A stretch of 34,031 nt of DNA from a virus. A program made the translations under genes and the position numbers. The stretch lies in the IMG/VR virus record IMGVR_UViG_3300032296_001413, positions 1-34,031 of that record; one strand, written 5' to 3'. Below are positions 1 to 34,031 of this stretch, in pieces. The first letter of the stretch is position 1. Each line of letters opens with the position of its first letter. The notes under the pieces were generated by a model. The model did not search any database. It was not told the origin of the DNA and was given only the letters and a program-made list of their open reading frames with translations.

Positions 1-1113
1 GCACAACTTGTCGAAGGCTCAACCGCTAAAGACTACCAAAAAACGGAAACAAGACTAAACATTCCAAGACTTGACTACTCAAACGGAACTTGTCCAAGTT
101 TACTTGTAGAACCGCAAAGGACAAACATTTTAAAATACTCAGAGGATTTTGAGAATATTTATTGGTATGAAGAGCCAGGAAATAGCGTAACTTCAAATAC
201 AACCATTTCGCCAAGTGGCATCCAAAACGCTGACACATTTACCGCTGTAGGTGGTAGTGAAATGAACATTCATAATGTCGCTACATTTCCATTAACAACT
301 GGAACATATACATATTCAGTTTACTTAAAGAATAACGGAACTAATTTAATCGAAGTATATCTTTACCAAATAGGCCCTGGCTTTGTCGCAAAAGGTGAAA
401 TAAATTTTAGTGCTGAAACATTTACCGCATCAATAGGAACTGGAACAATTACAAATGTAGGCAATGGATGGTATCGTGTTACGCTAACAAATTCTGTAAC
501 CGCTGGAGATTTCACAACTGGTGTTTATACAACAAGCACTACGGGAACACGAAGCGTTTTTGTTTGGGGTGCACAACTCGAAGCTGGAAGTTATAGTACA
601 AGTTACATACCTACAACATCAGCAAGTGTAACACGCAACGCAGACCAAGTGGCTAAAACTGGTATTTCGTCTTTAATTGGTCAGACGGAAGGTGTTTGGT
701 ATTTAGACTTGTACGCTACTGGTAAGAATAAAGATGGTGCTGGCTATGCGACTTGGTTAATTGCTGGAGATTCCTCGAACAATTTTCAAATATACAATAT
801 AGGAACTACGCTTTACTGGTACGCAAAAAATACTGGTGGTGTTCTTATAGACCAAACAGCAAACCAAACTCTCGTTGAAGGGGAAAGATATAAAATAGCT
901 TTTGCTTATAAAGCTGGAGATTATGCTTTGTATATTAATGGAGTTCAAAAAAGAACAAGTACAAATGCAAATGTTCCCGCAGTTTCTCAATTCAATTTAT
1001 CTGCTGAGGGTTATGGTGCTTCGCCAGTTATAGTTAAAAATGAATACAACGCAGTTGCCCTTTGGACTACTCGCTTAACTAACACACAACTCGCACAACT
1101 TACAACGATATGA
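1..1113 (+). CDS. Tail fibre with lectin-like C-terminus (3' part of gene)
   Basis: The frame is open from base 1, so the start lies outside this end and 370 residues are visible. Early on it carries PRLDYSNGTCPSLLVEPQRT, a signature common in phage tail fibre and receptor-binding proteins, followed by NILKYSEDF. The middle (about residues 95-210) is a beta-rich carbohydrate-binding-like segment. The last 150 residues (GVWYLDLY, YKIAFAYKAGDYALYINGVQ) look like a concanavalin/LamG-type jelly roll. The likely role is host surface glycan recognition at the tail tip. The gene at the right end of the window (33757-34031) ends in FDVTRATTATRVNS, which normally precedes the PRLDY motif in this family, so both are probably one gene of about 461 codons. 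The stop overlaps the next start by 4 bases. Confidence 0.8.
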   Translation, partial: AQLVEGSTAKDYQKTETRLNIPRLDYSNGTCPSLLVEPQRTNILKYSEDFENIYWYEEPGNSVTSNTTISPSGIQNADTFTAVGGSEMNIHNVATFPLTTGTYTYSVYLKNNGTNLIEVYLYQIGPGFVAKGEINFSAETFTASIGTGTITNVGNGWYRVTLTNSVTAGDFTTGVYTTSTTGTRSVFVWGAQLEAGSYSTSYIPTTSASVTRNADQVAKTGISSLIGQTEGVWYLDLYATGKNKDGAGYATWLIAGDSSNNFQIYNIGTTLYWYAKNTGGVLIDQTANQTLVEGERYKIAFAYKAGDYALYINGVQKRTSTNANVPAVSQFNLSAEGYGASPVIVKNEYNAVALWTTRLTNTQLAQLTTI

Positions 1114-1475
1114 TTTACAAGCTAACATACGAAAACAAGGAACAATCACTCGCAGACTTGAAAGCAAAAGGCATTCTTGTAGAGGTTGAAGGTATTGACG
1201 GTGAGTCGCACGAAGCATACGGAAACGGAGTTCAAGCAGTTGTTGAAATCGGAAAAATTATGTTAACCCCTCCCGTAATGGAAGGAATGGAAGTAATCGA
1301 AGAACCTATTTACGCAGACGGATATCACTACGATGTAATGTCGGATAACACCTATGACTTCGGGTCAAACCTTGTCGAACCAAAGAACCCAAAGCACGCT
1401 TTCGCTGGTCATAGTGTTAAAGAAGAGTTTCCTTATGAGCCAATTTTTCTAAATTTACCGACAAATGAAAACTAA
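1110..1475 (+). CDS. Small tail-fibre-associated protein, function unknown
   Basis: This 121-residue protein starts with an ATG overlapping the stop of the fibre gene (ATGA), which implies translational coupling. It is acidic and soluble, with no signal peptide or membrane segment, and has a Pro/Glu-rich middle (LTPPVMEGMEV, EEPIYADGYHYDVM). Position suggests a tail-fibre chaperone, a fibre attachment protein or a small virion component, because such proteins often follow the fibre gene. I do not recognise a named family. It overlaps the holin start by 11 bases, so it belongs to the same late operon. Confidence 0.75.
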   Translation: MIYKLTYENKEQSLADLKAKGILVEVEGIDGESHEAYGNGVQAVVEIGKIMLTPPVMEGMEVIEEPIYADGYHYDVMSDNTYDFGSNLVEPKNPKHAFAGHSVKEEFPYEPIFLNLPTNEN

Positions 1476-1890
1476 ATTGACTCTTCTACTTTTCTCCCTT
1501 GTTAGCGTACTAGCTCCAATTACGCCACTTATTCTACTTGCAATCGCTTCAATCATTCTTGACACCTGTTTTGGTATTTGGCGAAGTGTTAAAAAACAAG
1601 GTTGGAAATCAATACGATCTAGAAGGCTATCGCACACCATTTCAAAGAGCTTGCTTTATTCGGGTGCCATCACCTTTATCTTTCTACTTGAAAAATACGT
1701 TGTTGCCGATATTCTAGGCCACTTCATTGCTATTGATTTGGTGCTTACAAAGGCGTTCACGTTCTTTTGCGTAGTTACTGAGGTGAAGAGCATCAACGAA
1801 AGCTATCACAGCGTTACAGGCGTCAATGTTTGGGATAAGTTTATCGCATTTGTAAAACGCAGTAAGGAACAATTAGAGGAGCTGAAATGA
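1465..1890 (+). CDS. Phage holin (Holin_4-like)
   Basis: A 141-residue membrane protein. An N-terminal hydrophobic stretch (residues 5-33) is followed by a basic loop (WRSVKKQGWKSIRSRR), a second hydrophobic stretch (about 62-75) and a third (about 78-100), then a charged tail. The DTCFGIW motif after the first helix and VVTEVKSINESYHS near residue 110 match the layout of the phage_holin_4 / toxin-secretion holin family. It would form inner-membrane lesions that release or activate the endolysin. It is followed with a 4-base overlap by the spanin candidate and then the endolysin, a classical lysis cassette. Confidence 0.8.
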   Translation: MKTKLTLLLFSLVSVLAPITPLILLAIASIILDTCFGIWRSVKKQGWKSIRSRRLSHTISKSLLYSGAITFIFLLEKYVVADILGHFIAIDLVLTKAFTFFCVVTEVKSINESYHSVTGVNVWDKFIAFVKRSKEQLEELK

Positions 1891-2426
1891 GACCTGTACG
1901 CACAACAATAGTTTACTTTCTAATTTACGCCGCATTCGTTATGCTTTGGAGTTTCCTAATGTACGGATGCTCAGCCGAGCGACTACACCAAAAGGCAGTA
2001 AATAAAGGCTACATTCATACTATACATGTGGACACTTTCAAGGTTGCCACCATTGACACCATGTGGAAAGATGGCAAGCCGTATCCTGTAATTACATACA
2101 AGGACTCTTTAGTAGTACGAACTGAAATCAAATACGTTCCTAGATGGGTTTATCGGTTCGATAACAAGCGATTTGCCGATAGTTTAGCACAAATACGTGC
2201 AATGTATGAAGCCAAGCTAAAAAACGAGCTTAAAAGGCAAAAAATCAAGTCACATGAAAAAAAGATAGTAACCAAGCAAAAGACCAAACAAACACAAAGC
2301 GAGAATAAAAACGGATTTGCGGATGCAATGAAGTGGGTAGCGTTGTCTATTTTCAGCACCGCTCTGATTCTTTTGCTTATTATTGTTATTCGAGCAATCA
2401 AACGATATATTGCAATCAATGGATGA
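1887..2426 (+). CDS. Candidate unimolecular spanin
   Basis: A 179-residue protein lying between holin and endolysin. Residues 8-27 are hydrophobic and end at MYGC-S (Cys28), a non-ideal lipobox. Residues 29-145 are a charged, Lys/Gln-rich, probably coiled-coil region (SLAQIRAMYEAKLKNELKRQ and following). Residues about 150-170 form a strong C-terminal membrane helix followed by a short basic tail. A lipoprotein N-terminus plus a C-terminal transmembrane helix is the layout of unimolecular spanins such as T1 gp11, which span the periplasm and disrupt the outer membrane. This assignment is inferred from topology and position. The Met at -3 and Tyr at -2 of the lipobox are weak points. It could instead be a membrane-anchored lysis accessory protein. 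Confidence 0.6.
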   Translation: MRPVRTTIVYFLIYAAFVMLWSFLMYGCSAERLHQKAVNKGYIHTIHVDTFKVATIDTMWKDGKPYPVITYKDSLVVRTEIKYVPRWVYRFDNKRFADSLAQIRAMYEAKLKNELKRQKIKSHEKKIVTKQKTKQTQSENKNGFADAMKWVALSIFSTALILLLIIVIRAIKRYIAING

Positions 2427-2985
2427 AATACTTGTAAAATACGTAGCCTTTACCAAAAAATGGGAAGGCGGCCTATCAAGAGATAAAGCTGATTCAGCTA
2501 GTAAACACCCATGCCCAACGCCATATAATGGCAAAACAGGTTGGCACACCAATATGGGAATCACATACGCAGCTTGGCACAATTTCTACGGCAAAAATGC
2601 GGATGCACGCTTTTTCAATATGTCACATGAGGATTGGTTTAAAGTATTCAAAGTTGGCTATTGGGATCGTGTTAAAGGCGATTTGTACAGATCTAAGAAC
2701 ATTGCAATATTTGTTACCGGCATGGCATGGGGAAGCGGCGCAAGTCAGGCGGCTAAGTCTTTACAGGTTGCTATAAATCATTGCGGTGTCAAATGCGTAG
2801 TTGACGGTATTATTGGCAACCAAACAATTAATGCAGCCAACTCAATAGAACCTAGAAAACTTTTTGACGCTTTGACGGCAGAGCGTGAGCGCTTTTTTTA
2901 CGTTATTGGCGTAGGTAAAAACGCAAAATTCCTACGCGGTTGGCTCAATCGCTTAGCTGATTATCGTAAAACATTTAGACCTTAA
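2419..2985 (+). CDS. Endolysin, GH108 lysozyme with peptidoglycan-binding C-terminus
   Basis: A 188-residue protein starting at the ATG within ATGGATGA, overlapping the spanin stop by 8 bases. An in-frame ATG 36 bases upstream is less likely because it lies deep in the upstream gene. Residues 15-19 (WEGGL) carry the catalytic Glu16 expected for GH108, followed by GWHTNMGITYAAW. The C-terminal half (MAWGSGASQAAKSLQVAIN, VDGIIGNQTINA) matches the PG_binding_3 domain usually fused to GH108. It cleaves the glycan backbone of peptidoglycan. There is no signal peptide, so release should depend on the holin. Confidence 0.9.
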   Translation: MDEILVKYVAFTKKWEGGLSRDKADSASKHPCPTPYNGKTGWHTNMGITYAAWHNFYGKNADARFFNMSHEDWFKVFKVGYWDRVKGDLYRSKNIAIFVTGMAWGSGASQAAKSLQVAINHCGVKCVVDGIIGNQTINAANSIEPRKLFDALTAERERFFYVIGVGKNAKFLRGWLNRLADYRKTFRP

Positions 2986-2996
2986 ACACTTCACCT

Positions 2997-3878
2997 ATGT
3001 TGACCTCATTCAAACGCTATTCTAAAAATGTTCATTTCTTTGAGTTCAACACTAAAAAAGTGAAGATTGCCGCTATGTCCGATTTGCATTGGGATAACCC
3101 AAAATGCGATTGGGAGCTACTCAAGAAACACCTAGATTACTGCCTTAAAAACGAGATTTACATCATTTTCCCTGGTGACTTCTTTTGCCTTATGCAAGGC
3201 CGTGGAGACCGCAGAAGTAGCAAAGATGACATTAGGCCAGAACACAACAATGCGAGGTATTTGGATTCAATTGTCGAAACGGCAGTTGATTTCTTTGCTC
3301 CTTACGCTAAAATCATGCTATTGGTCGGATACGGTAATCATGAGACCTCAGTAATCAAATACCAAGAAACCGACCTATTGCGCCGCTTTGTGGATCTATT
3401 CAATTACAAAACAGGTGCCGATCTTCAAATCGGAGGTTATGGCGGTTGGGTAATTATTAAGCTAGGAACTCACACGGCTGTGTTTGTCAAGATAAAATAT
3501 TTCCATGGAAGTGGAGGCGGTGGGGTAATCACCCGTGGTGAGATAAACCTATCCAGAGCCTTACAGTTTTACGAAAACTTTGATATACTACTCACAGGCC
3601 ACATTCACGAGAATAAGGCAACTGAGGTTGTAAGAGACACCTTAGCATCTGTTGCAGGAAGCTATCAACAAATTCTTAGGCCTATTCACTTAATGATTTG
3701 CGGAACGTATAAAGAGGAGTACGGCGATGGCTCAGGCGGTTGGCACATTGAAAGAGGTGCGCCACCTAAACCAATAGGCGGCCGCATTATCACTTTAGAG
3801 AACGTCAGAAGTCAGAAAGGCAAAAAATCTACGTTTACAAAACACATTGATTCAATGAAGTTCCCCGGAAATTTGTAA
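2997..3878 (+). CDS. Calcineurin-like metallophosphoesterase
   Basis: This 293-residue protein has the full dinuclear metal-binding set of the calcineurin/Mre11 fold: SDLHWD (Asp29, His31), PGDFF (Asp61), GNHE (Asn114, His115), FHG (His170) and TGHIHE (His202, His204). All key ligands are intact, so it is probably an active phosphodiesterase or nuclease. It is the last gene of the late operon, 11 bases after the endolysin and before a terminator. The fold is shared by SbcD/Mre11, and this genome also encodes an SbcC/Rad50-like ATPase at 8696-10627 with no adjacent nuclease, so a functional pairing is possible but unproven. The substrate cannot be told from sequence. Confidence 0.85.
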   Translation: MLTSFKRYSKNVHFFEFNTKKVKIAAMSDLHWDNPKCDWELLKKHLDYCLKNEIYIIFPGDFFCLMQGRGDRRSSKDDIRPEHNNARYLDSIVETAVDFFAPYAKIMLLVGYGNHETSVIKYQETDLLRRFVDLFNYKTGADLQIGGYGGWVIIKLGTHTAVFVKIKYFHGSGGGGVITRGEINLSRALQFYENFDILLTGHIHENKATEVVRDTLASVAGSYQQILRPIHLMICGTYKEEYGDGSGGWHIERGAPPKPIGGRIITLENVRSQKGKKSTFTKHIDSMKFPGNL

Positions 3879-3901
3879 CTTCACCCCGTTGTTGTGTATG
3901 G

Positions 3902-3969
3902 TTTCCTGCGCAATGGTAGGTAACAGCATCGGCGCGCAGGGACATCACTCACTTGGTTTTAGCAGGAAA
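3902..3969 (+). ncRNA. Possible switching RNA structure before terminator
   Basis: CCTGCGC at 3905-3911 pairs perfectly with GCGCAGG at 3934-3940 (7 bp). The overlapping TTTCCTGC at 3902-3909 pairs perfectly with GCAGGAAA at 3962-3969 (8 bp). The two pairings exclude each other, and the second invades the first three bases of the terminator stem starting at 3967. This is consistent with an anti-terminator arrangement or a small RNA end. No homology is recognised, and chance complementarity is possible. Confidence 0.35.
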
Positions 3970-3995
3970 GGCATTCATTTTTGAGTGCCTTTTTT
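3967..3995 (+). terminator. Intrinsic terminator of the late operon
   Basis: A 10-bp stem AAAGGCATTC / GAGTGCCTTT with one T-G wobble and a 6-base loop (ATTTTT) is followed by a T6 run. It lies 88 bases after the phosphoesterase stop and separates the late (lysis) operon from the early region. No protein-coding gene is supported between 3879 and 4140. Confidence 0.85.
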
Positions 3996-4057
3996 GCTTT
4001 GGTACAAGTCAAATAATTGGCACCGCAAAAAATATTTTCACTTTTTTTCATAAAATA

Positions 4058-4088
4058 TTTGCAACTATAAATATTTATAGTACATTTG
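4058..4088 (+). promoter_or_regulatory. Consensus Bacteroidetes promoter of the early region
   Basis: TTTG at 4058-4061, a 19-base spacer, and TACATTTG at 4081-4088 match the Bacteroidetes -33/-7 consensus (TTTG-N19-TAnnTTTG). Transcription should start near 4094, giving a leader of about 45 bases before the ATG at 4141. It is the best promoter match in the window and drives the early gene cluster. Confidence 0.8.
4064..4081. promoter_or_regulatory. Perfect 18-bp palindrome, candidate operator
   Basis: ACTATAAATATTTATAGT is its own reverse complement and fills the spacer between the -33 and -7 boxes, touching the first base of the -7. A bound protein there would block polymerase. Related sites sit at two other promoters (8645-8662, 15/18 matches; 11376-11393, 16/18 matches). 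The binding protein is unknown; the small protein at 13822-14022 is one candidate. Confidence 0.55.
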
Positions 4089-4140
4089 TAAGGTCAAAGG
4101 GACGCAACAACACTAAAAACAACCACTTAACAACAACAAA

Positions 4141-4395
4141 ATGAAAGCAATTAACACAACACTTTTATCAGACAACAACACTTTTCAATTTAAAACATTC
4201 AAAAGCGAATTAGTTGATCAAGTAGATGTATTTCACAAAGGCAATCGCGTAGCAATTCTAAACGGCATTGATGGGGCGGCTTTAAGATGGGTTGCAACCG
4301 CTGATAAAATTTCAATCAAAGCAGTTATTCAATTAGAAAATATGGTTGCTAGATTAATTAAGCAATCAATTAAAATTCATCTAGCTAAAGCATAA
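4141..4395 (+). CDS. Early hypothetical protein
   Basis: An 84-residue basic soluble protein, the first gene behind the early promoter. The ATG is preceded by an A/C-rich leader without a Shine-Dalgarno sequence. It has no membrane segment or cysteine motif. The C-terminal half (KISIKAVIQLENMVARLIKQ) is predicted helical. I do not recognise a family. Being first transcribed suggests a host-takeover or regulatory role, but that is inference from position only. Confidence 0.7.
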   Translation: MKAINTTLLSDNNTFQFKTFKSELVDQVDVFHKGNRVAILNGIDGAALRWVATADKISIKAVIQLENMVARLIKQSIKIHLAKA

Positions 4396-4423
4396 CGATA
4401 AAAATCCCACAGTATTCGTACAG

Positions 4424-4460
4424 GGTTGACAGCCGGGAAAGACCGGCATTTTTTAAACCC
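4424..4460 (+). ncRNA. Structured RNA element, copy A
   Basis: The 31-base core at 4424-4454 matches copy B (11558-11588) at 26 positions. It folds as GCCGG / CCGGC with a GAAAGA loop. An outer GGGTT (4423-4427) can pair with AACCC (4456-4460). Two of the five stem pairs differ from copy B by compensatory changes, which supports real pairing. The AAAGA of the loop can also pair with the downstream T run (pseudoknot). Upstream, CCC (4406-4408) and GGG (4423-4425) flank a small GTA-TTCG-TAC hairpin. The T6 run makes this copy also resemble an intrinsic terminator. It ends 19 bases before the ATG at 4474. Confidence 0.6.
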
Positions 4461-4473
4461 TAAAACCAGCACA

Positions 4474-4749
4474 ATGCAACAACTAAACGCCAACTTTTTT
4501 TGGGATGAAATCCGCCAAGTTTCAGCACTTGGAAACGATCAACAAGATTTGGACATCACCAAGCTAAAGCCGTTAATTGACTCGGCTAGTTACCTCATCA
4601 GACAAATTGAAATTTGCGACCATGAGCTCTACAAACTCAATCACTTGCCTAAAATTTACCGCGAGCGCATGACTGAGGAAATAAGCGATTGGAATCGCCA
4701 ACGCAGTCAGTACCAAGAAAGCCTAAAACAAGTAATTTCTAAGCTATGA
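4474..4749 (+). CDS. Early helical hypothetical protein
   Basis: A 91-residue protein. I chose the ATG at 4474 over an in-frame TTG at 4426, because the TTG lies inside the structured RNA element and the ATG follows it at a normal distance. The protein is mostly helical and charged, with a likely coiled coil in the second half (DHELYKLNHLPKIYRERM, RQRSQYQESLKQVISKL). No named family is recognised. Its expression may be controlled by the upstream RNA element. It overlaps the next start by 4 bases (ATGA). Confidence 0.7.
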   Translation: MQQLNANFFWDEIRQVSALGNDQQDLDITKLKPLIDSASYLIRQIEICDHELYKLNHLPKIYRERMTEEISDWNRQRSQYQESLKQVISKL

Positions 4750-4847
4750 ACGAGCGCAAATTAATCCAAGCCTACAAAGCCACATTTTATACAGCTATCG
4801 TTGTATTCATCTTTTTACTCATCAATTTAATTTATCAGCTATGCTAA
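4746..4847 (+). CDS. 33-residue single-pass membrane protein
   Basis: A very short gene with an ATGA overlap to its predecessor and a 7-base overlap with the next gene. It has a short basic N-terminus (MNERKLIQAYK) followed by one strong transmembrane helix (about residues 12-31, TAIVVFIFLLINLIY). The tight overlaps on both sides argue that it is translated. The function is unknown. Small early phage membrane proteins often act in superinfection exclusion or host modification, which here is only a possibility. Confidence 0.55.
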   Translation: MNERKLIQAYKATFYTAIVVFIFLLINLIYQLC

Positions 4848-5062
4848 AACTAATCAAACAAGACCCTGACTTTATTGGAGGCCTCGCGGTTGCCTTAATT
4901 GGCGCGGTGGTACTCATTTACCTATGCCGAACCAATAAACCGCCTGTAATCGACGCAAACACGATTGATTACCAAACCTATCAAGAAGTAAGCTACGAGC
5001 TCAAGGGACATTGGGCAAAGTACGCCGAAGGAGTTTATAACCGTAAATACAATGGACAATGA
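4841..5062 (+). CDS. Small single-pass membrane protein
   Basis: This 73-residue protein has one transmembrane helix at about residues 11-29 (FIGGLAVALIGAVVLIYL) followed by a soluble tail (residues 30-73). It sits between another tiny membrane protein and a conserved soluble protein, with a 4-base overlap at its 3' end. No family is recognised. Neighbouring small membrane proteins may act together at the host envelope. Confidence 0.7.
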   Translation: MLKLIKQDPDFIGGLAVALIGAVVLIYLCRTNKPPVIDANTIDYQTYQEVSYELKGHWAKYAEGVYNRKYNGQ

Positions 5063-5394
5063 AAGCACGTGAAGTAAGACTAGGAAATCTAGTCATGGAT
5101 GGTCATGATATGGAAAAAGTAAATGCAAGAATGATTGCCATGCTTGCAGGAAATCATGCAGATTTTGACCCTATACCAATAAATAAAAAGATTTTAACTC
5201 AGCTTGGGTTTGAGAATACTTTTGATGAGAATTATCAAGCAGGAAAGATAGTTGTAGAGCTCAATGAAAAGTGTACTTATGTCTATGTAGTTTGCCCTAT
5301 GCCTTGGATAGAACTTGAGCATATCAAATATGTCCACCAACTACAAAACCTATACTTTGCATTAACAGGCGAAGAACTAACACTAAAGTCATGA
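5059..5394 (+). CDS. Conserved Bacteroidetes phage protein, function unknown
   Basis: A 111-residue soluble protein. The opening REVRLGNLVMDG, the middle PIPINKKILTQLGF and the C-terminal IKYVHQLQNLYFALTGEEL are a pattern I recognise as recurring in small proteins of Bacteroidetes phages and mobile elements. No catalytic motif is visible. The function is not known to me. Coupled by ATGA overlaps on both sides. Confidence 0.8.
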   Translation: MKAREVRLGNLVMDGHDMEKVNARMIAMLAGNHADFDPIPINKKILTQLGFENTFDENYQAGKIVVELNEKCTYVYVVCPMPWIELEHIKYVHQLQNLYFALTGEELTLKS

Positions 5395-5549
5395 AAAATA
5401 GAATACCTCGCAAGCTAAAAAAGAAATTTAAAGCGCAATGGCACAAGAAGTCAGGTTATAAATGCTTTATAAGAAGAAGCTCTATTCAATACAAAAAAAT
5501 AGCATTTCAGAAAAAAGTTTGGGGATGCGAAACTTATTTTAAAGTGTAA
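5391..5549 (+). CDS. 52-residue very basic protein
   Basis: This gene begins in an ATGA overlap with the previous stop. The product is extremely Lys/Arg rich (RIPRKLKKKFKAQWHKK at the N-terminus, RRSS and KK pairs later) with two cysteines. High charge suggests nucleic-acid binding or contact with host RNA polymerase or ribosomes, but no family is recognised. Support comes from the coupling and the continuous operon. Confidence 0.6.
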   Translation: MKNRIPRKLKKKFKAQWHKKSGYKCFIRRSSIQYKKIAFQKKVWGCETYFKV

Positions 5550-5554
5550 TATCC

Positions 5555-5653
5555 ATGAAACACATTGAAAACGACCGCAGGTTATTACTAGGCATCATTG
5601 CCTTTATGACCCTAATCATGATCATTAAAATCCTTTCAGATGTCTACCATTAG
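5555..5653 (+). CDS. 32-residue single-pass membrane peptide
   Basis: The ATG lies 5 bases after the previous stop. A short charged N-terminus (MKHIENDRR) precedes one hydrophobic helix (LLLGIIAFMTLIMIIKIL). The 3' end overlaps the next gene by 14 bases. Together with the small membrane proteins at 4746 and 4841 it makes a cluster of tiny membrane peptides in the early operon. The function is unknown. Confidence 0.5.
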   Translation: MKHIENDRRLLLGIIAFMTLIMIIKILSDVYH

Positions 5654-5933
5654 AACACGCCGCATTTCCGAACGCATAGAGCCTTACCGAATTGTAGATG
5701 CGCAGTTCACTTATGGGCCCGATTGGTTCAAACTTGAAGACTACGTTTTGCACGGGTATTTATCAGGCGAGCGCATGGATATGATTAACGGTTTAAGCCT
5801 TGACCATTTTGACGAAATCCACTACATAACTCAAAGCCACAACGCCAAAAATAACCGCTTATTTTTCCATGTGGTAGGTGTTAGGTACTCAGGAGAAAAA
5901 CGACAAACAGTATTAATTTTAAAACGTAAGTAA
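5640..5933 (+). CDS. Early hypothetical protein
   Basis: A 97-residue basic soluble protein with alternating strand and helix character. The N-terminus is Arg-rich (TIRTRRISERIEPYRI), and the C-terminus NRLFFHVVGVRYSGEKRQTV looks like a beta hairpin. No known motif is seen. Its last base is shared with the next start codon (TAATG). The function is unknown. Confidence 0.7.
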   Translation: MSTIRTRRISERIEPYRIVDAQFTYGPDWFKLEDYVLHGYLSGERMDMINGLSLDHFDEIHYITQSHNAKNNRLFFHVVGVRYSGEKRQTVLILKRK

Positions 5934-6181
5934 TGAAACAACCTAGCGTAAATTACAAGAAATTTGAGCCTAAATACAGTGAATGTTTGCGCGATAGACG
6001 TAGAGATTTTGCTATTCTTAAAGCTCACAGAAACAGAAAAGTAAACTATTTGTACGAATTAAAAAATAGCTTCTTAGGCTTTGAAAACGAGCTTACAACC
6101 TACGAAATCAAAGTCTTGAAAGCCGAATTAATCTGGTCACGATCTAAATACATACCAACATGGAATACGGAGAGAAAGTAA
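5933..6181 (+). CDS. Early basic hypothetical protein
   Basis: An 82-residue, Lys/Arg-rich, helical protein (CLRDRRRDFAILKAHRNRK). It starts on a TAATG junction with the preceding gene. No membrane segment or recognisable domain. Possibly nucleic-acid binding, based on charge only. Confidence 0.65.
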   Translation: MKQPSVNYKKFEPKYSECLRDRRRDFAILKAHRNRKVNYLYELKNSFLGFENELTTYEIKVLKAELIWSRSKYIPTWNTERK

Positions 6182-6189
6182 AGAAAAAC

Positions 6190-6426
6190 ATGAAGCGCGC
6201 CACAATCATTATCGAGTACACTAGCGAGCAAAATCTAGATGACTTCCTAGATCACATTAAGAACCAACTTAAAGACGGCCAAAGCGAAGGAACTAAAACG
6301 TTTTACGTTAATCAGAACTCATTTGTAGCCACTTTTTCGCAAGTGTATTGCGAGAACTACAAGCGTGAAAGTAAGATTGAAGTGCACAACGGCGTTTGCC
6401 ATGAAATCGTGAAAAGCAATGTATAG
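6190..6426 (+). CDS. Early hypothetical protein
   Basis: A 78-residue protein when started at the ATG at 6190, 8 bases after the previous stop. An in-frame ATG at 6160 would add 10 residues and overlap the upstream gene by 22 bases. Either is possible. The sequence MKRATIIIEYTSEQNLDDFL suggests a small alpha/beta fold starting with a strand, then a helix. No family is recognised. Confidence 0.65.
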   Translation: MKRATIIIEYTSEQNLDDFLDHIKNQLKDGQSEGTKTFYVNQNSFVATFSQVYCENYKRESKIEVHNGVCHEIVKSNV

Positions 6427-6529
6427 GCGAACTATTAAGCGGGTCATTGTGAGCCCAGCACACAAGATTTCTTACCGGGAAGTTTGCAGAATTTTAAAGT
6501 TAGCAAAGCCGTGTATTGAAATAGATTAG
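6419..6529 (+). CDS. 36-residue basic peptide, last gene of early operon
   Basis: An open frame beginning at the ATG that overlaps the preceding stop by 8 bases (ATGTATAG) and ending exactly one base before the -7 box of the next promoter. The product is basic (MYRRTIKRVIVSPAHKISYR). The fit between the two neighbours argues for it, while the small size argues for caution. The function is unknown. Confidence 0.4.
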   Translation: MYRRTIKRVIVSPAHKISYREVCRILKLAKPCIEID

Positions 6530-6537
6530 TATATTTG
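6530..6537 (+). promoter_or_regulatory. -7 box of the replication operon promoter
   Basis: TATATTTG matches the Bacteroidetes -7 consensus TAnnTTTG. No TTTG is found 19 bases upstream; a weak TTAG at 6500-6503 is the nearest. Transcription should begin near 6543, at the foot of the hairpin at 6540-6557. Confidence 0.55.
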
Positions 6538-6539
6538 TA

Positions 6540-6557
6540 TTGAGCAGGCAGGCTCAA
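6540..6557 (+). ncRNA. 5' hairpin of the replication leader RNA
   Basis: TTGAGC / GCTCAA (6 bp) closes a six-base loop AGGCAG (6546-6551). The loop is perfectly complementary to CTGCCT at 6593-6598, inside the loop of the terminator at 6572-6627. This would allow a kissing interaction or pseudoknot. Confidence 0.5.
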
Positions 6558-6637
6558 TGAAAACATTATTTAAGCTCTTTTGGTTAGTAACGCTGCCTCG
6601 CGAACGCCAAAGGGGCTTTTTTATTTTAAGGCAGTAA
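6557..6637 (+). CDS. 26-residue leader peptide candidate
   Basis: The ATG at 6557 lies in the hairpin and the frame ends with TAA one base before the ATG of the replication protein. It encodes a basic, hydrophobic-start peptide (MKTLFKLFWLVTLPRERQRG and a few more residues). The ORF runs across the whole terminator stem, so a translating ribosome would prevent the terminator from forming. That is the logic of translation-controlled attenuation. The codons show no obvious run of one amino acid. It may be a fortuitous frame over a small RNA. Confidence 0.35.
   Translation: MKTLFKLFWLVTLPRERQRGFFILRQ
6572..6627 (+). terminator. Terminator or attenuator in front of the replication gene
   Basis: AAGCTCTTTTGG (6572-6583) pairs with CCAAAGGGGCTT (6607-6618), 12 bp with two T-G wobbles, followed by TTTTATTTT. 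The 23-base loop contains a small CGC / GCG hairpin presenting TGCCTC. It sits between promoter and ATG, so expression of the replication gene needs read-through or antitermination. Otherwise the promoter makes an RNA of about 80 bases. Confidence 0.7.
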
Positions 6638-6638
6638 A

Positions 6639-7301
6639 ATGGCAAAAGACAAAAAATCATTTATTCTCTATGGTGATATAATTCACACGGTAGAGAAACT
6701 TAGCGACACAGATGCAGGTCAGTTACTAAAGCATATTTTAAGATATGTAAATGACCAAAATCCAACAACTGATAATACTTTAGTTGAAATTGCTTTTGAG
6801 CCTATTAAACAGCAACTTAAACGCGACTTAGTAAAGTTTAATGAAGTTAAGTTAAAGCGAAGTGAAGCGGGTAAAGCAGGTGCTAGCAAAAGATGGCAAG
6901 AAATAGCAAATGATAGCAAACGCATACAAACGATAGCAAAAATAGCTGTTAATGATAATGATAATGATAGTGTTATAAATAATACTATTATAAACTATCA
7001 AGCGTTGCTTGATTTTGTGAATGAAACTTTTGGCCGAAAATTTAAAGTAATCAACGACAAAGTAAAGAAGTCATACAAGGCAAGATTGAAAGAAGGCTAC
7101 AAAAAAGAAGATATTTTTGAGGCAATCAAGAATTGTAAAAACGTAAAATATCATATTGAGAACAATTTCCAATATTGCACACCTGAATTTTTCAGTAGAT
7201 CTGAAACACTTGATAAGTACGCGCAAAGAACTATTGTAACCGAAAGTGATGCTATTGTCGCACATCTAAATAAACAATCCAATGCTACTAAAACAAGGTG
7301 A
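6639..7301 (+). CDS. Phage replication initiator / replisome organiser
   Basis: A 220-residue protein. Residues 1-90 (KSFILYGDIIHTVEKLSDTD, LLKHILRYVND, RSEAGKAGASKRW) match the DUF6291-type N-terminal domain common in phage replication proteins. Residues 122-195 (LLDFVNETFGRKFKV, KVKYHIENNFQYCTPEFF) match the conserved phage C-terminal domain Phg_2220_C of replisome organisers. The domains are joined by an Asn/Asp-rich linker (NDNDNDSVINN). It probably binds the origin and recruits the helicase encoded next, whose start it overlaps by 20 bases. Downstream of the structured leader at 6540-6627. Confidence 0.8.
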   Translation: MAKDKKSFILYGDIIHTVEKLSDTDAGQLLKHILRYVNDQNPTTDNTLVEIAFEPIKQQLKRDLVKFNEVKLKRSEAGKAGASKRWQEIANDSKRIQTIAKIAVNDNDNDSVINNTIINYQALLDFVNETFGRKFKVINDKVKKSYKARLKEGYKKEDIFEAIKNCKNVKYHIENNFQYCTPEFFSRSETLDKYAQRTIVTESDAIVAHLNKQSNATKTR

Positions 7302-8196
7302 TGCGCTGCAATACTTACTAGATGTAAGAGATGGCAAAATAAAACAGGGCTTAGGTATTGGTTGTGCTCTTGATGACAATTTGAAATTTAAACCTAAGCA
7401 ACTCAATATCATTCTAGGTCATGACAACGTAGGCAAGTCTTATTGGATAAATTGGTATTTTCTTACGCTTGCGTTAAAACACGGACTTACATTTTGTATT
7501 TGGTCTGGCGAAAATCAAAAGGGTCAAATTTTGCGTGACATGGTGCAAATGTACAGGGGTAAGCACTTTAACTCATTGACGCACAACCAAATAATGAGTG
7601 ACGTAGGTTATTTAGAACAATATTTTGTGTTTGTAGATAACTCGAATATGTACAAGCCTGAACAAATATTAGAACTATTCAAGGAAAGCGGAGCGAATGT
7701 GGGTCTCATTGACCCATTTACAGGCTTACATAGGGAGATGTCATTTGCAGGAAACTACGATTTTATGAATAAAGCGCGCCAATTCGTAAACAGCACAGGA
7801 ATGACAATCTACATAAACACACACCCAAATAGCGAGAGCGGTAGAAGTGGAAATCTTTATGCAGAAGGCGAGCTAAAAGGACACTTGAAACCACCGCTGA
7901 AGGACCACATTGAAGGTGGTAAGGCTTTTTTAAATCGCTGTGATGACATGATAGTCATACATAGACTAGTAAAGCATCCTGATCACAAGTATAGAACTTG
8001 GGTAATGGTTGAGAAGGTAAAAGATATGGAAACAGGTGGAAAACACACAGAGCTTGATAGTCCTATTGTTTTTGATTTTAACAGGGGTTTAGGTTTTGAA
8101 ATATTAGGAGCTGACCCATTAAAAGTTTACAGGCCGGTAGAATCTCAACAGACAATTTTAAATAGCATGGATATGTCTAACAAAACACCTTTTTAA
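7282..8196 (+). CDS. RecA/DnaB-fold replicative helicase
   Basis: A 304-residue protein with a Walker A motif GHDNVGKS (residues 46-53) and a Walker B-like VGLIDPF (Asp144), then INTHPNSES. This is a RecA-type motor. It lacks the N-terminal domain of full DnaB, as is common in compact phage replication modules, where the initiator gene lies directly upstream. The conserved HIEGGKAFLNRCDDMIVIHR segment is seen in Bacteroidetes phage helicases. It overlaps the initiator stop by 20 bases in another frame. Likely role: unwinding at the replication fork. No separate primase is recognised. Confidence 0.8.
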   Translation: MLLKQGDALQYLLDVRDGKIKQGLGIGCALDDNLKFKPKQLNIILGHDNVGKSYWINWYFLTLALKHGLTFCIWSGENQKGQILRDMVQMYRGKHFNSLTHNQIMSDVGYLEQYFVFVDNSNMYKPEQILELFKESGANVGLIDPFTGLHREMSFAGNYDFMNKARQFVNSTGMTIYINTHPNSESGRSGNLYAEGELKGHLKPPLKDHIEGGKAFLNRCDDMIVIHRLVKHPDHKYRTWVMVEKVKDMETGGKHTELDSPIVFDFNRGLGFEILGADPLKVYRPVESQQTILNSMDMSNKTPF

Positions 8197-8197
8197 C

Positions 8198-8494
8198 ATG
8201 GATCTAAACTTAAAAATAATTGTAGCAAAATCAAATATTCAAACGATTTTACACCGTTTACGATTGACCCGTGAAGACATTGAAAAGAACAGGCCGACAG
8301 CTATAAAGTACATAGAAGGCAGCAGAGACACAGAGGCAAAACTATCTCAAGTAAATGTAATTTTTCAAGAGCTAGAGCATGAAGCAAGAATGCAAGGCCG
8401 AGAAAATATGATCTTAACACACCAAAACATGGAGCTCAAGCAAAGAATTGAAGAGTTAGAAAATCAAATTAAATACCAAAACATTGAAATATGA
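8198..8494 (+). CDS. Coiled-coil hypothetical protein
   Basis: A 98-residue protein starting one base after the helicase stop. The C-terminal half is a clear coiled coil (HQNMELKQRIEELENQIKYQ). The N-terminal half is mixed and charged. No enzymatic motif. It may be an accessory of the replication module given the tight spacing. It overlaps the next gene by 4 bases. Confidence 0.7.
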   Translation: MDLNLKIIVAKSNIQTILHRLRLTREDIEKNRPTAIKYIEGSRDTEAKLSQVNVIFQELEHEARMQGRENMILTHQNMELKQRIEELENQIKYQNIEI

Positions 8495-8640
8495 GAACTA
8501 AACTAATTTACTACGTTGGTCAGAAAGTTATTCAAGAGTGGATATTTATATCAAAATCATTGGCTTATTGGCAGAAATCAAAATTACTTAGCTCTGGGCA
8601 ATACAATACAGGAAAATTTAAAATTGTAGAAATAAAATAA
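8491..8640 (+). CDS. 49-residue hypothetical protein
   Basis: A small ORF beginning in an ATGA overlap and ending in TAA five bases before the operator-like repeat at 8645. The product is basic with aromatic residues (MRTKLIYYVGQKVIQEWIF). No family is recognised. Supported mainly by coupling. Confidence 0.55.
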   Translation: MRTKLIYYVGQKVIQEWIFISKSLAYWQKSKLLSSGQYNTGKFKIVEIK

Positions 8641-8644
8641 ACCA

Positions 8645-8670
8645 ACTATAAATAATTATACCTATATTTA
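8645..8670 (+). promoter_or_regulatory. Promoter and operator-like repeat of the recombination operon
   Basis: ACTATAAATAATTATACC (8645-8662) matches the 18-bp palindrome at 4064 at 15 positions and is followed by the -7-like TATATTTA (8663-8670). There is no -33 TTTG at the expected place. Transcription would start near 8676, about 20 bases before the ATG at 8696. Confidence 0.5.
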
Positions 8671-8695
8671 CACCCAAAACCAATATACAACAACA

Positions 8696-10627
8696 ATGAA
8701 AAAGCTAATTTTAAGCAAGTTGCATATTCGCGACTTTAAGAAAATCAACGATTTAGAGATTGATTTTTCACAACAAACCACCATTGCCGGCACCAACGGA
8801 GTGGGTAAATCGACCATCTTTGATGCTTACACCTGGTTACTCTACGGCAAGAACTCGCACGATCAACAAGATTTCAGTATTAAGCGCCTAGATGAAAACG
8901 GAAACGTGATTCATAATCTAGTTGCTAGCGTGCGCGGTGTTTTTATCCTAGACAGCGATGTTATCCAACTAGAGCGCCGTTACAAAGAGAAATGGCAAAA
9001 GAAACGCGGTAACGAGCATGAAGAGCTTACAGGGCATACAACTGAGTATTTCATCGACCAAATACCAAAGAGCAAATCAGAGTTTGACGCCTACGTCAAA
9101 GGCATGATTTCTGACACTATTGCAAAGGTCATCAGCTCGCCGCTTTATTTCAATGAAAAAATGAAATGGCAGGAGCGCCGCGAGATTTTAACATCCATTG
9201 CAGGCGATACAACGCCCGAAGATGTGCTAAATTTTGCGCCTGACGAATTTAAATCAGCAAATGAACTACTTGCTTTACTCGAGGCAAGAAAGTCGCTCAC
9301 AGACGAAAAAACGCGCATTGCATCGGAACGCAAAAGATTAAAGGAGCAACTAGATGGCATTGCGCCTAAGATTGAGGAGCTTACAAGCATGACTGTAACC
9401 GAGTTGGATGCTACGGAGCTAAGCGCAAAGAAAGCCGAGCTAAACGCAGCTAAAGAGCAAATCAATAAGCAACTCGATGACATTGCCGAGAAGAACAAAG
9501 CCGAGCAACAAAAGGTCATTGATAGTAACAATCAGCTTTACAAATGGCAGGATGAGCTAAGCAAGGCAAAACGCGAGCTACTCAAAGACCATAACGACCG
9601 AGCACAGGCATACGAGAAACGCAAAGCAGATTTGCGCCTAGAAATCCAAAAGCTAGAGTTTGAGCAGGCTGAAACAAAGTCAAAACTTACAGCACTTGAA
9701 AAATCAATCGAACAGCACCAAGCCGCATCTGATAAACTCAAAGAGGCATGGACTAAAAAGAAAGCCGAGCAATTTACATTTGTAGCTGAAAACTGCCCAT
9801 GTTGCCACCGCCCAATGGACAACAATGAAGAGCAGCAACTAGAGAAGTTCAATGTAGCTAGAGCCAACGCAATAGCGCAAATACTCAAAGAGGCTACCGA
9901 CATCAAAGAGCTCAAAGAAGCCGAGCAACGCCAGGCGCAAACTCTTGACCTCACATTGATTCGAATTGCTAACGACATCGAGACGAAAAACACCTACTTG
10001 AAAGAAGTAGAGGCTTCATTTGTAGTCGAGCAAGAGCCAAGCGACACGCCTGACATGGTTGCATTGAAAAACGCCATCGACACGCATAAGCCTTACACAC
10101 CTGAGGCAGTTTGCAACAATGCTTTAAAGCAAGAACGCGAGCAACTAGATGAGCAAATCAAAGAGGTAGAGGCATCGTTGGTCAAGCTAGGCCACATTAC
10201 CGAGATTAACACCCGTATTGCCGAACTATCAGAAAACAAGCGCGTACTTGCGCAACAAATCGCAAGCCTTGAGCGCGTGGCTTTCCAAATTGACGCATAC
10301 GAAAAAGCGCAAATTGAGCTAGTTGAAAGTAGAGTAAACGCAAAGTTTGCTATTGTCAAGTGGAAAATGTTTGATGAGCAAATCAATGGAGGTTTGGCGC
10401 CAACTTGCGAGGCAACTGTAAACGGAACGCCTTACAACGATCTAAACACCGCGATGAAAATCAACGCTGGCCTTGACGTAATCAACGCGCTTAACTACCA
10501 TTTCGGAATGTTTGCGCCTGTGTTCATTGACGCACGTGAAAGCATTGTTGATATAATTGAAACGGACTGCCAAGTCATTAGCTTGCAAGTGGATAAATCG
10601 TTTAGTGAATTGACTGTAATTGTATAA
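8696..10627 (+). CDS. SbcC/Rad50-like SMC-family ATPase
   Basis: A 643-residue protein with Walker A GTNGVGKST (residues 32-40), two long coiled-coil arms (about 200-360 and 390-560) joined by a zinc-hook-like CPCC (Cys367, Cys369, Cys370), and a C-terminal half with NTAMKINAGLDVINAL and a Walker B strand ending in Asp612 (APVFIDARES). It is about half the length of bacterial SbcC, as usual for phage AAA_23 proteins. Such ATPases act with a nuclease on DNA ends during recombination and replication. The partner is not adjacent; RecT and the MBL-fold gene lie 1-2 kb downstream and a calcineurin-type phosphoesterase is at 2997-3878. Confidence 0.85.
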   Translation: MKKLILSKLHIRDFKKINDLEIDFSQQTTIAGTNGVGKSTIFDAYTWLLYGKNSHDQQDFSIKRLDENGNVIHNLVASVRGVFILDSDVIQLERRYKEKWQKKRGNEHEELTGHTTEYFIDQIPKSKSEFDAYVKGMISDTIAKVISSPLYFNEKMKWQERREILTSIAGDTTPEDVLNFAPDEFKSANELLALLEARKSLTDEKTRIASERKRLKEQLDGIAPKIEELTSMTVTELDATELSAKKAELNAAKEQINKQLDDIAEKNKAEQQKVIDSNNQLYKWQDELSKAKRELLKDHNDRAQAYEKRKADLRLEIQKLEFEQAETKSKLTALEKSIEQHQAASDKLKEAWTKKKAEQFTFVAENCPCCHRPMDNNEEQQLEKFNVARANAIAQILKEATDIKELKEAEQRQAQTLDLTLIRIANDIETKNTYLKEVEASFVVEQEPSDTPDMVALKNAIDTHKPYTPEAVCNNALKQEREQLDEQIKEVEASLVKLGHITEINTRIAELSENKRVLAQQIASLERVAFQIDAYEKAQIELVESRVNAKFAIVKWKMFDEQINGGLAPTCEATVNGTPYNDLNTAMKINAGLDVINALNYHFGMFAPVFIDARESIVDIIETDCQVISLQVDKSFSELTVIV

Positions 10628-10645
10628 CCCTAAAATCAAGATAAA

Positions 10646-10963
10646 ATGAAACAAAATTCAACAATCAGAAACTACAATTTCAAAGTAACTACTATTGAAA
10701 GCGGTCAAAGAGCTAAATACGGAGATAGTTATTTTCATTTTGAAATTGAAAATATAAGTGATATTGATTATGCCGAGCATGTTGTTCAAGATTTTTGTAC
10801 TGGCTTTTTAAGGCCAGCAAGATTTAATCATGAAAAGAGACGTGAACACTTATCAAAGCCCGATGTAGATTTCGCATTACATTTTGCGCCTTATTGGACT
10901 GAATTTAAAAAAGTAGACGAGCGAAAATTTGTTTACAAAATGATAGAACCTTCAACACATTAA
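10646..10963 (+). CDS. Hypothetical protein of recombination operon
   Basis: A 105-residue soluble protein with beta-rich N-terminus (TIRNYNFKVTTIESGQRAKY) and an aromatic C-terminus. The ATG is preceded by ACCCTAAAATCAAGATAAA, an A-rich pre-start sequence similar to those before 4474 and 14040. No family is recognised. Confidence 0.7.
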   Translation: MKQNSTIRNYNFKVTTIESGQRAKYGDSYFHFEIENISDIDYAEHVVQDFCTGFLRPARFNHEKRREHLSKPDVDFALHFAPYWTEFKKVDERKFVYKMIEPSTH

Positions 10964-10966
10964 AAA

Positions 10967-11179
10967 ATGGAAAACGTAAAACAATCCGCATTTGCTTGCG
11001 CAAACGAATATCATTTGCAACAAGGCCTAACCAAACGCGAGTATTTTGCAGGGATGGCAATGATTGGATTATACTCTATGAAAGACGCTATTTGCTGGAC
11101 AGATGAGGATATTGCTAAAATGTCAGTAAAACAATCTGACGCGCTACTCGCAGAACTTGAAAAAACTGAGAAAGCATGA
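10967..11179 (+). CDS. Conserved small Bacteroidetes phage protein
   Basis: A 70-residue acidic protein. The pattern GLTKREYFAGMAMIGLYSM is one I recognise as recurring in short proteins of Bacteroidetes phages. The function is unknown. Starts 3 bases after the previous stop and overlaps the next start by 4 bases. Confidence 0.75.
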   Translation: MENVKQSAFACANEYHLQQGLTKREYFAGMAMIGLYSMKDAICWTDEDIAKMSVKQSDALLAELEKTEKA

Positions 11180-11370
11180 ACTACGAACTAAACGTCAAAT
11201 CCGACCATTGGCGAAGCTGTTACACTATCCGCTTAAAGTACGCGTCAGGTGTTGAAAAGTACCGAACCAAGCGCCTGTCTAAAGACGAATTTGAAAAGAT
11301 GCGTAACTACACCCATGAGGATTGGGAGAGATACCTCGATAGTTCAGAAAATTATAAACTAGTAAAGTAA
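11176..11370 (+). CDS. Hypothetical protein
   Basis: A 64-residue basic soluble protein (KSDHWRSCYTIRLKYASG, then KRLSKDEFEKM). ATGA coupling to the previous gene. It ends 5 bases before the operator-like repeat at 11376. No family is recognised. Confidence 0.65.
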   Translation: MNYELNVKSDHWRSCYTIRLKYASGVEKYRTKRLSKDEFEKMRNYTHEDWERYLDSSENYKLVK

Positions 11371-11375
11371 AATCC

Positions 11376-11395
11376 ACTATAAATACTTATATTTG
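11376..11395 (+). promoter_or_regulatory. Promoter with operator-like repeat before the tRNA-like RNA
   Basis: ACTATAAATACTTATATT (11376-11393) matches the palindrome at 4064 at 16 of 18 positions and overlaps a perfect -7 box TATATTTG (11388-11395). No -33 box is visible. Transcription should begin near 11401, about 5 bases before the tRNA-like fold. Confidence 0.55.
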
Positions 11396-11405
11396 ATAAA
11401 ATTTT

Positions 11406-11503
11406 AGTCAGGTGGCGAAAATGGTAACGCAGTGTTGATTGGAAACGTATGGAAATCAAAATAACACGTATAACTATTGCAGGTTCGAATCCTGCCCTGA
11501 CAA
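11406..11503 (+). tRNA. tRNA-like RNA with enlarged anticodon/variable region
   Basis: The acceptor strands AGTCAGG (11406-11412) and CCTGACA (11496-11502) pair over 6 bp with an A-A mismatch at the first position. The D arm is GCG / CGC (11415-11417, 11428-11430) with GG in the loop. The T arm is perfect, GCAGG-TTCGAAT-CCTGC (11479-11495). The region between D and T arms is 48 bases (11431-11478) instead of the usual 23 or so. GTGTT / AACGT would give a standard 7-base loop GATTGGA, but without U33. TTGATT / AATCAA gives a 13-base loop. The anticodon therefore cannot be assigned. It could be a diverged class II tRNA, a tRNA with an insertion, or a tRNA-mimic leader of the recT transcript. 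Confidence 0.6.
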
Positions 11504-11513
11504 CAAAATCCTG

Positions 11514-11555
11514 CCCCATGGCCTGTACATATTTATGATGTACGTTCGTTTGGGG
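11514..11555 (+). ncRNA. Hairpin in the recT leader
   Basis: CCCCA (11514-11518) pairs with TGGGG (11551-11555) and encloses a hairpin GTACAT / ATGTAC (11525-11530, 11538-11543). The same plan, C run and G run around a GTA-TAC hairpin, precedes RNA element copy A, so it may be the 5' domain of that element. Confidence 0.4.
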
Positions 11556-11557
11556 GT

Positions 11558-11594
11558 GGTTGACAGCTCGGAAAGACGAGCATCTTTTGTAACC
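11558..11594 (+). ncRNA. Structured RNA element, copy B
   Basis: The 31-base core at 11558-11588 aligns without gaps to copy A (4424-4454), 26 identities. The stem GCTCG / CGAGC replaces GCCGG / CCGGC of copy A by two double compensatory changes, keeping the GAAAGA loop. GGTT (11558-11561) pairs with AACC (11591-11594). AAAGA in the loop is complementary to TCTTT (11583-11587), forming a potential H-type pseudoknot. The broken T run makes a plain terminator unlikely here. It ends 23 bases before the recT ATG. Confidence 0.6.
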
Positions 11595-11611
11595 AATTAA
11601 ATTCATATACA

Positions 11612-12481
11612 ATGAACACAACAACGCAGCCAGCAGTGGCAGAAAAGGACATCACTACGCAAGTCCTTCAGAAAGTGCAAGCCTTTGAGAAATCAGGCGA
11701 GCTAAGAATCCCAAAAGACTACTCACCCGAGAACGCGCTCAAAGGCGCAATGCTAGTCTTGTCAGACCTAAAAACAAAAGACGGTCATTCGGTTTTGCAG
11801 TATTGCTCAAAAACGAGTATTGCTCAATCCCTTTTGAAAATGGTTGTAGAAGGTCTAAGCGTGCTCAAAAAGCAAGGGTATTTTATTCCTTACGACAAGG
11901 AATTGACATGGTCGCGAAGCTACCAAGGCTCAATTGCTTTGGCTAAGCGAGTAGCTGAGGTCAAAGAGGTAAACGCAGTTGTAGTTTATCAAAACGATGT
12001 ATTCGAGTACGGAACTGACGTGAAAACAGGCCGCCAAGAAATCTACAAGCACATTAACAAACTTGAGAACATTGCCAACGACAAGATTATTGCGGCCTAT
12101 GCAATTGTAATCTACAAAGATGGATCTACAACGGCAACTGTAATGACCATGGAGCAAATAAGAGCCGCATGGAACCAAGGTGCAACACGTGGCAACTCAC
12201 CTGCGCACAAAAATTTCACTGAGGAAATGGCTAAAAAGACGGTCATAAACCGCGCTTGCAAAACTCCTATCAATAGCTCAACGGATGTTATCCTGGTGGG
12301 TGGTTACGATGAGGACACAGACGAGCCGACAACGATTGATATTAAGCACGAAATTGTTGAGGACACGGCAAGCGAGCAAATAACTTTTGAGATTGAGGCA
12401 AACGAGCCGAAAAGCGCCATTAAGTCAGCAAGACCAACCGAAGCAAAAGCAGAGGCAGAACCATCGGAATTCCCTGAGTAA
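11612..12481 (+). CDS. recT: RecT-family single-strand DNA annealing protein
   Basis: A 289-residue protein with the RecT core: SIAQSLLKMVVEGLSVLKKQ, then WSRSYQGSIALAKRVAEV (the conserved SYxG loop), and VVVYQNDVFEYG, followed by AYAIVIYKDGSTT and MTMEQIRAAW. The acidic Glu/Ala/Lys-rich C-terminal 45 residues are variable, as in the family. It anneals complementary single strands in phage recombination and replication. Preceded by a long structured leader (tRNA-like RNA plus RNA element B). Its last base is the first base of the MBL-fold gene's ATG (TAATG). Confidence 0.9.
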   Translation: MNTTTQPAVAEKDITTQVLQKVQAFEKSGELRIPKDYSPENALKGAMLVLSDLKTKDGHSVLQYCSKTSIAQSLLKMVVEGLSVLKKQGYFIPYDKELTWSRSYQGSIALAKRVAEVKEVNAVVVYQNDVFEYGTDVKTGRQEIYKHINKLENIANDKIIAAYAIVIYKDGSTTATVMTMEQIRAAWNQGATRGNSPAHKNFTEEMAKKTVINRACKTPINSSTDVILVGGYDEDTDEPTTIDIKHEIVEDTASEQITFEIEANEPKSAIKSARPTEAKAEAEPSEFPE

Positions 12482-13176
12482 TGAGAATCAACATTATTTC
12501 ATCAGGCAGTAAAGGCAACGCCTATATAATCGAAAAGAACAACACCGCGCTCTTAGTTGAGTGCGGTGTAAAGTTCGCCGAGATACAAAAGGCGGTAAGT
12601 TTTAACCTCTTAAAAATAAAAGCAGTGCTCGTGTCTCACGAGCACCAGTGACAAGACCACTCGAAAGCATGGCGCCAAGTCATAGGAGCAGGAATACCAA
12701 TGTTTGCAAGCGCAAACACTTACGATGCGCTTAAAGTTGGTCCAGAAGATAGGCAAAGAGCGCTTTATCATGGCGCGATTAGTGGGCCCGTTAAGTGCTT
12801 CAAAGCTAACCACGATGCAGCCGAACCGCTTAATTTCATCATTGATGACCTGTTATTCATTACCGATAACTACAAGCTGCAATTTGACTTTTCGGCATTC
12901 AAGTTCACGTGCGTAATGATTGAGGCAAACTATTGTGAGGAACTCATCAAAGGCAAAGCCGATGACTTTGTAAACAAAAGACGCTTTCGCTCGCACATGA
13001 GCTTTCAAACCGCTTTATTAACCCTAAAAACGCTCGATTTAAGCGAGTGCAAACAAATCATTTTAATTCACCTTAGCGATGGATATACGGACGAAAAGCG
13101 CTTTGTTCAGGACATTGAAAAAGCCTTCGGCATTCCAACTATTTGCGCTGATAAAAACCAAGTAATTGAGTTATGA
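12481..13176 (+). pseudogene. MBL-fold metallo-hydrolase interrupted by in-frame TGA
   Basis: One frame runs from the ATG at 12481 to TGA at 13174-13176 (232 codons including the final stop) except for a TGA at 12649-12651 (codon 57). The N-terminal part (MRINIISSGSKGNAYIIEKN) and SHEHQ are typical of the metallo-beta-lactamase fold YycJ-like group. The zinc motif HxHxDH would read HEHQDH if six bases containing the TGA were removed; as given it reads HEHQ-stop-QDHS. The remainder (FASANTYDAL, FKANHDAAEPLNFII, LIHLSDGYTDEKRF) is well conserved. MBL-fold proteins next to RecT are thought to act as the partner nuclease. Possible explanations: real inactivation, a six-base insertion or assembly error, or two separate polypeptides with restart at ATG 12700. 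Confidence 0.75.
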
Positions 13177-13376
13177 CACTAAAAGAAAAAGCAAAAGAAA
13201 AAGCACAAGAGTTAGTTACTAAATTTATGCCACATTCAACAGGTAATTCTAATAGAAATGAAGCAATTGACTGCGCATTAATTGCAGTTGATGAGGTATT
13301 GAGCCTTCATAAAAAAATACCTCTCGAAACTTTAGAGCTTTATGCAGAAGTAAAAAACGAAATAAGCAACTTTTAA
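13173..13376 (+). CDS. Small helical hypothetical protein
   Basis: A 67-residue, Lys/Glu-rich, helical protein (MTLKEKAKEKAQELVTKF). ATGA overlap with the MBL-fold gene. The middle NRNEAIDCALIAVDEVL resembles short proteins found in Bacteroidetes phages; the function is unknown. Confidence 0.7.
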   Translation: MTLKEKAKEKAQELVTKFMPHSTGNSNRNEAIDCALIAVDEVLSLHKKIPLETLELYAEVKNEISNF

Positions 13377-13387
13377 ACACTAACAAA

Positions 13388-13825
13388 ATGAAACAAACAT
13401 TTTTAACCAAAGTAAGCTACACCAAGCAATTCGATAACGGCACGTTTAAGCGCGTTGTTGAACAATACCTATTCGATGGCCATACATTCACCGACTGCGA
13501 AGCTAACGTATACACGCATTTAGGCTCCATGATTAAAGGCGAGTTCACGATCATGAAAATGGATAAATTTATGGTTGATGACCTAGTCAGTAGTGAAGAA
13601 TATGGATTTGATAAGTATTTCCTAGTCAAACAGGAGTACACCAACCTAGATGACCGCGAAATCAAAATGAAGCTACTTGTTAACGCTGAAAGCATTGAAA
13701 TGGCTCGAGATATGGCTGTAAAATACAATGAACAAGAATTAATGCGATTTGAAACGCAAATCAAATCCATAGTAGAAACCAAAATTTTGGACTATTTCCA
13801 AAGTGAACAAACAATTGAGGAATGA
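13388..13825 (+). CDS. DUF4494-family protein
   Basis: A 145-residue protein matching the pattern of DUF4494, a Bacteroidetes/phage family: an N-terminal strand region with a KVSYTKQFDNGTFKRV-type opening, YLFDGHTFTDCEANVYTHL, GEFTIMKM, then a repeat-like second half (DKYFLVKQEYTNLDDREI, LVNAESIEMA). The biochemical function is unknown. The family fits a Bacteroidetes host. Overlaps the next gene by 4 bases. Confidence 0.8.
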   Translation: MKQTFLTKVSYTKQFDNGTFKRVVEQYLFDGHTFTDCEANVYTHLGSMIKGEFTIMKMDKFMVDDLVSSEEYGFDKYFLVKQEYTNLDDREIKMKLLVNAESIEMARDMAVKYNEQELMRFETQIKSIVETKILDYFQSEQTIEE

Positions 13826-14022
13826 CCCAAACCAAACTCGAAAAGCGCTTCGCCAAAAAAGTGGAGCGCTATTGTTTACAAAAGCAAACGACCCCTTGGA
13901 TAATTTGCAGCTCATTTGGCTACACAAATATGCAGGCCATTGGCCGATTCCTTACAGGTGAGGGCACTATCAGCGCGCAAACCATGGGATTGATTGACGA
14001 ATACATGAAAAAGAATAAATAA
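13822..14022 (+). CDS. Small protein, possible helix-turn-helix regulator
   Basis: A 66-residue basic protein, helical throughout (RFAKKVERYCLQKQ, SSFGYTNMQAIGRFLTGEG, MGLIDEYMKKN). The spacing of the middle helices (SSFGYTNMQAIGRFL) is reminiscent of a Cro-like helix-turn-helix, but this is weak. If it binds DNA, the ACTATAAATA palindromes would be obvious targets to test. Confidence 0.5.
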   Translation: MTQTKLEKRFAKKVERYCLQKQTTPWIICSSFGYTNMQAIGRFLTGEGTISAQTMGLIDEYMKKNK

Positions 14023-14039
14023 CCTAAAAACCAAGTAAA

Positions 14040-14453
14040 ATGGCAATACAAGAACAAGTAAGAGAATGGCAGGAAAAGCAAATGCAAAAACTTCGCGAAA
14101 TACTTTACAAAAACCGTAACAATTACACCTCAACCATTAAACCAATTTTTGCGGATTCACAAAGTGAGCTAAGTGATAAAGCTATCAAGGAGCTGAGAAA
14201 GCAATACAACCCAACCTATGACGAGGTGATTGCAATAGGATTCAAACGTGAACAGGCAGAAGATGACGTTTTTGAGGATAAACACGGCTATCCGTATTTT
14301 CTAGTCAATTTCGAAGCTCAGAACCTCATCATTGAATGGGATGTATTAAGCCATGAGCTCACATTGACAGTAGCCGACCAATTGATTGGCAGAATCACTT
14401 TTGATAAAGCAAGGGAGATAATTGAACATTGCAATAATCCTAAACAAGACTAA
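14040..14453 (+). CDS. Hypothetical protein, last gene before terminator
   Basis: A 137-residue protein. Helical charged N-terminus (REWQEKQMQKLREILYKN), then mixed alpha/beta (YPYFLVNFEAQNLIIEWD). No named family. The pre-start sequence ACCTAAAAACCAAGTAAA resembles those at 4474 and 10646. It ends 7 bases before the terminator at 14461. Confidence 0.7.
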   Translation: MAIQEQVREWQEKQMQKLREILYKNRNNYTSTIKPIFADSQSELSDKAIKELRKQYNPTYDEVIAIGFKREQAEDDVFEDKHGYPYFLVNFEAQNLIIEWDVLSHELTLTVADQLIGRITFDKAREIIEHCNNPKQD

Positions 14454-14460
14454 CAACCTC

Positions 14461-14488
14461 AAAGCCAATTCAATCGGATTGGCTTTTT
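14461..14488 (+). terminator. Intrinsic terminator
   Basis: AAAGCCAAT / ATTGGCTTT, a perfect 9-bp stem with an 8-base loop, followed by T5. It ends the replication/recombination transcript. Confidence 0.85.
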
Positions 14489-14491
14489 ATT

Positions 14492-14499
14492 TACCTTTG
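14492..14499 (+). promoter_or_regulatory. -7 box directly after terminator
   Basis: TACCTTTG matches TAnnTTTG and begins 3 bases after the terminator T run. It would start a transcript near 14505 for the ParB-fold gene. No -33 box is visible; that position lies in the terminator stem. Confidence 0.5.
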
Positions 14500-14525
14500 A
14501 TGTGTGAAATCCTAATACCTCAGCT

Positions 14526-15275
14526 ATGGAAACTACTTTTAATCATGTCGAATCGAACACAAAAATTTACTTTACAACCGATTACGGCCGCTTTAAATTC
14601 CTGAAAGGCAACCGCGATCTAGACGAGCGCAAAGTAAACAAAATCAAAGACATCATTCAGCAGGGAGTTGACGTGCTAAAATACGCGCCAATTATCGTAA
14701 ATGAGGCGATGCAAATCATTGACGGACAACACCGCTATGTAGTTTCAAAGGAGCTCAGAACCAATGTTTACTATGTCATCCACAAAGAGGCAGATTTAAC
14801 AATTGTTCCGGCAATCAATAGCAATCACACCAAATGGAAAAACACGGATTTCTTGAATAGCTACATCGACCTTAAAAAACATGATTACATTGAGCTTCGC
14901 GAGTTCTTAGACCAACACCCAGGACTAAGCCTTTCGACCGCAGTCAAATTGTTTCATGACGGCACGCCAAACGGCAAAGAGGGTATTGATGCTTTCAGAG
15001 ATGGGCAATTCAAATTGAACCATTACGATCATATTGTTGAGCTCACCGAAATGTTAACCGACTTCATTGGATACATGGACAACCCCTATAGCTCAAGGAT
15101 GTACCTCGTTATGCTCACACTTCAAAATAATGGCAAATACGATCATGGTAAAATGATAGCCAAACTCAGAGAGTCAGGCCGTAGAATTGAGGCAATCAAA
15201 ACAACAAAGACTATCATTTCAGAAATGGAGTCAATTATCAATCACAAAATGCGCGACCGCGTTTATATTCAGTAA
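14526..15275 (+). CDS. ParB/Srx-fold protein
   Basis: A 249-residue protein. Residues 1-100 form a ParB-like N-terminal domain: NRDLDERKVNKIKDII, then YAPIIVNEAMQIIDGQHRY with the hallmark DGQHR near residue 66-70. Phage members bind or hydrolyse nucleotides (ParB/sulfiredoxin fold) and are often of unknown role. The C-terminal half (LREFLDQHPGLSLSTAVKLF) is helical and could bind DNA. It is transcribed from its own promoter between the replication and packaging modules. A role in DNA partition, modification or anti-defence cannot be separated by sequence. Confidence 0.75.
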   Translation: METTFNHVESNTKIYFTTDYGRFKFLKGNRDLDERKVNKIKDIIQQGVDVLKYAPIIVNEAMQIIDGQHRYVVSKELRTNVYYVIHKEADLTIVPAINSNHTKWKNTDFLNSYIDLKKHDYIELREFLDQHPGLSLSTAVKLFHDGTPNGKEGIDAFRDGQFKLNHYDHIVELTEMLTDFIGYMDNPYSSRMYLVMLTLQNNGKYDHGKMIAKLRESGRRIEAIKTTKTIISEMESIINHKMRDRVYIQ

Positions 15276-15278
15276 CAC

Positions 15279-15425
15279 ATGAAAAAAGCCATCACAATAG
15301 CAAAATTCATCATTTTAGCGCCTATATGTCTTTACCTATTTATTGCAGATAGGTTGTTCACTTCATTCTATCCAATTGGCAACCAATGGCACCAGAATGT
15401 AGCACTTAGGCACCCAAATTGGTGA
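15279..15425 (+). CDS. 48-residue small membrane protein
   Basis: ATG 3 bases after the previous stop. One hydrophobic helix at about residues 5-23 (ITIAKFIILAPICLYLFIA), then a short polar tail. After its TGA the same frame stays open for another 26 codons to a TAG at 15504-15506 and encodes a second hydrophobic stretch (RIVWALILFSIFKFIQYVFF) with no standard start of its own. Unknown function. Confidence 0.55.
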   Translation: MKKAITIAKFIILAPICLYLFIADRLFTSFYPIGNQWHQNVALRHPNW

Positions 15426-15495
15426 GTTGTTCTTCTGACTACTTACCGCATTGTTTGGGCACTCATCTTATTTTCAATCTTCAAATTCATTCAAT

Positions 15496-15729
15496 ATGTT
15501 TTCTTTTCTTAGACGCTTATTCGGTAAAAAACAAAAAGACCTACAAGCTAAACAATACGAGCAAATCGGGCGTTTAATTGTTCACGGAGCAATGACAGAT
15601 AGACGTTTTAACCGTGCCATTTCAGCGCTACCACTTTATCCGAAACTCCTTGAAATAATCGGACAACACCCCGAACAAAGAAAGGCAAGGATGTTTGTTA
15701 GATTTTTTCAATTGTACAGAAAACGCTAA
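15496..15729 (+). CDS. Basic hypothetical protein
   Basis: A 77-residue, Arg/Lys-rich helical protein (MFSFLRRLFGKKQKDLQAKQ, MFVRFFQLYRKR). I chose the ATG at 15496 over an in-frame TTG at 15451. No family is recognised. Ends before the terminator at 15755. Confidence 0.6.
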   Translation: MFSFLRRLFGKKQKDLQAKQYEQIGRLIVHGAMTDRRFNRAISALPLYPKLLEIIGQHPEQRKARMFVRFFQLYRKR

Positions 15730-15754
15730 ATTTGGTATGTTGATTGATGCAATT

Positions 15755-15780
15755 AGGTCGGCTCATTGTCGGCCTTTTTT
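15755..15780 (+). terminator. Intrinsic terminator before packaging genes
   Basis: AGGTCGGC / GTCGGCCT forms an 8-bp stem with two G-T wobbles and a TCATT loop, followed by T6. It separates the ParB-fold unit from the late genes. Confidence 0.7.
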
Positions 15781-15781
15781 A

Positions 15782-15788
15782 TACATTG
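15782..15788 (+). promoter_or_regulatory. Possible degenerate -7 box of the late operon
   Basis: TACATTG directly after the terminator is one base short of TACATTTG. The same terminator-then-box layout occurs at 14461-14499 and 23808-23841. The ATG follows at 15793, so any transcript would be nearly leaderless. Confidence 0.3.
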
Positions 15789-15792
15789 TAAC

Positions 15793-16329
15793 ATGGAAAA
15801 GAAAGAGAAAAAACCAAGAGCACCAAGGAAAAAGCCTAGTCCATTAACAAAGGCAGGACAACCAAGAAAGAAAACAGGTGTGCCAACTGTGAAGAATACA
15901 CCTGAGAAATTTGAGTTGCTTTGCCAAATGATTGAAATTGAGGGAATTAGCGCGATTAAGGGCATTAAAAGGCTTGGTTTGAGCACTGATATGTTCTATA
16001 AATGGCTAAATGAGGACGAAAATAACGCGAAAAAATACGCGCGTGCAGCTGAAATACGTAGCGAAATGATATTCGAGGAAATGCTCGATATTGCTGATAA
16101 ACAAGACAAAGACGTGTACATTGACGCTGATGGAAAGGAGCGAACAGACCACAATGTCATTCACCGCAACAAGCTACAAATTGACACGCGCAAGTGGTAT
16201 TTATCGAAAATCATGCCTAAGAAGTACGGCGATAAGGTCGACATTACAACCAACAATCAAAGCCTAAACGCCCCGAAAGGAATTGAGCTAAACGATGACC
16301 AAATAACGAAGCTCATTGACAAGCTATGA
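15793..16329 (+). CDS. terS: Terminase small subunit
   Basis: A 178-residue protein starting at the first ATG after the terminator; an in-frame TTG at 15766 lies in the terminator and is rejected. A very basic N-terminus (EKKEKKPRAPRKKPSPLTKA) precedes a helix-turn-helix-like segment (GISAIKGIKRLGLSTDMFYK) and a C-terminal helical oligomerisation region (LQIDTRKWYLSKIMPKKYGD) typical of Sf6-like TerS. It recognises the packaging site and loads TerL, which is encoded next with a 14-base overlap. Confidence 0.85.
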   Translation: MEKKEKKPRAPRKKPSPLTKAGQPRKKTGVPTVKNTPEKFELLCQMIEIEGISAIKGIKRLGLSTDMFYKWLNEDENNAKKYARAAEIRSEMIFEEMLDIADKQDKDVYIDADGKERTDHNVIHRNKLQIDTRKWYLSKIMPKKYGDKVDITTNNQSLNAPKGIELNDDQITKLIDKL

Positions 16330-17671
16330 TGAAATAAAGCCATTACTGCAATCGGCCGCTCGAAGTAATTTCGTTGCGTTCTGTTTCTTCTATGACTATG
16401 ACTTTTTCAAATCACGTCCATACCTCAAAGAAATCGCACAGGCGTTTCAAGATATTGATGACCGAGTAATCAGAACGCTGGCAGTATCGTTACCACCTCG
16501 CGCAGGTAAATCCTACATAACCTCATTGTTTTGTGCTTGGACACTTGGAAAGCACCCAACCGAAAGCGTAATGAGAAACACCTGTACTGCAACGCTTGCT
16601 CAAAAACTTTCATACGATGCAAGGGATATTGTACGATCAGAAAAATTTATGCAAGTATTTCCAGAAGTAAGGCTATCAGATGACCGAGGTAGTGTAGACG
16701 CTTGGTCGACTAATTACTCGAAGCAAGTCGGTTATTTTGGCCGAGGCGTTGGCGGTACAATCATTGGTTTTGGTGCAAGTAAGCTAGCCATTACCGATGA
16801 CCTTTTTAAATCCATGGAGGATGCAATGAGCGAAACCATACGCGAAAAAACGCACTCATGGAAAGAGGCAACACATGACTCGCGTAAGGAAAGCGGATGC
16901 GCTGAGATTGACATCGGTACGCGTTGGACCCGTGACGACGTTATTGGTAAAAACACCGAACAAGGCTATTACGACCGACAAATCATTGTGCCGGCACTCA
17001 TTGAACAAGACGGTGAATTGCTTTCGTTTTGCGAGGCTGTAATGACAACCGATGAGTATTTGCGCAAAAAGCAAAAGACCAGGGAGGAGATTTGGATGGC
17101 TGAGTACATGCAGCAGCCTGTTGACATCAAAGGGCGTTTGTTTGAGCACTTACGTACATTTAAAGACGTTCAGGCGGTCAAGAAACACACCGCAGGCGCA
17201 TTTGCTTACATTGACGTAGCTGACGAGGGCAGCGACTTCCTTTGCCTTGTCATTGGCCATATAGTCGGAAAAGATGTGTACATCACAGATGTAGTTTTCT
17301 CAAAGGCAAATACTGACGTTACAATCCCACTTTGCGCCAAGGTATTGGATGACAACAACGTGAGCTATTGTAGAGTTGAAACCAACGGAATGGGGGCGAT
17401 ATTCATCAAATCGCTACGCAAAGCGACAAAAACAAGGCTGCTGCCTGTTGTAAATAATCAGAACAAAGAGACCCGAATTATAATGAATAGTAGCTACGTG
17501 CTGCGCAAATTCAGATTCCTAGCCGACCAAATCGGCGAGTATGGGCAGTTTATTCACAACCTTAAAGGCTATCAAAAAGAGGGTAAGAATAAGAATGACG
17601 ATGCGCCTGACGCGGTTACAGGTCTAGCGTTGTTTGTTCAGGCGATGTTACCGAAACTAGATGCCGAGTAA
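16316..17671 (+). CDS. terL: Terminase large subunit
   Basis: A 451-residue packaging motor and nuclease. ATPase domain: Walker A SLPPRAGKS (residues 58-66), Walker B ITDD (about 158-162), coupling segment DIGTRWTRDDV. RNase H-like nuclease domain: AYIDVADEGSDF (about 296-307), RVETNGMGA, and KNDDAPDAVTG near the C-terminus. No ATG lies before the Walker A motif in this frame. The first usable start is TTG at 16316, overlapping terS by 14 bases. An out-of-frame ATGATGAAATAA at 16326 encodes only three residues. The 3' end overlaps the portal gene on the opposite strand by 15 bases. Confidence 0.9.
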   Translation: MTSYDEIKPLLQSAARSNFVAFCFFYDYDFFKSRPYLKEIAQAFQDIDDRVIRTLAVSLPPRAGKSYITSLFCAWTLGKHPTESVMRNTCTATLAQKLSYDARDIVRSEKFMQVFPEVRLSDDRGSVDAWSTNYSKQVGYFGRGVGGTIIGFGASKLAITDDLFKSMEDAMSETIREKTHSWKEATHDSRKESGCAEIDIGTRWTRDDVIGKNTEQGYYDRQIIVPALIEQDGELLSFCEAVMTTDEYLRKKQKTREEIWMAEYMQQPVDIKGRLFEHLRTFKDVQAVKKHTAGAFAYIDVADEGSDFLCLVIGHIVGKDVYITDVVFSKANTDVTIPLCAKVLDDNNVSYCRVETNGMGAIFIKSLRKATKTRLLPVVNNQNKETRIIMNSSYVLRKFRFLADQIGEYGQFIHNLKGYQKEGKNKNDDAPDAVTGLALFVQAMLPKLDAE

Positions 17672-18838
17672 ATCGCGTTTCTCTTGATCGCTAAGCGGAG
17701 TAATGTTGCTTATCTTCTCAACTGCGCTTGCACGTTTGAACATAGCCTCAGCACTTCGCGTTTGGTCTTCTTTAAGTACAGAGATGTGTGAGAAGTCTGG
17801 CACCAAGTACATTCCTTCCTCATGGAGCTTCATTTGCTTAGTGAACTCATCGTATAGGATTTCCGTTGTTGGAATGATAGTTGAGTTGTACGCCTGACGC
17901 TCTCCCATTTCAACATTTGAGAACGTTGAGCCTTTACCGCCTTCGCCTTGACCGAACATATGTTGATTCAATCCGTAGGCATCAATGATGGCCAGCTTGT
18001 CAGCGGTCATTTCCTCAAATAGCATCAAATCTTTTACCGGGAATGTCATAGGCTCGAATTTGATAGGCTTATCGGTTATAATAACCTCACCTTCATTTCT
18101 TGCCTTCATATCCTTTCGGATTTTCTTGATGTCCTCATCTTCCAAAGGGAGCGATGAAATGCCGTCTTTGTTGTCGCTCGATAAAATACCAAGTGAGAAC
18201 ATATTGCGAAGTAGCACGTTTCTCTTTTCGTATTGCTTTTGTAGGTTGCTCAATGGCATCTTCAAAGCATCAATCTTAGATCGTGAGTTGAACATATCAA
18301 TACCATCCACCTCGGTGATGTAAATAATCTCCTCAGGTAAAAACGTGGTATAGGTATCAATACGGCTGATTGGTATTTGAAACTCTTTAATAAACGACTT
18401 CAAATCAACCGTGATGAGGTTCTGACCGGTTGGCACAATCTTCACATTATTGAAAGCCAAAGGCATCAACTGCAATTTACCAAACGAGCCGTTTGGAGCG
18501 TACACAATGACGTTATTCGTAATACATTGATTGATAGCAACGAATTTCATCATTTTGCCCCAAGACTGCATTGCGTTAGGTCGGTCGATTAGTTTGAAAA
18601 TCGGGTTGCCGTTATTTTTCACGGGGTTGCCATCTTTGTCAACGATTATTGGATTGGCACTAGCCACCATATCAGCAAATCGGTTAATTACTGCGTTTAG
18701 TTCTGGAATAGAATAGTATAAATTCCACTTATCAGATGTGTTCACCCATTCAGGCACAACCGTTCCGATTTGTTGTGTGGTATAGTAATTAGGGTTGTTG
18801 ATGCCGAAAAGCGCGAATACTTTGCTGAAAAAGTCCAT
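17657..18838 (-). CDS. Portal protein, inverted relative to all other genes
   Basis: A 393-residue HK97-type portal. The N-terminus (FFSKVFALFG) is followed by PELNAVINRFADMV, the RPNAMQ motif (residues 86-91), a beta-rich clip region, LEDEDIKKIRKDMKARNEG, the helical YGLNQHMFGQGEGG segment, and a long C-terminal helix (ILYDEFTKQMKLHEEGMY). It forms the dodecameric DNA gate at the capsid vertex and belongs between terL and the prohead protease, where it lies, but on the minus strand. It converges on terL with a 15-base overlap and diverges from the protease unit. It has its own -7 box at 18861-18868. Fold integrity looks complete. Confidence 0.85.
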   Translation of the reverse strand: MDFFSKVFALFGINNPNYYTTQQIGTVVPEWVNTSDKWNLYYSIPELNAVINRFADMVASANPIIVDKDGNPVKNNGNPIFKLIDRPNAMQSWGKMMKFVAINQCITNNVIVYAPNGSFGKLQLMPLAFNNVKIVPTGQNLITVDLKSFIKEFQIPISRIDTYTTFLPEEIIYITEVDGIDMFNSRSKIDALKMPLSNLQKQYEKRNVLLRNMFSLGILSSDNKDGISSLPLEDEDIKKIRKDMKARNEGEVIITDKPIKFEPMTFPVKDLMLFEEMTADKLAIIDAYGLNQHMFGQGEGGKGSTFSNVEMGERQAYNSTIIPTTEILYDEFTKQMKLHEEGMYLVPDFSHISVLKEDQTRSAEAMFKRASAVEKISNITPLSDQEKRDLLGI

Positions 18839-18860
18839 CGTTTAAATTTAATGTGTAGGC

Positions 18861-18868
18861 CAAAATTA
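18861..18868 (-). promoter_or_regulatory. Minus-strand -7 box of the portal gene
   Basis: Read on the minus strand the sequence is TAATTTTG, a match to TAnnTTTG, 22 bases before the portal ATG. The plus-strand box for the protease unit begins 3 bases away, so the two promoters are divergent and abutting. Confidence 0.45.
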
Positions 18869-18871
18869 TTA

Positions 18872-18879
18872 TAAATTTG
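18872..18879 (+). promoter_or_regulatory. Plus-strand -7 box of the protease/capsid operon
   Basis: TAAATTTG matches TAnnTTTG, 16 bases before the ATG at 18896. A TTTA at 18847-18850 is a weak -33 candidate. An independent promoter is needed here because the portal gene interrupts the plus-strand operon. Confidence 0.5.
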
Positions 18880-18895
18880 CTCAAATAACTTTGAT

Positions 18896-18982
18896 ATGAG
18901 TAATTTAACGCCGAAAGAAATCGAAGCAATCAAGCAAGTTAAGGAGGTTGTTAAGGTCTCAAATGAAACTGTAAAGAAATGA
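18896..18982 (+). CDS. 28-residue peptide before the prohead protease
   Basis: A tiny ORF beginning right after the plus-strand promoter and ending in an ATGA overlap with the protease gene. The product is helical and charged (MSNLTPKEIEAIKQVKEVVK and eight more). The placement suggests it is translated and couples to the protease. The function is unknown. Confidence 0.5.
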   Translation: MSNLTPKEIEAIKQVKEVVKVSNETVKK

Positions 18983-19899
18983 CTAGAGAGGAATCAATTA
19001 AAGATGTACTAGCCAACAAGGAGCTTTTATATGCGAAAAAGACATCGACTTTAAAGCATGGAGATGTAGTGTTCGGTTCTTATGGCGAAGTCAATCACAA
19101 AACCGAGGTAATCAAACAAGATGGTAACGGTCAAGCTATGGAGCTAGGCACCATGAAACTCGGCCTTTGTATCAATACGACCAACGTAATTGACTCACAC
19201 ATGGACTGCCATATTCCTGGTCTTTGGAAAAAGTCTTTGCAGGAGATGAAAACGCTCTACTTATTGCAGGAGCATGAAATGGAGTTCGAGTACGTAATCG
19301 CTGACAACGTAAACAATGACTTCACGGCATCTACTAAAAAAATGCCTTGGAGTAAGCTCGGGGCAAGTTACGAGGGTTCAACCGAGGCTCTTGTCTTTGA
19401 CGTAACGATTGACAATAAGCGCAATCCGTTCATGTTTGAGCAGTATAAAAACGGCTACGTTTTGAACCACTCTGTTGGGATGCGATACGTTAAACTTTTC
19501 CTTTGTGTAGATACGGAAGAGCCTGTTTACGCGGCCGAAAAGGCTAGTTGGGATAAATACTATCCTCAGGTAGTCAACAAAGAAGTAGCCGACATGAGAG
19601 GTTATTTTTGGGCAGTTACCGAGGCAAAAGTTGTTGAGGGTTCTGCCGTTGTAAAAGGTAGCAATGCAATTACACCGGTAATCTCTATTGTAGAGAACGC
19701 AAACAAAGAATACTGCGACACGTGCGAAACAGAAACCGATACCATGACAGTCGACAATGGTAACGGACTTTGCAAAGGCTGTGGAACACGTCGCAAGGAA
19801 GCCGCCAAAAGCACTTCCAATAACGAGCCGTCTAAAGACACTCAAGAAGGCAAAGAAGCTCCTGCCTTGGATTGGAGCAAAGTAATTTCTAACTTCTAA
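18979..19899 (+). CDS. HK97-type prohead protease
   Basis: A 306-residue protein. The catalytic His is probably His74 in DSHMDCHIPGLW and the nucleophile Ser165 in NHSVGMRY, in the order and spacing of the phage prohead serine protease fold. The C-terminus carries CDTC and CKGC (Cys246, 249, 265, 268), a zinc-ribbon-like knuckle, followed by a low-complexity Ser/Lys/Glu tail ending DWSKVISNF. It cleaves scaffold/delta domains during capsid maturation. Directly before the major capsid gene. The tail could act as a scaffold segment. Confidence 0.85.
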   Translation: MTREESIKDVLANKELLYAKKTSTLKHGDVVFGSYGEVNHKTEVIKQDGNGQAMELGTMKLGLCINTTNVIDSHMDCHIPGLWKKSLQEMKTLYLLQEHEMEFEYVIADNVNNDFTASTKKMPWSKLGASYEGSTEALVFDVTIDNKRNPFMFEQYKNGYVLNHSVGMRYVKLFLCVDTEEPVYAAEKASWDKYYPQVVNKEVADMRGYFWAVTEAKVVEGSAVVKGSNAITPVISIVENANKEYCDTCETETDTMTVDNGNGLCKGCGTRRKEAAKSTSNNEPSKDTQEGKEAPALDWSKVISNF

Positions 19900-19910
19900 A
19901 TTCTAATAAA

Positions 19911-21113
19911 ATGACAGTAGAAGAAGTAGTTAAAGCCCTTGAGGAAAAACTAGCAACTAAGGGTTTTGCAAACCAAACAGATGTTGAGGCTATCAAAGCA
20001 TCCATCGAAGAATTGAAAAGCGCTAACGACGTCACAGCGATTAAAGAGGCGATCACAAATGTTGAGACTCAAATCGAGGCTTTGAAACAAGCTAACAATG
20101 AGCCACAAAAAGAAGTTAAATCTTTCCGTGAGGCTTTAATGAGCGCATTCGAGGCTAAGGCTGATGATCTTGAGGCAATGATTAAGTCGAGAGACATGAG
20201 CATTGATATTCAAATCAAAGATGCGGTTACCGTAACAGAAGCAAACACTTTGTTTGCTGGTGCATCTGCTTCACATTGGTTGTTGACATCTTTCACGGGT
20301 GTAGTTAGCCAAGTTCGTCACAGAATTTCAAGATACTTGCAATATGTGAGCACTGGTACAATCAACAACCGCGTGGCAATGTGGGTTGAAGAGTACGATG
20401 AGCAAGGCGCACCAATATTCACAGCTGAAGCCGCAGGAAAACCTAAGGTATCTGTTCTCTACAAAGAGAAAGAGGCTAAAGTTCAGAAAATCCCTGCATT
20501 TATGAAGGTTTCTACTGAAATGCTTCGCGACCTTCCGCAGTTGGTTTCTTATATTCAGTCTAACCTTTTGAAAAGAATTGAGGTTGCAACTGTAACTGAG
20601 TTATTTGCCGGTAACGGTACAATGTTAAACGGCTTGCTTGGTTACGCAACTGCGTTTACAGGTGGTGGCATCACAACTGCTATCCCTTCTGACTTTGACG
20701 TGTTCCGTGCATTGGCTTTACAAGTACAAAAGGCTTTCGGTACTGCTACAGCTGTATTCGTTAATCCTGACATCCTTGCAGCTATGGATATGGAGAAATC
20801 TGCTGACGGTATTTACTTAATCCCACCTTTCAAATCTGCTGACGGTACAGAAGTTGCAGGAATGGAGCTCATCCCAGAACTTGCCTTAATCGGTTCGGGT
20901 GTTGACTTTGTTGGTGGTGACTTGTCAGTTGTTAATGTACGTTTCCGTGAAGGTCTTTCAATCAACATTGGATTGGATGGAACTGACTTCACAGATAACT
21001 TACGTACAATTCTTGCAGAGCAAGCATTAGTGCAGTTCGTTTCTGCAAACGATACTCAAGTATTGGTTAAAGGCACAATGGCCGCTGCCAAGACTTTGAT
21101 TACAGCCGCATAA
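19911..21113 (+). CDS. Major capsid protein, HK97 fold
   Basis: A 400-residue protein. Residues 1-80 form a helical coiled-coil delta/scaffold domain (VVKALEEKLATKGF, IKEAITNVETQIEALKQANN) likely removed by the adjacent protease. The rest has HK97-fold features: a long helix before the P domain, KIPAFMKVSTEMLRDLPQLV, FAGNGTMLNGLLGYAT, AVFVNPDILAAMDMEK, and VRFREGLSINIGLDGTDFTDN near the end. Clean, highly expressed-type codon use (AAC, GGT). Followed by a stable hairpin without a T run. Confidence 0.9.
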   Translation: MTVEEVVKALEEKLATKGFANQTDVEAIKASIEELKSANDVTAIKEAITNVETQIEALKQANNEPQKEVKSFREALMSAFEAKADDLEAMIKSRDMSIDIQIKDAVTVTEANTLFAGASASHWLLTSFTGVVSQVRHRISRYLQYVSTGTINNRVAMWVEEYDEQGAPIFTAEAAGKPKVSVLYKEKEAKVQKIPAFMKVSTEMLRDLPQLVSYIQSNLLKRIEVATVTELFAGNGTMLNGLLGYATAFTGGGITTAIPSDFDVFRALALQVQKAFGTATAVFVNPDILAAMDMEKSADGIYLIPPFKSADGTEVAGMELIPELALIGSGVDFVGGDLSVVNVRFREGLSINIGLDGTDFTDNLRTILAEQALVQFVSANDTQVLVKGTMAAAKTLITAA

Positions 21114-21124
21114 GAGTAATATCT

Positions 21125-21173
21125 GCTACACTTGCCCCGACATTAACCCAAGCGGTTTGTCGGGGTTTGTAGC
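21125..21173 (+). promoter_or_regulatory. Stable intercistronic hairpin after the capsid gene
   Basis: CCCCGACA (21135-21142) pairs with TGTCGGGG (21158-21165). An outer GCTACA / TGTAGC helix and an inner AACC / GGTT helix extend it. There is no T run, so it is more likely an mRNA-stabilising or attenuating structure that keeps capsid mRNA abundant than a full terminator. Confidence 0.6.
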
Positions 21174-21198
21174 ATAGAAACCTTTAATACTTTACACA

Positions 21199-21426
21199 AT
21201 GAAGATTAAATTAACCGCAAAATTTCACCCAAGCCGCAAAGGCAATGTTGTCGAGATTGACGATCTAATGGCTGAGGCACTTATCAAAGAGGGCAAAGCT
21301 GAGGCAGTAGAAGCAAAGGCAAAAGGCAAAGGCAAAAAAGAAGCTGAACCCGAAGTTGAAGAGCCGCAAGCTCCAGCTCCTGAGGCCGATGCAACAAATG
21401 AAGGTGAAGAAATCGTAATCGAGTAA
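21199..21426 (+). CDS. Small Lys/Glu/Ala/Pro-rich head-region protein
   Basis: A 75-residue protein. An N-terminal ordered part (MKIKLTAKFHPSRKGNVVEI, LIKEGKAEAVEAK) is followed by a low-complexity tail with many Glu, Ala, Pro and Lys. Short proteins of this style commonly follow capsid genes and may bind the capsid or act in head completion. No named family is assigned. Confidence 0.7.
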   Translation: MKIKLTAKFHPSRKGNVVEIDDLMAEALIKEGKAEAVEAKAKGKGKKEAEPEVEEPQAPAPEADATNEGEEIVIE

Positions 21427-21431
21427 TTACC

Positions 21432-21935
21432 ATGGCAGTCAGTCAACTTATAACCCCTGAAAACTTTATCAATCGTTATGCTATTACCATTGCTTTTAAC
21501 AATGGTGAGGCTGTTATTGAGGAGTATATCAAGCTCTATGAGAAGCCAACTGTTTACAAAATGCTTGGTTATGAGTTGACTAATTTGCTTTACGATGACC
21601 CAACGGTGCCAGAACTTGAGAAGCTACTAACTGAGTTTGCTTTTGAGGGCAAATGCGGTGAGGGCAAATATTGCTCAGGTCTTTACGACATCTTGACCGC
21701 CATGATTTATGCTAAGTACCAACGTGAGCAAATCACACTAAATACTAGCATTGGCCAAATGAGGCCTAAAGTTGAAGCAGGCGAGCTTGCAAATGACAAT
21801 TACACAAACGTATTCAAGTTGTACAACGATGCTGTACAAAACAGCCTATTGTTACAAGAATACATTGAGCTCAACAAAGAGCTCGTTTATCCTACATACA
21901 AAGGAACTGAGTTCAAAACCTCTTGGTTAGTATGA
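21432..21935 (+). CDS. Head-tail connector protein candidate
   Basis: A 167-residue helical protein (VIEEYIKLYEKPTVYKMLGY, LYDILTAMIYAKYQREQITL). By order (capsid, small protein, this gene) it occupies the position of HK97 gp6-like or DUF6712-type head completion proteins that sit below the portal. No diagnostic motif. ATGA overlap with the next gene. Confidence 0.6.
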   Translation: MAVSQLITPENFINRYAITIAFNNGEAVIEEYIKLYEKPTVYKMLGYELTNLLYDDPTVPELEKLLTEFAFEGKCGEGKYCSGLYDILTAMIYAKYQREQITLNTSIGQMRPKVEAGELANDNYTNVFKLYNDAVQNSLLLQEYIELNKELVYPTYKGTEFKTSWLV

Positions 21936-22654
21936 AGCTAGTTAGCGAGCAAATACAGGAATTTGTAATCAACAACCTAGAAAACTCTTTGGATGTTGTT
22001 GAGGTTGGTGTATTTGACGATGTCAATTTCACGCAGTCGATTACGTTTTGCGATGCCAAATGGCTACGCTTATACCTTGATCGTTTACTCATTAACGGAG
22101 TGCCTACCAAAGTAGTTCAAATTGTTTCTGAGGTTGAGTTTATAGTTGAGACAGATGTAGAGCTAACAGGCTTAGAAATCTATTCACTACCTAAACCATT
22201 GCTTTTAAATGGCACGCTTTCAAACACAAAATGGGAGTGGAATAAATACGTGGACCCAACGACCAATCAAAACAAGGAGCGCGACAAACTGCCGTTTATT
22301 TGGTTAGTTTCCCCAACAGAGGAGAAAACCGATAACTACAACGCAGGAGGCTCAAAGACCGTTATTGCAAAACTTTGGTTTGTACATTGGTCTGATTGGA
22401 AAAAGTTAAACGTAGACCGCCAAGACGAGGCTATAAAGCCGCTATATGCGCTACTTAATGAGTTCATGGCTACAATGAATAGGCTAAGCAACATTTTTGA
22501 CGGCGATAGCCTTAATTACGCTACTCGCGACTTTCCTAAATTTGGTACAGAAAACGAAAACGGCATTGACAAGGCTTTGTTTGATAGCACGCTTTCAGCA
22601 ATTGAACTTGACGTGAATTTCAAAATGATAAAGCGATATTGTGAAAATTGCTAA
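21932..22654 (+). CDS. Neck or tail-terminator candidate
   Basis: A 240-residue protein. I use the ATG in the ATGA overlap with the previous gene rather than one 9 bases upstream. Mixed alpha/beta, with IKPLYALLNEFMATMNRLSN and KALFDSTLSAIELDVNFKM, a pattern similar to tail terminator/neck proteins in which a strand-rich part follows a helix. It lies immediately before the major tail protein. Function is inferred from position. Confidence 0.6.
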   Translation: MKLVSEQIQEFVINNLENSLDVVEVGVFDDVNFTQSITFCDAKWLRLYLDRLLINGVPTKVVQIVSEVEFIVETDVELTGLEIYSLPKPLLLNGTLSNTKWEWNKYVDPTTNQNKERDKLPFIWLVSPTEEKTDNYNAGGSKTVIAKLWFVHWSDWKKLNVDRQDEAIKPLYALLNEFMATMNRLSNIFDGDSLNYATRDFPKFGTENENGIDKALFDSTLSAIELDVNFKMIKRYCENC

Positions 22655-22659
22655 TTTTG
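22652..22659 (+). promoter_or_regulatory. Possible -7 box of the major tail gene
   Basis: TAATTTTG begins at the stop codon of the preceding gene and fits TAnnTTTG. No -33 box is present. It would give a leader of about 35 bases before the ATG at 22700, plausible for an abundantly made protein. Confidence 0.35.
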
Positions 22660-22699
22660 GTACGAACAATTTTTATTTAATCAATTAAAAAACAAGATT

Positions 22700-23632
22700 A
22701 TGGCTATTGCTGGATGTAACTGCAAGGGGCGAATTGGAAACACTGGCTATCCGGGGGTTAAACCTTTTGGAGTTACGTCAGGAGTTTACATGATGCCTAT
22801 TCTTGCAAACGATGGTACCCGAAACGGTATCGACTTAACAAGTGCAACACTTGCACAGGATATTCTTGACGCGATCAACAACCCTGACCCGTCTAAAAGA
22901 ATGTATCCATTTAACAACCTTCGTAACGTAACTCACGAGGAGGCTGACCCGAACTTTGAGACTGCTGACAATGGTGAGCGTTTCAAAACTCGTAACGGTA
23001 TCAAAACTGTTACTTTCGAGGCTTGGGGTGTAAACGAACAATACTTCGGTAAGGTTTCTGACAACTGCGTAAACTTCGGTATCATGTTGATTGACGTTTG
23101 TGGTAACATGAAAGGTCAATTAGAAGGCGAGAAATTAGTGCCTAGACCTGTTAACCAATTTAGCTTCTACGCTAAGTACATTGACGCAACTTCTGACGCA
23201 GGTGCAAAAGTTATGTTCTCAATGGACTATTCACTTATCACAACTGATGGTGATCAGTGGATGATTCCATCTAGCTTAATCGCTCCTTTTTCTGCTCTTG
23301 AGCTTAACGGACTTATTGACGTTGATTTTGACATCACTGTCAACTCAGCAACTGAAATCGAGTTCCAAGCTAACTACGAGTACGGAAACGCGGTTAATCG
23401 CTTACCTTGGAGAGGTGCTGAATTAGCTGACTTCGCGTTGTTCAACCAAACAACCAACTTGGCTGTAACACCTTCGGCTTTGACTGAGTCGTCTGTAACG
23501 CCAGGTCTTTATACACTTACTCTCCCTGCTCAAACTACGGGTGACGTTGTTGCATTGTCTGCTTTCAGAGCTGCAACAGGTAACCTCTTGAACGGGTTTG
23601 AAGGTGAGGCAACAACTTTTATTGCTGACTAA
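22700..23632 (+). CDS. Probable major tail (tube) protein
   Basis: A 310-residue protein beginning MAIAGCNCKGRIGNTGYPG. Residues 20-230 are strand-rich and contain VNQFSFYAKYIDATS, YSLITTDGDQWMIP and LIDVDFDITVNSATEIEFQ, as expected for a tube-forming protein. The last 75 residues resemble an Ig-like decoration domain (LFNQTTNLAVTPSALTESS, LYTLTLPAQTTGDVVAL). Codon choice is biased as in the capsid gene. Genomic position between neck proteins and tape measure supports the call. Alternative: another abundant structural protein. Confidence 0.7.
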   Translation: MAIAGCNCKGRIGNTGYPGVKPFGVTSGVYMMPILANDGTRNGIDLTSATLAQDILDAINNPDPSKRMYPFNNLRNVTHEEADPNFETADNGERFKTRNGIKTVTFEAWGVNEQYFGKVSDNCVNFGIMLIDVCGNMKGQLEGEKLVPRPVNQFSFYAKYIDATSDAGAKVMFSMDYSLITTDGDQWMIPSSLIAPFSALELNGLIDVDFDITVNSATEIEFQANYEYGNAVNRLPWRGAELADFALFNQTTNLAVTPSALTESSVTPGLYTLTLPAQTTGDVVALSAFRAATGNLLNGFEGEATTFIAD

Positions 23633-23784
23633 TGACAGTAATTAAAATCGGCAACCACCAATTCAATGCCTTCGCATTTGAGGGGATGACGCAAAAGCAA
23701 GCAATTGCGCACTTTGCGAACTTCCCTGCTGAGGTGGTGAAACAGGCTTGGAAACAAGCGCAACCGATTATCAAAAAGGCATAG
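23632..23784 (+). CDS. 50-residue small tail-region protein
   Basis: Starts on the last base of the previous stop (TAATG). The product (MTVIKIGNHQFNAFAFEGMT and 30 more) has a strand then a helix (VVKQAWKQAQPIIKKA). It sits just before a terminator. Possibly a tail assembly factor. No family is recognised. Confidence 0.6.
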   Translation: MTVIKIGNHQFNAFAFEGMTQKQAIAHFANFPAEVVKQAWKQAQPIIKKA

Positions 23785-23807
23785 TTTGTTTGTTTTGTAT
23801 ATGAAAG

Positions 23808-23832
23808 AAAGGCGCAGCGATGCGCCTTTTTT
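23808..23832 (+). terminator. Intrinsic terminator after the major tail unit
   Basis: AAAGGCGCA / TGCGCCTTT, a perfect 9-bp GC-rich stem with a GCGA loop, then a T6 run. It would limit the highly expressed head/major tail transcript and lower expression of the tape-measure genes downstream. Confidence 0.9.
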
Positions 23833-23833
23833 G

Positions 23834-23841
23834 TTACTTTG
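23834..23841 (+). promoter_or_regulatory. Possible -7 box at the tail operon
   Basis: TTACTTTG lies 2 bases after the terminator T run and resembles TAnnTTTG with one base changed or missing. The ATG at 23847 follows 6 bases later, so a transcript from here would be leaderless. No -33 box is seen. Confidence 0.35.
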
Positions 23842-23846
23842 TATTT

Positions 23847-24290
23847 ATGGCAATCGGGAAAAGTAAGCTGCATGAAATGTTACGTAAGGGCAAATTGCTC
23901 AACGAGGCAGTCGCTTGGTACAATGCTTTTTCGCCTAGAACAAAAACCGAAATACTCGATTTAATACGCCAGGAGCAGTTAATGAAAAAGGGAATAGATG
24001 GCACCGGTAAAGTAATCGATTACTATTCCATGCTCACGGCCAGAATCAACCCAAAGAAGAAATTTAATACACCTTACACGCTTTACGATACAGGCGCATT
24101 TTACCGCTCAATGTATGTGCGCGTTCTGATGGAATCCATCGAGATAGATGCCGACACTCAGAAGATGGAAGATAAAAAATGGTACACAACAAAAATACTG
24201 ACGCTAACCGATGAAAATCTTATCAAAGTTCAAAACATGGTCAAAGAGAGCTACATCAAACAATTCAAAGACATCTTGGGACTCAATTAG
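23847..24290 (+). CDS. Tail completion protein candidate
   Basis: A 147-residue protein. I reject an in-frame ATG at 23820 because it lies in the terminator stem-loop. The motif YDTGAFYRSMYVRVLM resembles the DTGxLxxS segment of HK97 gp10 / gpG-type tail completion or neck proteins. N-terminal helix is basic. Ends 4 bases before the next ATG. Confidence 0.55.
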   Translation: MAIGKSKLHEMLRKGKLLNEAVAWYNAFSPRTKTEILDLIRQEQLMKKGIDGTGKVIDYYSMLTARINPKKKFNTPYTLYDTGAFYRSMYVRVLMESIEIDADTQKMEDKKWYTTKILTLTDENLIKVQNMVKESYIKQFKDILGLN

Positions 24291-24294
24291 CGAG

Positions 24295-24705
24295 ATGCCT
24301 TTGTACAATTGGGAGAAGTGCCAAGAGGGTCATTTGCAATACGCGAATCGCGATCATAAACCTAGAGAAACCGATATTGAAAATTGGGTAAGGCTTTACA
24401 ATGAGTACCTAGAACGCTATGGACTTGGCAAGCAACTTGAGCGCTATTTGTCTCAAAAGGCGCATCTTACAAAGCTACGTCTAACCTACATACAGACAAA
24501 CAACGTATTTTTGTTAAACAACATCGAGATAGCGCAAATCGAACTTGAGCAACTAGACCCGTCAAAACATGACGGCATGACCATTCAACAAGTTTTGATT
24601 TACCTATCAAAATGGCTTGGTTACCGAATAGACACCAAGCTGGTAACTATTGTAGAATTTAAAGAAATGCAAGAGCAGTATGTCAGAAGCAATAAAGAAA
24701 AGTGA
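24295..24705 (+). CDS. Tail assembly chaperone candidate
   Basis: A 136-residue helical, acidic/polar protein starting at the ATG 4 bases after the previous stop; a frame extension to 24211 would run deep into the upstream gene. Features ENWVRLYNEYLERYGLGKQL and IQQVLIYLSKWLGY. It lies immediately before the tape measure and overlaps it by 26 bases, the usual place of the tail assembly chaperone. No slippery frameshift site was identified. Confidence 0.55.
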   Translation: MPLYNWEKCQEGHLQYANRDHKPRETDIENWVRLYNEYLERYGLGKQLERYLSQKAHLTKLRLTYIQTNNVFLLNNIEIAQIELEQLDPSKHDGMTIQQVLIYLSKWLGYRIDTKLVTIVEFKEMQEQYVRSNKEK

Positions 24706-27580
24706 TATAGTACAGGGCGACCCGTTTAAAGAGATTTCAAACGACATCGCTTCAACTCTAGGCTCGCTCGAACAATTCGACAAGGCATTAAAATCTATTG
24801 CCTCAACAATGGTTAATGACTTAGGCAAGGCCTCAGCTAAGACCGTGCAGGATATTGAGGCCATTAACAAGGCCGAGATTGAAAGCGAGAAGCTATTGCA
24901 ACAAAAGCTCCGCACTCAGAAGCTACAAATAGACCTTGAGGCCAAGAATCAAAGACTTAAAGAACAACAAGCCAAAGCCATTGAAAGAGCGGCTAAGGCA
25001 ACGGCTAGCGAGGTTCGTGAAGCTGAGAAAGCAAATAGCATTTACACGCGTGTAGATCGCAAACTTGCCGGCATGGTTAAAACATATCGAGACCTAGCAA
25101 TCAGAAAAGAACTTGGAGCCAAGCTAACAGCAAAAGAACAACGTGAGTACGATTACTTGCAGGGCAAAATACAAAAGTACGATGCTGCACTTAAGACAGT
25201 TGATGCCACCATGGGCAAACACCAAAGGAACGTAGGTAACTACGCAAGCGGAACGGATCAATTAAACTTCTCAGTTACTCAGTTAGCTCGTGAGATGCCT
25301 GCCTTTGCTAATTCTGTACAAACGGGATTCATGGCCATATCGAACAACTTACCAATGTTCTTTGATGAGATAGGTAAGCTAAAGACTGCAAATGCTGAGC
25401 TTGCCGCCGCAGGAAAGCCAACACAAAGCACATTTAAAGCACTCGCAGGCTCATTGCTATCAACTCAGGTTCTTTTGTCCGTAGGCGTTACTTTGATTAC
25501 CGTGTACGGTGCAAAACTCATCGAGTTAATTAGTAGTCTTTCTGGCGTAAACAAAGCCTCTGAGGAAAACGCAGCAATTACCAAAGCACGCAATGAAGAG
25601 ATATTAAAAAGCCGCAAGGCAATCGCTGACGAGTCGGCTGAGTTTGTGGGCAATATCATGATGCTCAAAGCCACTAACAAAGGCTCAAAGGAGCGTGCTG
25701 ATTTGATTAAGGCCATCAATAAAGAATACGGCTCTACTATCAAAAACCTAAAGGATGAAAAAGAGTTCCAGGCGCAGTTGAATGCTGAGGTAAATAATTA
25801 CATCGAGTTCCAACGCATACGCTACAAACTAGAGCGTAATGAGGAACTTATTTCCGGAAACCTTCAAAAGCAATCTAGGCTAAGAATGGAGATAGCCAAT
25901 GCAGAAAAGCAAAACAATGACCTCATCAAACAAGGTGCATTGAATCGCAAAGAGAGCTATGAAACCGATGACATGGGCATCCGAGTTTCTACCGGCTTGG
26001 CTTACGCAAATGAGGAGCTTGCTATCCAATATGAAAAGAATACCAAGATTATTGAGGAGAACAAAAAGGAACTTGAAGCGGCTGAAAAGCGTTTGACTGC
26101 CTACGGTGTTTCTTCACTTTCAGCTCAGGAGCAAATCAAGAAATACGGCTACACAACCGAGAAAACAACTAAAACTCAAAAAGAGATAAACACCGCTTTC
26201 AAAGACGGTAACGAATACGTTTCTAAATACATTCAACTCAATCAGGAGCTTATCCAAATCCAACAAGGCCGCACCATTACGCAGCACAAGGAGAACATTG
26301 ATGCAATGCTCGCTAATGAAGTGAAATTCGCTGAGGACACGGGACAAGCTCAAGTTGACGAGCTCGAAAGAGTAATCCATGAAATGTACGTGATACAAGC
26401 GCAGTTCATCGAGCAACAACGCGACTTCAAACTAAAGGCCATTGAAGACGAATACCAACGCGAAAAGACGCTAAGACTCAAAGCACTTCAAGACGAAAGA
26501 GATGACTTGCTTAAAGGTGCTGAGGGCAACACCGATGCTCAGGCTAAAATCAATGCTAACTATCAGGTTAAGTTAACCGCCTTGAATAAAGAGGAGGAGA
26601 CCAGGTACAAAGACGTTCAAAAGGAAAAAGAGGTTGTAACGGCCGAGACGGTTGATAAAGTAACCGGATTGAAACAAGAGGAGTACGATGAAATAAACCG
26701 CGTAAATAATGAGATTATTGATGCGCAAATCGACTTTGCAGATAAGAGCAACGCAACCAACCAAAAGACGCACGATGAAGAGATGAAACTCATTAAGGAG
26801 CGCTATGAAGTTATCATGAGCGTTCAGCAATCCATTACCGATGCAATACAATACCAAATCGACAAGCGTATTGAGCTATTGCAAAAGGAAAGCGATGCCG
26901 CAGCTAAACAACAAGACTTTTTGCAGAACTTAGCTGCCAATGGTAATATTTATGCTCAGCAATCTATTGCCGAACAAATACGCATCCAACGCGAAGCGCA
27001 ACAAGAGCAATTGCGCCTTGAGAGAGCGAAGCAATCAGTTGAGTTGGTGAGTACAGGCCTAAAGACATTTGAAAGCGCACTAAGCGAAGGAAAAACACCT
27101 GCTGAGGCATTGGCTTCAACTATCGTAAACACGCAGGTCTTAACCTCATTCCTTAAAAACCTACAATTCTATGAATCGGGTACCATGAATGCCCCTGGTG
27201 GTTTGTCCGTAGTCGATGAAAAAGGAGCGGAGTTAATTACCGATAGACGCGGTAACATTAAGGAGATAGGTACAGGCAAAGGCGCACGCTTCACAACGCT
27301 TTCACCTGGTGACCGAGTTTATACAGCCACACAAACAAGTGCTTTGCTTAACTCATTTGAGGGTGCTGCCACCATGTCACAAATGCCAAAGGCAAGCGGC
27401 GCAGGCCTAGGCTTTGACACCGCTATCCTTACGCGTGAACTCAAAGAGCTTCAAAACATCGTTGCTAACAAATCAGAGAGTAATGTGCATTGGCAGTCTT
27501 TCTCTAGTGGTATTGCTGAAATTGTACAAAGCAAACAAGTTGGAGGCCGTAAAATAACAAACAGATTCAGAGTAAAATGA
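24680..27580 (+). CDS. Tape measure protein
   Basis: A 966-residue protein, mostly helical and coiled coil. A long Lys/Glu/Gln-rich N-terminal third, a hydrophobic segment at about residues 253-287 (LLSTQVLLSVGVTLITVYGA), then further coiled coils, and a C-terminal glycine-rich end (SVVDEKGAELITDRRGNIKE, TLSPGDRVYTATQTSAL) typical of tape measures. At about 1.5 angstrom per residue it predicts a tail near 145 nm. The hydrophobic part may insert in the membrane during DNA delivery. Confidence 0.9.
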   Translation: MSEAIKKSDIVQGDPFKEISNDIASTLGSLEQFDKALKSIASTMVNDLGKASAKTVQDIEAINKAEIESEKLLQQKLRTQKLQIDLEAKNQRLKEQQAKAIERAAKATASEVREAEKANSIYTRVDRKLAGMVKTYRDLAIRKELGAKLTAKEQREYDYLQGKIQKYDAALKTVDATMGKHQRNVGNYASGTDQLNFSVTQLAREMPAFANSVQTGFMAISNNLPMFFDEIGKLKTANAELAAAGKPTQSTFKALAGSLLSTQVLLSVGVTLITVYGAKLIELISSLSGVNKASEENAAITKARNEEILKSRKAIADESAEFVGNIMMLKATNKGSKERADLIKAINKEYGSTIKNLKDEKEFQAQLNAEVNNYIEFQRIRYKLERNEELISGNLQKQSRLRMEIANAEKQNNDLIKQGALNRKESYETDDMGIRVSTGLAYANEELAIQYEKNTKIIEENKKELEAAEKRLTAYGVSSLSAQEQIKKYGYTTEKTTKTQKEINTAFKDGNEYVSKYIQLNQELIQIQQGRTITQHKENIDAMLANEVKFAEDTGQAQVDELERVIHEMYVIQAQFIEQQRDFKLKAIEDEYQREKTLRLKALQDERDDLLKGAEGNTDAQAKINANYQVKLTALNKEEETRYKDVQKEKEVVTAETVDKVTGLKQEEYDEINRVNNEIIDAQIDFADKSNATNQKTHDEEMKLIKERYEVIMSVQQSITDAIQYQIDKRIELLQKESDAAAKQQDFLQNLAANGNIYAQQSIAEQIRIQREAQQEQLRLERAKQSVELVSTGLKTFESALSEGKTPAEALASTIVNTQVLTSFLKNLQFYESGTMNAPGGLSVVDEKGAELITDRRGNIKEIGTGKGARFTTLSPGDRVYTATQTSALLNSFEGAATMSQMPKASGAGLGFDTAILTRELKELQNIVANKSESNVHWQSFSSGIAEIVQSKQVGGRKITNRFRVK

Positions 27581-29283
27581 TAAGGTACTATTTGAACGGC
27601 ACCGAGTGCAATCCAAAAAACAAGGATTCAGTTAACTACGTCTTTGATTTTACTGATCGTCAACTCAGAGAATTAGAGCTATCAGTTGACACGCTCGAAT
27701 TTGTACGCGAGGACTTTGATGCCATTAAACAATGGATTTCGATATACGGCTACGTTGTGGGCATGCCTCTTGACATCAAATACTCAAACGGCCAAGTTGT
27801 CAAATACCTACTTGACTTCTCTGACCCAAGTTTCGCAATGCAGGAACGCGGTTGTAAAGTGAAGTTAAAGAGATACAAAGCAATTGATAACTTCTTTGAT
27901 AATGCTAACGGCCTTTCGTTTGGTACTTTGCAATGGAGTAACAGCGACTTTACCAATGTCGACTATGTTGTAATTCCTGAGCAACAAGGCTCTTATTACC
28001 TTTCTTTAGCATTGGCTACTTTTGCCCTAGTTCAGGAGTTGCAAAATGCAATCCAAGAAATTGCAGAAAGCGCAGCCGATTTGACAAAGGCTTTAGTTCC
28101 AGTTGGCTTGCCGGTGCCAGCTCCTGACTTTGGAGCAATCGCCGTGGCAGTTATCAAATTGGCCGCTCGCATTGCTTACGCATTAGCTATCGTAATCGCA
28201 TTGGTAAAGCTAGGCATTGAGATTATTAATATCATTTTTCAACCTATACGCCAATTCAGAGCTGCAACAATTTACAAGCTAGTAAGCAAAGGTTGTCAGC
28301 ATTTAGGCTATACGCTCAGCAGCACGCTACTCGCCTCGATTCAAGACCTCACAATCCTGCCTGTACCACTTAAACCCAAAGACCCTAATTGGTTCTATGA
28401 ACTTTTGGGAGTGGCAACCAATGGCTACACAAACGGCTATCCTAGCTCACGCGATACAGCGCAAACACTTGGCCAATTAATTACGGTCATTGAAAACACG
28501 TTCAATGCAAAGACCATTGTAAAGAATGGAGTTGTAACGATCGAGCATGAAACGTATTTTGAGAAAACGCCGAACACTGGCTTTTTAAGTGCATTCAACT
28601 TGCAGGACCAATTGCAAAGCGAGTACAAATTGAACGCTGAACAGCAGTTTAAACGCATGCTGATTCAGTACCAAGTTGACCCGTCAGACTTTAATACCTT
28701 TGACGACACCAAGCAAAACCTATACGAAATATCTAGCGAACCAATTAACACAACGGATAGAGCATCTGAGTTGATTAAAGGCTTTGATTTGATTGATATA
28801 CCTTTTGCACGTGGCACCAACAAGGGTAAATTAAACTTCCTAGAAACGGCCGCCAAGGCTCTAGCAAAATCATTTGACACGTTTACGGGTGGTAGCCTCA
28901 GCGCAAAAATTGAGGCACGTAAAAATGTGCTTCAAATTAGCTCGCAGTATTTCAATGTGACCAAGCTACTAGCTATGAATGGAAGTAGGCTCAATGCAAA
29001 CCAATATCAAAGACTTGGTTGTGACGTCCTAGCATCAAAGTATTGGTATTCACGTTACATCCAAAACAACCAAAAGCACGTATTTGAGAACATTCCTATT
29101 GCGATGACTGAAACGGAGCTTTTCCAAATCCTAGACAACAATTATATCGTATTGGATAATGGCAAGGTAGCTGAGATTACCAACATTCAATGGAGTGAAG
29201 TAGAGCACTATGCAACCGCTACCATTCACGTGAGAGAGCAAGCAATTAACGTACAAACAACAATCATAGACAATGGCAATTAA
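27577..29283 (+). CDS. Baseplate / distal tail protein with hydrophobic insert
   Basis: A 568-residue protein directly after the tape measure (ATGA overlap). The N-terminal domain (YYLNGTECNPKNKDSVNY) is typical of Bacteroidetes phage distal tail proteins. Residues about 185-221 (FGAIAVAVIKLAARIAYALA and following) form an unusually hydrophobic stretch within an otherwise soluble protein. The C-terminal part contains several strands (KHVFENIPIAMTETELFQIL, KVAEITNIQWSEVEHY) similar to tail-tip domains. Role: baseplate hub or tail-tip scaffold. Confidence 0.7.
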   Translation: MIRYYLNGTECNPKNKDSVNYVFDFTDRQLRELELSVDTLEFVREDFDAIKQWISIYGYVVGMPLDIKYSNGQVVKYLLDFSDPSFAMQERGCKVKLKRYKAIDNFFDNANGLSFGTLQWSNSDFTNVDYVVIPEQQGSYYLSLALATFALVQELQNAIQEIAESAADLTKALVPVGLPVPAPDFGAIAVAVIKLAARIAYALAIVIALVKLGIEIINIIFQPIRQFRAATIYKLVSKGCQHLGYTLSSTLLASIQDLTILPVPLKPKDPNWFYELLGVATNGYTNGYPSSRDTAQTLGQLITVIENTFNAKTIVKNGVVTIEHETYFEKTPNTGFLSAFNLQDQLQSEYKLNAEQQFKRMLIQYQVDPSDFNTFDDTKQNLYEISSEPINTTDRASELIKGFDLIDIPFARGTNKGKLNFLETAAKALAKSFDTFTGGSLSAKIEARKNVLQISSQYFNVTKLLAMNGSRLNANQYQRLGCDVLASKYWYSRYIQNNQKHVFENIPIAMTETELFQILDNNYIVLDNGKVAEITNIQWSEVEHYATATIHVREQAINVQTTIIDNGN

Positions 29284-29485
29284 CGACATTCTAGGGAAGG
29301 ACATTCCTAACATTTTAAAGCAATTCAAGAAGCTAGAACAGAAGCTAACGCCTGAACTCGTTAAAATCCAAGCTAATCGCGAGCATATGCCTGCTGATTT
29401 AATGACTAAATTTGATGAGGCAATAGCTGATATTAAAGCCAATAAAGAAAAATTAAAGCAATATGGCATTAACGATATTAAGTAA
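29273..29485 (+). CDS. Small helical tail protein
   Basis: A 70-residue, Lys/Glu-rich, helical coiled-coil protein (NILKQFKKLEQKLTPELVKI, FDEAIADIKANKEKLKQY). Overlaps the previous gene by 11 bases and the next by 23 bases. May be a small baseplate component or a chaperone. No family is assigned. Confidence 0.65.
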   Translation: MAINDILGKDIPNILKQFKKLEQKLTPELVKIQANREHMPADLMTKFDEAIADIKANKEKLKQYGINDIK

Positions 29486-32400
29486 AAAGTACACTACTCG
29501 CAATCAGCCGTCAGGCAACTCGTTTTTGCTTGCTAACTCCGGTCAATTGATTCAGGAGCAAATTGTCTTTACCGTAGATTTTACTTTTCTCAGCACGACC
29601 CAAAACTCGGTAACATTTCCGAGCAATTACGAAATTCAGCTACTTGGCGGCATTTGGTCTGAGTACGGTTTTAACGTAGGCGATGCCATTCAGTTAAACG
29701 GAGTTGTTCAACAAGGCAGCAGCACAATTACTTTTTCAAGTTTTGCCGCAACCATTACCGATATAAACGGCGATACGCTCACCTTAGACACAAACCTAGA
29801 CCCTGCAGGCTCAGGCATTCTAATTGGTGCCATCATGCCAACGTCAACCGTTGGAACTACACCGCTCACAATCGTAAACACAACGGCAAGCACACCGCAA
29901 GCCTTAGAGATATTTCACAATATTGTTGAGAACTCGGCAAGTGGCTCGGTTAATAGCTTGATTGACGGCGAAGTAAACCGCTTTAGAACTGACGTGCTCG
30001 CAGGCCTTTCAGTTAATGGTAATACCACAATGGAGCAACTTGGTAACAAATCAGGAGGTTCTTACGTATTCAACAGATTAACACGCCTTTCCGATTCATC
30101 AGGTAAAAAGCGCTATCAAATAGACCTTTTTTACTACTTCCCTTACATGTTTGAGGATGGTAGTTTTGATGAGCCGTCATTTTTTGAGGCCTCGCAGTCA
30201 TTAAAGCCGTATTTCGAGCTTTATGTCATTCCACAAGTAAACAATCCTAACGCGCAATTGAAGCTTGCAAACGGCAGCTTATTAGGTAATGTGGGTTGGT
30301 TAAACGAAAGCTACAACCAAGGTATTAATGACTTCACTTATGAGTTAACTATTGAGGACGCTTCCGGAAATAACCTTGATGAGGTCGATTTTTCGCAGGA
30401 AAACAATGTGACTGTCAAAGTTTACAACGCTGCAGCCATTTCAAATTTGATTGAGGCGCAGTTTTACATGGTGCCACAGCCTGACACCTACAAAAATAAG
30501 CCACAAAGTAACGCTGAATTGATACGTTTGTCCGGTATTTACTTCAATGGTGCAACCCCGATTTACAGCGGTTACGGCGTGGGTACTGAGCGCATGGTAT
30601 CTAGTGACTTTACATTTGCTCAGCTTTCAGGTTACGCTCAAATCACGTTCAAACTCACGCCAAACGCTGCGTTTAACACTTATGCAGACGCGCTAAGCAC
30701 GCAGGACTTGCAATATCGCTTAACGCTTACCGTGCAAAACACAGGGGGCACAGCCAACAATAATAACGGCGTAACTCTTAACCTTAAAGAGGGTATTTTA
30801 ACAAAGAACCCTGTGCAAGGTGGTGTTTATTCAGGTTTATTGACTCAGCTATTTACTGATCATGCTGGCGTTAATGTTACAGACAACCGATTCACGACAG
30901 AAGACGACTTCATTTATAAGTCAACTTTCAACCTAGTCAAAAACCAAGCTCTAAACTCGTTAACGGCTGAGGTTGTCATTGAAAGAGATTCAGACGCTAG
31001 TCAATTTGCGTTAGTATCGAAATTGATTCCATTTGCAAACTACGTAACTACGCCCAACGGAGTTATTCAAATCGCATTTAACGAGCCTATTCAGCAATTC
31101 TTGGATAACCCACAGGCAAACAAGCTAACTCTAGAGCTTACGGGTACTGAAACGCTCACGACATACGAAGCAAAGCTAACTTGGTCGCTAATGGCCAACT
31201 GGCGCTATTGGATAGCTCAAAACAACGCTTTCTTAGACTTTTTCAACGGCTCACTTCCTGAGAATGGTCTCAATGCCGAGTGGATGCGTTACTTGCGCAC
31301 ATCAGGCTACACTATCAAAGTCAAATGTAGCTTACTCACGGCTGACAATGTCGAATACTATTGGGAAAATCCTTTCTCACTTATTGATTACGACACGGCC
31401 GAAGACCAAGCGTGCGATATTAAGCTATACGATGCAACCGGTACAGAACAAACCGCAATCATTGCAAATCAAATCATGACCGTTAAGGCCATATTTACCA
31501 CCGCAGTAGGTCAATGGGTTGAGCCTTCAATATGGGGATGGTTGAGCATAAGACCAAAAGAGGCCGACCCTAACAAACGCCTTTCAACGGTTTGGGATTG
31601 GTCAAGTCAAGACAAGCCATTGCAACCGCAGGCAGGATTGACAAAGGTAGACATCGAGCAAATAAGCACAACCGAGGTTCATTTAGTTTGTGAGATAGAT
31701 ACAAGCGGCATTGACACCGCAAGCACAATTATTGCTACTATCAATCAAAAAGACGACAAAGGCAACTTCTATTTGGTCCACAAACAGGACTTTAATAAAA
31801 TCACTTTGCCGGGCGATGCGATACGCGAGGACAAAGGCGCGGTTTTCTGCTCTGAGCCTCAGTTAGTAGTCGCAAGCCTTGAAGATGCGGCGTATTATAA
31901 AAACGATCGCACAGGCATCGCGTATAAGTTCGATGATATGACTATTGAGCTTGAAGACGCAAACGGCAATTTATCACCTGCTCCAGGGATAACGGTAAAC
32001 TTTCCACACCAACCCGATGCAATCGGTTTTGTCATTGATTGGAGACAAGTAGCAAGCGGAAGCGTATTGCTTCAAGGCTGTTATAAGGTACGTGTCAATT
32101 GGGAGCTTTCAGGCAACTCAGGTTGGTTCTATTATGGCAGTTACAACCTTGTCGAATACACACCTTTCAATGTGCTTGGTACCGTGCGTTTATTCGTTGT
32201 GCTCAACGATTTAGTACGCAAGCAAGGTATTAATTACAAAGATTCAGGTTTTGCCTCTACGGTGCGCTTTCGTGGCCAATTTGGCTACATGCAACCTAAG
32301 TATGAAACTGAAAACATTATTTATACTGATCGCAGACGCGAAAAGGTACGCAATGAGGCCTTGAGAAGTTATGAGCTTCGCAGTAGTTATTTGCTTTCTT

Positions 32401-32861
32401 GCATGACTCGCTTAATTGATGAAGAGTGCCTACTCACAGCAAATCAAATTTACATATCTGACCACAACGCCAACAACCATGTGCAAGATATGTATTACGA
32501 CTTCCCTGTAATTCTTAGCGAAGAGGAGTCACCAACATTCGAGTACACTGATAGCGTATTTGCAAAAATCAAAGCGGTTTTTGTTGATAAAGTTGCCTAC
32601 TATGAAAGCAAGTACGATGGCAATATTAAAGGCTCTGACAACATCATTTTACAGCTACCAACAACCACAACAGGCGGCGGAGGTATTTGCGAAAACGCAA
32701 CCGTTCACAACTCTGATTATACCTATGTTGAAAGCGTGGTAAGCGGTGGCGATTTAGAGCTTCCTGATACACAAGTAAATTTATACATTGACGGGGTTCT
32801 CGTGGATAGCCAAAACGTGGTAACTTTGAGCAATGCAATCCTTAACGTAATTTGGCAATAA
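29463..32861 (+). CDS. Large tail-tip / baseplate protein
   Basis: A 1132-residue, beta-rich protein of many repeated strand-rich segments (for example VNSLIDGEVNRFRTDVLAG, YYFPYMFEDGSFDEPSF, NLVEYTPFNVLGTVRLFVV). The C-terminal 55 residues (CENATVHNSDYTYVESVVSG, then LELPDTQVNLYIDG) are a fold seen at the ends of Bacteroidetes phage tail proteins. It may be the central tip or receptor-binding platform. Gene order, after the hub protein and before fibres, fits this. Stop overlaps the next ATG by one base (TAATG). Confidence 0.75.
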   Translation: MALTILSKKYTTRNQPSGNSFLLANSGQLIQEQIVFTVDFTFLSTTQNSVTFPSNYEIQLLGGIWSEYGFNVGDAIQLNGVVQQGSSTITFSSFAATITDINGDTLTLDTNLDPAGSGILIGAIMPTSTVGTTPLTIVNTTASTPQALEIFHNIVENSASGSVNSLIDGEVNRFRTDVLAGLSVNGNTTMEQLGNKSGGSYVFNRLTRLSDSSGKKRYQIDLFYYFPYMFEDGSFDEPSFFEASQSLKPYFELYVIPQVNNPNAQLKLANGSLLGNVGWLNESYNQGINDFTYELTIEDASGNNLDEVDFSQENNVTVKVYNAAAISNLIEAQFYMVPQPDTYKNKPQSNAELIRLSGIYFNGATPIYSGYGVGTERMVSSDFTFAQLSGYAQITFKLTPNAAFNTYADALSTQDLQYRLTLTVQNTGGTANNNNGVTLNLKEGILTKNPVQGGVYSGLLTQLFTDHAGVNVTDNRFTTEDDFIYKSTFNLVKNQALNSLTAEVVIERDSDASQFALVSKLIPFANYVTTPNGVIQIAFNEPIQQFLDNPQANKLTLELTGTETLTTYEAKLTWSLMANWRYWIAQNNAFLDFFNGSLPENGLNAEWMRYLRTSGYTIKVKCSLLTADNVEYYWENPFSLIDYDTAEDQACDIKLYDATGTEQTAIIANQIMTVKAIFTTAVGQWVEPSIWGWLSIRPKEADPNKRLSTVWDWSSQDKPLQPQAGLTKVDIEQISTTEVHLVCEIDTSGIDTASTIIATINQKDDKGNFYLVHKQDFNKITLPGDAIREDKGAVFCSEPQLVVASLEDAAYYKNDRTGIAYKFDDMTIELEDANGNLSPAPGITVNFPHQPDAIGFVIDWRQVASGSVLLQGCYKVRVNWELSGNSGWFYYGSYNLVEYTPFNVLGTVRLFVVLNDLVRKQGINYKDSGFASTVRFRGQFGYMQPKYETENIIYTDRRREKVRNEALRSYELRSSYLLSCMTRLIDEECLLTANQIYISDHNANNHVQDMYYDFPVILSEEESPTFEYTDSVFAKIKAVFVDKVAYYESKYDGNIKGSDNIILQLPTTTTGGGGICENATVHNSDYTYVESVVSGGDLELPDTQVNLYIDGVLVDSQNVVTLSNAILNVIWQ

Positions 32862-33760
32862 TGGCTTACGACTTTTTTATAGAATCACAGGTTAAAACCT
32901 TCGCAACTTTTGGCGCATTTCCCGTTACAGGAGCGCTCAAAACAATATACATAGATGAGAGTACGGCAGATGCTTACTATTGGAATGGTGCTGCATACGT
33001 TCAAATCAGAACTGAGGCTAAATATCAGGCCATTGACGTGCTGAACAATACAGGTGCGTCAGTTCCTAAGATGTCTGTTTGTTATATCAAAACCTCATCA
33101 ACCTCAGCAAATACACCTGAGATTTTACTCGCCAATGCGACAAGTGAGGCAACAAGCTCGAAAACTATCGGCTTACTCATGGCTACAACGGCTAACGCTA
33201 CAACGGGTAAATTAATCACGGCAGGTGAATACGACAAGTTCAATACATCGGCCTATAACGTAGGTGACCGCCTTTGGCTTGGTACAACTGATGGAAGCAT
33301 CACAACTACACCACCAACACAACCAAATCACGCGGTTTTCCTTGGTATTGTAACACGTAAGCAATCACAAAACGGGCGTATATTGGTAGCTATCCAAAAT
33401 GGCTATGAATTAAACGAGCTGCACAACGTACTTATCGACACACCAACAAATGGCCAAGCATTGATTTTTGACGATGCGACCGACCTTTGGAAAAACGTAT
33501 CGCCAACCATCCAAATTGATAGCGTACTAATTAGCGCAGGCGATTGGGTGCCAGACGCAGGCATTTATAAATACACATACTCAAACGCCGCGATTACAGA
33601 TATCAAAGTTGTGGAGATTATCCCTGCAAATGATGCTTATAGCATTGTGCAAGGCATTGAGGTTTTGCCACTAACTGAGAGCTTCAACGGATATGTGGAA
33701 TTTTACGCCAACAACTTGCCTACTGAGGATTTTTATGTAACAATACTGATTAGAATATGA
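32861..33760 (+). CDS. Tail fibre / tail appendage protein
   Basis: A 299-residue protein. I use the ATG at 32861 rather than a TTG at 32852. The segment LKTIYIDESTADAYYWNGAA is common at the start of phage fibre proteins. The middle is rich in Thr, Ala and Ser with strand repeats (DRLWLGTTDGSITTTP, AVFLGIVTRKQSQNGRILVA). The C-terminus ends in strands. It may attach to the tail tip and carry the fibre encoded next (ATGA overlap). Confidence 0.75.
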   Translation: MAYDFFIESQVKTFATFGAFPVTGALKTIYIDESTADAYYWNGAAYVQIRTEAKYQAIDVLNNTGASVPKMSVCYIKTSSTSANTPEILLANATSEATSSKTIGLLMATTANATTGKLITAGEYDKFNTSAYNVGDRLWLGTTDGSITTTPPTQPNHAVFLGIVTRKQSQNGRILVAIQNGYELNELHNVLIDTPTNGQALIFDDATDLWKNVSPTIQIDSVLISAGDWVPDAGIYKYTYSNAAITDIKVVEIIPANDAYSIVQGIEVLPLTESFNGYVEFYANNLPTEDFYVTILIRI

Positions 33761-34031
33761 AAGGCTCTGTTAGACTCCCTGTATTTATTGATGACGCTAG
33801 GAAGTACGTCAACACAACACAACTACGCGCTAAGTATTTAGGCGCAAGCTACGAGGCTGAGTATTGCCAATGGCAAACGCTTCACGGCTTGGGATCATTA
33901 ATGGAAACGGCTTCGCTAATCATTACGCCAAATGCCTACCTCGAAGGCAAGCTAATCGCTTCCTATCCGCCTGACCCGATTGGAGATTTTGATGTAACAC
34001 GAGCGACCACCGCAACACGAGTAAACTCTGC
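33757..34031 (+). CDS. Tail fibre N-terminus (5' part, runs off the window)
   Basis: An ATGA-coupled ORF of 91 full codons that is still open at the window end. It begins MKGSVRLPVFIDDARKYVN and ends FDVTRATTATRVNS, the sequence that normally leads into the PRLDYSNG motif of the gene part at 1-1113. If the final GC equals the first GC of the window, the frame continues as AQLVEGSTAK. Direct abutment without sharing would shift the frame and reach a stop within 20 codons. Confidence 0.75.
   Translation, partial: MKGSVRLPVFIDDARKYVNTTQLRAKYLGASYEAEYCQWQTLHGLGSLMETASLIITPNAYLEGKLIASYPPDPIGDFDVTRATTATRVNS

Follow-up and report, generated by a model that had tools for sequence, protein, structure and literature searches.

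A conserved kissing-loop leader, very probably an RNA switch, at the replication-initiator locus of Bacteroidota phages

Directly upstream of a phage replication-initiator gene lies a short leader with two hairpins whose loops are complementary to each other, the second hairpin having the form of an intrinsic terminator. In dozens of related phages the pairing is kept and the sequence is not, which argues that the leader is very probably a real, previously undescribed RNA switch on phage replication. Its structure and conservation are firmly supported by sequence comparison. That it would act both as an attenuator of the replication operon and as a self-masked antisense RNA, with net negative feedback on initiation, is a more specific proposal, which to us stands in even balance.

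Results

A Leader with Two Complementary Loops Precedes the Initiator Gene

The window, by which we mean the whole IMG/VR record of 34 kb (34,031 nt), carries on the plus strand between 6530 and 6639, in this order, a TAnnTTTG box, a 5′ hairpin (P1) with loop A, an A/U-rich linker, a second hairpin (P2/P3) with loop B, a T-tract, element C, and the initiator ATG. The box, TATATTTG (6530–6537), matches the −7 promoter element of Bacteroidota sigma-A and stands at near-constant spacing in almost all relatives. Since F. psychrophilum has this box at −12 to −5 (PMC9723704), transcription is predicted to start around 6542, which would place P1 at the very 5′ end of the RNA; the gap between box and P1 is 3–5 nt in most leaders. 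P1 (6540–6557), predicted by RNAfold, consists of a stem TTGAGC/GCTCAA closing the loop AGGCAG, with about 4 bp left if the RNA starts at 6542. The loop is element A (6546–6551), which is the complement of B and is present in every leader-bearing relative. An unpaired A/U-rich linker, TGAAAACATTATTT (6558–6571), separates P1 from P2, and its ATTATT core is common to both types of leader described below.

P2 (6572–6618), found by RNAfold and in the alignments of relatives, is the intrinsic-terminator stem, in which 6572–6583 pair with 6607–6618 over 12 bp, including two G·U pairs. Above it, an internal loop (6586–6604; AGTA at 6586–6589 and GAA at 6602–6604) surrounds a short P3 (CG/CG, 6591–6592 with 6599–6600), and the terminator-hairpin loop holds element B (CTGCCT, 6593–6598), complementary to both A and C and covarying with both. 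The T-tract (6617–6622) does not vary in either the type A or the type B alignment, having itself been partly a selection criterion for leaders. Together, a conserved stable stem and a T-tract between promoter and operon are what an intrinsic terminator should look like at the level of sequence and fold. From the positions of box and T-tract, a short leader RNA of about 80 nt (6542–6623; 3′ end around 6620–6625) is predicted. The minimum-energy structure computed by RNAfold holds both P1 and P2/P3 (z −2.45). A simple terminator scan did not flag the P2/P3 hairpin, because its loop exceeds 8 nt.

The initial annotation had described the −7 box, P1 with its AGGCAG loop, the 12-bp hairpin, and the CTGCCT loop, and each was recovered at its place; it had overlooked the second copy of the A sequence, element C (AGGCAG, 6629–6634), 4 bases 5′ of the initiator ATG. 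The initiator gene (6639–7301) encodes 220 aa with DUF6291 and a weak Phg_2220_C match, and has PHROG matches to replication initiation; the PHROG matches of the next gene (7282–8196) are to primase/helicase and to DnaB-like families. Farther along the window, the portal gene (phrog_12; 17657–18838, minus strand) is convergent with the plus-strand terminase large-subunit gene and overlaps its 3′ end; the plus strand also carries the gene for the major head protein, so that a single structural gene appears to be inverted.

Pairing Is Kept while Sequence Changes

Within the window alone, the complementarity of A and B is only moderately surprising, 0.09 chance matches being expected for that pattern and spacing. 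Comparison supplies the decisive evidence. Relatives of the initiator protein were taken from IMG/VR, and the same layout lies directly 5′ of their initiators. As the leaders in our alignments (A2 and A3) came from a detector that requires complementarity, the fair test is an unselected one, in which leaders upstream of initiators were picked by box and T-tract only and complementarity was no criterion. In this set, all 65 of 65 distinct box-to-T-tract cores have 6–9 nt of complementarity between their 5′ and 3′ halves, compared with 27% when halves were swapped between phages and 18% when 5′ halves were shuffled.

The alignments resolve this pairing into individual helices. Among 29 type A leaders, standard pairs fill 95.5% of cells and compensatory double changes occur in 23 of 27 pairs, counts that kinship among the phages inflates. 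In the A:B helix of this type, pairing reaches 96.1%, compared with 33%–50% in slid controls, and 6 of 8 pairs are compensatory; P1 has double changes in 5 of 5 pairs. In the 18 type B leaders aligned with MAFFT, the type to which the window belongs, the A:B helix is 92.6% paired and P1 only 65.7%, the latter because stem length varies and MAFFT misaligns the stem. Indeed, A and B differ greatly among related phages while their complementarity is kept, and column entropies show the loops drifting about as fast as the stems; for type A leaders, mean column entropy is 0.16 bits in the −7 box and 0.65 bits in the linker. Two hairpin loops with covarying Watson-Crick complementarity are what is expected of an intramolecular kissing-loop interaction. 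Furthermore, G·U pairs outnumber A·C pairs in P2 by 45 to 0 in type A and by 38 to 4 in type B, and the A:B helix is almost purely Watson-Crick, which identifies the conserved molecule as plus-strand RNA. The initial annotation had invited a search for relatives lacking the complementarity or the terminator; that search left it unrefuted, and promoter, kissing hairpins, and terminator emerge as one conserved leader at the replication-initiator locus.

Two Architectures Share One Plan

In type B leaders, the P1 loop and the P3 loop are each barely more than the 6–7 nt pairing element, and P3 stems (GTG/CAC, GCA/TGC, CCG/CGG, GGA/TCC, GAG/CTC, and AAG/CTT) are flanked by AGTA and GAA(A). The AGTA-P3-GAA(A) arrangement recurs in most type B leaders, in phage 11b, in Harreka_1, and, with one extra base on each side, in FCL-2; we take the AGUA/GAA internal loop to be a bulged-G motif. 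Type A leaders have a 14-nt P1 loop in which the 8-nt pairing element comes first and a ACATTATA-like sequence after it, and their P3 is flanked by GAA and GGA, which presumably resemble tandem sheared G·A pairs.

Several individual leaders deserve mention. Among type A leaders, GUGAGA/UCUCAC is the most frequent A/B allele (carriers include L017 and L020), and the same two sequences recur with their positions exchanged in lillamy (L378), elemoC (L382), and L319, whose leaders are otherwise divergent. In FCL-2 (L383:950–1005), the P1–P2 linker is longer and includes an additional small hairpin, AGGTT/AACCT. The L020 locus has, at 971–1051, another element that resembles a leader (A = TACTTTA) and may be due to chance.

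The Leader Belongs to the Replication Locus and Occurs in Isolated Phages

The leader is present in isolated phages, namely Flavobacterium phages lillamy, elemoC, FCL-2, and 11b, Olleya phage Harreka_1, and Cellulophaga phage phi19:3, and in Pedobacter sp. Leaf170 (L362) a similar element is located 5′ of a DUF6291 gene. When the A:B pairing was left out of a covariance model, whose E-values are rough, the model found FCL-2, 11b, phi19:3, and L432, all of which the detector had missed, and the loops are complementary in all four. Nearly all near-complete contigs examined have exactly one credible leader each, and a few additional weak calls by the detector appear to be due to chance. Besides DUF6291 initiators, leaders precede DnaD/O-like initiators (L576 and L624) and MSKELPF-type proteins (L608 and L637), which indicates that the leader belongs to the replication locus rather than to a single gene family; leader and initiator are separated by one or two small genes in several phages. 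The initiator proteins themselves look modular, with differing N-terminal domains on shared C-terminal domains (L608 versus L637; L576 versus L624) behind the same kind of leader.

A pattern scan for GAGCAGGCAGGCTC returned mostly chance matches, as did two linker/P3 pattern scans, some of whose matches were useful. On six bacterial genomes, one of our covariance models (R1) gave a single match with E 0.002 (L446), which reads as a coding region, and we judged this candidate chromosomal copy to be false. With the Rfam 15 covariance models (E up to 1), no match to the leader was found in the window at 5900–7000 or in 10 relatives, the only two matches being unrelated, sub-threshold, and elsewhere in the sequences; on this ground, a known Rfam family or riboswitch was rejected. 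A literature search, beyond whose reach most subscription papers lay, found no description of this leader.

A Third Element Tracks the First in a Subset of Leaders

The A sequence recurs 0–5 nt 5′ of the initiator ATG in type B and in three type A leaders. At least 5 nt of A stand before the next ATG in 14 of 48 leader clusters (permutation mean 2.2, maximum 8 in 5000 permutations). In 16 of 16 type B cases, a set chosen as C-bearing, C matches its own A across six alleles (permutation mean 3.0, maximum 12 in 100,000); since all type B C elements end in GCAG, this covariation rests on 2–3 bases, and the lineages are related. The clearest single case is a pair of leaders with the same downstream gene, L608 and L637, between which AGGCAG/CTGCCT/AGGCAG becomes GTGCAG/CTGCAC/GTGCAG, so that A, B, and C switch together. 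L080 has a divergent A-B-C set, and in L611 and L643, which represent one lineage with a short match, a C that matches A lies about 1.9 kb from the leader, 5′ of DUF6291. In type B and these three type A leaders, B is complementary to covarying repeats on both of its sides; this arrangement is absent in most type A leaders. C is also missing from some type B leaders (L265 and L320) and from the isolates inspected, and blocking of C by B therefore cannot be the universal function of the leader.

Predicted pairing energies for the two partners of B are nearly equal, at −8.4 kcal/mol for A:B and −8.7 kcal/mol for C:B. On type A contigs, the A sequence was found only at A itself and at the complement of B, and no phage regulon is thus visible. 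A multi-target regulon of B was rejected for type A on this ground; the 6-nt alleles of type B give such a search no power.

Discussion

The arrangement of the leader suggests how it might act. In the mechanism that we propose, a sigma-A promoter would start the RNA at P1, and the P2 terminator would stop most transcripts about 80 nt further on, so that the leader would serve as an attenuator and at the same time yield a small structured RNA. The P1 loop A would kiss the terminator loop B, masking B for as long as the two are bound. In the window's subtype, B freed from A would pair with C and block initiator translation. Translation in F. johnsoniae uses no Shine-Dalgarno sites and is lowered by structure in the initiation region (PMC6847099), from which we expect B:C pairing to repress the initiator. 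Because A and C bind B with near-equal predicted energy, A may serve as a built-in competitor. How B would be freed is a guess: cleavage of the A/U-rich linker, processing, or exchange in trans with another copy of the RNA might do so. Unless the RNA is processed, a trans model is weakened by the expectation that the kissing pair in cis will usually outcompete a target in trans. The net effect would be type-specific negative feedback on replication initiation, and for leaders without C, attenuation, RNA stability, or protein binding remain as possible roles. The two options offered by the initial annotation, an attenuator and a regulatory RNA of about 80 nt, both fit the conserved leader and may be the same thing.

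It is possible, although we think it doubtful, that the RNA is structural only. Kissing would then weld the 5′ hairpin to the terminator, giving a compact, nuclease-resistant RNA or robust termination, the conserved unpaired motifs (the ATTATT linker and the AGTA/GAA or GAA/GGA internal loops) would bind protein, and B–C pairing would be incidental, or one subtype would have acquired it later. What nearly all leaders have in common is A:B, P1–P3, the T-tract, and the internal-loop motifs, and not C; the start of P1 is no more than about 2 nt away from the predicted 5′ end (PMC9723704); and equal drift of loops and stems is expected if pairing alone matters. We give this explanation the weight that we do because leaders without C leave only attenuation, stability, or protein binding. 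It does not account for C tracking A in every C-bearing subtype, even before unrelated genes. Less probable still is a switch confined to cis, in which A:B kissing would alter P2 formation or readthrough during transcription, as antitermination or enhanced termination, without any RNA acting in trans. A is made before B, B lies inside the terminator, and the terminator stands between promoter and operon in all leaders, which speaks for such a switch; however, nothing on paper prevents kissing and P2 from forming together, and inspection revealed no other conserved partner for the strands of P2. Linker length, as read from the sequences, varies widely among distant isolates, so that strain between kissing and P2 finds no support as the basis of a switch.

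Two further explanations fare worse. An element acting as DNA, such as a replication origin or a single-strand hairpin site, would fit the position of the leader, which stays with the replication-initiator locus irrespective of the kind of initiator, but the promoter box at a set distance, the conserved T-tract, and the large excess of G·U over A·C in P2 all point to plus-strand RNA and make it highly improbable. The initial annotation had also raised the possibility of leader-peptide control, in which a ribosome translating a 26-codon ORF would act on the terminator or be coupled to the initiator. The ORF exists, running from the ATG at 6557 across the terminator to the TAA at 6635–6637, one base before the initiator ATG at 6639; a spanning ATG ORF is found, however, in only 4 of 53 distinct leaders, and in the closest relative of the window (L002) the ORF breaks off after 5 codons, so that no short ORF is conserved and leader-peptide attenuation is scarcely credible.

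Our preferred mechanism, the attenuator that is also a self-masked antisense RNA, has parallels in known systems, which we regard as analogies and not as membership. The CI RNA of P4 (seqA-seqB-seqC immunity) is a small RNA from a replication-operon leader whose central element is complementary to flanking repeats, and loop types differ between related P4-type elements. The leader described here likewise would yield an RNA from a replication-operon leader, has, in its C-bearing forms, a central element B complementary to upstream and downstream repeats, and varies in loop type. Here, in contrast, the loop that carries B belongs to an intrinsic terminator, and B would kiss A in the same molecule; C, which many members lack, lies at the start codon; there is no sequence or Rfam relation; and many carriers are isolated phages with no lysogeny in evidence here. 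The C4 RNA of phages P1 and P7 (Rfam C4) represses, as an antisense RNA, the transcript from whose leader it is made, and acts near a start site, as we propose for B. The window region and 10 relatives, however, have no Rfam C4 match, the fold is different, and no repressor/antirepressor genes occur here. In plasmids, ColE1 RNAI/RNAII and pT181 repC exemplify replication control by kissing antisense RNA and attenuation. Antisense control of plasmid replication is also exerted by RNAII of pMV158 (PMC4485353). With these three systems our leader shares fully paired loops of 6–7 nt, a proposed control of the replication initiator, and variable loops on a conserved scaffold; their antisense RNAs come from the opposite strand, whereas the two loops of our leader share a single transcript.

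As far as we have found, there is essentially no description of replication control by RNA in Bacteroidota phages. The covariation reported here is unusually strong, and several carriers were isolated on cultured hosts (FCL-2, lillamy, elemo, and Harreka_1), which makes the proposal directly testable. More tentatively, the leaders might represent a widespread, undescribed family of self-masked antisense RNAs in Bacteroidota phages with a lineage-specific A/B(/C) code, whereby RNA would control replication in a type-specific way and co-infecting phages of one type might interfere with each other. If the A-B-C logic is true, it would constitute a phage parallel to the plasmid copy-number RNAs, with naturally exchangeable pairing codes.
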